Shown: piece after piece, positions 1 to 53,481 of the stretch
How positions within the stretch are numbered: the first letter of the stretch is position 1
Layout: each line of letters begins with the position of its first letter
Source: Candidatus Gastranaerophilales bacterium
GTDB taxonomy: Bacteria > Cyanobacteriota > Vampirovibrionia > Gastranaerophilales > Gastranaerophilaceae
Reading direction: 5' to 3'
Assembly (NCBI GenBank): GCA_944323425.1
Contig: CALUSL010000013.1
Coordinates: 1-53,481, forward strand
DNA: 53,481 nt
Made by a program: the position numbers and the translations under genes
Notes under the pieces: generated by a model
The model's input: the letters and a program-made list of their open reading frames with translations, nothing else
The model's database searches: none
What the model was told of the DNA's origin: nothing

Positions 1-99
1 GACTTTGTGAAAAGCCAGATTCTACAGCAAACCTCCTCTGCTCTCCTTGCACAGTCTCAAAATATTCATTCCTCTATTGCCCTGTCGTTGATACAATAA
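1..99 (+). CDS. fliC: Flagellin, C-terminal fragment (gene runs off the left edge)
   Basis: Frame 1 is open from the first base to a TAA at 97-99 and encodes 32 residues. The peptide contains SQILQQTSSALLAQ and ends ALSLIQ, which is the conserved C-terminal D0 helix of flagellin (the family pattern is roughly QILQQ-x5-LAQA-x6-LSLL). This segment packs in the core of the flagellar filament and is needed for export and polymerisation. Everything upstream lies outside the window, so the length and start of the gene are unknown. The chemotaxis-type genes at 17.6-23.5 kb agree with a motile cell. The fragment is too short for an automatic ORF cut-off and is easily missed. Confidence 0.88.
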   Translation, partial: DFVKSQILQQTSSALLAQSQNIHSSIALSLIQ

Positions 100-114
100 A
101 CGCCGGCTGACAGG

Positions 115-145
115 ATTGCTTCGCGTCTGAAAGACGCGAAGCAAT
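115..145. repeat. Perfect 14-bp hairpin, 'attgcttcg' family
   Basis: The left arm attgcttcgcgtct (115-128) and right arm agacgcgaagcaat (132-145) are exactly complementary around a 3-base loop. It starts 15 bases after the flagellin stop codon, so it may also stop transcription or protect the flagellin mRNA 3' end, although no T-run follows. The arm sequence recurs in the next two family members, so it is a dispersed palindromic repeat rather than only a terminator. Confidence 0.75.
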
Positions 146-157
146 GACATTTCTATC

Positions 158-197
158 CGTCATTGCGAGGGAGTCCGCAGGACGACCGAAGCAATCC
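158..197. repeat. Dispersed repeat, 'cattgcgagg...gaagcaatcc' family
   Basis: This begins cgtcattgcgaggg and ends ccgaagcaatcc, with terminal attgc/gcaat complementarity and an inner ggagtccgcaggac segment. It is a longer relative of the hairpin at 115-145. Short intergenic elements with these ends are known from many bacterial genomes; that statement is from memory and not checked. Confidence 0.55.
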
Positions 198-228
198 ACA
201 AAAAACGCAAATTGACAATTGAACCAAT

Positions 229-254
229 GTCATCCTGAACTCGTTTCAGGATCT
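229..254. repeat. Palindromic repeat, 'atcctgaa...ttcaggat' family
   Basis: The sequence reads gtcatcctgaac, a short loop, then tttcaggatct, giving an 8-bp inverted repeat atcctgaa/ttcaggat. A second member in the opposite arrangement occurs at 25506-25564 downstream of kdsB. This shows that it is a genome-dispersed element and not a local regulatory site. Confidence 0.6.
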
Positions 255-292
255 TACGGACGTGAAATGTAGCACAAAACTCCAAGATGGTA

Positions 293-350
293 AGATGCTG
301 AACACATACGATAATAATGGCGCTCCAAAATTATCGCTTCAGCATGACAT
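293..350. repeat. Degenerate palindrome related to the 'ttcaggat' family
   Basis: Here aagatgctgaa (about 292-302) is matched by cttcagcatgaca (338-350). This gives an inverted repeat around a roughly 35-base interior. It differs from the neighbouring 229-254 element by a g/c swap in the core (gctgaa against cctgaa), with compensation on the other arm, so the hairpin is kept while the sequence has drifted. Confidence 0.45.
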
Positions 351-390
351 GGCGTGTAGATTGTAGAAATATGTGGCGCAAGCTGGCCGG

Positions 391-420
391 ATTGCTTCGT
401 GCTTTTCAGGCACTCGCAAT
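391..420. repeat. Imperfect hairpin, third 'attgcttcg' family member
   Basis: It reads attgcttcgtgc, then ttttcag, then gcactcgcaat. The outer attgc/gcaat and inner gtgc/gcac pairs are kept, with a bulge between them. Read on the minus strand it begins attgcgagtgcc and ends gcacgaagcaat, which shows its kinship with 158-197. Confidence 0.5.
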
Positions 421-568
421 GAAAGAAAGAGATGTAGACTGGACTTTCAGCCAAACAGAAACCTCCACCGGCAGAAATCAACATCTGACACCGTCGGGAT
501 AGAAACACCGACATACTCCCCCACAATGACGGAAAATGAATCCGCGACAATCAATATAAACTATATCT

Positions 569-1126
569 CTACATCTTTACATTACTGTTAGATTTAATAT
601 AATTCATAACTCCTTTAGAAATTATCAAATCAGGCTCTAACAAACAGAACTGATGCAAAGTACTGAGTCCTTCCTGAACCCTGCCGAGTTCTATCAAAAT
701 TAAACCCACCATAATTTCAGACATTGGATTTTTTACGTCTTTTTTATATTGCTTGAGTTTTGACTCTAACAATCCCTGACGCTTATATGCCTGCACCACA
801 TCTTCGTAATATGAAAAATTCATAGGATACAATTTGATTGCTCTTTCGAGAGTATCCTGAGCAAGTGCAGGATAGCCTATTTTCATATAGACATTCGCAA
901 GGTTTGTATAATAAATTGCTGATGACTGTTTATCCGGGCATAGAAGTATAGCCGTTTGAAACTCCTTTATTGCAGCAGCATAATATCTGTCCTGTACATA
1001 AATAACTCCCATGTTATTGTGGTTGTTTGCATTTTTTTCAGCATCAATTTCAAACTTTAAAAACGGTTCCTTAGCAAAACAGACAGGACACAATGCAAGA
1101 CAGAATATTATGAGCAATTTTTTCAT
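569..1126 (-). CDS. Exported tetratricopeptide-repeat protein
   Basis: The protein has 185 residues. An N-terminal signal peptide (MKKLLIIFCLALCPVCFA) is followed by at least two TPR units. The first, around residues 38-70, contains YYAAAIKEFQTAI; the second, around 72-105, contains ALAQDTLERAIKLYP. TPRs are helical protein-docking repeats, so this is probably a periplasmic or membrane-facing adaptor, but no partner can be named. The ATG overlaps the TGA of the upstream MBL-fold gene (ATGA), which indicates translational coupling. The cysteine after the hydrophobic stretch (CPVCFA) does not form a clear lipobox. Confidence 0.75.
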   Translation of the reverse strand: MKKLLIIFCLALCPVCFAKEPFLKFEIDAEKNANNHNNMGVIYVQDRYYAAAIKEFQTAILLCPDKQSSAIYYTNLANVYMKIGYPALAQDTLERAIKLYPMNFSYYEDVVQAYKRQGLLESKLKQYKKDVKNPMSEIMVGLILIELGRVQEGLSTLHQFCLLEPDLIISKGVMNYIKSNSNVKM

Positions 1127-2058
1127 AAGATAATAATTTCCTGACCTTCTTTTGGTATAAATACATTATTACATGTTTTAGTATAATGATTTTCTATCTT
1201 ATTCAACATTTCGTCTGTATAATTCGGATCAAAATGGAAAAATGCCAGGGATTTCGCATGCGATTGGCTATATGCTTCCATTGCCATATCAAATGTCGAA
1301 TGCCCGTACCCCTGTTTTGACACATATGCATTCAGGTATTCTTCCGTAGTATATTGCGAATCATGAATCAACAAATCCGTGTCTCTAGCAAACATAGCAA
1401 GTCGTCTATCTCCACCTACATAGCCCTCTTTATCGGTTGCATAAACAATAGACTTATCTCTGTATGCAATCTTGTATACCATCACACCACGTTTAGGATG
1501 GCAGTTCAGTTTTAGACAGCTTATAACGACCTCTTCTCCCTGGGGGAAATAGTCGGCGTCTGTATCCACTTTTATAATTTCAGGTACCTCTGCATCTTCC
1601 TGAAACACAAGAATGTAATTGTCATTTATATTAAAAAAGTTTATATCAGCAGAAATATCAGCCAAATCCAGAGGAAAAGTCTCATCGAATAACAAACTGG
1701 AAACAGTTTCATCAAGCTGATTTCCATACTCTACATTGCTCACAAGATTTATAAGAGAAGAACGAATAAAAATAGGCTTAAAAAATGGAATACCCTGTAT
1801 ATGATCCTGATGCAGATGACTCAGAAGAATCGTTGCATTCATTTCTTCATTGTGAGAAGAAGCAATATAATCTTTCAACATATCATTTCCGGCATTTATA
1901 ATACCTGTTCCGGCATCTAAGAATATAAGATGATTGTTTACATTAACCTCTACGCAGGAAGTATTGCCTCCGTATTTCAAAAAATTAAAATCCGGAGTCG
2001 GATAGCTGCCGCGTACACCTCGAAACTTTACGCTGAATTTATTTTTAGAATCTTGCAT
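1123..2058 (-). CDS. MBL-fold metallo-hydrolase
   Basis: The 311-residue protein has the metallo-beta-lactamase metal-binding motif HLHQDH at residues 81-86, preceded by FLDAGTG at 46-52, and a later IHDSQYT segment with the metal-bridging aspartate. The N-terminal GVRGSYPTP motif is typical of the group of MBL hydrolases annotated as metal-dependent or cyclic-nucleotide phosphodiesterase-like. The substrate is unknown; a phosphodiester is the usual guess for this group. No signal peptide is present, so it is cytosolic. It lies 47 bases downstream of a metallophosphoesterase and overlaps the TPR gene by 4 bases. Confidence 0.8.
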   Translation of the reverse strand: MQDSKNKFSVKFRGVRGSYPTPDFNFLKYGGNTSCVEVNVNNHLIFLDAGTGIINAGNDMLKDYIASSHNEEMNATILLSHLHQDHIQGIPFFKPIFIRSSLINLVSNVEYGNQLDETVSSLLFDETFPLDLADISADINFFNINDNYILVFQEDAEVPEIIKVDTDADYFPQGEEVVISCLKLNCHPKRGVMVYKIAYRDKSIVYATDKEGYVGGDRRLAMFARDTDLLIHDSQYTTEEYLNAYVSKQGYGHSTFDMAMEAYSQSHAKSLAFFHFDPNYTDEMLNKIENHYTKTCNNVFIPKEGQEIIIL

Positions 2059-2105
2059 ATACTATTTATCCATCAATTAATTATATAAATATATGTCATT
2101 TTATG

Positions 2106-3077
2106 CTATTTGTCCAGAATATACGTGCCCTGCCTGTCCGTTTCTTCTCCGTAGTATATTTTTGATGAAAACACAAGCAGTTTTGCCTTTTTCTGGATTT
2201 CTTTCAATCCGGTTTCTCTAAACTCAAATTTAAACACAACTTTATTGGGAAGATTGCTTACACTTACAACCCTGAAGGCATTAGGATATGATACAAGAGA
2301 AGGCGTGCTTACATGTAAAATATTACCCTCTTTATAAATCTTTGTTGCATGATAATGACCGCTGAATATAGCCATCGGTGTTTTATGTTTTTTCAAAACC
2401 GCATAAATTTCATCAGGGTTTGTCATCTTATGATGAAAACTCGAAAATGGTTCATATAAAGGACAGTGAAGAAACATCATAGGAACTTCATTATTTTTTT
2501 GAGCTTTAGACAGCTCTCCATCAAGCCATGTCAGCTGTTCTTTTGGGATTTTACCATTTGCCGTAATTTTTTTATCATTAATACAATCCAGTACAATTAC
2601 CCTGTACCCCTTTTTCGGAGAAAATGAATAATAGGATTTATCGAATTTGTAATTCTTATTGTTTTGTCTCAAAATTTTTACATATTTTTCTCGGGTTATG
2701 TCACTTCCGAATACAACATCATGATTGCCAAATGATGAATACCACGGAGCTTTTAGTGTATTCATGCCCGCAATAAATTCTTTTATCAATGTTTCTTTGG
2801 GTTTATCCGTCATATCACCGGTGACTATAACGAAATCCAGATTCGGAATAGCATTAATCTGGGATAACTCATCTTTGAACAAAGTTTTTGAATCAGCAAG
2901 CACCTTATATGTCGTATTAACAGTTTTGTCAGACAAATGAACATCAGATATCTGAACAAACTTTAGTGTATCTTGATAAGAAAAAGTCTTTAAGCCTGCA
3001 AATATACATACAATAAATAGAAACAGGCATACAAAACCTCTAATAAACCCTCTTTTTTGTTTTCTTTTCTTTGTCAT
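2106..3077 (-). CDS. Membrane-anchored calcineurin-like metallophosphoesterase
   Basis: The protein is 323 residues. A basic N-terminus and a single hydrophobic segment (about residues 14-30) act as a signal anchor, placing the catalytic domain outside the cytoplasm. The phosphoesterase metal motifs appear in order: DVH (45-47), GDMTD (87-91), GNHD (117-120), LHCP (203-206) and GHYH (240-243). The family hydrolyses phosphomono- or diesters with two metal ions; the substrate is not evident. GGAG lies 5 bases before the ATG, and the gene follows the prfB stop codon by 10 bases, so it is co-transcribed with metG-prfB. Confidence 0.82.
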   Translation of the reverse strand: MTKKRKQKRGFIRGFVCLFLFIVCIFAGLKTFSYQDTLKFVQISDVHLSDKTVNTTYKVLADSKTLFKDELSQINAIPNLDFVIVTGDMTDKPKETLIKEFIAGMNTLKAPWYSSFGNHDVVFGSDITREKYVKILRQNNKNYKFDKSYYSFSPKKGYRVIVLDCINDKKITANGKIPKEQLTWLDGELSKAQKNNEVPMMFLHCPLYEPFSSFHHKMTNPDEIYAVLKKHKTPMAIFSGHYHATKIYKEGNILHVSTPSLVSYPNAFRVVSVSNLPNKVVFKFEFRETGLKEIQKKAKLLVFSSKIYYGEETDRQGTYILDK

Positions 3078-3087
3078 TCTTTCTCCG

Positions 3088-4189
3088 TTACTTTATGTTC
3101 TGTTTCAAGTATGCTTCGATAAAACCGTCAATTTCACCATCCATAACTGCATCCACGTTACCCATTTCAAAGTTAGTCCTGTGGTCTTTAACCATTTTGT
3201 AGGGATGAAATACGTAAGAACGAATTTGAGAGCCAAAGTTTATATCAACATTTTCTCCTTTTAGCTCAGCAAGTTTTTTGTCATGTTCTGCCTGTTTTAT
3301 TGCAAGAAGTTTTGACGCAAGCATTTGCATTGCTGTTTCTTTATTTTGAAGCTGTGAACGCTGCTGCTGGCATTTTACAACAATACCTGTCGGTTTATGC
3401 AAAATACGAACAGCTGTTTCAACCTTATTGACGTTTTGTCCGCCCGCACCACCCGAGCGCATAGTATCAACTTCCAGATCCTCCGGCGGAATATGAATTT
3501 CTTTTTCAAAATCTTCAATAACAGGGCTTACTTCAAGACTGGCAAAACTGGTTTGCCGTTTTCCGTTTGCATTAAACGGAGAAATTCTAACAAGTCTGTG
3601 CACGCCTTTTTCCGCTTTTGCAAGTCCAAAAGCATATTTGCCATCAACTTTTATTGTTGCCGATTTTATACCGGCTTCATCTCCGTCGGATTTGTCAAGA
3701 AGCTCAACCTTCCATCCCTTTGACTCAGCCCAGCGCATATACATACGAAGAAGCATCTGAGCCCAATCCTGAGCATCGGTACCGCCCGCACCGGCATTGA
3801 CCGTAAGAATTGCACCATTTTCATCGTATTCATCGGATAACGTTTTTTTTATTTCCCACTGTGTAAGCTCGGTTTCAAGTTTTTCAATATTGTTTTGCAA
3901 TTCTTCCCATAAAGACTCGTCTTGAGATTCGTCATAAAGTTCCAAAAGCAGCAAACAGTCAGCTATCTTACTTTCCCAACCCGTGACTTCTGCCACAATA
4001 TTTTTATTTTCGGTGAGTTCCTGTGAAAGTTTTGAGGCATGTTCCGGATTGTTCCACAGGTCAGGTTTTTGTAATTCTGTATCAAGTTCTTTTATTCGCT
4101 TTTCTACAGCAGCAAGGTCAAAGACACTCCTTGGCTTTGAGCACTTTACTGTTGAGTTCTTCTATTTTTTGCTTTTGTTCAATATCCAT
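3088..4189 (-). CDS. prfB: Peptide chain release factor 2, made by programmed +1 frameshift
   Basis: This protein recognises UGA/UAA and releases the finished polypeptide. It is encoded in two frames. ATG at 4189 opens a 23-codon segment ending in CTT at 4121-4123, followed by an in-frame TGA (4118-4120). Skipping the T at 4120 continues at GAC (4117-4119) into a second frame of 343 residues ending at 3088, for 366 residues in total, the usual RF2 length. RF2-specific SPF (stop recognition) lies in [10 protein letters not shown], and the catalytic GGQ lies in [10 protein letters not shown]. An annotation starting at the GTG at 3996 would lose the first 64 residues. It sits 6 bases after metG. 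Confidence 0.95.
4117..4132 (-). promoter_or_regulatory. prfB autoregulatory frameshift site
   Basis: Read on the minus strand the sequence is AAGGAG-TGT-CTT-TGA-C. An internal Shine-Dalgarno (4127-4132) lies three bases before the slippery CTT, which is followed by UGA and C. Motif and spacing match the classical RF2 recoding site (internal SD, CUU UGA C). Low RF2 lets the ribosome pause at UGA and slip +1, so RF2 controls its own synthesis. Confidence 0.93.
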
Positions 4190-4195
4190 AAAACC

Positions 4196-5770
4196 TTATC
4201 CTTTTTTTGCAGCTCCTGCTATTTCTGAATCTAAACGCAAGAACACCGGTTTTATTTTTGATTTTTCAGTTAGTACGCCTGCAGGTATTTCACCCCATTT
4301 TAAATCATCCAGTCTTACATCAGACGCTTTTTCTGTTCTGTTTAACTGTTCATATATATCCTGCGAAATATTAGGAGTGTAAGGCGCAAGGAGTGCGGCA
4401 ATAAATCTCATGGACTCAAGCACATTATAAAGCACTTTTGCACACTCGGACATTTTTTCCTCTTTTGCAAGGCTCCATGGCGCCGTATCGTTTACGTATT
4501 TATTTACAACATTCGAGAAGTTAACTATTTCCTGTGCAGCTTCTGCTACTTCGAATTTATCAAATCTTGCTTTCACTGCTTCAACTGTTTTTACAGCCTC
4601 TTTAGCTATATCGTCATCAGCAGAAGTGATAAATTCAGGTTTTATTTCGCCAGCAAAGTATTTAACCTGCATATTTAGTGTTCTGTTTAATAGATTGCCG
4701 ATATTATTCGCAAGGTCTGCATTGACTCTCTCTTTAAAATCGAGATCAGAATAGTTTCCGTCACGTCCCGCAGGAGCTGTTACCATCATAAAATATCTGA
4801 AAGCATCCGGATGAGAAAGCTCAAAAGAATCCATAACATCTTTCGGAGCAATGACATTACCTATTGATTTACTCATTTTTGTCTGGTCAATTGTTATCCA
4901 TCCATGCGCAAATATAGTTTTCGGAAGCGGCAAATCCAATGCCATCAGAAATGCCGGCCAATAAATTGCATGAAATTTTAATATATCTTTTCCTATAACC
5001 TGAACATCAGCCGGCCAGTATTTGTTGAATTTTTCTGCAGGATTTTCAGAATCATAGCCAAGAGCCGTAATATAGTTAGACAGAGCATCTATCCATACAT
5101 AAATTATCTGGCTGTCATCACCGGGGACCGGTATTCCCCAGCTTACTGATTCTTTTGAACGGGAAACAGAAATATCCTCAATATGTTCAAGCTGGTTTAA
5201 TACCTCATTTGCTCTAAATTCCGGCTGGATAAATTCCGGATTGTTTTTTATATGTTCAATAATTCTATCTTTGTATTTTGAAAGCTTAAAAAAGTAGTTT
5301 TCTTCCTTTACTTCTTCCGGTTTTTTCTGATGGTCAGGACAGAGACCGTCCTCTGTTAAGTCACGGGGATTCAGAAAAGATTCACACCCGGCACAATACA
5401 ATCCTGTATATGAATGCTTGTAAATATCACCGTTATCCTGAAGTTTTTTAAATATTTTCTGAACAATAGCCTCATGCTGTTCATCAGTTGTTCTTATAAA
5501 CTGATTGTACGAAATATCCAGATCATCCCAGCATTCTCTGAATTTTCCGGCATTCAAATCACAGAGTTCTTTAGGTGTCATACCTTGTGCTGCAGCTGTT
5601 TTTTGTATTTTAATACCGTGTTCGTCAGTACCTGTAAGAAAATATACATCGTCATATCGCTGACGGAAATGACGGGCAAGAACATCCGTCTGAATTTTTT
5701 CATAAGCGTGACCTATATGAGGTGCTCCGTTTGCATAATCAATAGCTGTTGTTAAGTAATATTTTTTCAT
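4196..5770 (-). CDS. metG: Methionyl-tRNA synthetase
   Basis: A class I aminoacyl-tRNA synthetase of 524 residues charges tRNA-Met with methionine. HIGH is at residues 18-21 and KMSKS at 298-302. The zinc knuckle insert has C126, C129 and C144 with H147 (YCAGCE...CPDH), a one-knuckle arrangement. The anticodon-binding helical domain occupies about 350-520. The C-terminal tRNA-binding (EMAP-like) extension found in some MetRS is absent, consistent with 524 residues. It heads a minus-strand operon with prfB and the phosphoesterase, and is divergent from rph across 64 bases. Confidence 0.95.
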   Translation of the reverse strand: MKKYYLTTAIDYANGAPHIGHAYEKIQTDVLARHFRQRYDDVYFLTGTDEHGIKIQKTAAAQGMTPKELCDLNAGKFRECWDDLDISYNQFIRTTDEQHEAIVQKIFKKLQDNGDIYKHSYTGLYCAGCESFLNPRDLTEDGLCPDHQKKPEEVKEENYFFKLSKYKDRIIEHIKNNPEFIQPEFRANEVLNQLEHIEDISVSRSKESVSWGIPVPGDDSQIIYVWIDALSNYITALGYDSENPAEKFNKYWPADVQVIGKDILKFHAIYWPAFLMALDLPLPKTIFAHGWITIDQTKMSKSIGNVIAPKDVMDSFELSHPDAFRYFMMVTAPAGRDGNYSDLDFKERVNADLANNIGNLLNRTLNMQVKYFAGEIKPEFITSADDDIAKEAVKTVEAVKARFDKFEVAEAAQEIVNFSNVVNKYVNDTAPWSLAKEEKMSECAKVLYNVLESMRFIAALLAPYTPNISQDIYEQLNRTEKASDVRLDDLKWGEIPAGVLTEKSKIKPVFLRLDSEIAGAAKKG

Positions 5771-5834
5771 ACTCTTATCCCGTGTAATCTGTTATTATAA
5801 ATATAAATTATCATAAATAAGGAGATTTATAAAT

Positions 5835-6536
5835 ATGTCAGAACGTTTAAATTCACGAGGAAATAAAGAACTGCGTAAAATCAAATTCACCAGAGACTAC
5901 ACAAAACATGCTTTGAGTTCTGTTCTTGTAGAATTTGGAGATACAAAAGTTATAGTTACGGCAACAGTAGAAGATGGTAAACCAAAATGGATGGAAAAAG
6001 AGGACAAACGCGGCTGGATAACTGCAGAATACTCGCTTCTACCAACTTCTACACACACCAGATGCCAGAGAGAACGCTCAAAAATATCAGGAAGAACACA
6101 AGAAATCCAAAGGCTTATAGGAAGAAGCATACGTTCTTGCGTTAACCTTGAAAAAATTACGGATAAAACAATCACCATAGATGCTGATGTTATTCAGGCA
6201 GATGGCGGCACAAGATGCGCCAGTATTTGCGGAGCATATATTGCACTCGAAGACGCCGTAAACAAGCTTATAGCAAAAGGCGAGCTTAATGAAAATCCGA
6301 TACTTGAAGAAATTGCCGCTGTCTCAGCAGGAATTATTGACGGTGAAATAAAGCTTGATTTGGATTACTCGGAAGATTCTCATGCACAGGTTGACGCAAA
6401 TGTTGTTATGACCAAAAGCGGAAAAATAATTGAATTTCAGACGACAGCAGAGGGCAACCCGTTTGACAAACAACAACTTTATGAAATATTAGACACCGCA
6501 GAAACCGCAATTAAAAACATTATCGCTATGTACTAG
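5835..6536 (+). CDS. rph: Ribonuclease PH
   Basis: This phosphorolytic 3'-5' exoribonuclease trims tRNA 3' ends. The 233 residues match the family length. Conserved features include the N-terminal R-rich block, the TARCQRERSK-type segment (here HTRCQRERSK, about residues 74-83) with RTQEIQRLIGRSIR, and the phosphate-site segment QADGGTRCASICGAY. GGAG lies 10 bases before the ATG. It is divergent from metG, and its last 4 bases overlap the 3' end of the convergent EamA gene. Confidence 0.95.
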   Translation: MSERLNSRGNKELRKIKFTRDYTKHALSSVLVEFGDTKVIVTATVEDGKPKWMEKEDKRGWITAEYSLLPTSTHTRCQRERSKISGRTQEIQRLIGRSIRSCVNLEKITDKTITIDADVIQADGGTRCASICGAYIALEDAVNKLIAKGELNENPILEEIAAVSAGIIDGEIKLDLDYSEDSHAQVDANVVMTKSGKIIEFQTTAEGNPFDKQQLYEILDTAETAIKNIIAMY

Positions 6537-7402
6537 CCCAGAATTATCAAAACAGAACCGGCTATCATTATAAATGAACCGATGAGTTTTTTTACAATAT
6601 CTTTTTCTTTAAAAAAGAAAAAACCAAAAAACACGCTTAACACCAGTGAAAGCTGAAACAAAGCAAGCGCATAGCTAACATTCATTGTGTTAAAAACATA
6701 GTTTGTTGAAAATTGAGCTAAACCCACACATAGCACTATACCGGCAAAATATTTAAAAAATGTCAAATTTTGGAGAGAAAAAGATATTCGAGTTTGCGGT
6801 TTTAATAAAAAAGACAAAACAGTAGAAAATAAAAAACCAAACCAGCACCACAGAACAAATGAAGCTGTAACCGAGGACAGAACTATAACCTTTTTTATAA
6901 ACACTGCTTCCACCGCTGTAAAAACAGTCGCAAGTATTCTGAATTGAATGTCTTTTCTTCTAAACAGAGCTAAAGAAAAGCCTTCTTTCTGTGTTTCAAA
7001 CACAAAATAACTGCCCCAGATTATGAGAATTATCCCCAAAATACCAATTAAATCAGGAATTTCTTTTAATAAAAAAATTCCGGTAATCATAGCAACTATT
7101 GATTTGTAAGAATTAACCGGTCCAAGAACAGAAAGTTCTCCACCATGCAACGCCTTTATTAAACAGCAATTGCCTATTGCTCCAAAAAATCCGCTAATTA
7201 ATGCCCAACCCCACAATGAACTAGGAAAAAGACGCCAGTGAATATTTAGTGCAAAAAATAAACATAGCACGCTCAGCAACAGGTAGGTCACAGCATTAAC
7301 ATGCAGTGATGAGACATTGTTTTGGGTAAGTTTTTTCTGAAAGACATTTGCAAGAGGATTAGATACTATTCTTGCAGCAAGAGCAATCAAAGTACTAATC
7401 AT
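6533..7402 (-). CDS. EamA/DMT-family membrane transporter
   Basis: The 289 residues contain about ten hydrophobic helices arranged as two EamA repeats (about 1-135 and 150-289), the architecture of the drug/metabolite transporter superfamily. The first repeat ends with a conserved segment GELSVLGPVNSYKSIVA and GIFLLKE. The substrate cannot be read from sequence. Its start overlaps the end of glmU by 8 bases, and it is the last gene of the long minus-strand run. An envelope precursor or amino-sugar substrate is possible from context, but that is only inference. Confidence 0.8.
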   Translation of the reverse strand: MISTLIALAARIVSNPLANVFQKKLTQNNVSSLHVNAVTYLLLSVLCLFFALNIHWRLFPSSLWGWALISGFFGAIGNCCLIKALHGGELSVLGPVNSYKSIVAMITGIFLLKEIPDLIGILGIILIIWGSYFVFETQKEGFSLALFRRKDIQFRILATVFTAVEAVFIKKVIVLSSVTASFVLWCWFGFLFSTVLSFLLKPQTRISFSLQNLTFFKYFAGIVLCVGLAQFSTNYVFNTMNVSYALALFQLSLVLSVFFGFFFFKEKDIVKKLIGSFIMIAGSVLIILG

Positions 7403-8690
7403 TTTTCTTTAATCTTGAAACCCATCCTGAGATTATTCTCAACGGTGCTCTTGTTATAGCAAGTGCATCTTTTTCAATATTTTTTGAAACAACAGACCCT
7501 GCTGCTGTCATAGCATTTTCTTTCAAGGTGACGGGAGCAACCAGAACTGTGTTTGAACCTGTATTTGCTCCATCTTCAAGAACTGTTCTGCTTTTGACTT
7601 TCGATATCGGATCATAGTTTGCTGTGATTGTACCTGCACCTATATTTACACCGGCTCCAAGCTCGCTGTCCCCGATGTAGCTGAGATGAGATACATTTGT
7701 ATTACTTTTTATAACAGACTTTTTAACCTCAACAAAATTTCCGATTTTTACATTGTCTCCAATTTCAACATCACCTCGGAGTCTTGCAAACGGTCCAATC
7801 TTACAGTCTTTGCCTATTTTATTTTTACCTTCAATATAAGTACACGGATAAACAATCGTATCCGCCTCAATCTGTGTCTCAGATGAAATATATGTTGTAT
7901 CAGGATCTACTATAGTTACACCATTTTCCATTAATTTACGGAGATTTCGTTTGTTTAATATTTTACCGACCTGTGCAAGTTGAATTTTTGAATTTATACC
8001 GAACGATTCTTCATTATTTTTCAATACATAAGCTTCGGTTTTCAAATTTTTACCTATTGCCCATTTTACAATATCCGTCAGGTAATATTCACCCTGAGCG
8101 TTATTCGAATCAAGATGCAAAAATGCTTCAGACATATCTTTCCAGCTAAGAATGTATACCCCTGTATTAATCTCCTGAATTTTCTTTTGGGCAGGTGAAG
8201 CATCCTTTTCCTCTATGATAGCTTTTACTGAACCGTTTTCATCCCTTATAATTCTGCCATAGTTTGTAGGATCAGAAAAAATTGCGGACATAATAGTAAG
8301 AGCAGCTTTACGTTCTCTGTGCATAGCAATAAATTCACTCAAAGTTTCAGGTGTAATGAGAGGAATATCTCCATTCAATATCAAAACTTCCCCGTCAAAC
8401 CCCTTCAATGATTCATAAGCCTGATATACAGCATGTCCGGTACCAAGCTGGGGAGACTGAAGAATACATTTTGCATTATTATAATTTTCATTTACAAATT
8501 TTTCGACTACTTCTGCCTGATGTCCAACAATGACAAAATTTTCGGAAACAGTATTAGTTTTGTTAACTGCATCAAGAACATAGCCCAGAATAGTTTTATC
8601 AAAAATTTTATGCAAAACTTTAGGCGTATCAGACTTCATTCTTGTCCCCTTACCAGCAGCAAGAATTACAGCTTTAACCGAATTATTCAT
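7395..8690 (-). CDS. glmU: Bifunctional UDP-GlcNAc pyrophosphorylase / GlcN-1-P acetyltransferase
   Basis: GlmU makes UDP-GlcNAc for peptidoglycan and lipid A. The N-terminal nucleotidyltransferase domain (about 1-225) carries the nucleotide-binding loop LAAGKGTRMKS, and the C-terminal left-handed beta-helix (about 245-431) shows hexapeptide repeats. The acetyltransferase catalytic region NVSHLSYIGDSELG contains the expected His, followed by GAGTITANYD. At 431 residues it is slightly shorter than E. coli GlmU (456), mostly at the C-terminus. GGAGAG lies 6 bases before ATG. The gene is 57 bases downstream of rfaE2 and overlaps the EamA gene. Confidence 0.95.
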   Translation of the reverse strand: MNNSVKAVILAAGKGTRMKSDTPKVLHKIFDKTILGYVLDAVNKTNTVSENFVIVGHQAEVVEKFVNENYNNAKCILQSPQLGTGHAVYQAYESLKGFDGEVLILNGDIPLITPETLSEFIAMHRERKAALTIMSAIFSDPTNYGRIIRDENGSVKAIIEEKDASPAQKKIQEINTGVYILSWKDMSEAFLHLDSNNAQGEYYLTDIVKWAIGKNLKTEAYVLKNNEESFGINSKIQLAQVGKILNKRNLRKLMENGVTIVDPDTTYISSETQIEADTIVYPCTYIEGKNKIGKDCKIGPFARLRGDVEIGDNVKIGNFVEVKKSVIKSNTNVSHLSYIGDSELGAGVNIGAGTITANYDPISKVKSRTVLEDGANTGSNTVLVAPVTLKENAMTAAGSVVSKNIEKDALAITRAPLRIISGWVSRLKKND

Positions 8691-8747
8691 AACAAACTCT
8701 CCCTCTACTATTTATTTATGAATAAATAATACAATAAAAAGAATCTA

Positions 8748-9218
8748 TTATGAATTTTTCATTTTTTCAATAACAGCTGTCGTAGATTTTCCCTCAACAA
8801 AGCTTATAAACTCAATTCTGCCGCCATTTGCCATAATAGCCTTTGCTTCAGGCAACGTTTCTACTGTATAATCAGCGCCTTTTGTATGAACATCCGGTTT
8901 TATTTCAACAAGCAGATTTTCAGGAGATGACTCATCAAACAATACAACATAATCAACACATGCAAGAGCACACAATATCTCTGCACGGTCATTTTCATTA
9001 TTAATCGGTCTGTCCGGTCCTTTTATTTTTTTTACGGAAACATCAGAATTCAACGCAACTATCAGTACATCAGCAAATGTCTTTGTTTTCTGCAAATAAC
9101 GCACATGCCCGACATGCAAAATATCAAAGCAGCCGTTTGTTGTAACAATAGTCTTTCCATCAGCCCGCAGCTCTTTCAAAAGAGCAGGCAAATCCTCTCT
9201 GTTAATCAGTTTTCCCAA
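8748..9218 (-). CDS. rfaE2: D-glycero-beta-D-manno-heptose 1-phosphate adenylyltransferase
   Basis: This nucleotidyltransferase makes ADP-heptose for the LPS inner core. The 156 residues equal the C-terminal half of bifunctional HldE. The diagnostic TNGCFDILHVGHVRYLQ (about residues 27-43) includes the HxGH ATP site. The start codon is TTG, placed directly after the TAA of rfaE1 and in the same frame, with GGAG 6 bases upstream inside rfaE1. No ATG offers a better start. Expression probably depends on re-initiation or limited readthrough from rfaE1. Confidence 0.92.
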   Translation of the reverse strand: MGKLINREDLPALLKELRADGKTIVTTNGCFDILHVGHVRYLQKTKTFADVLIVALNSDVSVKKIKGPDRPINNENDRAEILCALACVDYVVLFDESSPENLLVEIKPDVHTKGADYTVETLPEAKAIMANGGRIEFISFVEGKSTTAVIEKMKNS

Positions 9219-10235
9219 TTATATCTCCGTTCCAAGTTTTATATTATTGTATGCTACTTTTATAATCTCTTTTAGCTGCACGGGTTTTATTGCATAAGTT
9301 CCGACTTTTCGCACCGCTACAGCCGCAGCATAATTAGCAAGAGCAAGTGCCTCATCATATTTAAAATCCGAACAAACAAGCCCGAGCCCAAATCCGGCAA
9401 CAAATGTATCTCCGGCACCGGTCGCATCATAAACTTCCGTTGAATAAGATTTCAGATGTATTTCTTCTTTTCCGTCAAAATAATATGCACCATCGTCAGA
9501 CAATGTAATAACAACTTTGTCCGCCTTGCATATTTTTCTTAATTCCTGTGCTATTTCCTTTATAGGTCTGTCCGATGGCGATTTTGTCGCAATCAATGCC
9601 TCATTAATATTAGGCACAATAATATCAACACCCGAATATTTTGAAAAATCCTGTCCTTTAGGATCCATAAGGATAAGCTTTTTATGAGCTTTTGCCAGTT
9701 TTATTATCTTTTTAATGAGAGTGTTTGTTAATACTCCCTTTATGTAATCTGACAAAATAATTAAATCAACTTCATCAATTATTTTCTCCACATTTTCATA
9801 AAGTTGATTTGATATCTCATCAGAAACAGGTGTATTCACCTCATGATCAACACGGGCAAGATGTTTATTGTTGTGCGCCACAAGTCTTGTTTTTACAGTA
9901 GTAGGGCGAGCTTTGTCAACAACAATAAAATCACTGTTAATTTTATTTTTCTTTATAAGATTTTCAAAGAGATTTTTGTACAAATCATCGCCAATTACAC
10001 CGGAAAGAAAAACATACCCCCCGAGTGAAGCTATGTTGTTGGCGACATTGGAGGCTCCACCCGGGAGATATGTTTTGTTCTGCACCTCAAGAATCGGTAC
10101 AGGTGCTTCGGGAGAAAGTCTATTTGCCTTCCCCCAAAGATACTCGTCAAGTATTATATCCCCGAGAACAAGGATTTTTGCATTTTTAAAATTGTCAATT
10201 AGCGAAAATAAATTGTTCTTAAGGATTTTATCCAC
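9219..10235 (-). CDS. rfaE1: D-glycero-beta-D-manno-heptose 7-phosphate kinase
   Basis: A PfkB/ribokinase-family sugar kinase of 338 residues, matching the N-terminal half of HldE. It shows the family signature GGASNVANNIASLGG (about residues 57-71) and the catalytic signature DATGAGDTFVAGFG near the C-terminus. It phosphorylates heptose 7-phosphate at C1 on the way to ADP-heptose, while rfaE2 performs the adenylyl transfer. It starts 3 bases after the foldase gene stop. The two halves of HldE are separated only by one in-frame TAA. Confidence 0.93.
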   Translation of the reverse strand: MDKILKNNLFSLIDNFKNAKILVLGDIILDEYLWGKANRLSPEAPVPILEVQNKTYLPGGASNVANNIASLGGYVFLSGVIGDDLYKNLFENLIKKNKINSDFIVVDKARPTTVKTRLVAHNNKHLARVDHEVNTPVSDEISNQLYENVEKIIDEVDLIILSDYIKGVLTNTLIKKIIKLAKAHKKLILMDPKGQDFSKYSGVDIIVPNINEALIATKSPSDRPIKEIAQELRKICKADKVVITLSDDGAYYFDGKEEIHLKSYSTEVYDATGAGDTFVAGFGLGLVCSDFKYDEALALANYAAAVAVRKVGTYAIKPVQLKEIIKVAYNNIKLGTEI

Positions 10236-10238
10236 GTT

Positions 10239-11372
10239 TTATTCCTTTGCTGATTTTTGAGAATCCATCAAAGCAGGATTGCTTTTTGCCTGTTCCTTTA
10301 GTTGTTTTTGGATAACTTCAGGATTAAAGCTTGCATCCTTATATTCTATTTTAGCATTATTTTTCAAAGTGTTAACATATTCTTGCAAAACTTTTACTTT
10401 TTCTTGATTTTCAAGGAATGCCTTAATTTCAGGTTTTACCTTTTCAAAAGATTCAGCGCCGGCTTTCTTTCTGTCTGTAACATAAATTATATGATAGCCG
10501 TATGGAGTAACAACTATATCACTCAGAGTATTCGGTTTCATTGCAAAAGCAGCGTTAGCAAACGGTTCTACCATTTCTTCTTTGGCAAAGAAGCCCAAAT
10601 CTCCGCCTTGTTTAGCACTCATAGTATCATCTGAATTGTCTTTTGCAACTTTAGCAAATTTAGACGGGTCTTTTTTGAGTTCAGCCAGCAGTTTCTGCGC
10701 TTTTTCAAGTTTTTTGGACATTTCCTGTTTTACCTGAGCATCAATTTGTTCAGCAGTCAAACCCTTTCCTGCTTCTGATGTCGCAATTTTTTCTTTCAAT
10801 TCTTCAGCATTTGCACTGACAAGAATGTGAGAAGCTCTTACTTTGTCAGGATATTTGAACTGATCAATATTCTTTTCATAGAATTTTTTAGCTTCAGCAT
10901 CACCTACAGAAACTACAGAAAGAGTATCAACGAGTTTTTCAACTTTAACTTCATCCGTAAGGTCTTTTCTGAATTGTGCTGCAGAAATACCGTTTTCTTT
11001 TAAAATCTGGTTGAATTTTTCTTTTGAACCGACTTTATCAATAATGGTTTTCAATTTATTGTCTATATCTTCGTTAGAAACTTTTATATGTTTCTTTTTA
11101 ATTTCCTGATCCAGTAATTTTTTAACAATCAACTCATTAACTACTCTGTCCTTGAGCATAAGATGCATAAAGCTGTTCGGATCTTTTTTCATATCTATGC
11201 CCATCTGTGTGAACATAGAATTGTTTGCTACTGCATCAAAAGCCTGCTCATACTGCTGTTTTGTAATAGCTTCATTATTAACTTTAATGATTGCGTTTCT
11301 ATCATTTAGTACGCAACCGCTCAGCAACATTGTTGAGAGAGCAATTGTCGCTAATAATTTTGTTTTCTTCAT
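10239..11372 (-). CDS. PrsA/SurA-like peptidyl-prolyl isomerase lipoprotein
   Basis: A 377-residue foldase. The chosen ATG at 11372 has AAGGAG 6 bases upstream; a longer frame to 11414 lacks such a site. The signal peptide MKKTKLLATIALSTMLLSGC ends in a lipobox (LSGC), so the mature protein begins with a lipidated Cys20. A SurA_N-like helical region (about 30-165) precedes a parvulin/rotamase domain (about 170-300) with RASHILV and GGDLGFF. Lysine-rich helical extensions follow. It probably assists folding of exported or outer-membrane proteins. It follows mfd by 16 bases and precedes rfaE1 by 3. Confidence 0.88.
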   Translation of the reverse strand: MKKTKLLATIALSTMLLSGCVLNDRNAIIKVNNEAITKQQYEQAFDAVANNSMFTQMGIDMKKDPNSFMHLMLKDRVVNELIVKKLLDQEIKKKHIKVSNEDIDNKLKTIIDKVGSKEKFNQILKENGISAAQFRKDLTDEVKVEKLVDTLSVVSVGDAEAKKFYEKNIDQFKYPDKVRASHILVSANAEELKEKIATSEAGKGLTAEQIDAQVKQEMSKKLEKAQKLLAELKKDPSKFAKVAKDNSDDTMSAKQGGDLGFFAKEEMVEPFANAAFAMKPNTLSDIVVTPYGYHIIYVTDRKKAGAESFEKVKPEIKAFLENQEKVKVLQEYVNTLKNNAKIEYKDASFNPEVIQKQLKEQAKSNPALMDSQKSAKE

Positions 11373-11388
11373 TTGAAACTCCTTAAGT

Positions 11389-14300
11389 CTATTTGTTATT
11401 ATTTGTATATTCATAGCTAATCTTATTTATATAATAAAATAAATCCGCCAATATGTTAAATACTTCTTCAAAATTAAGAATAGCATTATTAAACAATAGT
11501 ATGGAATTGCCATCCCGGCAGGACTTAGGGGCAATTGTATATTTTATATATTTTGTAATATTTCGGTCTAATCTCGTCGCAATAATCCCCCATTCAGCTT
11601 TTGTATATGGCATGTAAATTCTGATATTCTCTGAAGTTTCTCTAATAAGAGTGATTCCTGCCTGAGTTGCAAGCAATCGCAGGTGTATAAGCTTTATAAG
11701 ATTTTCCACTTCTTGAGGTATTTTGGAAAACCTGTCAATCCACTCATCCCTGATTAAATTCAATTCATCAACAGTTGCAACATCGGCAAGTCTTTTATAC
11801 TCAATCATTTTTTGTTCTTTTGAGCCGACCCATTCATCAGGAATAAACGCCGTAACATTTATATCAACAATAGCCGGCTGATGTTTTTCGACTTCTGTAT
11901 TGTTTAATTCATTTATTGTTTCTTCCAGAAGCTGACAGTATGTATCAAAACCGACGCTGGTCATATGCCCGTGCTGTTTTGTGCCGAGAATATTGCCCAC
12001 ACCTCTGATTTCTATATCTCTCAACGCAATTTGATATCCGCCGCCAAGTGTAGAAAACTCCTTGATTGCCGCCAGTCTCTGTATCGCCTCTGCCGTAAGT
12101 TCTTTTTTAGGACGATAAAAACAATAACAATATGCCTGTCTGTCCGAACGTCCGACACGACCGCGAAGCTGATAAAGCTGTGCAAGCCCGAATCTATCAG
12201 CATCGTAGATTATCATAGTGTTTGCGTTAGGAATATCGAGTCCGGACTCAATAATCGTTGTACAAAGCAAAATATCATATTTATGCTCCGCATACTCTAC
12301 CATAATTTTTTCAAGTACTTTTTCATCAAGTTGTCCATGCGCAACTGCAATTCTGGCATTGGGAACAATTTCCTGCAGCTGGTTAGCAAATTCATAAATT
12401 GTTTCTACCCTGTTGTAAAGAAAAAAGACCTGCCCATCGCGTTCAAGCTCATGGTTTATTGCATTTTTTACATAAGTATCATTATAAACACCGACATAGG
12501 TTTTTACCGGAAGTCTGTTCATCGGAGCCGTATTAATCACACTCATATCTTTAATACCGGATAATGACATATAAAGAGTTCTGGGAATGGGAGTTGCTGA
12601 CATGCTGAGAATATCAATATTCTTTCTCATCATTTTCAGTTTTTCTTTATGCTTAACCCCGAATCTGTGCTCCTCGTCTATTACAAGAAGTCCGAGATTT
12701 TTAAACACTATATCATTCTGCAAAAGCCTGTGTGTTCCGACAACAACATCACATTCACCCGTTGTAATATTTTTTATGGTTTGTTTTTGTTCTTTTGCTG
12801 TTCTAAATCTTGACAACAACTCAACTTTAACAGGAAAAGGTTTAAAACGTTCCGAGATAGTCTGAAAATGTTGCAGCGCAAGTATCGTTGTAGGTACTAT
12901 AATTGCAGCCTGTCTGCCGGACATAACAGCCTTGAATATAGCACGTATAGCAACTTCAGTTTTTCCAAATCCAACATCAGCACATATCAGCCTATCCATA
13001 GGTTTTGGATTTTCCATGTCCGCTTTTGTTTCCTGAATTGCCTTCATCTGGTCCGGAGTTTCCGTAAACTCAAAAGCATCCTCCATTTCATACTGCCATA
13101 CTGTATCGGGTTCAAATGCAATACCCTCTGAAATTTCACGTTTTGCATAAAGTCTCAGTAAATCTTTTGCTATATCTTCAATTGCCTTTTTCGCTCTGGT
13201 TTTTGTATTTTGCCAGTCATTACCGCCCATTCGCGAGAGTTTGGGATGTACGCTGCCAGAACCTCTATAACGTGCAAGAAGGTTTATTTGTTCCGCCGGC
13301 ATATGTAACTTGTCACCTGCAGCATATTCAATAGTCAAATAGTCTTTTTCCTGTCCGTCAATTTCCTGTTTTGAAAGACCTTTATATAACCCTACACCAT
13401 GCACGGAATGAACAACGTATTCACCCTCTTTTATATCATTTATAGACTCAATGTATTCTGCTTTTTCCTTATAGTAAGACTGTTTTTGACCGGTAATGTC
13501 TTTTGATTTTTTATTGAATAATTCTTTGTCAGTCAAGACAACAAGCTTTAAATCCTCAACCGCAGAACCGCCCAGTGCCAAATTCTCCGCAATATAAACA
13601 CATTCTCTGTCAGAAAAATTTTCAGAATACGGTATTCCAAAATCATTCAAAATTTCTTCAACGCGTTTACGATAGTCAGTTGCAACAATCAGTTTGTATC
13701 CTGTTTTTATTTTTTCTTCAATAAAAACGGCTATATCATCAATGCGGGAAGAAAATCCGGAAATCAAAGAACTGTCAAAGTCAACCACAAAATCCGAATA
13801 AAAATCCATAAAGTTGTCAAAAAATACTTTTTCAAGGTTTGCTGTTGATTTATAAAATTCGTCATAAGTAACATGATTTTTAAATTTCAGAGGAAGATTC
13901 AATGCTCTGGTGTTATTTTCATCAATCTGTTTGTCATATATTTCATCCAGCTGTCTGTATCTCGAGAAAATTTCTGTCGACTCATCAAAAACAACAAGAA
14001 ATTCGCTATCAGCAAGCTCTATCAGACTTTTTAGACGCTGATTAAAATAAGTCTGCAAATACTCAATACCATCGAAATACCCTTCATTATCCACTTTTTC
14101 CAAAGTTTCATTCAGTAACTCTTGTGCCAGATTGAGATTATCACCGTAGTCTGTTTCTTTAACAAGCTCTGTAACCATCTGTTTAAAGTCTTTTATATTT
14201 TGCTCATTAAGTATAAATTTATAAACAGGGAGTATATCAATTTCTTTTATCTTTTTTATACTTCGTTGTGTTTCGTTATTAAAATATCTGATATCAACAA

Positions 14301-14883
14301 CAGTATCACCCCACAGCTCGATACGAACAGGTTTTCCATTTTCTGTATGTGTGTAGATATCAATAATATCGCCTCTAACACTAAATTCACCAATATCACT
14401 GACCATTGTAACCCGCTTATATCCCATTGAAACGAGTTTTGACGGAAGGTCAGAAAGATTAATTTCACTATCAACTTTTATATTAAAAGAATTTTTTTCG
14501 TAAAAATCAACAGCAGGAAATTTCTCGGTTAAAGCTTTCACCGGAACGAGCAGAAGATTCTCGTTAAGCAGATTTTTGAGTATGGATATCTGCTGTGAGT
14601 ATTTGTACAGATTACCGGAAACACCGTCATAAGGAGATACATCCTGATAAGGGAAAATTTTTGAAGTAATATCAAAAAGTTTCTCAAGGTCATGTTTATA
14701 TTTCAGGGCATTTTGTTCTGTATTTGTTATAAAAATTACTTTTTTTGTCAATGAAATTTCTGCAAGTAAAAACAGCCTTAAAAAAGCAGTTAACCCGGTA
14801 AGAGTAAACGAATGGTTTTTTCTTAAAAACGCATTTGTTTTTTCAATATTCAAATAATTTTTACTGTTAATGTAATTTAGCAT
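11389..14883 (-). CDS. mfd: Transcription-repair coupling factor
   Basis: Mfd is an ATP-dependent DNA translocase that removes stalled RNA polymerase and recruits UvrA. The 1164 residues match the family. The domain order is UvrB-like N-terminal region, RNA-polymerase interaction domain beginning at EGEYVVHSVHGVGLYKG (about residue 500), then RecG-like helicase motifs: Walker A ADVGFGKTEVA, DEEH box IDEEHRFG, motif III SATPIPRTL, motif VI QLRGRVGRS. A C-terminal TRCF domain follows. It lies 24 bases downstream of priA. Confidence 0.96.
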   Translation of the reverse strand: MLNYINSKNYLNIEKTNAFLRKNHSFTLTGLTAFLRLFLLAEISLTKKVIFITNTEQNALKYKHDLEKLFDITSKIFPYQDVSPYDGVSGNLYKYSQQISILKNLLNENLLLVPVKALTEKFPAVDFYEKNSFNIKVDSEINLSDLPSKLVSMGYKRVTMVSDIGEFSVRGDIIDIYTHTENGKPVRIELWGDTVVDIRYFNNETQRSIKKIKEIDILPVYKFILNEQNIKDFKQMVTELVKETDYGDNLNLAQELLNETLEKVDNEGYFDGIEYLQTYFNQRLKSLIELADSEFLVVFDESTEIFSRYRQLDEIYDKQIDENNTRALNLPLKFKNHVTYDEFYKSTANLEKVFFDNFMDFYSDFVVDFDSSLISGFSSRIDDIAVFIEEKIKTGYKLIVATDYRKRVEEILNDFGIPYSENFSDRECVYIAENLALGGSAVEDLKLVVLTDKELFNKKSKDITGQKQSYYKEKAEYIESINDIKEGEYVVHSVHGVGLYKGLSKQEIDGQEKDYLTIEYAAGDKLHMPAEQINLLARYRGSGSVHPKLSRMGGNDWQNTKTRAKKAIEDIAKDLLRLYAKREISEGIAFEPDTVWQYEMEDAFEFTETPDQMKAIQETKADMENPKPMDRLICADVGFGKTEVAIRAIFKAVMSGRQAAIIVPTTILALQHFQTISERFKPFPVKVELLSRFRTAKEQKQTIKNITTGECDVVVGTHRLLQNDIVFKNLGLLVIDEEHRFGVKHKEKLKMMRKNIDILSMSATPIPRTLYMSLSGIKDMSVINTAPMNRLPVKTYVGVYNDTYVKNAINHELERDGQVFFLYNRVETIYEFANQLQEIVPNARIAVAHGQLDEKVLEKIMVEYAEHKYDILLCTTIIESGLDIPNANTMIIYDADRFGLAQLYQLRGRVGRSDRQAYCYCFYRPKKELTAEAIQRLAAIKEFSTLGGGYQIALRDIEIRGVGNILGTKQHGHMTSVGFDTYCQLLEETINELNNTEVEKHQPAIVDINVTAFIPDEWVGSKEQKMIEYKRLADVATVDELNLIRDEWIDRFSKIPQEVENLIKLIHLRLLATQAGITLIRETSENIRIYMPYTKAEWGIIATRLDRNITKYIKYTIAPKSCRDGNSILLFNNAILNFEEVFNILADLFYYINKISYEYTNNNK

Positions 14884-14907
14884 GTAGTTATTTTAGCACC
14901 AAAAGAG

Positions 14908-17322
14908 CTACAATATATCCAATGGGTCAACATCAACAGTCATTTTTATATCATTCGGAAGTTTAACAGAAGAAAGAAACTTTGTGATAAACCTGTGTCC
15001 ACGTTCTTCTAGTTTATTTTTAATAATAATCTGATATCTGTAATTTTCCTGCAATCGTTCAAGCACGCATTGCGTAGCCCCGAGCACAGCTATAGGCTCT
15101 GTTAAATTGTGTCTGTTTACAATATCTTTCAGCCTCATTGCTATTTCTTCAGCACTCCGTTCTGCTCTGTATTGGTTAACAGACGACAGCACAATCCTGA
15201 TTATTTTACTAAACGGCGGATAATCAAACATTTCTCTTGCGTCTATTTCCGTTCTGTAAAAACTCATATAATCCTGCTTTTGAGCAGTCTCAAGTGCAAA
15301 AAACTCGGGATTAAAAGTCTGAAAGTATACACTACCTTTTAACTCCGAACGCCCTGCCCGTCCTGCAACCTGCGTCAATAGCTGGAAACCTCGCTCGCAA
15401 GAACGGAAATCAGGCAGGTTAAAACTTCCGTCTGCATTTATTACTCCGACAAGGGTAACATTAGGATTATCCAATCCTTTAGCAATCATCTGTGTTCCGA
15501 TTAAAATGTCGATATCACCGTTAGCAAAGTCATTCAATATTTCAACATGCCTGTTTTTCTTCGCCAGCGAATCACTGTCCAATCTTTCTATTCTTGCATC
15601 AGGAAACAGTTTCTGGGCTATGATTTCAACTTTTTGCACTCCTGTGCCGCAATTTTTTAGTGCGTTACTGCCGCATTTCGGGCAGGTTTCAGGCATAATA
15701 ATTTCTTCATTACAGTAATGGCATTTTAATGTTTGGGTCTGTGAATGAAAAACCAGCGGTATTGCGCATTTGCTGCACTGTATTACGTCCCCGCATGCCA
15801 GACACTGTGTATATTTTGAAAATCCGCGTCTGTTCATCAAAAGAAGTGTTTGTTTTTTCTCCTCTAAATTTTTCTCAATCGCACTCACAAGCTGGCGGGA
15901 AAAAATACCATGATTTTTTCTAAAAATCTCCTCTCTCATATCAATAACATGGACATCAGCAAGTTCGTAATTGTTGTATCTATGTTTCATTTCTATCAAA
16001 TTTTTAGAATTTACGGCACGGTAATATGTGCTTACATCAGGGGTTGCACTTCCAAGAATAAGCGGACATCCGTTCAATTCCGCGAGTTTGCCGGCGACGT
16101 CCTTTGCATTATATCGAGGAGAAGGAGTAGTCTGTTTATAAGAGCTTTCGTGCTCCTCATCGATAATAATTGCACCAATATTTTTTAATGGAGCAAAAAC
16201 TGCAGAACGCGCTCCGGCAAGAATTTTGATTTCATTATTTTGAATCTTATTCCAGACGTCATATCTTTCACCGTCAGAAATATTAGAATGCCAGATTGCA
16301 ACATTTTCTGTGCCAAAACGTTTTGCAATTCGCTTTGTCAGCATCGAAGCAAGTGCAATTTCAGGAGCAAGAAACAAAACATTTTTTCCCTGCTCAATGA
16401 CCTTCCTGATTACATTAAAATAGACCTCTGTCTTTCCTGATGATGTAACACCGTGAAGGAGAATAGTTTCTGACGTATCAAGTTTTTTTATGATTTTTTC
16501 ATAAGCTTTTTGCTGCTCATCAGACAATAAAGGGAAATCTTCAGTTTTTTCAGTTTTAAATATATCAAGAGGATTTCTGTACACATCTCTTTCTATAATT
16601 TCAACATATCCGCAGTCAGCAAGCTTTTTAACAGTATTTCTGGTAGTTTTTACATCTTTTTCAAAATCTATAAGTCTTGTTTCCCCTAATTTTTCCAAAC
16701 ATTCAAGAATTTCCATCTGTCTCGAAGATGCACCGTCTTTTGATTTATACTTAATAAATTTTTCAAACTGTTGTTTTTGTGCAGAGTCATCGAGGATATT
16801 CTCAATCTTTACCATCCCCTTATTCTTTAACTTTCTAAGGGTTGTATAAAATTTGGAGGATGACAGCTTTGTTCGTTTTAACAAAACAGAAACGTATATA
16901 GGTTTATTATTCAAATTGTCCAGTATGATATTTTCAGTTTCATTTTCACCAACTGCATTCTCTGTCCTTTGCACAAGTCTTTTGGACTGTTTCAAAAATT
17001 TCATGGGTATTGCGCATTCCAATACGCTCTGGATATCCGAAAAATAATATGATGAAACCCATTCCAAAAATTGTAAATATTTTAAATCGAAAAGCGGTTT
17101 TTCATCTAAAATTTCAACTATAGACTTTGCCTTTATATTCTCGGGAAGATAATTAGAAAACCCTGTAACAAAAGCATTTATCAGTCCCATTTTCCCAAAA
17201 GGAACCAGCACAGGTTGACCGATTTTTATTTCACTTTTTAAAATATCAGGTATAAGATAGCTGAACGTCTTAACACCCATTCCGCTAATACATGTAAGAA
17301 TTTGGGCATATTTGTTCAACAT
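14908..17322 (-). CDS. priA: Primosomal protein N', replication-restart helicase PriA
   Basis: PriA reloads the replisome at collapsed forks. The chosen ATG at 17322 gives 804 residues beginning MLNKYAQILT, where the family N-terminal DNA-binding domain starts, with AAGAG 6 bases upstream. A longer frame begins at a TTG (17373) and overlaps the upstream gene; it may be the annotated start. The 3'-DNA-binding segment IGQPVLVPFG lies near the N-terminus. Helicase motifs include LLHGVTSSGKTEVY (Walker A), IIIDEEHESSYK and QVAGRAGRS. Four CxxC pairs (CLACGD, CSKCA, CHYCNE, CPKCG) form the two zinc sites. Confidence 0.95.
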   Translation of the reverse strand: MLNKYAQILTCISGMGVKTFSYLIPDILKSEIKIGQPVLVPFGKMGLINAFVTGFSNYLPENIKAKSIVEILDEKPLFDLKYLQFLEWVSSYYFSDIQSVLECAIPMKFLKQSKRLVQRTENAVGENETENIILDNLNNKPIYVSVLLKRTKLSSSKFYTTLRKLKNKGMVKIENILDDSAQKQQFEKFIKYKSKDGASSRQMEILECLEKLGETRLIDFEKDVKTTRNTVKKLADCGYVEIIERDVYRNPLDIFKTEKTEDFPLLSDEQQKAYEKIIKKLDTSETILLHGVTSSGKTEVYFNVIRKVIEQGKNVLFLAPEIALASMLTKRIAKRFGTENVAIWHSNISDGERYDVWNKIQNNEIKILAGARSAVFAPLKNIGAIIIDEEHESSYKQTTPSPRYNAKDVAGKLAELNGCPLILGSATPDVSTYYRAVNSKNLIEMKHRYNNYELADVHVIDMREEIFRKNHGIFSRQLVSAIEKNLEEKKQTLLLMNRRGFSKYTQCLACGDVIQCSKCAIPLVFHSQTQTLKCHYCNEEIIMPETCPKCGSNALKNCGTGVQKVEIIAQKLFPDARIERLDSDSLAKKNRHVEILNDFANGDIDILIGTQMIAKGLDNPNVTLVGVINADGSFNLPDFRSCERGFQLLTQVAGRAGRSELKGSVYFQTFNPEFFALETAQKQDYMSFYRTEIDAREMFDYPPFSKIIRIVLSSVNQYRAERSAEEIAMRLKDIVNRHNLTEPIAVLGATQCVLERLQENYRYQIIIKNKLEERGHRFITKFLSSVKLPNDIKMTVDVDPLDIL

Positions 17323-17359
17323 GCCCAACTCTTGAATATTCTTTTCTGTATCCGGTGTA

Positions 17360-17602
17360 CTATTCTTCTTCAACTGTCATTAATTCTTTCATAGCTTCAT
17401 CAACAGCATCTCTCAACAGTTCGAGATTGTCAGGTGCAACAGTTACACCTTTTTTTGTAGGAAGCCAGTTTAAACCGTCATCTGTAGTATAAAAAATTCT
17501 TAAATCAAGGTAGCATTTACCTTTGTATTCATTTATTGAAATTTGAAGCTGCTCTGTAGCACTTCTGGGGATTGTTGCAATTAATTTAGGTTCTGTAGCC
17601 AT
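17360..17602 (-). CDS. PC4/p15-like single-stranded DNA-binding protein
   Basis: An 80-residue protein starting MATEPKL at 17602, with GAGG 8 bases upstream; a weaker ATG lies six codons earlier (17620). The core ISINEYKGKCYLDLRIFY followed by GLNWLPTKKGVTV and a C-terminal helix matches the transcriptional coactivator p15 (PC4) fold. This fold is a small dimeric beta-sheet plus helix that binds single-stranded or unwound DNA. Bacterial members are uncharacterised in most lineages. It is the first gene of a run leading into priA and mfd, so a role at exposed ssDNA during repair or transcription is a reasonable inference. Confidence 0.78.
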   Translation of the reverse strand: MATEPKLIATIPRSATEQLQISINEYKGKCYLDLRIFYTTDDGLNWLPTKKGVTVAPDNLELLRDAVDEAMKELMTVEEE

Positions 17603-17660
17603 GTCATTTTCCTCTTTCATACTAATTCATTTGTTCAAGCTATATTTTAGCATGTAAATT

Positions 17661-18224
17661 TTATTCACAACTAAATTTTACATCTCTGTTATATATTTGT
17701 TTCATTAAATCTGATTTTTCAACTGCCATCTCGAATTTCGGAGTAAATCCCAGAGTTTTAAAGTGAAAAACGATACAATCTTCATTAACGTCAGCACTAA
17801 TTCCGAGTATAAGATTTTTATGAGGTTTATCAAGCCCGTCTGCAATTTTTAATATTGCGGCAAGTTTGGAAACTTTTATTCTGTCATTTTCTTCCAAGGC
17901 GGCATAATCTTCATGTTTTTCAACATTCGGTAGAGCACAACGATGATATCTGGCAATATTTCCTATTAGCAATTTCTCATATTCGCTATACTCTGGAATT
18001 TCAAGTTGCTTTATCAATGTAAGAGAATGCTTGTGATGAGATTTTTTGTCCACGCAATATCCTATGTCATGCAACAGCGCCGCAGCTTTCAAGTACTCTT
18101 TATCCTTTTCTGAAAACTCATTTGTCAGCGCATTTATCGCATCAAAAAGCATCAATGTATAACTTTTCACCTGCAGAGCGTGATCTATATTTATATTGTA
18201 TTTTTCAATAATATTCTCTATCAT
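17661..18224 (-). CDS. HD-domain phosphohydrolase resembling the Ppx/GppA C-terminal domain
   Basis: In this 187-residue protein, HD lies at residues 52-53 within AALLHDIGY, followed by the KSHHKHS segment and IARYHR. The segment RIKVSKLAAILKIADGLD (about 116-133) is characteristic of the helical C-terminal HD domain of exopolyphosphatase/pppGpp phosphatase, but the N-terminal ASKHA phosphatase domain is missing. It could act on a nucleotide or polyphosphate second messenger; the substrate is not determined. Its ATG overlaps the end of cheA by 4 bases, so the two are translationally coupled. Confidence 0.72.
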   Translation of the reverse strand: MIENIIEKYNINIDHALQVKSYTLMLFDAINALTNEFSEKDKEYLKAAALLHDIGYCVDKKSHHKHSLTLIKQLEIPEYSEYEKLLIGNIARYHRCALPNVEKHEDYAALEENDRIKVSKLAAILKIADGLDKPHKNLILGISADVNEDCIVFHFKTLGFTPKFEMAVEKSDLMKQIYNRDVKFSCE

Positions 18225-21200
18225 TCAAGAAAGTTTCTAATAATTTGCAATAAGTAGTCCTGATTAAACTCGGATTTTGTAATAAATGCATCGGCACGGG
18301 CACCGATTGCATCAAGTTTTTCTGATTCGTAAGACGAAAGTATGATAACCGGTATTTTTGAGAATTTTTCATTACTTTTCAAAAGATTTACAAATTCTAT
18401 ACCGTTCATTTCAGGCATTTCAAGGTCTGAAATTATAATATCAAATTTCATCTCGCTTAACAAATCAAATGCTTCTTTGGGATTTTTTACCATCTCGTAG
18501 CTGTAACCGCGTGAGTTAAAAATACTTTTCATTAACGCTCTTGTAGTTATTGAGTCATCAACTATCAAAATACGATAATCTTTGTTATCCTTCCTTATGA
18601 GTCTGTTTTTAATATTTTCAAGAGCCTTATCTTTTCCGATATATGTATTTTTGTATAATTCAGGTAAATTCAATATTAAACAGACCTTGCCGGTTACAAG
18701 AGTCGTAATTCCTGATATATTTTTCAGTTTGATTATAGGTGCAGATAATTTTTTGTGTAATATTTCCTGATCTCCCACAATCGAATCCACAATTAATCCC
18801 ATATAACTGTTTTCAATCTCTATAACAACAAGAGTATGTTTACTGTTCGATATTTTTTCCGGCAGAGGAAGCTCTAAAAGCTCTGATAAATAATAGACGG
18901 GAGTAGAATTACCTTCTATAAGTATAGATTTTATATCTTTTCTTGAATAAATATCATCATTGTTTACCCACATAACAGTTTTTATTGCAGACATCGGCAA
19001 TGCGAAAAGCTGATTCGATGCTTCAACAATAAATGCCTTTAAAGTAGACATTGAAACAGGCAATTCTATACTTATCTTCGTTCCTCTGCCGACCAGAGAA
19101 AATACCTTGACCTTACCGTTAAGCTGGGCAATCTTTGTTTGGACTATATCTAAGCCCACGCCGCGTCCCGAGATTTCCGTAACCGTATCACCTGTTGAAA
19201 ATCCGGACCAGAATATCATATTCATTACCTGTTCATCTGTCAGATAAGAACATTCTTTGGGGGTGATAAGCTTTTTATCTATAGCCCGTTGTTTAATTTT
19301 TTCAAGGTCAATACCTCTTCCGTCATCCGTAATTTCTATAACAATTTTATTTTCAAGGTTTTTCGCATGAAGATGAATCTTTCCAACCGGTGATTTACCC
19401 TGTGCTACACGTTCATCAGGAGATTCAATACCATGGTCAATCGAATTTCTTATTATATGAATCAAAGGTGATTTTATTTCTTCTATTATTTTTTTGTCAG
19501 CGCTGGTTTCACTTCCCGAAATCAACAGCTCTATCTGTTTTCCGGTATCATTAGATATATCACGAATCATCCTCGGAAACATATGAAAAATAGTCGCAAG
19601 CGGTAATACTCGAATATTTTTGACCATATTCTCAAGCTGGTTAACTATCAAATTTAGTTTTGTATCATCCTCGTCAATTGATTTTTGTAGATTTAATATA
19701 TGATTATTCAGTTTAATGATACGTGTTGAGTTTTCTTGAAACAATGAATAAATCTGTTTGCTAAAAACAGAGAGACTATTCATATCTCCGAGAGTAATCG
19801 CATTCAGTAACTTTTTATCATAATATTTTATAAAACTCTGGGATTTATGATTAAAGTTTTTCCATTCGTTTATCTCTTCAAGTATATTATCAAGTTCTGA
19901 AAGATGTTTTTTATGTTTTATACGGCTTATTATCAATTCTCCGGTTTGATTAACAAGTTTATCCAGCTTTTTCGTATCAACACGTAGAGTTTTTATTGAA
20001 GTTGCCTCAAAAGAATTAAAAAAGTCCTTAGGTTTCTGCAGCGCAATACCGGATTCTTTTATATTTTCAGTTAAATTTGCTAAAGGATTCACAGATGCTG
20101 TCAAATCCAGCATCTGGCGTATAATATCCAAACGCTGAATAATAAGCGTTACATCTTCTTTTTCGTTCTTATTATGATTGATTAACATTTTTTCAGAGGA
20201 ATATAAACTCTGTTTTAAAATAGTAATAACTTCTTTTTCCGGCAATGTATTGCTTTTTTTTATCAGTCCGAGTACTTCTATTATTTTTTCAAAAATCTGA
20301 TTTGCGTCGCTATTAATATTTCTTGAGATAATTGATTCCAGCATTTCATTTATTTCAGGAATTCTGGAGAGATTATGTTCCATTTTATTTAACTCTGATT
20401 TTATATTTTCAAGTTTTGAAACAACCACTCTGTCAAATTCTTGATTATCAATGCTATTGTTATTATGCCCGAGAGGAAGTGTAAGTTTATTTTTTACCAG
20501 AGTTTTGTAATCGACAACAGGAATATTATATTTTTTATAAATTTCAGTAAGAAATCCGACTATTTCGTCGAGCTTTTTATGCAAATCTATTTGTTCATCT
20601 TTTGTTATGATATTTGAACTCTGGGCAACAAAAGCCAGTTTCATTTCTATATCATCAAGATTGCTTTTTATTTCAAAAAAAGGTAAAGGCTTAAATATTT
20701 CAACAAGTTTTTGAATAATATCTAAAAAAGTATCAAGATATTTTATTTCATCGTCCATTTCCATTTTTGACATAATCAAAAATGACTCTATCATCAGAGC
20801 ATCAATATTGGACGTTTCTTTTTTAAACAAATCTATATTAAAACCATCATCTTCTGGTTCAACAACATCATTCTCATTCTGACTGTTTTCAGATATCTCA
20901 TTAACCTCAAGCGTTTTCGCTATTTCATCAATATATTTCTGAATATCATCGGTATAATATTCTTTTTTTATACTGATAGACTTTTGGATAATATCGGACA
21001 AAAAATCAAGAGATTTGTATAAAATGTCAGAAATAGAATGATTAATACTTATCTTATTTTCTTTTGCAAGCCCGAGAACATCTTCTATTTTGTGAGCAAG
21101 ACGTTGAATATTATTGAATCCTATCATACGCGCAGCACCCTTCAATGAATGGGCGTCACGAAACATATAAACAAGAATTTCTTTGTCTTTTGGAGAATTT

Positions 21201-21301
21201 TCAAGCCTGAGAAGATTGTTGTTTAACTTTTCAATTATCTCATCAGTTTCTTCTCTAAATATATTCAATATCTCATCAAATTCTTCGGGAGAAAAATCCA
21301 T
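18221..21301 (-). CDS. cheA: CheA-type hybrid histidine kinase with C-terminal receiver
   Basis: The 1026-residue chemosensory kinase begins with an Hpt domain whose phosphorylated His is H51 (DAHSLKGAARM). A long, helix-rich linker without an obvious P2 domain spans about 120-430, followed by a P3 dimerisation segment near LDKLVNQTGELIISRIKHK. The ATPase domain (about 560-745) has HIIRNSIDHGIE (N box), DDGRGID (G1) and SGRGVGLDIV. A CheW-like P5 (about 750-885) and a CheY-like receiver (about 905-1026, phospho-acceptor in ISDLEMPEMNG) complete it. Fusion to a receiver is typical of pilus or Frz-type systems. It is preceded 8 bases upstream by the MCP. Confidence 0.92.
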   Translation of the reverse strand: MDFSPEEFDEILNIFREETDEIIEKLNNNLLRLENSPKDKEILVYMFRDAHSLKGAARMIGFNNIQRLAHKIEDVLGLAKENKISINHSISDILYKSLDFLSDIIQKSISIKKEYYTDDIQKYIDEIAKTLEVNEISENSQNENDVVEPEDDGFNIDLFKKETSNIDALMIESFLIMSKMEMDDEIKYLDTFLDIIQKLVEIFKPLPFFEIKSNLDDIEMKLAFVAQSSNIITKDEQIDLHKKLDEIVGFLTEIYKKYNIPVVDYKTLVKNKLTLPLGHNNNSIDNQEFDRVVVSKLENIKSELNKMEHNLSRIPEINEMLESIISRNINSDANQIFEKIIEVLGLIKKSNTLPEKEVITILKQSLYSSEKMLINHNKNEKEDVTLIIQRLDIIRQMLDLTASVNPLANLTENIKESGIALQKPKDFFNSFEATSIKTLRVDTKKLDKLVNQTGELIISRIKHKKHLSELDNILEEINEWKNFNHKSQSFIKYYDKKLLNAITLGDMNSLSVFSKQIYSLFQENSTRIIKLNNHILNLQKSIDEDDTKLNLIVNQLENMVKNIRVLPLATIFHMFPRMIRDISNDTGKQIELLISGSETSADKKIIEEIKSPLIHIIRNSIDHGIESPDERVAQGKSPVGKIHLHAKNLENKIVIEITDDGRGIDLEKIKQRAIDKKLITPKECSYLTDEQVMNMIFWSGFSTGDTVTEISGRGVGLDIVQTKIAQLNGKVKVFSLVGRGTKISIELPVSMSTLKAFIVEASNQLFALPMSAIKTVMWVNNDDIYSRKDIKSILIEGNSTPVYYLSELLELPLPEKISNSKHTLVVIEIENSYMGLIVDSIVGDQEILHKKLSAPIIKLKNISGITTLVTGKVCLILNLPELYKNTYIGKDKALENIKNRLIRKDNKDYRILIVDDSITTRALMKSIFNSRGYSYEMVKNPKEAFDLLSEMKFDIIISDLEMPEMNGIEFVNLLKSNEKFSKIPVIILSSYESEKLDAIGARADAFITKSEFNQDYLLQIIRNFLE

Positions 21302-21309
21302 ATTTCACC

Positions 21310-22338
21310 TTATTCTTCTGGATTTACTGCCTGTTCTGAAAAATCTTTGAAAATCTTTATGTTTTCTATGCTTGCATCTATTGATGTTATAGAACGATGC
21401 AGATTTGTCGTAAGTTTTTGCATTTCCGCAAGCGCTTCTGATGACAGTTTAGACTGTTCAGAAGTTTCAAGGATGGTTTCATTTATAAAACTTTCTATTT
21501 TTCTAATAGCAGCTCCCAGTTCGACATATGTTTCTTCAATTGTGCCGGCAAGTTTTACACCGGACTCAATTTCTTTCGTACCCTCTTCTGTTGCCATTAC
21601 TGTTGAGTTAGTTGTATGCTGAATATCGTTAATCAGCGAAGCGATTTTTGTAGTTGCCTGTTTTGATTCGTCAGCGAGTTTTCTAATTTCGCCAGCAACA
21701 ACAGCAAACCCCTTACCGTGTTCACCAGCTCTTGCAGCTTCAACAGCCGCATTCAGCGCAAGCATATTCGTCTGTTCAGCAATATCTTCAACAAGTCCGA
21801 TGATAGATCCAATCTGCTGGATATACTCACTCAATTCAAGAATCAATTCAGCAATAATCTGTATTCTCTGTTTAAGCACTATCATTTTTTCTATATTCGC
21901 TTTAACAGTACCGGATTTTTCTCCGTTTGAGAAAGTCTTTTTAGATTCGGCAGCCGTCATCTGAGCAGTTTTATTCAAAGAGTCGCTGAGTGATTTTATC
22001 TTTGCGATAAGCTCGTTTGTATTTTCTGCCATGTATTTATAGTTTTCGACAATATTTTTCTGTTCAACAGAAAGACCGAAAATCTTGTCCGCAGATTCAC
22101 GGGCAACCCCGATTTTTTCTTTCACTACTTTTTTTAGCTCTTTCATCAACAGCTGACGGGTGACTATATATTGAGCCAGATAGATAAAGAAGAATATGCA
22201 GATACTTATGATATTACGTGTATTTACAGCATCTTTAGAAATTATAATAATTACATACAGAAGGAAAACAAGAAGCAAAAATATATCCAGAATAAACTTC
22301 AAATCAGATTTCTTTTTAAAACTAAAATCATTATTCAT
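21310..22338 (-). CDS. Methyl-accepting chemotaxis protein lacking an extracytoplasmic sensor
   Basis: The 342 residues start at the ATG at 22338, which has AAGGAG 6 bases upstream; a longer frame to 22407 is unsupported. Two adjacent membrane helices (about 13-35 and 43-62) are joined by only about eight residues, so there is no periplasmic ligand domain, and no HAMP is evident. The cytoplasmic coiled coil carries the conserved signalling tip [20 protein letters not shown] followed by [18 protein letters not shown] (about 185-222). It should activate the CheA encoded next to it. Its input may be membrane state, an internal signal or a partner protein. Confidence 0.88.
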
Positions 22339-22499
22339 CAAAATCTCCTTGTTATTTTCCATCCATATGAATATAATCATTCTATTACAATTCAAAGTTT
22401 TAGCCAAACGAATTTTGAGAAAATACGTTATAATATGTATAGACTATAAATGTCTAATATACACCCGGACAGACAAGATTCGAGCCAGAGGAAAACATA

Positions 22500-23525
22500 A
22501 TGCCAGAACAGCTGCTATTAAATCAGTCATCAGAAAACAATTTATATCTATGTTTTAGCATAGATGATAAAATATATGCACTTAATACAGAAAACGTAAT
22601 GGAAATTTTGATGCTTCCACAGCTCAATTATCCTCAGAAACTGCCGAAATATGTAGCCGGAATACTAAACTATAACAATATAGTAATAAATGTCTGTGAT
22701 TTAAGAAAAATCCTGAACTTTCCGACCAAAAAATTTGAACTGAACAACCAGATTATTATCATAAAAGGTGAGGAATCTTTAATTTCAATAATAGTAGATA
22801 AAGTCACAGACTTCTATACTGCTCTTCCTGGAAAAATTCAAACTATTGCGAACACATCATTCACAAGTCTGGTAAATTCATTTTGCAGAGAGGGCGATGA
22901 TATTATAAATATTCTCGATATTTCTACACTGGAAAAATTTATAAAAAATATTCATGAAGAAGAAGATGAGATTAACTACAGAGAACTCTTTCTCAACGAT
23001 AAAAAGTCAAAACATGTACTTGAAAAAAGAAGCAACGATATTGCCCTAAAATCGGCATTTAACGTTTCTGAATCTTTTATGGCAAAGGACAAATATCTTA
23101 CATTTAACCTTGGAAAACATATATACTGCATAAATGCAGAAATGGTAAAAGAAGTTATAAGTACAAAAAACTATGCAATAACAAAAATTCCCTACGTCCC
23201 CTCATACATAAAGGGAGTAATAAACCTGAAAGGCGATTTTTATACGGTATTCAGTCTTAAAGAACTTGTAGGGGTTGAACCACAGGAAGTACTTGATGAA
23301 GAAAAAATGATAGTAATTGCATCAAATGATATGAAAGTAGTTCTTCTTGTGGATGAAATCGGAAATTTATTGAACATCGCACCTGAAAAATTTCATTCCC
23401 AGAATGACCTGAATTTGAATAAAATGTTTATAAAATCAGAAATATATCTGGATAATAAAGTCTACAACATTCTGGATATGCAACGTTTATTAAACGATGA
23501 AAGAATATTTATAGGTAAAGAATAG
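22500..23525 (+). CDS. Tandem CheW-domain coupling protein
   Basis: The 341-residue protein has two CheW-like domains, about 15-150 and 195-335. The first contains YVAGILNYNNIVINVCDLRKI; its counterpart YIKGVINLKGDFYTVFSLKE lies in the second. A charged linker separates them. No kinase, receiver or CheR domain is visible. CheW domains bridge receptors and CheA, so a double-domain form could link two receptors or kinases within one array. GAGG lies 8 bases before the ATG. It is divergent from the MCP-cheA-HD genes across about 160 bases and convergent with ruvB, with 2 bases between stop codons. Confidence 0.86.
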   Translation: MPEQLLLNQSSENNLYLCFSIDDKIYALNTENVMEILMLPQLNYPQKLPKYVAGILNYNNIVINVCDLRKILNFPTKKFELNNQIIIIKGEESLISIIVDKVTDFYTALPGKIQTIANTSFTSLVNSFCREGDDIINILDISTLEKFIKNIHEEEDEINYRELFLNDKKSKHVLEKRSNDIALKSAFNVSESFMAKDKYLTFNLGKHIYCINAEMVKEVISTKNYAITKIPYVPSYIKGVINLKGDFYTVFSLKELVGVEPQEVLDEEKMIVIASNDMKVVLLVDEIGNLLNIAPEKFHSQNDLNLNKMFIKSEIYLDNKVYNILDMQRLLNDERIFIGKE

Positions 23526-23527
23526 AA

Positions 23528-24613
23528 CTAAAACAAACTTTTTTGTTCCATACTCATCTTATACCCGAGATGTCTGTATCCCTCAGGCGAAACTTTTCGT
23601 CCGCGCGGTGTTCTTTGCAGAAACCCCTCCTGCAGCAAAAACGGTTCATAAACATCTTCTATTGTTTTCACATCCTCACCGAGTGCAGCAGCAAGTGTTT
23701 CAATACCCACAGGTCCCCCGTCATATTTTTCAATAATCAGAGTCATCAATGCTCTGTCAGTTGTATCAAGACCACACCTGTCTATATGAAGAGTATCAAG
23801 AGCGAGATTTGCTGTTTTTTCATCAACAATCCCGTCACTTTTCACAATTGCATAGTCGCAAACTCTTTTTATTAAACGGTTTGCAATCCTTGGGGTTCCC
23901 CTTGAACGTCCGGCAATTGCCATTGCACCATCAGGTTTTATATCTATATTCAAAAGTTTAGCAGTTCTTGTTATGACCTGCGCTAGTTCTTCTTTTGTAT
24001 AAAATTGAAGTCTGTGAATGATACCGAATCTGTCTCTTAACGGTCCTGACAGCGCTCCGGCCTTAGTTGTTGCACCTATAAGTGTAAATTTAGGCAAAGG
24101 AACACGCAAGGTCTTTACAGTCTGCGCTTTACCGGTTGTCATATCAAGAAAGAAATCTTCCATCGCCGGATACAAAATTTCCTCTGCAACCTTATTCAAA
24201 CGATGAATTTCATCTATAAAAAGAATCTCTCCGTCCTTCATAGACATCAAAATACCTATTATATCTCTCGGACGTTCAAGAGCAGGGGCGGATGTTATCT
24301 TGATTTTAGTCCCGAGTTCATTAGCAATAACACTCGCAAGAGTAGTTTTACCAAGTCCGGGCGGACCGTAAAAAAGCAAATGATCCAAAGGCTGATTGCG
24401 TTTTTTTGCAGCTTCTATAGTAATTTTCAAAGTACTTTTCAACGCACTTTGACCGATATATTCCTCAAATTTTTTCGGTCTTATATTTGATTCAAAAGAC
24501 TTATCAAAATCAGACACAGCCGGTTCAACAACATCAGCCGCTCTTGATTTTTCTGTATTTCTTGATTTGTCTTTCTCTTGAAAAAATTTACTGTCGTCAG
24601 AAATTATTGTCAT
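23528..24613 (-). CDS. ruvB: Holliday junction branch-migration ATPase RuvB
   Basis: RuvB, an AAA+ motor working with RuvA at Holliday junctions, is 361 residues here. Walker A is [15 protein letters not shown], Walker B is [10 protein letters not shown], sensor 1 is [10 protein letters not shown], and the arginine finger region is [10 protein letters not shown]-terminal winged helix with [15 protein letters not shown] and QRTPRGR follows. The N-terminus has about 40 extra polar residues before the conserved [11 protein letters not shown] segment. ruvA and ruvC are not adjacent. Confidence 0.96.
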
Positions 24614-24719
24614 TATTTTTCCCTGCCTGATAAAATTATATCACGGGTTAAAAATTTAGTAGATATAGCAGCCTTTTTTTGAGATAATAAAAATAACAAA
24701 ATAATACGGAGTAAAAATT

Positions 24720-25448
24720 ATGTCTAAAACAGCAATAATAATTCCATCTCGCTATGCATCCACAAGACTACATGCAAAACCGCTTATCGAAGTTGGCGGG
24801 AAGCCTATAATACAGTGGGTATACGAAAAAGCTTCGGCAGCAAAACTGGCGGATAAAGTTATTATTGCGACAGATCATGAAGCTATTTTTAACTGTGCAA
24901 AATCCTTCAATGCAAACGTAGAAATGACATCTACAGAGCACAAAAGCGGTTCTGACAGAATAGCTGAAGTGGCAAAAAAATATGAAGAATATGAGTTTAT
25001 AATTAACTTACAGGGTGATGAACCTATGATTACGCCTGAAAGCATAGACAGCGCAATATCTGTATTAAAGAGTAATGAAAAAGCAGATATTTCAACATTA
25101 ATAAGAAAAATCACACCCGAAGAAGCCGAAAATCCTAATCTCGTCAAATGTGTTACGGATGACAACGGTTTTGCACTTTATTTTTCACGCTCAAAAATCC
25201 CTTATGAACGCAATCAGGATGTCGCGGTATTTTACGGACATATTGGGCTATATGGATATAAACGCGAAGCTTTATTTAAAATGACCTCTTTGCCTCAAAC
25301 AATGCTGGAAAAAGCTGAAAGTCTTGAACAACTCAGAGCACTACAATCAGGAATGAAAATAATCACAGCGATAGCAACTTGTGCACCAATAGGTATTGAC
25401 ACTCAGGAAGATATTGAAAATTTTAAAAAGGTCATAGGAGCATACTAA
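24720..25448 (+). CDS. kdsB: 3-deoxy-manno-octulosonate cytidylyltransferase
   Basis: KdsB activates Kdo as CMP-Kdo for attachment to lipid A. Its 242 residues fit the family. The signature IIPSRYASTRLHAKPL (about residues 6-21) is the CTP-binding loop. HKSGSDRIAEVAK, INLQGDEPMI and the ending TCAPIGIDTQEDIENFKK are all diagnostic. GGAG lies 8 bases before the ATG. With rfaE1/rfaE2 and glmU this shows that the organism makes an LPS core. It is transcribed alone, and the 457 bases after it hold no gene. Confidence 0.95.
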   Translation: MSKTAIIIPSRYASTRLHAKPLIEVGGKPIIQWVYEKASAAKLADKVIIATDHEAIFNCAKSFNANVEMTSTEHKSGSDRIAEVAKKYEEYEFIINLQGDEPMITPESIDSAISVLKSNEKADISTLIRKITPEEAENPNLVKCVTDDNGFALYFSRSKIPYERNQDVAVFYGHIGLYGYKREALFKMTSLPQTMLEKAESLEQLRALQSGMKIITAIATCAPIGIDTQEDIENFKKVIGAY

Positions 25449-25505
25449 TCAAACCACAAAAAACAAGCTGAAAACAGGTGGCATAGAGCTTCACGCCACG
25501 CTTGT

Positions 25506-25564
25506 AAGATCCTGAAATCTCTCGTTTATCGTATCATCCCTAATTTTATGCTTCAGGATGACAG
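25506..25564. repeat. Palindromic repeat, second 'atcctgaa...ttcaggat' locus
   Basis: aagatcctgaaat (from 25506) is mirrored by atgcttcaggatgaca (to 25564), so the arms atcctgaa/ttcaggat flank an interior of about 35 bases. The same arm sequence occurs at 229-254, 25 kb away. It lies about 60 bases after the kdsB stop codon. Confidence 0.6.
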
Positions 25565-25662
25565 TTCGACTTTGGTTCTTTTCTCTATTCACTTTTCATT
25601 TTTTTACAATGGTGCTTTTTTCACCTTGTTTTCACAATGCGACGATTTCGCTTTGTTTTTCA

Positions 25663-25703
25663 AAACAGGGAACTCTTGCGCAATTTTTTCATGTTCCCTG
25701 TTT
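25663..25703. repeat. 11-bp perfect inverted repeat, possible terminator
   Basis: aaacagggaac (25663-25673) and gttccctgttt (25693-25703) are exact reverse complements around a 19-base loop. The sequence ctctttt follows, so the structure could end kdsB transcription about 215 bases after its stop codon. It may equally be the core of another mobile palindrome. It occurs once in the window. Confidence 0.5.
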
Positions 25704-25905
25704 CTCTTTTAGTTTATACTCTTTTCAGCCCTTTTTCTATTCTTATTTAGTTGGATTATTTCCATACTTTAGTTGGGTTTAGTGCAGATGATTATAAAAA
25801 GTGCAATAGATTCTTCAAAGAAATATTATTGAAAAAAGCGCAAATTATACACTAATTTTTTCTCGTTGTATAATAAATTTAAGAATATGAAACAGAGGGA
25901 AAAAA

Positions 25906-26940
25906 ATGCAGCAGACTTTAGAAAAAATTCGTACAGATGCACTTTCTGCAATTGATTCAGCAGATAGTACAGCAAAGCTCGAAGAAATAAGAAATGAATA
26001 TCTCAGCCGCAAGAGTGAACTTACTAATATAAAGAAAAATTTAAAAGACTTGTCCAATGAAGAAAAGAGAATAATCGGTCCTCTTGCAAATAAGATTTCT
26101 TCTGATATTGAAACCAAGCTTAATGAGAAACATAATATTTTGTATAAAAAAGAGTTAAACGAAAAACTCGAAAAAGACAGAGTAGATGTAACTTTGCCGG
26201 GTTCATTCGTACCATACGGAAAAGTACATCCATTAACCAGAACTATTGATGAAATTGTTGAAATTTTTCAAGGCATGGGGTTTTCACTGGTGCATAATGA
26301 GAATTCACCGGAAGTTGAAACTGAATATTTCAATTTTGATATGCTTAACACTCCCAAAGATCATCCGGCAAGAGATATGCAGGATACTTTTTATACAAAA
26401 GTTGCGCCGAATGTTGTATTGAGAAGCCAAACCTCAGGTGCTCAGATTCATCAAATGCTGACAAGTAAACCGCCCATAAGAGTAATATCACCCGGACGAG
26501 TATACAGAAAAGAATCAGTAAGTGCACGTAAAAATAATCTTTTCCACCAAATAGAAGGTTTAATTGTAGATAAAGACACTACATTTGCTGATTTAAAAGG
26601 TGTTATGAATGAATTTTTGAGATTGTATTTTGGCGCATCAAGACCTACAAGATTCAGAAGCAGCTTCTTCCCTTTTACTGAACCTTCTGCAGAAGTTGAT
26701 GTACAGTGCATAATGTGTGAAGGTAAAGGATGCCGTACTTGTTCAGGCACAGGCTGGCTTGAAATTCTTGGCTGCGGTATGGTCGATCCTAATGTATTAA
26801 GGAATGTAGGAGTAGACCCTGAAATATATTCCGGATTCGCTTTCGGAATGGGTGTTGAACGTCTGTCGATGCTGAAATGGGGTATTGATGATATAAGACT
26901 GTTCTTCAACAATGATATCAGATTCCTTAAACAATTTTAA
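25906..26940 (+). CDS. pheS: Phenylalanyl-tRNA synthetase alpha subunit
   Basis: This is the catalytic subunit of the alpha2-beta2 class II enzyme that charges tRNA-Phe. The 344 residues match the bacterial form. An N-terminal coiled coil (about 1-90) that contacts tRNA precedes the core. Motif 2 is in LFHQIEGLIVD, motif 3 is FAFGMGVERLSMLKWGI, and the cysteine segment CIMCEGKGCRTCSGTGW is typical. GAGGG precedes the ATG. The usual partner pheT does not follow; a terminator does, so pheT must lie elsewhere. Confidence 0.96.
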   Translation: MQQTLEKIRTDALSAIDSADSTAKLEEIRNEYLSRKSELTNIKKNLKDLSNEEKRIIGPLANKISSDIETKLNEKHNILYKKELNEKLEKDRVDVTLPGSFVPYGKVHPLTRTIDEIVEIFQGMGFSLVHNENSPEVETEYFNFDMLNTPKDHPARDMQDTFYTKVAPNVVLRSQTSGAQIHQMLTSKPPIRVISPGRVYRKESVSARKNNLFHQIEGLIVDKDTTFADLKGVMNEFLRLYFGASRPTRFRSSFFPFTEPSAEVDVQCIMCEGKGCRTCSGTGWLEILGCGMVDPNVLRNVGVDPEIYSGFAFGMGVERLSMLKWGIDDIRLFFNNDIRFLKQF

Positions 26941-26961
26941 AAAGTTAATATTAAAAAATAA

Positions 26962-26993
26962 AAAAAAGAGACCTGTTTCAAGGTCTCTTTTTT
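26962..26993. terminator. Bidirectional rho-independent terminator
   Basis: The arms aaaaaagagacct and aggtctctttttt pair around gtttca, leaving T-runs on both strands. It lies between the convergent ends of pheS and the GH13 gene and can serve both. Confidence 0.9.
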
Positions 26994-27009
26994 ATTTATA
27001 ACACTCTTT

Positions 27010-29034
27010 CTATAATTTCAGCCAGAGCGCATCATAAGGACGCAGACGTACAGAAAGTTTTTTGTTCTGCACTCGTGTTCTAATCATTTTATCAGAAAGC
27101 AGGTCCTTCATATATACATCTTTTGTTTTCTTACCGAAATCATCGTCAGTAAAGTTAATAACCGCACGCACTTTATCGTTCGACAAATTATTTATAACAA
27201 CAACCCTGTCGTTTCCGTACGCTCTCACATATGCAAAAATTTCAGGAGAATCGGTTTTTATTTCTGTAAAATCACCACGTGACATTACAGGATACTGTTT
27301 TCTGACTTTGATAAGTTTTTGTACACGTTCATAAACTTTATGATTATTCGAGGTACCGGGTTTTGCTGCATCATATAGTGTCTTCTTTTTGATTGGACCG
27401 CGGTTAATATCACGGCTATCAAAATAGCTAAGCATTTTTACTTTATTTTTCGGGTTTGATTTTTGTTTTTGTTCACGAATTTTAGCGCTTTTCTTTGCAT
27501 TAGCAAAATTATTCTGCGCACCGATTTCATCACCATAGTAAATTATCGGAACCCCCTTTAGAGATAGCAATATTGAAAATGCCATTCCTATTCTGTCCGG
27601 GTCATTATCAAGAAAGTTTGCCAGCCGTCCGCTTACGCCGTATCCTTTACGAAATGCTGCGCCCTTAGGAGCAAGTCCGTCAAACAAAAGTTCTCTGGTC
27701 TTTTCGTTCACCATCTCAAGAGTCAATTCATCATGAACCCTTAAGAATATAGCCCATGATGCCGAATCAGGGATTTTTGGAGTTTGCTTGTATGCTTTCC
27801 AAAAATACGAATTGTCCGCAGTCACAAGAGATGCCCATATTGCCGGCATATACGGAAAGTGATAAGCAATCTGTACTTCATCTGTACGCGTTATCGGTTT
27901 TTTCTGTCCTAAAATTTCGTGATCCACAGTTTTTTCAGTACCGAAATACGGCAATATCTGTTTCGGCTGTTGGCACGCCTCTGCCTGAATAACGGAACGC
28001 GGCGCAACCGTCTGCAAAAATGCACTTAATAGTTGAATAATCTGGTGAGTTTTGGGCAGATTTTCTGCTGTAGTTCCTTCCTCTTTTATAAAATAAGGAA
28101 TTGCATCCATTCTGAAAATATCAACACCTATATTTGCCCAGAATGCAATAGTTTCAAGCATATAATACAATACTTCCGGATTTTCCCAGTTTACATCAAG
28201 CTGGAACGGATAAAATGTATGGTAAACATAATAGTCTTTTCCTTTTATTGTGACTTTTCTATAGTGGTTGTTATTTATTTCCGGAAATATTAACCGACGC
28301 TTTGTTACAGTGCCGTCTTTTTCTTTATATTCAACCATATAGCCTTTTTTGTCATCTTTATACTGACGAAATTCCGGCATATCTTCTCTTGCAATAAAAT
28401 AGTGAAGCTTGTCTATATCACCCTTTTGAGCCTGCAAAAACCACTCATGCTGATCGGAAAAATGATTTAGAATTAAGTCAGCTTTTATCTTCAAACCACG
28501 TTTTCTAGCCTCTGCCATAAACTCTTTGAATTCAGTCATTCCGCCCAGATCCGCCCTTACATTTCTCGGATCTCTTACATCAAACCCGGAATCACCCATT
28601 GGAGAATCAGCAAACGGCAGTACATATATTGTTGTTACCCCGAGTTCTTTTAAATAGTCAAGCATTCCTATAAGTGTCTTAAAAGTCGCGGGTTTTCCGT
28701 TCTCGTCCACTCCGTATTGATCCGGATAAAACATATAGATGACTTCGTCTTTGTACCAGTCAGCCTGTCTGTTCAAATCTTCCTGAACAAGCCCTTCATC
28801 CCTTTCTGATTTGGCTTTTTCTACTATTTTTAAAATTTCCGAATATATAGGTTCAACCTGATCTTTTCCGTAAATATGAGCAATTGCTGATTTCATAGAT
28901 GTTTCTAACTTCTGAGGAACTATTACCTCTTCAGTATGTTTTTTAGAAACTGCACACAATGAACCAAGCGCGGTAAAGTTAAAAAAAGTAAAAAGCGCTA
29001 ATAGTAATGAAATTATTCTTTTTATCATAGTCAT
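27010..29034 (-). CDS. Exported GH13-family alpha-glucan/trehalose-type enzyme
   Basis: A 674-residue glycoside hydrolase family 13 protein with an N-terminal signal peptide (about residues 1-28), so it acts outside the cytoplasm. After a helical prefix (about 40-95) the (beta/alpha)8 barrel starts at IYMFYPDQYG. Catalytic signatures are present: ADLILNHFSDQH (region I, about 185-196), DIFRMDAIP with nucleophile D310, IQAEA with acid/base E352, and LRVHDEL with D435. A C-terminal beta domain ends the protein. The fold resembles trehalose synthase or oligosaccharide-cleaving members; the exact substrate is undetermined. It ends at the terminator shared with pheS. Confidence 0.85.
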   Translation of the reverse strand: MTMIKRIISLLLALFTFFNFTALGSLCAVSKKHTEEVIVPQKLETSMKSAIAHIYGKDQVEPIYSEILKIVEKAKSERDEGLVQEDLNRQADWYKDEVIYMFYPDQYGVDENGKPATFKTLIGMLDYLKELGVTTIYVLPFADSPMGDSGFDVRDPRNVRADLGGMTEFKEFMAEARKRGLKIKADLILNHFSDQHEWFLQAQKGDIDKLHYFIAREDMPEFRQYKDDKKGYMVEYKEKDGTVTKRRLIFPEINNNHYRKVTIKGKDYYVYHTFYPFQLDVNWENPEVLYYMLETIAFWANIGVDIFRMDAIPYFIKEEGTTAENLPKTHQIIQLLSAFLQTVAPRSVIQAEACQQPKQILPYFGTEKTVDHEILGQKKPITRTDEVQIAYHFPYMPAIWASLVTADNSYFWKAYKQTPKIPDSASWAIFLRVHDELTLEMVNEKTRELLFDGLAPKGAAFRKGYGVSGRLANFLDNDPDRIGMAFSILLSLKGVPIIYYGDEIGAQNNFANAKKSAKIREQKQKSNPKNKVKMLSYFDSRDINRGPIKKKTLYDAAKPGTSNNHKVYERVQKLIKVRKQYPVMSRGDFTEIKTDSPEIFAYVRAYGNDRVVVINNLSNDKVRAVINFTDDDFGKKTKDVYMKDLLSDKMIRTRVQNKKLSVRLRPYDALWLKL

Positions 29035-29231
29035 TAATCTTTCGTTAAAATTTACATAATGTATTATTGTTTACTACAAAATACGAAGTCAACAATTATT
29101 AACTTATTTGACAAAGATTTCAAAAGAATAGCCCGATTGGATATTTAAAGAATTAAGAAATGTAAAAACAATTTTCAATGCATGTTCAAAAAAAATTTGC
29201 CCAAACTTCATGCAAAAAAAGGGAGCTTTGT

Positions 29232-31613
29232 ATGCAAGTTCAAAAAATTTCACTTAATCAAATACAAAAAAATCACAACTCTACTTCAAATAAAACGGAC
29301 AAACCGGTCCTCACTACTTCAAATCCCAAAAATCTTTCCCCTGTTTATGCAAATCATATTATTGGATATATGTCGGAACGGAAAAACTTAAGTTTCAAGG
29401 GATTTGATTTTGAAAAAACAGTAGACACAAACTACTTTCAGCTGCCAAAAGGGGCAAAGCCTGATATTTTTCAAAAAGCAGCAGCTGAAAATCTATATTT
29501 AGGAAACGATGTAATAGTAACAGCACCAACTGGCACAGGAAAAACTGCTATTGCGCATTATATAATTACTAAAAATCTTGAAGAGGGAAAAAAGACTTTC
29601 TACACAACTCCTTTAAAAGCATTGAGCAATGAAAAGTTCAAAGATTTTCAACGCACCTACGGAAAAAACAACGTCGGGCTACTAACCGGCGATGTAAAAA
29701 TGAATATCAATGCTCCAATTGTCCTTATGACTACCGAAATCTATAGAAATATGGTTTTCGGAGACAATTTTAAAGACAAAAATGAAATGCTTAAAAACTT
29801 AAAAACAGTTGTATTTGATGAACTTCACTATCTTGGGGATGTGGACCGAGGCGGAATCTGGGAACAATCTATTATTCTCTCAGATCCAAAAACACAGTTG
29901 CTTTCGCTTTCTGCTACAGTGGGCAACAAAAATGATGTTGCCGCCTGGATGTCAGAAGTAAGACCACAGGGAAAATTGGAAATAGTAGCTCTAAAAAATC
30001 AAAATGATAAATACAAAGCAGACTCTACTGCCCCAAAACATACAGTACTTATCGATGTTCCGCCTGAAAACAGACATGTTGAACTGGATATTGACCACAT
30101 GAGAGTAGAAGGCAAGTCTCACGAATTTACACAAATATTTTCAAACTCTATTAATAATAAAAACAACAAGCCAAAAGAACTCACAGCAAACTATAACTCT
30201 ACGCCCTCAATGGATGCTTACGTAACAACCGTACAGAAGCTGAAAAATGAAGACAAATTACCCGCAATAATATTTATATTCAGCAAAAAAGGCTGCAACG
30301 CTGTTATGAAATATCTGACAGAATTCGGTCCGGAACTCACATCCGAAGAAGACAAGAAAGAAATAGCAGCAACAATTTCCAAATACAGAAGCAAAGGCAA
30401 ATATCTTGGTGAATCGCTAAATCTCAGAGCTCTCTCCAAAGGTTATGCAATGCATAATTCAGGACTTTTGCCAACCCAAAAAGAACTTATCGAAGAATTA
30501 TTCCAGAAAAAACTTATAAAAATGGTATTCGCAACAGAAACTTTATCTGCGGGTATCAATATGCCGGCACGCACAACCATAATTACGTCTGTAAGAAAAC
30601 CATCATCCACACCCGACTCCACAGACGGAAAGCGTTTTTTGACACCGAATGAATTTCATCAGATGGCAGGACGTGCGGGCAGAAGAGGAATAGATAAAAA
30701 GGGTTATTGCTATGCGATGAGTGTTAATGATGCTCAGCAGGAAAAATTTAGCGAACTCATAAGCGCCCCTAGCAACGACCTCAAAAGTGCATTCAGACCT
30801 GATTATTCATTTATTGCCGGCTACTACGACTTTACATCGGACGATGAATACATAAAACAGCTTTTTGAAAAATCTTTCTTTGCATACAACAGTGATAAAA
30901 ATACACAAAGCGTTAATACTGAACGGCTTTTAAAGCTCTTTAACACAAGAAAAGGTATTTTGAAAAAAACGAATTTTCTAAAAACTGATAATACATTGAC
31001 CCAGAAGGGTAAAATGCTCACAAAACTAAATGGATATGAACAAATTCCCATTGTAAATGCAATTTATGATAAAACCCTTCAAAACTTTAATGCAATAGAA
31101 TTGGCTTCCATTGCCGCTGCGTTTGCCAATATAGAACCCAAAGCTACAGAACAGGAAGAAAGCAAAAAAGAACGCCAGAGTGCTGTATTTAAAAGTAAAA
31201 ATAATAAGCTGGAAAAATATATAAACGAGTTTGAAAAAACGCTTCTGGATTATAACGGTTCAATGAAAAAACTAGATAAAAAATTTAAAAAATGTGCTAT
31301 TAACAAAGATGCAATAACTCATGTCTATGAATGGGCAGAGTCAAATTCCATATACAAAGATTCACGGGAAAACTGGAACAGACTCTATTTTGGTTCTTCG
31401 AGAGACACCATAAGAGACGAAGGCTCTATGTTTAAAGAAATTACAATGACAGCTGACCTCCTGAGACAGATGTGTGAAATTGCAAAAACCGGCGAAGAAA
31501 CATCAAAATCTAAAGACGATATTTTGTATTATAAAAAACTCCAGAACACATTGAAGGAAGCTGAAAAACTAATAAGCAAAGAACCGATTATTGATCCTCT
31601 GGCAGTAAAATAA
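29232..31613 (+). CDS. Ski2-like superfamily 2 helicase with a disordered N-terminal extension
   Basis: The 793 residues start at the ATG at 29232, with GGGAG 6 bases upstream; an upstream ATG at 29178 has no such site. The first 60 residues are Asn/Ser/Lys-rich and end in NLSFKG. Motifs follow: TAPTGTGKTAIAHY (Walker A), FDELHYLGD (DExH), LSLSATVGN, FATETLSAGINMP and HQMAGRAGRRG (motif VI). A C-terminal helical region (about 520-793) resembles Ski2/Mtr4-type accessory domains. It is probably an RNA helicase in RNA decay or processing; the substrate is inferred only from the family. Confidence 0.85.
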   Translation: MQVQKISLNQIQKNHNSTSNKTDKPVLTTSNPKNLSPVYANHIIGYMSERKNLSFKGFDFEKTVDTNYFQLPKGAKPDIFQKAAAENLYLGNDVIVTAPTGTGKTAIAHYIITKNLEEGKKTFYTTPLKALSNEKFKDFQRTYGKNNVGLLTGDVKMNINAPIVLMTTEIYRNMVFGDNFKDKNEMLKNLKTVVFDELHYLGDVDRGGIWEQSIILSDPKTQLLSLSATVGNKNDVAAWMSEVRPQGKLEIVALKNQNDKYKADSTAPKHTVLIDVPPENRHVELDIDHMRVEGKSHEFTQIFSNSINNKNNKPKELTANYNSTPSMDAYVTTVQKLKNEDKLPAIIFIFSKKGCNAVMKYLTEFGPELTSEEDKKEIAATISKYRSKGKYLGESLNLRALSKGYAMHNSGLLPTQKELIEELFQKKLIKMVFATETLSAGINMPARTTIITSVRKPSSTPDSTDGKRFLTPNEFHQMAGRAGRRGIDKKGYCYAMSVNDAQQEKFSELISAPSNDLKSAFRPDYSFIAGYYDFTSDDEYIKQLFEKSFFAYNSDKNTQSVNTERLLKLFNTRKGILKKTNFLKTDNTLTQKGKMLTKLNGYEQIPIVNAIYDKTLQNFNAIELASIAAAFANIEPKATEQEESKKERQSAVFKSKNNKLEKYINEFEKTLLDYNGSMKKLDKKFKKCAINKDAITHVYEWAESNSIYKDSRENWNRLYFGSSRDTIRDEGSMFKEITMTADLLRQMCEIAKTGEETSKSKDDILYYKKLQNTLKEAEKLISKEPIIDPLAVK

Positions 31614-31656
31614 ACCTAAAAAATGATTTACGCTAAAAGAAAAGTTACTATTTATA

Positions 31657-33522
31657 TTAGTTCTGACTTTTATCGTTTTCTTCTGCCTCTGCCTGTTCTT
31701 TTGCATCCACAAAAGGGGTTTCTTTGTGCATAGTAATTCTGGAAATTCTTCTGCCGTCAACCTCCAGCACTTTATATGTAATATTTTTGTCTTCAATTAC
31801 ATCATTAACTTCTGGTTCTCTTCCCAACAGCCCGAATACATATCCGCCTATTGTTTGGAAATCTTCATTTGGTATATCGAGATCAAAACGCTCATTTATA
31901 TCTTCAATATCCATTTTGCAGGAGACATTTAGTGTATTGTCGTCTATTCTCAATACTTCCGGTGAATCAACTTTGTCAAATTCATCATAAATTTCTCCGA
32001 CAATCTCTTCAAGAATATCCTCGATAGTAATAATACCTGCAATACCGCCATGTTCGTCAACAACAGCCGCTATCTGATTTTTTGATGATGTAAAATCGCT
32101 TAACAGGTCGCTTATGAACTTGTTTTCAGGTACTATGAGTATTTCTCTGGCAAGAGTCTCTATGGAAAAATTTTCATCAATATTATTGTTTTTAATAACT
32201 TTCAGTACATCTTTTGCGTTAATAACACCGATAATATTATCAACATTGTCTTTATATATCGGAATTCTTGTATGACCTGAATTTATAATCAAATCAGCAA
32301 GCGTATTAATATTTTCTTCAGAATTGATTAAAAATATTTCAGTTCTCGGCACCATAATTTCTTTTACAACAGTATTCGCAAAACTAAAGAAATTAGAAAG
32401 CATAGTAGCTTCATGTGCATCAATTGTGCCTATGTTTTTTCCTTCTGTTATAAGTTTTTCGAATTTTTCTTCCCAGTTATCCTCTGCATCATGTGCCTGA
32501 AGTTCAATAGTGATATGGTTTATATTTTTAATTCTTTTTTTCAGTTTTCTTTCCAGCATATCAGCAATATCATCAGCATCCTTCATTTGAGTTTCTGGAT
32601 CAACTTCAATCGTCATATTGATAACCAGACCTGATGAACCGAGATCCATTGTTTTTAGCTCAACAACACTGGAAATACCGTGAATATTCTCTGCTATCAT
32701 CCTGATTGTTTCTTCGACTCTGGGTTCTGCAGATTGTACGGTCAAAGAATTTACATTATGTTTTAACAAATAAATAGCAAGTATGAGAAGTATAAAACCG
32801 ATTATGATAGAGGCTATACCATCCGGTACATGTACAAGCTGGGGCGGCATGAGAAATTTAGAGATAGTAAGAGCAATAAATGCAACAATAACACCGGTTA
32901 AAGCAGCGACATCTTCATACCATACGAATCTTGTTGTCGGACTTTTAACTTTTCTGATATATTTCAAAGACTGTACAAACTGTTTGAAAATATTTTTTTC
33001 TGTTATCTGCATTTCAGCAAGAACTGCTCTTGAGGCACTTGCCACGGCCCATGATTCAAATAAAATTGTAAATATCAGAGCTATTGCCATATAGGGATAA
33101 TTGTTCAACAAATCACTGTGATCATGATTATTGAAAAATTTATCAAAACCGCTATAGAAAGCAATGAAAGTACCACCGAGCATTAATATCGATGCAAACA
33201 TTGCCCAGACATTTGCTTCCAGCCCATATCCGAATGGGTGTTCATTGTCAGCCGGTCTTGAACCTCTTTTTATTCCGACCATAAGACAAATACTGTTAAA
33301 AGAATCCACACCGGAGTGAATAGCTTCAGACAGCATAGCCGAACTGGAAGAAAATAAAAAGCAGATGAATTTAACCGCAGCAATACCGATATTCGCAATA
33401 AATGCTCTTATTACCGCACTTATTCTGGTTTTTTCATCTTCTTGTTCGTCTGTGTTTTTCTCTATTGAAACTGATATTTTTTTATTGTCTATAATTTCCG
33501 TATTACGCGTGTCTGATGACAT
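31657..33522 (-). CDS. CDF cation-efflux transporter fused to CBS-pair and CorC/HlyC domains
   Basis: The 621 residues form two recognisable halves. Residues about 35-345 are a cation diffusion facilitator with five or six membrane helices, a metal-site segment SEAIHSGVDS (H69, D73) with a second in WYEDVAALTG, and the cytoplasmic fold ending about 345. Residues about 365-600 correspond to the cytoplasmic part of CorC/HlyC/CNNM proteins: KEIMVPRTE opening a CBS pair (390-510, VVDEHGGIAGIITIEDILEE), then the CorC domain with FQTIGGYVFGLLGREP. The DUF21/CNNM membrane domain normally found with CorC is replaced by the CDF transporter. A nucleotide-gated divalent metal exporter is the natural inference. 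Confidence 0.88.
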   Translation of the reverse strand: MSSDTRNTEIIDNKKISVSIEKNTDEQEDEKTRISAVIRAFIANIGIAAVKFICFLFSSSSAMLSEAIHSGVDSFNSICLMVGIKRGSRPADNEHPFGYGLEANVWAMFASILMLGGTFIAFYSGFDKFFNNHDHSDLLNNYPYMAIALIFTILFESWAVASASRAVLAEMQITEKNIFKQFVQSLKYIRKVKSPTTRFVWYEDVAALTGVIVAFIALTISKFLMPPQLVHVPDGIASIIIGFILLILAIYLLKHNVNSLTVQSAEPRVEETIRMIAENIHGISSVVELKTMDLGSSGLVINMTIEVDPETQMKDADDIADMLERKLKKRIKNINHITIELQAHDAEDNWEEKFEKLITEGKNIGTIDAHEATMLSNFFSFANTVVKEIMVPRTEIFLINSEENINTLADLIINSGHTRIPIYKDNVDNIIGVINAKDVLKVIKNNNIDENFSIETLAREILIVPENKFISDLLSDFTSSKNQIAAVVDEHGGIAGIITIEDILEEIVGEIYDEFDKVDSPEVLRIDDNTLNVSCKMDIEDINERFDLDIPNEDFQTIGGYVFGLLGREPEVNDVIEDKNITYKVLEVDGRRISRITMHKETPFVDAKEQAEAEENDKSQN

Positions 33523-33638
33523 TTTTAACCTTTACTTTATTAACCTTATATATATAATACCTAAAGGTTAATTTATATGCAATGAATATTTTGTGTTATA
33601 CGCCAAATGACGGGTATTTTGGAATAAAAATTGTATTA

Positions 33639-33667
33639 TGTACAATTTATAATTTTGTTGTTATAAT
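33639..33667 (+). promoter_or_regulatory. Candidate sigma-70 promoter of the 50-codon gene
   Basis: TGTACA (33639-33644) and a perfect TATAAT (33662-33667) are separated by 17 bases. The predicted start, near 33674, leaves a leader of about 20 bases before the ATG at 33694. Confidence 0.5.
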
Positions 33668-33693
33668 AATGCTCTGATTCGGAGGGTAATTGA

Positions 33694-33846
33694 ATGAAAA
33701 TAGCAGCTGTTAGTTCCTTTTGTAATAATTTATTCAAAAAATCTCTTTTTAAACGTAATGAATCCGCAGGATTTTCTGGAACGCTAAAATCTTCACCTTT
33801 AAAGGAATTAAGAGGTGACGTTTTTGAAATACGGACAAAAAATTGA
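33694..33846 (+). CDS. Small protein of 50 residues, unknown function
   Basis: ATG at 33694 is preceded by GGAGGG at a good distance and by a promoter-like TGTACA-17-TATAAT. The product begins MKIAAVSSFCNNLFKKSLFK and ends EIRTKN, is basic, has no membrane helix and contains SAGFSG in the middle. No family was recognised. It falls below the common 60-codon cut-off. The independent signals (promoter, ribosome site, open frame) favour a real gene or the intact front part of an older one. It is 147 bases upstream of the HD-GYP gene on the same strand. Confidence 0.5.
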   Translation: MKIAAVSSFCNNLFKKSLFKRNESAGFSGTLKSSPLKELRGDVFEIRTKN

Positions 33847-33993
33847 ATTTATCTATAGTGTCTGAAGTATTTTAATTGCAGAAAAATTAATATATAATAA
33901 ACTCAACCTTTAACTTTTGTAAATTTTATGACTTTTTCTATAAAGTTTTTGGAAGAAAAAGCCGTATAAAAAAGAGTAAAATGGTATAGAGTT

Positions 33994-35127
33994 ATGAACG
34001 AGTTTACATTAACAGAAGACGATACATTTGTAAAAAGCTTAGGCGAAATATTACAAATTGATCCAAAAGTAGAAAAACATACGATTCTCCTCGTTGATGA
34101 CGAGGTCAACAATCTTCAGCTTCTCAGACGTACGCTGCGGCACGATTATAATATTATGACTGCGAGCAACGGCAAAGAAGCTCTGGAAATAGTCGAGCAT
34201 CACGGCAAAGAAATTTCGCTTATTGTAAGCGATCAGAAAATGCCTGAAATGCAGGGGACTGAATTTTTAAAACAGGTGTCAAATGAATATCCTGATATAA
34301 TCAAAATTCTTCTCACCGGGCATCTTGATGTTGATGCTATTGTTGACTCAATCAATGACTGTCATTTATACCAGTATATAGTAAAGCCATTTGATCCAGA
34401 AGTTCTTAAAATGACTATAGATGGCGGTATTCAGAAATACAACCTTTTGAATAATAAAACAGTTATATTAAAAGATCTCCGTGAACTCTTCTATAAAACA
34501 ATAAAACTTATTGCCGCTGCACTTGACGCTAAAGACCCCTACACACACGGACATTCAATGAGAGTCACGATGTATTCGATGATTCTTGCAAAAAAATTAA
34601 ATCTTGACGATACTATGCTTGAAGAAATCGAAACCGCCGGTCTTTTACACGATATTGGAAAAATTGGTATACCGCAGCGAATTTTGTGTAAACCTGGCAA
34701 ACTTACAGACGAAGAGTTTGAAGTGATGAAATCACACCCTGAGCAAGGTGAAAAGATGCTCAAGGATATCAAAAAACTGACATTGATTTCAAACTGGCTG
34801 AGAACCCATCATGAAAAATGGGATGGTACAGGCTATCCTAACGGAATGAAAGGCGAAGAGATACCTCTTTCCGGACGTATAATTGCTCTTGCTGATACAT
34901 ATGACGCAATGACATCCGACAGACCATACCGTCAGGCATTGAGTCATGAGGTCGCAATTGAAGAAATAAAAAGATGCGCTGGTACTCAGTTTGACCCTGT
35001 TCTTGCTCAATTATTTGTTGACAATCAGGAAGAAATAAAAGCCGCAAAAGAAAATCCTGAAGAATATTACGACAAGTACAGCTACTTATTGAAAATAATC
35101 AAGCAAACATCCGAAAATCAGGAATAA
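33994..35127 (+). CDS. Response regulator with HD-GYP cyclic-di-GMP phosphodiesterase domain
   Basis: The 377-residue protein has a receiver domain (about 28-150) with the acidic pair in LLVDDEVNN and acceptor D in IVSDQKMPEMQG. The HD-GYP domain (about 165-350) contains LLHDIGKIGIP (HD), HHEKWDGTGYPNG (the GYP loop) and LADTYDAMTSDRPYR. This architecture (RpfG type) hydrolyses c-di-GMP to pGpG or GMP when phosphorylated, affecting motility and biofilm. The cognate kinase is not adjacent; the CheA-REC 13 kb away is one possibility. The 3' end overlaps the convergent UbiA gene by 42 bases. Confidence 0.92.
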   Translation: MNEFTLTEDDTFVKSLGEILQIDPKVEKHTILLVDDEVNNLQLLRRTLRHDYNIMTASNGKEALEIVEHHGKEISLIVSDQKMPEMQGTEFLKQVSNEYPDIIKILLTGHLDVDAIVDSINDCHLYQYIVKPFDPEVLKMTIDGGIQKYNLLNNKTVILKDLRELFYKTIKLIAAALDAKDPYTHGHSMRVTMYSMILAKKLNLDDTMLEEIETAGLLHDIGKIGIPQRILCKPGKLTDEEFEVMKSHPEQGEKMLKDIKKLTLISNWLRTHHEKWDGTGYPNGMKGEEIPLSGRIIALADTYDAMTSDRPYRQALSHEVAIEEIKRCAGTQFDPVLAQLFVDNQEEIKAAKENPEEYYDKYSYLLKIIKQTSENQE

Positions 35128-35991
35128 AGCAAATATAACAGGCAAAGACTGTGCTTTAGCGAATACGTCCATAAATTCTTCTTCTGTGGCAGGTTCTTTG
35201 TCTATATATTGTTGTACTGTTTTACAGAGTTTTAATGCCCAGTAAAGCGTTATACACACTATTATATATGCAACTGGTATCAGCTTTATTGCAACCAGTG
35301 CAAAAATATAAAAATATGCGGTAAATATCATAAAAATTAACAGATTATAAGCGTTTTCTTTGGTTTTAGAAAGAGTGCACAATGTTCTCTTACAGTCAAC
35401 TCTATCATAGTTGAAGTCCATAAAGGAATGGATATATAACAGTGTAATAGTCATTATCGCAAAAGGAACCGACAAAAGCATTAAAACAGTCGAAAAAGTT
35501 CCTGTCATTACATAATATACACCGCAAAAAAGTAACGGAGAAAAGACACTTCCTATTATCAATTCTCCAAAGCCGTAATAGCTGGAACGAGGATAGACAA
35601 GGCACATAACACCGGTTATTGCCATAATAATGATAATGGGAAGTTTATATAAATATATAAATAGACATCCAATAGAAATTGCTATTAAGAAATATATAAT
35701 AACTGCATATAAAACATTCCTCTCTGTAGTTTTATTTTCAATAAGATACAAACATTTTCCCTTTTGCAGCGGAATATTTTTGCCTTTTTTTAGATACCTT
35801 TTATAGTCCAGATAATCATCAAATAAATTTCCGCCAAGATGCGCTGACATTACCCCGACAAGCGCAATAATGCCATATATTACGTCTCCTCCATGAAAAA
35901 TTCCGTATGTGAATGGTATTAACCAGGCAGTAATAGACATAGGAAGAGAATATGCCCGTGCGCAGTTTAACCAGAATAGTATTTTTTTCAT
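35086..35991 (-). CDS. UbiA-family membrane prenyltransferase
   Basis: About 301 residues if started at MKKILFWLNCARAYSLP (35991); an upstream ATG at 36045 adds 18 residues, and neither start has a strong ribosome site. It has eight or nine hydrophobic helices. The two aspartate-rich prenyl-diphosphate/Mg sites are in GGNLFDDYLDYKR and FMDFNYDRVDCKRTL. The N-terminal ARAYSLPMSITAWLIP resembles MenA-type (1,4-dihydroxy-2-naphthoate) prenyltransferases, where RPYSLP-x-S is common, but the aromatic substrate cannot be fixed. No other quinone gene is nearby. It overlaps the HD-GYP gene tail to tail. Confidence 0.75.
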   Translation of the reverse strand: MKKILFWLNCARAYSLPMSITAWLIPFTYGIFHGGDVIYGIIALVGVMSAHLGGNLFDDYLDYKRYLKKGKNIPLQKGKCLYLIENKTTERNVLYAVIIYFLIAISIGCLFIYLYKLPIIIIMAITGVMCLVYPRSSYYGFGELIIGSVFSPLLFCGVYYVMTGTFSTVLMLLSVPFAIMTITLLYIHSFMDFNYDRVDCKRTLCTLSKTKENAYNLLIFMIFTAYFYIFALVAIKLIPVAYIIVCITLYWALKLCKTVQQYIDKEPATEEEFMDVFAKAQSLPVIFALFLIFGCLLDYFQ

Positions 35992-36142
35992 AAGTAATAA
36001 AATACCACAAAAGCATTTTGTTAACATTTGTAAAATATTTGACATAACACTAACAAAAAATTTTCTGGACGGATTTCTAATAAACAGTAAACTCCTCTAT
36101 AAACTCCGTAATACTAATTCTATCCATCTCGGCTCTAGTATT

Positions 36143-36778
36143 TTATATTTGAGCCGATTTTCTTTTTTTATCCGGTACCGGTTCTGGTTCTGTTTTAGCT
36201 GTAAACCACTCAATTAGCGGCTTTTTTTCACCGAACTGAAAACCGAAAGCTTTCTCAAATTCTTCATCAGTCAAATATTTGTAACTTATATTAAATCCGA
36301 GCGGCTCCTCTTTTACATTTAACTTTTTATATTTTCTTGGAGATATTGTTCGTTTTTTCAGGTTTAAAACATTTGCGTAATTCAATCCCTGAAACGTACA
36401 AAAAGGTGCTCTCAGTTTATCATTTTCATATCGGGTCATTAGTCCAAAGGTCCTGCATACAACCCCTCTGTAATCATATACGCTGCAACTGTCATTAATA
36501 AGGAAAGGGCAATCATAGCGAAATTTCTTGCCGCTAAATTGTTGTTTTTGCGCAAGAATATTTTTTAAATTTTTTTCGATTTGCATCTGAATTTCTTTGT
36601 CAAGTGACAATAAACCGTTCAGTAAGTATTTCATCTCAATAACTGAATATGGAAACTGGGCATTTCTGCAGCATTTTGAACAACCCTTTTTACAAAAAAT
36701 AAAAGGCTTTTGGCTTTCAAAGAATCTGTCAAGTTTTTCGTTCAAAAAATTCAGGTATGCAATATATCCGTTTAGCAT
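36143..36778 (-). CDS. YkgJ-type CxxxCxxCC cysteine-cluster protein
   Basis: The 211 residues have a metal-binding cluster C29, C33, C36, C37 (FCKKGCSKCC) and a second cysteine set in the region from YDCPFLINDSC to GVVCRTFG. This matches the YkgJ family annotated as Fe-S or zinc/iron-chelating proteins of unknown role. Other parts are charged with no signal peptide, so it is cytosolic. The stop codon lies inside a 7-bp inverted repeat (36129-36157). It is upstream of the UbiA gene on the same strand, with about 150 bases between them. Confidence 0.8.
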   Translation of the reverse strand: MLNGYIAYLNFLNEKLDRFFESQKPFIFCKKGCSKCCRNAQFPYSVIEMKYLLNGLLSLDKEIQMQIEKNLKNILAQKQQFSGKKFRYDCPFLINDSCSVYDYRGVVCRTFGLMTRYENDKLRAPFCTFQGLNYANVLNLKKRTISPRKYKKLNVKEEPLGFNISYKYLTDEEFEKAFGFQFGEKKPLIEWFTAKTEPEPVPDKKRKSAQI

Positions 36779-36813
36779 TTCTCTCTCCAGCTACAGTATA
36801 GCAGAAGAACGAA

Positions 36814-37074
36814 TTAATTGCCGTTGTTGTTGAAAAACTTATTTAACCAGTCCATAGGAGATTGCATCGAAGCCTCCTGAATTCCCGCCATAACATCCGT
36901 TTCGGGATCATAGTTTTCACTGAAAATACTGGTTGATTTTTCATTTACATCCTGCATTTTTATCAGCGGCTCCGTGTCTCTGGGGATATAAACACCACGG
37001 CTGGTTTTGTTTAAAGTGTTGTATTTAGCAAACGGATTAAAGTAGTTTGCCGGATTTATCATGTTGCTGTTCAT
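36814..37074 (-). CDS. Small protein of unknown function
   Basis: About 86 residues from ATG 37074 (MNSNMINPANYFNPFAKYN); another ATG four codons on is also possible, and the longer frame starts from an unlikely TTG at 37116. The protein is Asn-rich with SRGVYIPRDTEPLIKMQD in the middle and an amphipathic end PMDWLNKFFNNNGN. It has no signal, membrane helix or recognised domain. The style resembles the 85-residue protein at 40531, which also ends in a short Trp-containing amphipathic helix. It is 35 bases upstream of the CxxxCxxCC gene. Confidence 0.55.
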   Translation of the reverse strand: MNSNMINPANYFNPFAKYNTLNKTSRGVYIPRDTEPLIKMQDVNEKSTSIFSENYDPETDVMAGIQEASMQSPMDWLNKFFNNNGN

Positions 37075-37135
37075 ATCTTCTTTTATAAGAAGATTTTTAA
37101 TGAAGTCAAAAATCAAAATATATTTTTAACAAAAC

Positions 37136-37990
37136 TTAACCAAGCAAAGGGTTTTTTAAAATTTCCGATATATAATGTTGCACAACATTCTGCGGCATAT
37201 ACATGTAAAGCCCGCATAAATCTCTTGTATTAACTCTTTGTCCTTTTGGTGTATTTTTAATACGTTCTTCAACAATTTTATTTGGATCAAGTGTTCCATA
37301 TGTTTTTTGGAATTCATATGCGTCAATATCCGGATCATTTTTGGATACTTCAAAAAATCTTCTTCCTCGCATATAGTGCGCCGCATGAGAATTATAGTCA
37401 GCAACGGATGTGATATTAGGTTTTATCCCATTTTTCAAACAGTATTCAACTGCAAGCTTGTCTCCCAGCTTGCCTATACCGGAAAAAGTATCCTCAAAAT
37501 TGTTTTGTAAAAAGTCTATGGAAATTCTGTCTCCGGTAATACCCTGCTCCGGAAAATCGTCTAAAAGTCTTGAAATTCCAAAGTTATACTGTTGAATTAT
37601 CGGCGGAGCCTTTCTCCAATCTATTATTTTTACATAGCCAATTTCGTGATTTGTATTTTTATCAAGAAAATGAAAAGTAGTCATATAGGAGTCTTCATGT
37701 TTGGCAATATTAATCTCATACGGAACTTTTACCACATTTCCCGTTTTATTAATTTTAATTTTTCTTTCTATAAAAGCTGTTTTTGGAAGTAATATTGCAC
37801 TGACCTGTTCTGTTTTTCCCCTGGTGCTTTCAATCTCTTTTGGCAGAATATGGTTTATTTTAACCTTATTCGATAATATAACTATGTCTCTGTCGAGTTT
37901 GAACACCGGAGCATTCAATTTCAAATGAAAATCATTTCTCACAACAGGATTTTTGCAAATAAAAGATGTTAATTTATGTACTATTGCCAT
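37136..37990 (-). CDS. Unknown protein with a possible acetyltransferase-like core
   Basis: No family was firmly recognised in the 284 residues. The stretch from YMTTFHFLDKNTNHEIGYVKI to AAHYMRGRRFFEV (about 108-220) runs strand, loop, SGIGKLGDKLAVEYCLKNGI, then HYMRGRRFF. This is reminiscent of the GNAT order (acetyl-CoA loop GIG..L, helix, and the RxxxF near the end), but the classical Q/RxxGxG/A is not exact. N- and C-terminal regions are lineage-specific in appearance. No signal peptide. It is transcribed alone, downstream of the terminator of the acetyl-CoA synthetase gene. Confidence 0.6.
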   Translation of the reverse strand: MAIVHKLTSFICKNPVVRNDFHLKLNAPVFKLDRDIVILSNKVKINHILPKEIESTRGKTEQVSAILLPKTAFIERKIKINKTGNVVKVPYEINIAKHEDSYMTTFHFLDKNTNHEIGYVKIIDWRKAPPIIQQYNFGISRLLDDFPEQGITGDRISIDFLQNNFEDTFSGIGKLGDKLAVEYCLKNGIKPNITSVADYNSHAAHYMRGRRFFEVSKNDPDIDAYEFQKTYGTLDPNKIVEERIKNTPKGQRVNTRDLCGLYMYMPQNVVQHYISEILKNPLLG

Positions 37991-38066
37991 GATATTTATA
38001 TTAACGAATTCTGTAATAAAAAATTGCCCCCGAAAAATAATTAATGCATTAATTAATAAAAAGACT

Positions 38067-38098
38067 AAAAAGACCCGAATTAAAATTCGGGTCTTTTT
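38067..38098. terminator. Strong rho-independent terminator
   Basis: Arms aaaaagacccgaat and attcgggtcttttt pair perfectly over 14 bases with loop taaa. It ends the minus-strand acetyl-CoA synthetase transcript 16 bases after its stop codon and could also work in the plus direction. Confidence 0.93.
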
Positions 38099-38113
38099 AT
38101 TATGTTAAATGGA

Positions 38114-40279
38114 CTACTTACCACAGCAAGTGCATTCAGCGCCGCATCCGAAGTATTCTTTAACTTCTTCAACACGAACTTTGATACGTCCGTCTACAGC
38201 AATGCCTTCACCTGATTTTTCAGAGATAAGCAACGGGTTGATGTCGAGTTCATCAATAAATTTGAAGTCATTAACCAGCTGAGAAAGTCTAAGGAGAGTT
38301 TCCTGTATCTGTTCCATATTAGCCGGCTTTGTTCCTCTTGCACCCTTCAACAGTTCGTATGCCTTAACTGATTTAATCATTTCATCAGCATCAACATCTG
38401 TCAAAGGTGCAATTCTGAATGTAACGTCTTTCATTGTTTCAATGAATACACCGCCCAAACCGAACATCATCATAGGACCATACTGAGGATCTGTTGCAAT
38501 ACCGCAAACCATTTCACGGTTGCCTTTAACCATTTCCTGAATAATCACACCTTCAAGACCGTCAATCAGTCCTTTTTCTGTGAGTTTTTCAATAAGGTCT
38601 TTATATTCAGCTCTCAATTGTTCTTCTGACTGGATGTTTACTCTAACACCACCGACATCTGTTTTGTGAGATGTTGTTTTTGATGTCATTTTCATAACAA
38701 CCGGATATCCGATAGAATTTCCGAGTTCAACAACTTCCTGTTCGTTAGTTGCAAGACCGTATTTACAAGCTCTGATACCGTATGCATCGAGCACATCAAT
38801 AGACTCTAATGTAGTCAACTGTGCACGTCCGTCAGCTACAGCAGCTTTGATAATCTTTTCAGCTTTAGCTTTGTCTACATCATAGACAGGAATCTTACCC
38901 TCAGGTCTTTCCATCCATTTTCTCTGCTGATTAAGTCTGTTAAAGCCGTCAGCAGCCTCTTCAGCATACATAAAGAACGGCATATTAACATCCATATTAG
39001 AAAGTTGAGTAAAGAATTCATTTTTCGTCATGAAAATACCGATAATCGGTTTTTCAGGATTTTTAGCTTTAATTTCCATCAAAGCTTTAGCTACATCAAT
39101 ATCTTTCAAACCGAGGAACGGCAGATATATAACAGCAATCATATCTACATTTTCATCAGCAATAACTGTTTCGAGTGTTTGTTTGTAGTGTTCGATAGGT
39201 GCTGATGCAATCATATCTATCGGGTTTTTAACACTTGCAGCAGCCGGTAAGAAGCTTCTTAGTTTTTCTTTTGTAGCGTCAGAAATTTTTGCCATCTGCA
39301 TACCGTATTCACATACAGCGTCTGTAGCCATAATTCCGGGACCGCCTGAGTTAGTAATAATAGCAACTCTGTCGCCTTTCGGAATAGGAGAAGTTGCAAA
39401 AACTTTAGCAGTAGCAAAGAGATTTTTCAGTGAGTATTCTCTAATTACACCTGACTGCATAAGAAGTGCATTTGCAGCTTTATCCGCACCGGCAAGTGAA
39501 CCTGTATGGGATGATGCAGCAGAAGCACCTGCAGCAGAACGACCTGCTTTCAGAGCAAGAATCGGTTTTTTCTTAGTAATTCTTGAAGCTAATTTTCTGA
39601 AATTAGCAGGATTTTGAATTGATTCCATGTACAAAAGAATTTGTTCAACATCATCTTCGTTTTCCCAGTATTCCATAGCAGTTTCTGCATTTATGTCAGC
39701 CTGGTTACCAATAGAGATGAACTGTGCAAAACCGAGGTTCAGGTCTTTTAATATATTCAAAATACCGCCGCCTAAAGCACCTGACTGAGAAACAAAACCA
39801 ATATTTCCTCTTTCAGGAAGAGATTCAGCAAAGCATCCGTCCATTCTGATGTCCGGAGCTGTATTTACAACACCAAGACAGTTAGGACCAACGCATCTCA
39901 TGCCGTATTCTTTTAATTTTGCAACAAGCTGTTTTTCAGCCTCAGCACCTTCTGCGCCTGCTTCTTTAAATCCGGCAGAGATAATGCAGATACCTTTGAT
40001 ACCTTTTTCGTGGCATTCATCAATTGCGTTCAAAACAAATTTTTGCGCAATAACGATAATAGCCAGATCAACATCACCCGGGATTTCTTTAACATTTGTA
40101 TAAGCTTTGAAACCTTGGATTTCACCGCCTTTAGGGTTTACAGGATATATTTTACCGGTAAACTCATATTCTTTAAGTCTTTTCATAATGTCGGAACCGA
40201 TAGTATGTTCCTTAGTAGATGCACCGATTACAGCAATAGCTTTCGGGCGCATAATTTTGTCCAGTTGTTCTTTTAGCAT
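38114..40279 (-). CDS. Acetyl-CoA synthetase (ADP-forming), alpha-beta fusion
   Basis: This enzyme converts acetyl-CoA, ADP and Pi to acetate, CoA and ATP, a one-step substrate-level phosphorylation used by fermenters. The 721 residues carry a CoA-binding Rossmann domain (AIAVIGASTKEHTIG, 15-29), two succinyl-CoA-ligase-like domains with phospho-His258 in SSHTGSLAG, and a C-terminal ATP-grasp domain (about 490-705) with VVMKMTSKTTSHKTDVGGV. The tail FGCGAECTCCGK has four cysteines in nine residues, which is not needed for the known chemistry. AAAGG precedes the ATG, and a promoter and terminator flank it as a single-gene unit. Other acyl-CoA substrates are possible. Confidence 0.92.
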   Translation of the reverse strand: MLKEQLDKIMRPKAIAVIGASTKEHTIGSDIMKRLKEYEFTGKIYPVNPKGGEIQGFKAYTNVKEIPGDVDLAIIVIAQKFVLNAIDECHEKGIKGICIISAGFKEAGAEGAEAEKQLVAKLKEYGMRCVGPNCLGVVNTAPDIRMDGCFAESLPERGNIGFVSQSGALGGGILNILKDLNLGFAQFISIGNQADINAETAMEYWENEDDVEQILLYMESIQNPANFRKLASRITKKKPILALKAGRSAAGASAASSHTGSLAGADKAANALLMQSGVIREYSLKNLFATAKVFATSPIPKGDRVAIITNSGGPGIMATDAVCEYGMQMAKISDATKEKLRSFLPAAASVKNPIDMIASAPIEHYKQTLETVIADENVDMIAVIYLPFLGLKDIDVAKALMEIKAKNPEKPIIGIFMTKNEFFTQLSNMDVNMPFFMYAEEAADGFNRLNQQRKWMERPEGKIPVYDVDKAKAEKIIKAAVADGRAQLTTLESIDVLDAYGIRACKYGLATNEQEVVELGNSIGYPVVMKMTSKTTSHKTDVGGVRVNIQSEEQLRAEYKDLIEKLTEKGLIDGLEGVIIQEMVKGNREMVCGIATDPQYGPMMMFGLGGVFIETMKDVTFRIAPLTDVDADEMIKSVKAYELLKGARGTKPANMEQIQETLLRLSQLVNDFKFIDELDINPLLISEKSGEGIAVDGRIKVRVEEVKEYFGCGAECTCCGK

Positions 40280-40359
40280 TTTTTCACCTTTCTAAGTTTA
40301 TAAATACTTTGCACGATTGTGTTTAACAATTGGGATTTTGCTCCTCTTACGTTATTTTT

Positions 40360-40388
40360 ATTATCACGCAAAAAAAAATTTTTGTAAA
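40360..40388 (-). promoter_or_regulatory. Sigma-70-type promoter of the acetyl-CoA synthetase gene
   Basis: On the minus strand TTTACA (40383-40388) and GATAAT (40360-40365) are 17 bases apart. Transcription would start near 40353, giving a leader of about 75 bases. Both boxes differ from consensus at one position. Confidence 0.62.
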
Positions 40389-40452
40389 AAACAAAAGTTC
40401 TCCAATAATTTCTGTTTGCAAGAAAAGAGAAAGTAAAATTAATATACAGGGG

Positions 40453-40481
40453 TTTTATTTTCTACAAAAGTAGTATATAAT
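40453..40481 (+). promoter_or_regulatory. Candidate promoter of the 85-residue protein gene
   Basis: A perfect TATAAT (40476-40481) lies in a TA-rich run, with a weak TTTTAT (40453-40458) 17 bases upstream. The expected start near 40488 leaves about 43 bases before the ATG at 40531. The -35 match is poor, so confidence is limited. Confidence 0.4.
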
Positions 40482-40530
40482 ATATATAGTGTCACAATGC
40501 AATTTTATAAATAAATTGCCCAGGGTTTAT

Positions 40531-40788
40531 ATGTCTTTTGAAATAAATGGTCCCACACCAATAAAACGTCCTTCAATCCTTGAAGCCCAGAATATGAAAA
40601 ACAACGGCGGCGGGGGAAATTTAGGCTACATGAAACGCCGTAAAGATGATAAAAAGAAAAAAGATGAAGTTGATGTTTTTCACTCATCACAGGACGAGGA
40701 AGATGAATTTATTAATTCAAATGAAGACATTCCAAAGAACAGTCTCTGGGAACAAGTCTCAAATTATGCAAAAAAATGGTTTAAATAA
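40531..40788 (+). CDS. Small highly charged protein of unknown function
   Basis: The 85 residues start at ATG 40531, with AGGG 5 bases upstream; the longer frame uses an unlikely GTG at 40489. The order is a neutral start (MSFEINGPTPIKRPS), a glycine patch NNGGGG, a basic cluster KRRKDDKKKKDE, an acidic stretch SSQDEEDEFINSNED, and a terminal amphipathic helix SLWEQVSNYAKKWFK. No known domain. The opposed charge blocks and terminal helix suggest a disordered adaptor or membrane-surface binder. It has its own promoter-like site and a terminator overlapping the stop codon, so it is a monocistronic gene. Confidence 0.65.
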   Translation: MSFEINGPTPIKRPSILEAQNMKNNGGGGNLGYMKRRKDDKKKKDEVDVFHSSQDEEDEFINSNEDIPKNSLWEQVSNYAKKWFK

Positions 40789-40805
40789 TAATTTAAACCA
40801 TTTTT
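40772..40805 (+). terminator. Terminator overlapping the stop codon of the 85-residue gene
   Basis: Arms aaaaatggtttaaat (40772-40786) and atttaaaccattttt (40791-40805) pair over 15 bases around aata. The TAA at 40786-40788 lies at the top of the hairpin, so the last codons form part of the stem. Confidence 0.75.
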
Positions 40806-40849
40806 AATAATTAGTATAATCCATCATTAATGCAATAACAAAGAATATG

Positions 40850-41065
40850 TTATGCGGTCATATCCAGTCTGTTGCCGAGGTGGCTTCCTGTTACTGCGGG
40901 TTTCAATTCACCGTTGCCCATCTGGTTGAGTCTGTCAACAAGCCCTGTTTGTTCCGGCGGTTGTCCACCGCCTACGCCACCAGCTGCACCCGCGTTGCGT
41001 CTACTTACCGCACCGGCTGATTGAATAAATGGATTTAGTGCTTGAATTTGTCCAATCGCGTTCAT
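40850..41065 (-). CDS. Small Gly/Ala-rich protein of unknown function
   Basis: A 71-residue product from ATG 41065, with AGGA 6 bases upstream; the longer frame to 41221 has no support. It reads MNAIGQIQALNPFIQSAGAV, then a Gly/Ala stretch (NAGAAGGVGGG), then GLVDRLNQMGNGELKPAVTG and ends RLDMTA. No domain, signal or membrane helix. Base composition is noticeably richer in G+C than neighbouring genes. It is divergent from the SDR gene. Confidence 0.55.
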   Translation of the reverse strand: MNAIGQIQALNPFIQSAGAVSRRNAGAAGGVGGGQPPEQTGLVDRLNQMGNGELKPAVTGSHLGNRLDMTA

Positions 41066-41180
41066 GATACATCCTGTAATTACTATAACTCTATACATTA
41101 ATAAAAACCCGTAGAATAAAAAAATTGCATATTTGTAAATTAAATTTACATTCTGTAACAAGTTGTGTAATATAAAAGTT

Positions 41181-42017
41181 ATGGAAAAATATGTATTAAT
41201 AACGGGAGCATCATCCGGCATAGGAAAAACTACTGCAATAAAACTTGCACAGAACGGTTACAAAGTTTTTGCAGGGATAAGAAAACAAGAAGATAAAATT
41301 TCCGTGGAATCGGAAAATTCTAATATTCAAGGAATATTTCTGGATGTAACAGACATAGAAAGTATAAAATCAGCTTTCAATGAAATTTCGAAGTTTACAG
41401 ATGTGTTGTACGCATTGATTAACAATGCGGGGATTGCATATGCCGGAGCTGTAGAATGTTTGCCAGTAGAAACAATTCAAAAACAATTCGATATAAATGT
41501 ATTTGGTGCAATACGGGTTGCCCAGCAATTTATGCCCATGTTATGCAATTCTAAAATAGTAAACATCAGCTCAATGGCAAGCTTCGGCCTCTTTCCATTT
41601 ATATCCCCATACTGTGCGTCTAAAAGGTCGCTCGATATATTTTTCAATGCACTTATGCTTGAATGCAAATCACCAGAGTTAAAAGTCATATCGATAAAAC
41701 CCGGCGTAATAAAAACAAAAATTTGGGAAAAATCTATTGAAGCCAATAAAAAAGTTATGGAATCTCTCCCTGAAAGCTCAATAGAAAAATACAGGTGTGA
41801 ATTTGAATATCTTGTAAAAAATGCAGAAAAAAATAAAGATAAAGGTCTGGACCCTGAAAGGGTTGCCGGGCTAATTTTAAAAGTGTTGAATAGCAAAAAT
41901 CCAAGACCGTCTTATACAATAGGTGCTGATGCAAAAATGGCAGAGCTGTTCTCAAGACTGCCATTATGCATAACTAACTTTTTTACAAAATTTATTATGA
42001 AAAAACGTATGAATTAA
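41181..42017 (+). CDS. Short-chain dehydrogenase/reductase
   Basis: The 278 residues begin at ATG 41181. The classical SDR pattern is complete: TGASSGIGKT (nucleotide-binding GxxxGxG, about residues 8-17), NNAGIAYAG, catalytic Ser in ISSMASFG, and YCASK as YxxxK. The region after it shows the PGVIKTKIWEK segment typical of classical SDRs related to retinol/17-beta-hydroxysteroid dehydrogenases. An NAD(P)-dependent oxidoreductase of unknown substrate. It converges with the HExxH gene, overlapping 4 bases. Confidence 0.88.
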   Translation: MEKYVLITGASSGIGKTTAIKLAQNGYKVFAGIRKQEDKISVESENSNIQGIFLDVTDIESIKSAFNEISKFTDVLYALINNAGIAYAGAVECLPVETIQKQFDINVFGAIRVAQQFMPMLCNSKIVNISSMASFGLFPFISPYCASKRSLDIFFNALMLECKSPELKVISIKPGVIKTKIWEKSIEANKKVMESLPESSIEKYRCEFEYLVKNAEKNKDKGLDPERVAGLILKVLNSKNPRPSYTIGADAKMAELFSRLPLCITNFFTKFIMKKRMN

Positions 42018-42736
42018 AGATCATCATTTTCAAAACCGGGAGAACGGGACGGAAGCCCTGCATAGCCCGGATTAGAATGAACTGTTTTTTTGATATATCT
42101 GTTTGTGTAGTTACCTTTAATAAACAATTTTTTAAGAGTATTTTCACGTACACATAACGGATGCATATTGTTATTATATTCTGGCATTTTTTCAGTAAGC
42201 TGGGTCCAAACAGCAGCTTCCAGTGTCCACGCATAAGTTTCTTCATTCAGTGAATTAAACTCATCCTGATGCAATGCTTCATGAGATAGCAGCGCAGCCA
42301 GGGCCGGTGCAGGTGCATCCTTATGTTTTTGATTCAAATATATATATAATCGTTTATTTTTTTTCCAGCCAAGAGCGTCAAAAGACCTGTATGCCGGTCC
42401 AAAATTGCTCAAATCAGTAAACTCTATACCTATCGGCTTTTCTGTCAAATTTTTGCCAATAATTGCATTACGAGAAAATTCGCCTAATGTACCCTTCATT
42501 AGCTCAAGCGCATTAATTACCCTGACATCTTTAGTGACACCTTTGTATTCTTTGCGAAGCTCTTTCATCCGTTCTTCATATTCAGGACTGTCCTGCGTCT
42601 GTTCATATTTGGTAAGTCCTTCATATTTTACCGGAGGAAGTTGTTTTTTTTGTTCTTCCGCTGCCAGTACACACGTTTGCATAGCAAGTGCAATAACCAA
42701 TGTAAAAAATAAGCTCTTTTTCAATATCCTATCCAC
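42014..42736 (-). CDS. Exported protein with an HExxH zinc-protease-like motif
   Basis: The 240 residues begin at a GTG (42736), or at a TTG four codons later. A signal peptide precedes about residue 25 (KKSLFFTLVIALAMQTCVLA). Around residues 150-170, LLSHEALHQDEFNSLNEETY provides H152-E153-x-x-H156 with a downstream glutamate (E165 or E166), the arrangement of a gluzincin-like zinc site. The rest matches no family I recognise. A periplasmic or surface metallopeptidase is plausible; an inactive relative cannot be excluded. Confidence 0.65.
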   Translation of the reverse strand: MDRILKKSLFFTLVIALAMQTCVLAAEEQKKQLPPVKYEGLTKYEQTQDSPEYEERMKELRKEYKGVTKDVRVINALELMKGTLGEFSRNAIIGKNLTEKPIGIEFTDLSNFGPAYRSFDALGWKKNKRLYIYLNQKHKDAPAPALAALLSHEALHQDEFNSLNEETYAWTLEAAVWTQLTEKMPEYNNNMHPLCVRENTLKKLFIKGNYTNRYIKKTVHSNPGYAGLPSRSPGFENDDL

Positions 42737-42869
42737 ACCTCAACTACTTCATAAACATATTATTACCTACTTTGTAATTAATGACAAATATTTTCTTGTA
42801 AAGTTTCATCAAAACTATATGAAAAAGAAATTTGTCTATGATTTAATATTTATATTGGGAGTAGTAATA

Positions 42870-45800
42870 ATGCAATACGTACCGTTACATTTACACACCG
42901 AAAACAGTCTGCTGGATGGAGCAATCCGAATAAAAGATTTGTGTAGATTTGCAAAAGAAAATGATATGCCTGCTGTAGCAATCACTGACCACGGTAATAT
43001 GTACGGTGCAATTCAAATGTATGAAACAGCTAAAGAAAACGGATTAAAGCCGCTTATTGGATGTGAATTTTATGTGTATGACGGAGATATCACAGAAAAA
43101 AATCCTGCCAAAACCCATCCTTATCACCTTGTTCTTATTGCAAAAGACCAGACAGGATATAAAAACCTTGTAAAACTGGTTTCAATTGCAAAATGCAAGG
43201 GAATGTATTACAAACCAAGAATAAATCATGAACTGATTGAACAATATCACGAAGGTCTTATTTGCCTTTCCGCCTGTGTACAGGGAGAAGTAGCACAGGG
43301 ATTTATCAGGGAAGAAAAAGAAAAGGCGTATGAAGCTGCAAAATTCTATAAAGGTCTGTTTGGTGATGATTATTACATAGAGCTACAGGACCACGGACTC
43401 GAAAAACAGAAGATGTCTAATCCCGGATTAATAGAACTGGCTAAAGAATTAGACATAAAAATGGTTATTACTAATGACAGCCATTATCTGCACAAAGAAG
43501 ATGCGGATTGGCATGATACATTGCTTTGTATTCAAACAAACGCGCTTAAAGAAAGCAATGACAGATTTCGTTTTCCAAATAATGAATTTTATGTAAAAAC
43601 ACCGGAACAACTTAGAGATTCTTTCCGCTGGATGGATGCGGAAATGTTTGAAGAATGTATAAAAAATACAGTAGAAGTTGCAGATAAATGCCACTTAATA
43701 ATTGAAATGGGTAAGTACCACATTCCGTATTTTGAAATACCTCCGAATTACACATCTGAAACATATCTTGATTATATGTGTATGAAAGGAATTAAGAAAA
43801 GGTATGGTTCGCTTACTCCCGAATTAAAAGAGCGTCTTGAATATGAGCTCGGAGTAATTAACAAGATGGGCTTTGCCGAATACTTTTTGATTGTATCGGA
43901 CTTTATTCAATACGCAAAAAGAAATGATATACCTGTTGGTCCCGGTCGTGGTTCTGCTGCCGGAAGTTTGGTCTCTTATGTTCTTGAGATTACGGACTTA
44001 GATCCTATTAAGCATAATCTCTTGTTTGAAAGATTTTTGAATCCTGAACGTGTCAGCATGCCTGATGTCGACGTAGATTTCTGTGTTGAACGTAGAGGCG
44101 AAGTCATAGACTACGTTACAAAAAAATATGGAGAAGATAAGGTCTGTCAGATTGTAACATTTGGTACCCTTGCTGCAAGAAACGCAATGAAAGCGGTTGC
44201 AAGGGTTTATGATATTCCTTTTGCGGACAGTAACAAGTGGGCACAACTAATACCTGCTGAACCTAAGATAAAAATAGATGATGCGCTGAAAGACGGTATG
44301 GAGCTGAAAAAGCTTTATGATGAAAATCCGACGGTTAAAAAACTTGTTGATATGGCAAAGGCCATAGAAGGATTAAAAAACAACACCGGCATGCACGCAG
44401 CAGGTGTAATCATTTCAAAAATGCCATTATCCGATGTTGTTCCTGTAGAACCCTCAAAAGAAGGTATTATTGTTACAGAATACACCATGATTGAAGACGA
44501 ACATATAGGTCTTCTGAAGATGGACTTTTTGGGATTAAGAAACCTTACTATCATCCATAATGCCTTGAAAATGATTCAAAAACGTACAGGTGAATGGCTA
44601 GAGATTAACAATATACCGCTTGATGACAAACTTACATTTGATCTTTTACAAAAAGGCGATACGGATGGTGTGTTCCAGCTTGAATCTTCTGGGATGAAAA
44701 AACTTGTAAAAGATTTAAAGCCATCTGTATTTGAAGATTTAGGCGCTTTAGTTGCATTGTTCAGACCTGGTCCGCTTGGTTCCGGAATGGTGCAAGACTT
44801 TGTTGAAAGAAAACATGGTCGTCAAAAAATAGAATACGCGCACCCTCTTCTTGAACCTATTTTGAAAGATACATACGGCACTATCGTATATCAGGAACAA
44901 ATTATGCAGATATTCCAGACTCTGGCTGATTATTCACTCGGTCAAGCTGACAATGTCCGCCGTATGATGGGTAAAAAACAAATAGAAAAAATGGCAGAGC
45001 AGAAAGGTTTATTTATTGAACGTTCAGCTGCTCACGGAATGACCGAAAAAGGTGCGACGGAATTATTTGAACAGATTGAAAAGTTTGCATCATATTGCTT
45101 TAACCGGAGTCATTCCGCTGCATATGCATTTGTTGCTTATCAGACAGCTTATTTAAAAGCTCATTATCCTGTTGAATATATGTCAGCTCTATTGTCCAGT
45201 GTTTCAAGCGATCAGGAAAAAACTCAGCTCTATATTGCTGAATGCCAGAAAATGGGGATAAAAGTTCTTGCACCTGATATTAACAAATCAAATGCAAGAT
45301 TTACACCGGACGGAGACAATATCCGTTTTGGACTTGCATCAATTAAGAATGTCGGAGAGGGCGTAATTGAACTTATCGAAAAAGAACGTGAAACAGAAAA
45401 TGGAGAGTTCAAATCCCTCTATGATTTCTGTACACGAATCGATGCAAAATCTTTGAACACAAGAACGCTTGAAAGTTTGATAAAATCCGGAGCCTTTTCT
45501 AATATAGAAAAAAGCAGAAAACAACTGATTGAAAATCTCGAATCCCTTATGTCTTCAGCCAAAAGGCAGAATGAAGCAAAAATGCTCGGTCAGGCGAGTT
45601 TATTCGCCGGTCTTACTACAAGCACAGGTGTTGAGCTTGATTCTTATACTTTGACGGGAAGCGATGAAGAATTTGATGATAGACAGATTCAGGCATTTGA
45701 AAAAGAATATCTCGGCTTTTACGTTACAAGCCATCCTCTCTCCAGTATTATTGATAAACTGCCGTTTTTAACAACGCATAATATTGCAGAACTTTCGGAA

Positions 45801-46316
45801 ATGCCGGATGAAAAAATGGTGACTATATGCGGGTTGTTGAGTCAGGTACGTCAAATACCCACCAAAAAAGACCCGACAAAATTTTTAAAAGCGGGCATGA
45901 TAGAAGATTTGACCGGCAAAATTGAATTTGTTGCTTTTCATAAAACTCTTCAGGAATACAATTCATTTCTTGAATCAGAGAAAAAAGTTATTATTTCAGG
46001 AAAATTACAAAAACGTGATGAAGATCAAATAAGCATAATAGTCGATACTGTAAAACCCGTTGAAAACAGTAATATAGTAACTCTTTCTATTAATGGAGAA
46101 CTTCCGTTTGAGGATATAGTCAGCCTGAAGGATATGGTTACCAAATATAAAGGCAGTGACCCTCTTGTTATAAAAATGAAAACAGAAAAAAATGAAGATT
46201 TAAAAATACTGTGTGGTTCTAACTTCTGGATTGATTCAACAAATGAATTTACGTATGCAGTCAAAAACAATTATGCGGGTAAGATATCCGTCTCGATAAA
46301 TTCTTTAGACGCATAA
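42870..46316 (+). CDS. dnaE: DNA polymerase III alpha subunit
   Basis: The replicative polymerase, 1148 residues from ATG 42870 (MQYVPLHLHTENSLLDG) with GGGAG 8 bases upstream; the open frame continues back to 42405 only by accident through the neighbouring gene. The PHP domain (about 1-270) starts with HLH. The palm catalytic region contains PGRGSAAGSLVSY and MPDVDVDFC. Beta-binding and helix-hairpin-helix regions follow (about 780-960), then an OB domain (VTICGLLSQVRQIPT) near 975-1050. It is a DnaE1-type enzyme, not PolC. Confidence 0.95.
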   Translation: MQYVPLHLHTENSLLDGAIRIKDLCRFAKENDMPAVAITDHGNMYGAIQMYETAKENGLKPLIGCEFYVYDGDITEKNPAKTHPYHLVLIAKDQTGYKNLVKLVSIAKCKGMYYKPRINHELIEQYHEGLICLSACVQGEVAQGFIREEKEKAYEAAKFYKGLFGDDYYIELQDHGLEKQKMSNPGLIELAKELDIKMVITNDSHYLHKEDADWHDTLLCIQTNALKESNDRFRFPNNEFYVKTPEQLRDSFRWMDAEMFEECIKNTVEVADKCHLIIEMGKYHIPYFEIPPNYTSETYLDYMCMKGIKKRYGSLTPELKERLEYELGVINKMGFAEYFLIVSDFIQYAKRNDIPVGPGRGSAAGSLVSYVLEITDLDPIKHNLLFERFLNPERVSMPDVDVDFCVERRGEVIDYVTKKYGEDKVCQIVTFGTLAARNAMKAVARVYDIPFADSNKWAQLIPAEPKIKIDDALKDGMELKKLYDENPTVKKLVDMAKAIEGLKNNTGMHAAGVIISKMPLSDVVPVEPSKEGIIVTEYTMIEDEHIGLLKMDFLGLRNLTIIHNALKMIQKRTGEWLEINNIPLDDKLTFDLLQKGDTDGVFQLESSGMKKLVKDLKPSVFEDLGALVALFRPGPLGSGMVQDFVERKHGRQKIEYAHPLLEPILKDTYGTIVYQEQIMQIFQTLADYSLGQADNVRRMMGKKQIEKMAEQKGLFIERSAAHGMTEKGATELFEQIEKFASYCFNRSHSAAYAFVAYQTAYLKAHYPVEYMSALLSSVSSDQEKTQLYIAECQKMGIKVLAPDINKSNARFTPDGDNIRFGLASIKNVGEGVIELIEKERETENGEFKSLYDFCTRIDAKSLNTRTLESLIKSGAFSNIEKSRKQLIENLESLMSSAKRQNEAKMLGQASLFAGLTTSTGVELDSYTLTGSDEEFDDRQIQAFEKEYLGFYVTSHPLSSIIDKLPFLTTHNIAELSEMPDEKMVTICGLLSQVRQIPTKKDPTKFLKAGMIEDLTGKIEFVAFHKTLQEYNSFLESEKKVIISGKLQKRDEDQISIIVDTVKPVENSNIVTLSINGELPFEDIVSLKDMVTKYKGSDPLVIKMKTEKNEDLKILCGSNFWIDSTNEFTYAVKNNYAGKISVSINSLDA

Positions 46317-46441
46317 TTTTAAAAAGAGCCAGCCTGTATTATAATGTTTGGGGTTGTTACGCAGCAGGTTGAGCTCAGTAGAAAAAATAAGTCCAAATTG
46401 GTTATATTTACTTATAAAAATTTTGCAATTTTTATTTATAA

Positions 46442-46470
46442 AAAAGCACGGTAGTAAATACCGTGCTTTT
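46442..46470 (-). terminator. Rho-independent terminator of the SLH-protein gene
   Basis: The 12-base arms aaaagcacggta and taccgtgctttt pair around gtaaa, with a T-run on the minus strand. It lies 20 bases after the stop codon of the SLH gene and can also serve dnaE from the other side. Confidence 0.88.
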
Positions 46471-46490
46471 GCTTCTGTACTGATTATATT

Positions 46491-48551
46491 TTATTTATTG
46501 TACGCAGTACAAGAATCATTACCGAATGCTACAGAGATGTGTTCTCTGGGGTTAACAGCAGCAACTTTGTTTCCTTTCGGGTCAACAATATATGCAACAT
46601 CATCCATTGTAGTCTGGAACAATCCTGCAGTACCTGCAAGAGCTGTTCTTGTTACATCGATAGGTGCTTTTACAATAGTTTTCACACCATCAAATAAACT
46701 TCTTCCTGCAGCAGGTATCGCACCCTGGAAGGTTTGTCCGAGAACAAGACCTGTATCATCACCAACACGTTCAACAGCATTTCCGAGAGCCATGATTGCA
46801 CCGCCGACAGTTCTGCCGGTGACACCTACGATACTACCTGCCCAAGTGAATGGAGCAGTTACCAGTCTTGCTACAAAGTTTGGCTTTTTAACTTTGTCAA
46901 CCTGTGCGGTCAATACCTGTTTGGGTAAATCAGCTTTGCATTTATCGCATTTAATTGTGTTAAATGAGAGTTTTAATGCACCGCCGCAATTGTTAGATGG
47001 TCTTTGAACCTCTGTAACTTTACCGTAAACCATTGATCCTTTCGGGAAATTTTGACCGTTAATACATACAGGCTCTAATGTTTTGGCTGCAAACAGGTCG
47101 CCGATATTGGCATGACGCGATGAAATTTCGTCCTGGAATTTTAATTTCAACACAGGTACCTGTACAACTTCATCTTTTGCCATAAATGCAGCTCCGCCTG
47201 TACAACCGCAGTCAGCTGAAGCTATATCTTTGTTAGAATAGCCCATTGAAATTCTTACCTGTTCTAACATTGAAGCAACATCGGCACGGCTGGCATCTTT
47301 ATGTGCCATGATTTCGTTGCCGTAAGGTGAATCGTTTAAAGCTCCTATTTCTATATTTTTGGCAATAGGTATTCTTGCCCAACCCGGAACTTTATCACCG
47401 TCACAGAATTTTTTCAAAAGCTCATCTGCTTTGCATGAATCCATTTCACACGGAATACCTTTTGCAAGCGCTGCCATTGCTTCAGCTCTGGACACAGGTT
47501 CATTTGGTCTGAAGGTATTATTAGGATATCCTGCCATTATACCGTTTGCAACGCTGACATTAATAGCCTGGTTTGCCCAGTGATCCTTAGGTACATCTTT
47601 AAATACCTTCTGAGGACATCCTTCCTGGCTTCTAAGGTTAAAACCATTTACTATCATTGACGCAATTTCTGCTCTCGAAACAGGAAGATTTGGTTTAAAG
47701 GTTCTGTCCGGATATCCGGCAACTACCTTGTTTTCAGCAAGTTTATTTATTTCGCAGTTTGCCCAGTATCCGGTCGGTACATCTTCAAATGAGCAGGCTA
47801 ATGGTGCTGCTCCACCGGTCACCGGAGCATTAAAAGGTACAATTGTTCTATTAATTACGTCCATACAAGAACAGGTTGAAATATCAATACCGCACTGTTC
47901 CGGTTCCCCGCAAGCTGTACAAGCAGGTGCTACAGGTTCTGCAGGAGCAGCACAACCTGTAATACAATCAAGTGACGGTCCGATAACCGGCAAGCCTACA
48001 GGAGCAGCCGCACCTGTAGTTTGACAATCTACAGGACATCCGCATTGAGGTTTTATAGCAACCGGTACACCCGGTGTCGGACACAAATTGCATCCGCATC
48101 CGTTTCCATAACCTTCACCGATTATAACATTATTTTCAGTAGTACCTACTCTCTGGCTATCCGAAAAAATTGAACTCGGATATGAATAAATCTGTTTTGC
48201 CTCATATTTGCCGTCACATTTCGGATCTACAACAGCAGATATGGACGGAGTAGGTTCGCATGTGCAGGGTTCACATCCGCAAGGATCAGGTTCACAACCA
48301 CAGCCACACGGAGCAGCTGCACCCGTACATCCGCAGGGATCAGGTGCGCATCCGCAATCACAGTCACATGCCGGTTCATTACAAACGGGGCAAGTTGCCG
48401 TAGACGGTGTCACATCAGCCTGGCACGGACAAGCTGCAAGTTTCGTCATATCTATACTCGAAATATCAACACTTGCAATCCCCGAATTCATGGTGCCTGC
48501 CATCAGTCCGATAGTAAGGGCTGCAGCAAGCGTAAGTTTGTTAATTGTCAT
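46491..48551 (-). CDS. Cysteine-rich S-layer-homology surface protein
   Basis: The start at ATG 48551 has GGAGG 5 bases upstream, giving 686 residues. A signal peptide spans about 1-26. Residues 41-230 are extremely Cys/Pro/Gly-rich (over 30 cysteines, for example CDCDCGCAPDPCGC) with recurring TGAAAP-like units. Two clear SLH domains follow (about 255-302, SFEDVPTGYWA; 317-365, VFKDVPKDHWA) and a degenerate third (about 389-435). A C-terminal domain (about 465-686) begins VPVLKLKFQDEIS. SLH domains bind pyruvylated or secondary cell-wall polymers. It is likely an abundant surface protein; the cysteines could form disulfides or bind metal. Confidence 0.85.
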   Translation of the reverse strand: MTINKLTLAAALTIGLMAGTMNSGIASVDISSIDMTKLAACPCQADVTPSTATCPVCNEPACDCDCGCAPDPCGCTGAAAPCGCGCEPDPCGCEPCTCEPTPSISAVVDPKCDGKYEAKQIYSYPSSIFSDSQRVGTTENNVIIGEGYGNGCGCNLCPTPGVPVAIKPQCGCPVDCQTTGAAAPVGLPVIGPSLDCITGCAAPAEPVAPACTACGEPEQCGIDISTCSCMDVINRTIVPFNAPVTGGAAPLACSFEDVPTGYWANCEINKLAENKVVAGYPDRTFKPNLPVSRAEIASMIVNGFNLRSQEGCPQKVFKDVPKDHWANQAINVSVANGIMAGYPNNTFRPNEPVSRAEAMAALAKGIPCEMDSCKADELLKKFCDGDKVPGWARIPIAKNIEIGALNDSPYGNEIMAHKDASRADVASMLEQVRISMGYSNKDIASADCGCTGGAAFMAKDEVVQVPVLKLKFQDEISSRHANIGDLFAAKTLEPVCINGQNFPKGSMVYGKVTEVQRPSNNCGGALKLSFNTIKCDKCKADLPKQVLTAQVDKVKKPNFVARLVTAPFTWAGSIVGVTGRTVGGAIMALGNAVERVGDDTGLVLGQTFQGAIPAAGRSLFDGVKTIVKAPIDVTRTALAGTAGLFQTTMDDVAYIVDPKGNKVAAVNPREHISVAFGNDSCTAYNK

Positions 48552-48671
48552 CTTTCCCTCCTTAATAAGCAAGCTTTTTAAATTAGATTTATTGACAATC
48601 TAACTTAGAATAATTAACATCTTATGTTGCATTATTACTGTGAAATTTACCAAAAAACATTACCATAAAAG

Positions 48672-48700
48672 GTTATCTCAACGGGCTATTTGAATTTCAA
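48672..48700 (-). promoter_or_regulatory. Candidate promoter of the SLH-protein gene
   Basis: On the minus strand TTGAAA (48695-48700) and GATAAC (48672-48677) stand 17 bases apart. This would give a leader of about 115 bases, consistent with a highly expressed, stable mRNA. The match is moderate. Confidence 0.35.
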
Positions 48701-48742
48701 AAACCTGTACAAAAGCCATATAAAATAGGGATTTATGTTCTA

Positions 48743-49717
48743 TTAAACAAACATTATTATTGTCGCAGCTAATAACAACGCCGGACCAAACGGCAAATAT
48801 GTTAAATTATTATCCGTTTTAATTGAGCTGAATATTTTTTTACAGCAATACAGTCCGATAAGCACAAGCAAAACAACTGAAAAAATATAAAAAGCATTAG
48901 ATTCAAATGCACCGACATAGTCTCCGATTTTAAACAAAATTATCATGACGAATAATAAAATTAACGCGCTGAGAAGTTTAAAATCTTTTGCTTTAAAAAG
49001 TTTGTAAAAGTACATAGGCAGAACAATAATGGATTGTAAAAATACACTCAAAATTAGTATAACTAGTAAATTCGGCAAACCAAACAGCGCCCCTAATGCT
49101 CCGGCAATATAGGAATCTCCCTCCCCGAATGCACGTTTCCCTGTAAAAATTTTAGGTATTCTTGCCAGCCCTTCCATTACAATTACTCCGGCTATTAGTC
49201 CGAGAACAGAATAGATAAATGTCTGATTTATGGTAATCATATGTCCGAAAGGGAAAAAATGCACTTTAGCCGCATTATCTCCGGCTATGTTAAAAAAGTT
49301 GTAAATTAATCCCAATATTGCCAGCAAATACGCATGAATTTCAAAAATAACTTTTTCTTTTATATCGCAAACAGCCATAACAACAAATAAACAGGATGCA
49401 ACCGCAAGAAAAATAAAATTCAAACTGAGTCCGAATTTATAGAAAAGTCCTAAAAATAACAACCCTGTAATCAATTCAACAAGCGGATACTGAAAACTAA
49501 TTTTTTCTTTACAATATCGACATTTACCAAACAATATAAGAAAAGACAGAACAGGAATATTGTCATACCAGGCAAGTTTATGCTTGCAATGAGGACATTT
49601 TGACGGAGGTAACACAATTGATTCTCCGCTAAATCCCCTTAATATTACAACATTTAAAAAACTACCAAAACATAAACCGAATATAAATGCATATATACAG
49701 AATATTATTTCCATCAT
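48743..49717 (-). CDS. pilD: Type IV prepilin peptidase / N-methyltransferase
   Basis: An A24-family aspartic protease that cleaves and methylates type IV pilins and pseudopilins in the inner membrane. The 324 residues have an N-terminal GSFLNVVILR segment, zinc-binding cysteine pairs CPHC and CRYC in the cytoplasmic loop (about 38-75), and about eight membrane helices. The catalytic aspartates lie in AVCDIKEKVIFE and FGEGDSYIAG (GxGD). The ATG directly follows the TAA of the sigma-factor gene in the same frame, so the two are translationally coupled. Confidence 0.92.
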   Translation of the reverse strand: MMEIIFCIYAFIFGLCFGSFLNVVILRGFSGESIVLPPSKCPHCKHKLAWYDNIPVLSFLILFGKCRYCKEKISFQYPLVELITGLLFLGLFYKFGLSLNFIFLAVASCLFVVMAVCDIKEKVIFEIHAYLLAILGLIYNFFNIAGDNAAKVHFFPFGHMITINQTFIYSVLGLIAGVIVMEGLARIPKIFTGKRAFGEGDSYIAGALGALFGLPNLLVILILSVFLQSIIVLPMYFYKLFKAKDFKLLSALILLFVMIILFKIGDYVGAFESNAFYIFSVVLLVLIGLYCCKKIFSSIKTDNNLTYLPFGPALLLAATIIMFV

Positions 49718-50500
49718 TTACGCCCGTTTTTCTTCAATCATTTCGTGTAATAAATTTGTCGCTTTTTTTAGTTTTCGGGATACTTGCATTTGGGAAATAT
49801 TAAGCCTTTTAGCTATTTCAACCTGACTCATGTCATCAAAATAAGTCATTTTTATAATTTCTTGTAAAGACGGTTCAAGATTTTTTAGCGATTCAAGAAG
49901 CATAATTCTGTCTTCCTGAACAGACTGATAGTTCTGATAACTAACATCAGGAATTTTTTCATCCCAGTTGGAAAAATCGTCATTTTCCTGAAATGTTAAC
50001 TGATCAAGTGAAATAGTTTGTTTCCTTCTGTCAACTTCAATTGCTTCATAAACTTTTGAAACTGGCACATCCATTTTCGATGCAACCTGAGTTTCTGTAG
50101 GTTTTTCACCAAGCTCTTCAGCAAGTTCCAGCGTAATTTTATTGACCCTGTATGCAAGTTCCTGTATTGCTCGCGGAGCTTTTATCATAGAAGCTTTATC
50201 ACGCAGATAATGTCTTATTTCTCCTGTAATTAAATATGTTGCATATGTTTTAAAATTTTTGCTTACCTGGGGATTATATAACTGAATTGCTTTAATCAAC
50301 CCTAAACTTCCGACCTGTATAATATCTTCTATTGGGTCGGTTGCACGTCTTGCAAGATTTCTGGCTATTCTTTTAACCAAAGGCAGACATGTGATAGCAA
50401 TCAGGTTTTGCAATTGTTTTTTAGATTTTTCTGAGCTTAGTGTCTGGTATTCTTCCAGCCAATCACTTACTTCAGCGAAGTTGATTTCCTCTGCTCTCAT
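49718..50500 (-). CDS. SigF/SigB-group RNA polymerase sigma factor
   Basis: A group 3 sigma-70 protein of 260 residues. Region 2 is at about 40-115 (DPIEDIIQVGSLGLIKAI then ATYLITGEIRHYLRD), region 3 at about 120-180 (ASKMDVPVSKVYEAI) and region 4 at about 200-255 (MSQVEIAKRLNISQMQVSRK). Region 1 is missing, as in alternative factors. It resembles cyanobacterial SigF and Bacillus SigB/SigF more than the housekeeping factor. In cyanobacteria SigF controls pilus genes, and this gene sits immediately before pilD. No anti-sigma gene is adjacent. Confidence 0.88.
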   Translation of the reverse strand: MRAEEINFAEVSDWLEEYQTLSSEKSKKQLQNLIAITCLPLVKRIARNLARRATDPIEDIIQVGSLGLIKAIQLYNPQVSKNFKTYATYLITGEIRHYLRDKASMIKAPRAIQELAYRVNKITLELAEELGEKPTETQVASKMDVPVSKVYEAIEVDRRKQTISLDQLTFQENDDFSNWDEKIPDVSYQNYQSVQEDRIMLLESLKNLEPSLQEIIKMTYFDDMSQVEIAKRLNISQMQVSRKLKKATNLLHEMIEEKRA

Positions 50501-50642
50501 TTCGTCCTCAATTATCTAGCTTTGTATGCACACTGTGATATTCCGTATTATTAAGGTGCGCCCTTTTGTTTTGTAAAAATTTTTTAGCCTTTATACTTTA
50601 TTATTATATCATTTTACAAAAAAATTTGATAAAATAAAAGGC

Positions 50643-51278
50643 ATGGAAATTTCAGAAGCAAAAAAAGAAATCATTAAAACAGGAGAAAAACTAGGTTGTA
50701 AAAATATGTCACCTGGTACTTCAGGTAATATAAGTTTGCGTTTAGGTGAAAATATACTGATAACCGCATCAGGCACTTGCCTATATGAACTGGAAGAAAA
50801 TGAAATTGTTTTAATGGATAGGAACGGCAATCTTCTTGAAGGAAGTAGAAAACCATCATCAGAAAAACATTTACACACAAAAATTTATCAAATGCGTCCT
50901 GATATTAATGCAATTGTTCATTGTCATGCCCCTTATGTTTCAACATTCGCGGTTTGTCATAAACCATTATCAAGACCGATTATTTCTGAAAATGTATTTT
51001 ATTTTGGCGAAATTCCTGTCGCAAAATACGCAATGCCATCTTCAAACGAACTGGTAGAAAATACAGCAAAATTTTTTGTAATGCATGATGCTGTATTGAT
51101 GGCAAATCATGGGATTATTGTAGGCGGCAAAAATTTACGCGAAGCATATTTTAAATCAGAAACAGCTGAAATATACGCTCAAATATATCTTCAATCTCTT
51201 ATTCTTGGTTCACCTGTCGATTTAGAAAAACGGCACATTGAAGAAATATACGAATTAAGAAATGCTATTGGTAAATAA
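50643..51278 (+). CDS. Class II aldolase / adducin-family protein
   Basis: The 211-residue protein has the zinc-dependent aldolase fold. Conserved residues are visible: E74 (SSEKHLH), H93 and H95 (IVHCHAPY) and H156 (ANHGII), the fuculose-1-phosphate aldolase metal set. TSGNISLR and ITASGT form the phosphate-binding loops. Substrate could be L-fuculose-, ribulose- or methylthioribulose-phosphate; sugar context is lacking, so no gene symbol is given. It has an independent transcription unit flanked by terminator-like hairpins. The sequence upstream on the other strand encodes the sigma factor. Confidence 0.85.
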   Translation: MEISEAKKEIIKTGEKLGCKNMSPGTSGNISLRLGENILITASGTCLYELEENEIVLMDRNGNLLEGSRKPSSEKHLHTKIYQMRPDINAIVHCHAPYVSTFAVCHKPLSRPIISENVFYFGEIPVAKYAMPSSNELVENTAKFFVMHDAVLMANHGIIVGGKNLREAYFKSETAEIYAQIYLQSLILGSPVDLEKRHIEEIYELRNAIGK

Positions 51279-51304
51279 TATTTATTGCTGCAAATTTTGT
51301 TTTT

Positions 51305-51332
51305 AAATGTTTGAGCCTGTATTCAAACATTT
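51305..51332 (+). terminator. Terminator-like hairpin after the aldolase gene
   Basis: Arms aaatgtttga (51305-51314) and tcaaacattt (51323-51332) pair around an 8-base loop about 26 bases after the stop codon. The T-run that follows is interrupted, so a stronger hairpin downstream (51356-51391) probably does most of the work. Confidence 0.45.
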
Positions 51333-51355
51333 TACTAATTTTTAAAGTTTCATAC

Positions 51356-51391
51356 AAAAATCTTTTCGACATTTTTGTCGAAAAGATTTTT
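51356..51391. terminator. Strong bidirectional rho-independent terminator
   Basis: The 16-base arms aaaaatcttttcgaca and tgtcgaaaagattttt pair perfectly around tttt. It separates the convergent ends of the aldolase and PiT phosphate-transporter genes; T-runs exist on both strands. Confidence 0.93.
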
Positions 51392-51410
51392 TGTAAAAAA
51401 TATATTTTAT

Positions 51411-52427
51411 TTATGCAGCTATAAAGTACTTATAAATTGCGTACATACTACCTGATATCAACATACAAACCGGTATAGTCAGAACCCAGGCACATACAAT
51501 ATTTCCAATTACTCCCCATTTTACAGCATGAGCCTTGTATGTAGTGCCTACACCCATAATTGCTGTTGAGATAACGTGCGTCGTACTCAGAGGAACACCA
51601 AAATGAGAAGCAAGCAAAATAATAGAGGCTGCAGATGTTTCTGCGGCAAAACCGTTAATCGGTTTTAGTTTTATAATTTTACTTCCCATTGTTCTTATAA
51701 TCTTCCATCCTCCGGACATAACGCCTAATGACATAACTGTCGCGCAAGCAAGAATAACGTAAACCGGTATTTCAAAATGTTCAGGTGTTGAGTTATGAAT
51801 TACACCACCGGCAACGAGAGCCAGAGTAATAATACCCATAGTTTTTTGGGCATCATTAGACCCATGGCTTAATGCCATAAGACCGGCTGAGAAAATTTGT
51901 ACACGACGGAATCTTCGATTGAGTTTGTCAGGATTGGCTTTGTAGAATATTCTAAGCAGTATAGCCATAACAACAAAACCGACACAAAATCCAATCACCG
52001 GAGCAAGGAACATTGGCTCAATAACTTTTTCTAATAATTTAGGAAAAATTACACAGCTCAAGCCTGCATTGACAATGGACGCACCCAGCAGACCACCAAT
52101 TAGTGCATGAGAAGAACTGGATGGAAGACCAAAGTACCATGTAATCAAATTCCAGATAATTGCACCTAATAAAGCACAAAATATTACATGCAACGTAATT
52201 GTATCAGCATGTATAATACCTGCACCTATAGTTTTTGCTACGTGTGTTCCCATAAGAGCACCACCGAATTCAAGAGATGCGCCGTATATTACAGCCTGTC
52301 TCGGGGTCAAAACTTTTGTCGAAACGACAGTAGCAATTGCATTAGCGGCATCATGAAACCCGTTTATATATTCAAAAACAAGGGCTCCGACGACGACTAA
52401 TATTAATAATACTATTGAAATTGTCAT
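51411..52427 (-). CDS. pit: PiT-family inorganic phosphate transporter
   Basis: An inner-membrane phosphate permease of 338 residues with about ten helices in two inverted PHO4 repeats. Signature motifs GFHDAANAIATVVSTKVL (near residue 24) and ALSHGSNDAQKTMGIITLAL (about 184-203) are the two GxxDxxN-type repeats of the family. PiT proteins import metal-phosphate complexes using the proton or sodium gradient. It ends at a strong bidirectional terminator and starts 21 bases after the DUF47 gene, the usual partner order. Confidence 0.94.
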   Translation of the reverse strand: MTISIVLLILVVVGALVFEYINGFHDAANAIATVVSTKVLTPRQAVIYGASLEFGGALMGTHVAKTIGAGIIHADTITLHVIFCALLGAIIWNLITWYFGLPSSSSHALIGGLLGASIVNAGLSCVIFPKLLEKVIEPMFLAPVIGFCVGFVVMAILLRIFYKANPDKLNRRFRRVQIFSAGLMALSHGSNDAQKTMGIITLALVAGGVIHNSTPEHFEIPVYVILACATVMSLGVMSGGWKIIRTMGSKIIKLKPINGFAAETSAASIILLASHFGVPLSTTHVISTAIMGVGTTYKAHAVKWGVIGNIVCAWVLTIPVCMLISGSMYAIYKYFIAA

Positions 52428-52448
52428 AAATTCTCACTCTCGTTAAAT

Positions 52449-53090
52449 CTAGCTTTGTTTTAGTACGACATTTACAACCTGGTCAGAAACAGAAAAGCAA
52501 CTGTCCAAGGCATTTTCCAGGTCTTTATGGATGTCTCTTAATTTTAAAACATTCAGGGCATCATATTTTCCTGAGAACAATTCGTCCATCGCATGATATA
52601 AAATTTCGTCCCCGTGAGATTCAATTTCTTTCATTTTTAAATTACTTTCGGTCATTTCTTTGATAGAACTTTGTTTTTTGAATTTATGGATAATAAAAGT
52701 CAGTTCTTCAGTCGCTCTCATAAGGGTTTGGGCTTGCTTTTTCATATTATCAGTATATAAATCAAGTCTGTAAACTCTAAGGTTTACCGCAGCTTTTACA
52801 ATTCTTTTTGTAATTTTATTCAGTAAAGAGGCAATACACTGAATATCTTCGCGGTCAATGGGAGTGATAAGAGTAATGTTCAGTTGATGAAGTGTTTCTT
52901 TCAATAAATCATTGCTTTTGTGTTTAAGTCTTTTAGCGGTAATAATCTGATCTTCTGTTAATCCGTTAGTAACAATTTCATTGAACAGATTTGCCGCTTC
53001 TTTACACACGTTAGTGCTTTCTTCAAAAAGAGTGTAAAAAACTTTTTCTTCCGGAGGCAGAATATAAGCCAACAAATTGAATTTACTCAT
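52449..53090 (-). CDS. DUF47-family PhoU-like phosphate transport accessory protein
   Basis: The 213-residue all-helical protein belongs to the DUF47/TIGR00153 group, a distant relative of PhoU. It contains the segments CKEAANLFNEIV, ITPIDREDIQCIASLLNKI (about 76-94) and HGDEILYHAMDELF (about 154-167), whose acidic residues coordinate metal in PhoU-like folds. DUF47 proteins are encoded beside pit and thought to control its activity. AAGGA lies 7 bases before the ATG. No PhoB/PhoR regulator is in the window. Confidence 0.9.
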   Translation of the reverse strand: MSKFNLLAYILPPEEKVFYTLFEESTNVCKEAANLFNEIVTNGLTEDQIITAKRLKHKSNDLLKETLHQLNITLITPIDREDIQCIASLLNKITKRIVKAAVNLRVYRLDLYTDNMKKQAQTLMRATEELTFIIHKFKKQSSIKEMTESNLKMKEIESHGDEILYHAMDELFSGKYDALNVLKLRDIHKDLENALDSCFSVSDQVVNVVLKQS

Positions 53091-53481
53091 TCTTAATTCC
53101 TTATAAAGCTATACAAGTTTACTATACTATAAAATTGTTTGAATTATTGAACATGAGTTTAGAATATTAAATTTTATAAAGTTTCTTGCCAGAGTAATTA
53201 TTCTAATAATTGCCCTGATGACTAATTGTAGAAAGCAAAAAATTTCTGTTAAATATAATTAAATCTTTTTCATACTTCCAACTATTCTTAATTCCAGACA
53301 GCAGGACTTGTTATTACAAGTCCTTTTTTTTATGCAAGTATTTGACTATAAGGTGTTTCTTTATTAGAATGGAATTTGGATGGTGTGAAAAACGCCGGAT
53401 TAGAAACTTTGACAGCATTATTTGCCGATGTGGCGACTAACCGAAGCGAAAGCTGAGGTTTTTAAATTAAAATCCATTTCG
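53091..53481. other. Non-coding right edge: pit promoter region, terminator, small frames
   Basis: No complete gene is supported. The DUF47-pit operon must be transcribed leftward from here, but no good promoter pair was found. A plus-strand terminator (53303-53330) has no plus-strand gene before it. On the minus strand a short frame starts at ATG 53477 (MDFNLKTSAFASVSRHIGK, stop at 53418). A second frame, shifted by one, reads SANNAVKVSNPAFF on to QILA and stops at 53330. These may be one small gene with a frameshift, or part of a gene entering from the right. Confidence 0.5.
53303..53330 (+). terminator. Orphan plus-strand terminator
   Basis: Arms aggacttgt and acaagtcct pair around tatt, followed directly by a run of seven or more T on the plus strand and none on the minus strand. 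No plus-strand coding gene lies within the preceding 200 bases, so it may end an untranslated RNA. Confidence 0.7.

Follow-up and report, generated by a model that had tools for sequence, protein, structure and literature searches.

Gene and domain architecture at the locus

The window, a 53,481-nucleotide stretch of contig CALUSL010000013.1 from a Candidatus Gastranaerophilales genome (2.03 Mb, 99.85% complete), carries on its minus strand an open reading frame of 621 aa (31657..33522) that combines a CDF transporter with a regulatory block of helical bundle, CBS pair and CorC domain. Pfam identifies in this protein, in order and all above the curated cut-offs, Cation_efflux (PF01545; residues 38-260, 2.6e-32, 112.7 bits versus a cut-off of 26.6), ZT_dimer (residues 269-340, 4.5e-10), two CBS domains (2.5e-14) and CorC_HlyC (residues 525-600, 1.6e-20). 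The NCBIfam CDF superfamily model TIGR01297 covers residues 37-344 (151.5 versus 82.35 bits), and the NCBIfam CorC and GldE models match residues 344-600, both below cut-off. Neither the DUF21/CNNM membrane domain (PF01595) nor the TerC membrane domain found a Pfam match in the fusion protein. These matches bear out the original prediction of a CDF exporter fused to a CBS-pair/CorC block, including the MVPRTE-type lead-in that it had placed ahead of CBS-CorC; the ZT_dimer domain between transporter and CBS block was absent from its description.

From the N-terminus, and all on the minus strand, the parts are a CDF transmembrane domain with six TM helices, as judged from Pfam and the structural model (PF01545; 32743..33417, residues 36-260); the CDF C-terminal dimer domain (ZT_dimer; 32482..32742, residues 261-347), from which the YiiP Zn-site histidines are absent; a junction and helical-bundle region that resembles the CorB acidic helical bundle and leads into the MVPR (32359..32481, residues 348-388); the CBS pair (31963..32358, residues 389-520); and the CorC_HlyC domain (31717..31962, residues 521-602). 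The fusion is a complete CDF, dimer domain included, followed by a complete CNNM/CorB-type cytoplasmic block without DUF21.

An AlphaFold2 model of the fusion has a mean pLDDT of 86.8 and a pTM of 0.58, the latter giving no reliable position for CBS-CorC with respect to the membrane. Residues 24-348 of the model align with complete YiiP and ZnT chains (for full YiiP, about residues 28-347 at Z 22-23 over ~280 residues; for 5vrf, Z 22.8 over 280 residues), with six TM helices and a cytoplasmic dimer domain of YiiP fold. MtCorB chain residues 164-326, the first of which marks the start of its helical bundle, align with model residues 348-512 (Z 16), and isolated CorC domains align with residues 521-602 at 1.3-1.4 Å (2r2z, rmsd 1.3 over 82 residues). 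Because the full YiiP chain stops and the post-DUF21 block of MtCorB starts at residues 347-349 in these alignments, we place the join there. The model has two helices in the junction and helical-bundle region, at 350-364 and 369-388, and this bundle is less acidic than that of MtCorB (7 of 34 residues versus 13 of 31).

The fusion gene stands alone, flanked by a convergent Ski2-like helicase and by an HD-domain response regulator that points away from it. The former is a bacterial Ski2/Mtr4-like helicase (DEAD + DSHCT; 29178-31613, plus strand) that ends convergently beside the fusion. Upstream of the fusion, 31 nt before its ATG, lies TTGCAT-17-TATTAT (33554..33582, minus strand), probably a housekeeping promoter; it was read by eye and was not called by a consensus promoter scan. 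A similar promoter-like sequence occurs at a similar upstream place in all seven relatives compared. A metal riboswitch upstream of the gene was considered and rejected, as no Rfam family, NiCo, M-box and similar metal riboswitches included, matched anywhere in the window at gathering thresholds. The probable promoter and the lack of an RNA element would be compatible with constitutive expression and control at the protein level.

Distribution, selection and origin of the fusion

Of the 192 genomes sampled in the order, 51 have a full-length copy of the fusion, as do 18 more from three other families of the class, and the cultured predator Vampirovibrio chlorellavorus NCIMB 11383 (L081) carries it. 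Identities range from 36 to 94%, and the join is kept down to ~36%. Within the source family, five genera have the fusion in every member sampled and the remaining genera lack it, a patchy presence that looks like loss. Among the genomes sampled, it was not found in one large-genome family and several other families of the class, nor in 156 genomes of the phylum outside the class. The order also yielded two partial copies, one a CBS-CorC half only, in a 278-aa frame (G030:C12:11911-12738), and the other a two-part match to the query that skips ~45 residues around TM5 (G028:C61:639-2333); each reflects either an assembly fault or decay.

We also scanned 84,980 species with a CDF-half profile and peptide patterns. 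The best 80 of 152 relatives gave 79 loci, 17 of them fusions, and all 17 belong to Vampirovibrionia or to cyanobacteria-group MAGs matching genomes already placed in that class. The remaining 62 relatives in this best-80 set, all from outside Vampirovibrionia, lack the CorC lead-in motif and CorC block, and most are 300-400 aa long. The patterns missed the source's own order, and fusions of differing sequence could escape a scan of this kind.

In each half, dN between the source and its nearest relatives is ~0.03, and dS is saturated or nearly so. Between sister species, the linker has a dN of 0.00-0.01 against a dS of ~1.4 and is at least as constrained as the halves. The whole fusion is thus under strong purifying selection. 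An unsupported join near residues 345-365, uniting two neighbouring genes through faulty assembly or sequencing, had been named in advance as a finding that would undo the original prediction. We consider such an artefact extremely improbable, having found nothing in its favour, and reject it together with chance adjacency: dozens of independent assemblies, long contigs included, carry the gene as a single open frame across the order and the wider class, the join persists over the identity range given above, and the linker itself is under purifying selection. The fusion is old, intact and common to a class of non-photosynthetic cyanobacterial relatives.

Phylogenetic trees of the two halves agree in grouping the fusions. 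In a tree with CNNM and CorC proteins from E. coli and from the phylum, the CorC halves form one clade (100/100). The CDF halves likewise form one clade (97/96), nested within a ZnT9-like clade (100/100), and a 100/100 split sets fusions and stand-alone ZnT9-like CDFs together apart from FieF, ZitB and the second, canonical CDF of the genome; in this tree the stand-alone ZnT9-like rows were assigned by motif, human ZnT9, the mitochondrial zinc exporter, not being among the sequences. Because each half forms a single clade, the simplest reading is that the fusion arose once, inside Vampirovibrionia, and was then inherited vertically and later lost in places, with the proviso that trees alone do not separate gain from loss.

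Metal site and likely cargo of the transporter half

The metal-site motif of TM2, H69xxxD73 (33304..33318, minus strand), is invariant in 58 of 58 homologues, as are D234 in TM6 and the two acids of the TM5 motif V200-W-Y-E203-D204 (32911..32925, minus strand), in which V200 is kept in 47 of 47 aligned homologues. We read this TM5 motif as a ZnT9-like VxxxD, a register that rests on the published ZnT9 assignment, the automatic alignment of TM5 to FieF being ambiguous by one residue. VxxxD in place of HxxxD in TM5 is the mark of the ZnT9-like cluster (PMC1868760, PMC11335279), which has been placed, with weak support, near the Mn-CDFs (Montanini et al., PMC1868760). The transporter half has HxxxD in TM2 and V/IxxxD in TM5 and groups in the tree apart from canonical CDFs, as expected of this cluster. 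With the stand-alone ZnT9/SLC30A9-like proteins of bacteria, archaea and mitochondria it has in common the CDF fold, the TM2 HxxxD, the TM5 VxxxD/ED and an HPFGYG loop; the fusions differ in adding ~270 residues of helical bundle, CBS and CorC and in forming a clade of their own.

Membership of the CDF half in the ZnT9-like cluster favours Zn2+ over Fe2+, narrowing the choice of Zn, Fe, Mn or Mg that was first put forward. The most likely cargo is Zn2+ or an ion of similar chemistry; TM5 lacks the histidine found in classical Zn-CDFs, which counts against a firm assignment, as does the weakly supported placing of the cluster near Mn-CDFs. The same missing histidine could be taken as a sign that the transporter half no longer transports and acts instead as a membrane metal sensor that signals through CBS-CorC. 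We consider this very improbable, given that the motif is shared with ZnT9, a working zinc transporter, and with stand-alone bacterial relatives, that the metal-site acids are invariant and strong selection extends over the entire CDF half, and that the locus shows no consistent linkage to a downstream signalling partner.

The dimer domain presents a different picture from that of YiiP. At the positions of YiiP H232, H248, H261, H283 and D285, the Zn-ligand set is absent in the 20 fusions compared, and in 20 of 20 the H261 position is occupied by Asp and the H283 position by Glu (dimer domain, 32482-32742). This invariant Asp and Glu could form a site for a hard ion such as Mg2+ or Mn2+. Stand-alone ZnT9-like CDFs also lack the YiiP-type dimer-domain Zn ligands, and for that reason the loss probably predates the fusion rather than being caused by it.

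The source genome has a separate canonical HxxxD CDF and its own CNNM-CBS-CorC protein, another gene that gives the sole PF01595 match in the genome, and the fusion is therefore not the sole holder of either function. Elsewhere, in three genomes of one genus (G083:C6, G066:C10, G062:C23), CNNM-CBS-CorC matches fall within reading frames of 662-670 aa, each containing one in-frame TAG and exceeding the usual length of 450 aa.

An alternative to zinc export is that the CDF has been retuned to Mg2+ or Mn2+ and serves as an exporter of Mg2+, or of divalent ions in general, whose CBS-CorC block would sense the exported ion itself in the form of Mg-ATP, in the way suggested for CNNM/CorB and MgpA. 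Characterised CBS-CorC proteins do cluster on Mg2+ and excess-cation stress (PMC12421838), the ZnT9-like CDFs are near Mn-CDFs (PMC1868760), and an invariant Asp and Glu at the H261 and H283 positions offer ligands fit for hard ions. However, the HxxxD typical of Zn-type CDFs is retained in TM2, and the DxxxD diagnostic of Mn-CDFs is missing from TM5. Zinc is also what the eukaryotic relative ZnT9 transports (PMC11335279), and the genome already has a CNNM-CBS-CorC protein for Mg2+. On balance we regard this alternative as unlikely and retain export of Zn2+ or a similar ion as the preferred reading.

The CBS-CorC half and control of export

In MtCorB, the residues that contact Mg-ATP include T207, S234, R235, T313 and D316 (PMC8242095). 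The equivalents of S234-R235, which contact the ATP phosphates, are T418-R419 (32266..32271, minus strand), with Thr or Ser at the first position in 58 of 58 homologues and Arg (54) or Lys (4) at the second. T499 and D502 (32017..32028, minus strand) correspond to the ribose contacts T313 and D316 and are both invariant in all 58, and V391, the equivalent of T207, is Val or Ile throughout the same set. The fusion has a CBS pair with Mg-ATP pocket residues, and a CorC domain, and shares with MtCorB, TpCorC and PaeA the cytoplasmic block from helical bundle to CorC. In contrast to these CNNM/CorB proteins, it carries a CDF where they have the DUF21/CNNM membrane domain, and we rejected CNNM membership on the absence of DUF21. 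The conserved pocket lends support to the possibility, raised in the original prediction, of nucleotide gating, and gating of export by the energy or Mg2+ status of the cell is plausible.

The prevailing view of CDF exporters such as YiiP is that the transported metal itself controls them via the dimer domain. We propose that the fusion is a single-chain divalent-metal exporter in which this arrangement would be altered. Its N-terminal half would act as a ZnT9-like CDF antiporter, working as a homodimer to export Zn2+ or a similar ion from the cytoplasm; its C-terminal half, a CNNM/CorB cytoplasmic block, is joined straight to the end of the CDF dimer domain. By analogy with MtCorB, Mg-ATP would bind between the CBS pairs of the two chains to give a closed disc, and closure would act through the helical bundle to bring together and order the two CDF dimer domains. 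Ordering of the dimer domain controls transport in YiiP-type CDFs and might do so here, such that the Zn-driven closure of YiiP would be replaced by Mg-ATP-driven closure and export would track cell energy or Mg2+ status. The main reason for assigning Mg-ATP the dimer-setting role of Zn is that the metal ligands of the dimer domain are missing while the nucleotide pocket is kept. We favour this reading, of a Zn-type exporter in which binding of Mg-ATP at the CBS pair sets the dimer, with modest confidence, and we infer its cargo, nucleotide binding, coupling and the sign of that coupling from sequence and the predicted structure. To our knowledge, a class-wide CDF family with these ligands missing from the dimer domain and with a CBS pair of the Mg-ATP type would be the first CDF coupled to nucleotide status.

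An alternative to the nucleotide switch is that the CBS pair and CorC mainly form an arm at which a partner protein docks and inhibits. There is precedent in E. coli YcgO/CvrA, where unphosphorylated PtsN inhibits by binding to the CorC domain (PMC11808508). We judge this decidedly unlikely for the fusion, given the strong conservation of its nucleotide-pocket residues. Moreover, a search for PTS_EIIA_2 (PtsN-type) proteins found none in the 99.85% complete source genome and was positive in 7 of 14 control genomes, and a PtsN-like partner of the YcgO kind was rejected on this basis.

Attachment of CBS-CorC to a transporter without DUF21 is already known. Salmonella MgpA/YoaE and YegH are TerC-CBS-CorC proteins, CvrA/YcgO is NHE-RCK-CorC, and CorC itself lacks a membrane domain (PMC12421838, PMC11808508). 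The premise that CorC modules normally follow DUF21 was accordingly too narrow. The fusion follows the MgpA/YoaE and YegH design, also found in E. coli, of a transporter membrane domain and then a CBS pair and CorC behind it on one chain, but its membrane part is a CDF rather than TerC, and its CBS-CorC half is only ~25% identical to YoaE. Free CorC/YbeX has the same CBS-CorC block with lead-in, at ~35% identity, but no membrane domain. CvrA/YcgO resembles the fusion in having CorC, in a regulatory role, at the end of a transporter, but has an RCK in place of the CBS pair and is a K+/H+ antiporter. The parts seen of one review of transporter regulation treat CDF and CNNM regulation separately and describe CBS domains as "plug-and-play" with no CDF example (PMC10710835). 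In the literature searched, which covered few subscription papers, we found no description of the CDF-CBS-CorC architecture, in line with the expectation that no well-characterised protein has it.

With this fusion, the CDF joins CNNM and TerC as a membrane domain served by CBS-CorC, which supports the idea of a portable regulator. Free CorC has been proposed to regulate an unidentified transporter (PMC12421838), for which CDF exporters are now a concrete candidate class. Read as a Rosetta-stone link, the fusion might imply that free CorC/YbeX acts on a CDF exporter in trans elsewhere and that Mg-ATP is a general allosteric input to CDF export, made permanent in Vampirovibrionia, where nucleotide sensing would have replaced Zn sensing by the dimer domain. 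We think it unlikely that this wider reading holds.

Gene order offers a further connection to free CorC. The E. coli gene for free CorC (corC, ybeX) adjoins ybeY and ybeZ, and in bacteria corC-type genes often lie between ybeY and era. At 13 loci from four families of the order (L061, L062, L064, L066 and L031-L039), era adjoins the fusion downstream on the same strand, mostly abutting or overlapping it. This adjacency, taken with the frequent position of corC, suggests that the fusion may occupy an ancestral corC slot; the adjacency is absent from the source's own genus, where the fusion gene stands alone. In Vampirovibrionales, flagellar export genes of the flhB/flhA type and a small ORF immediately precede the fusion and share its direction (L048, L051, L056, L068, L075, L081).
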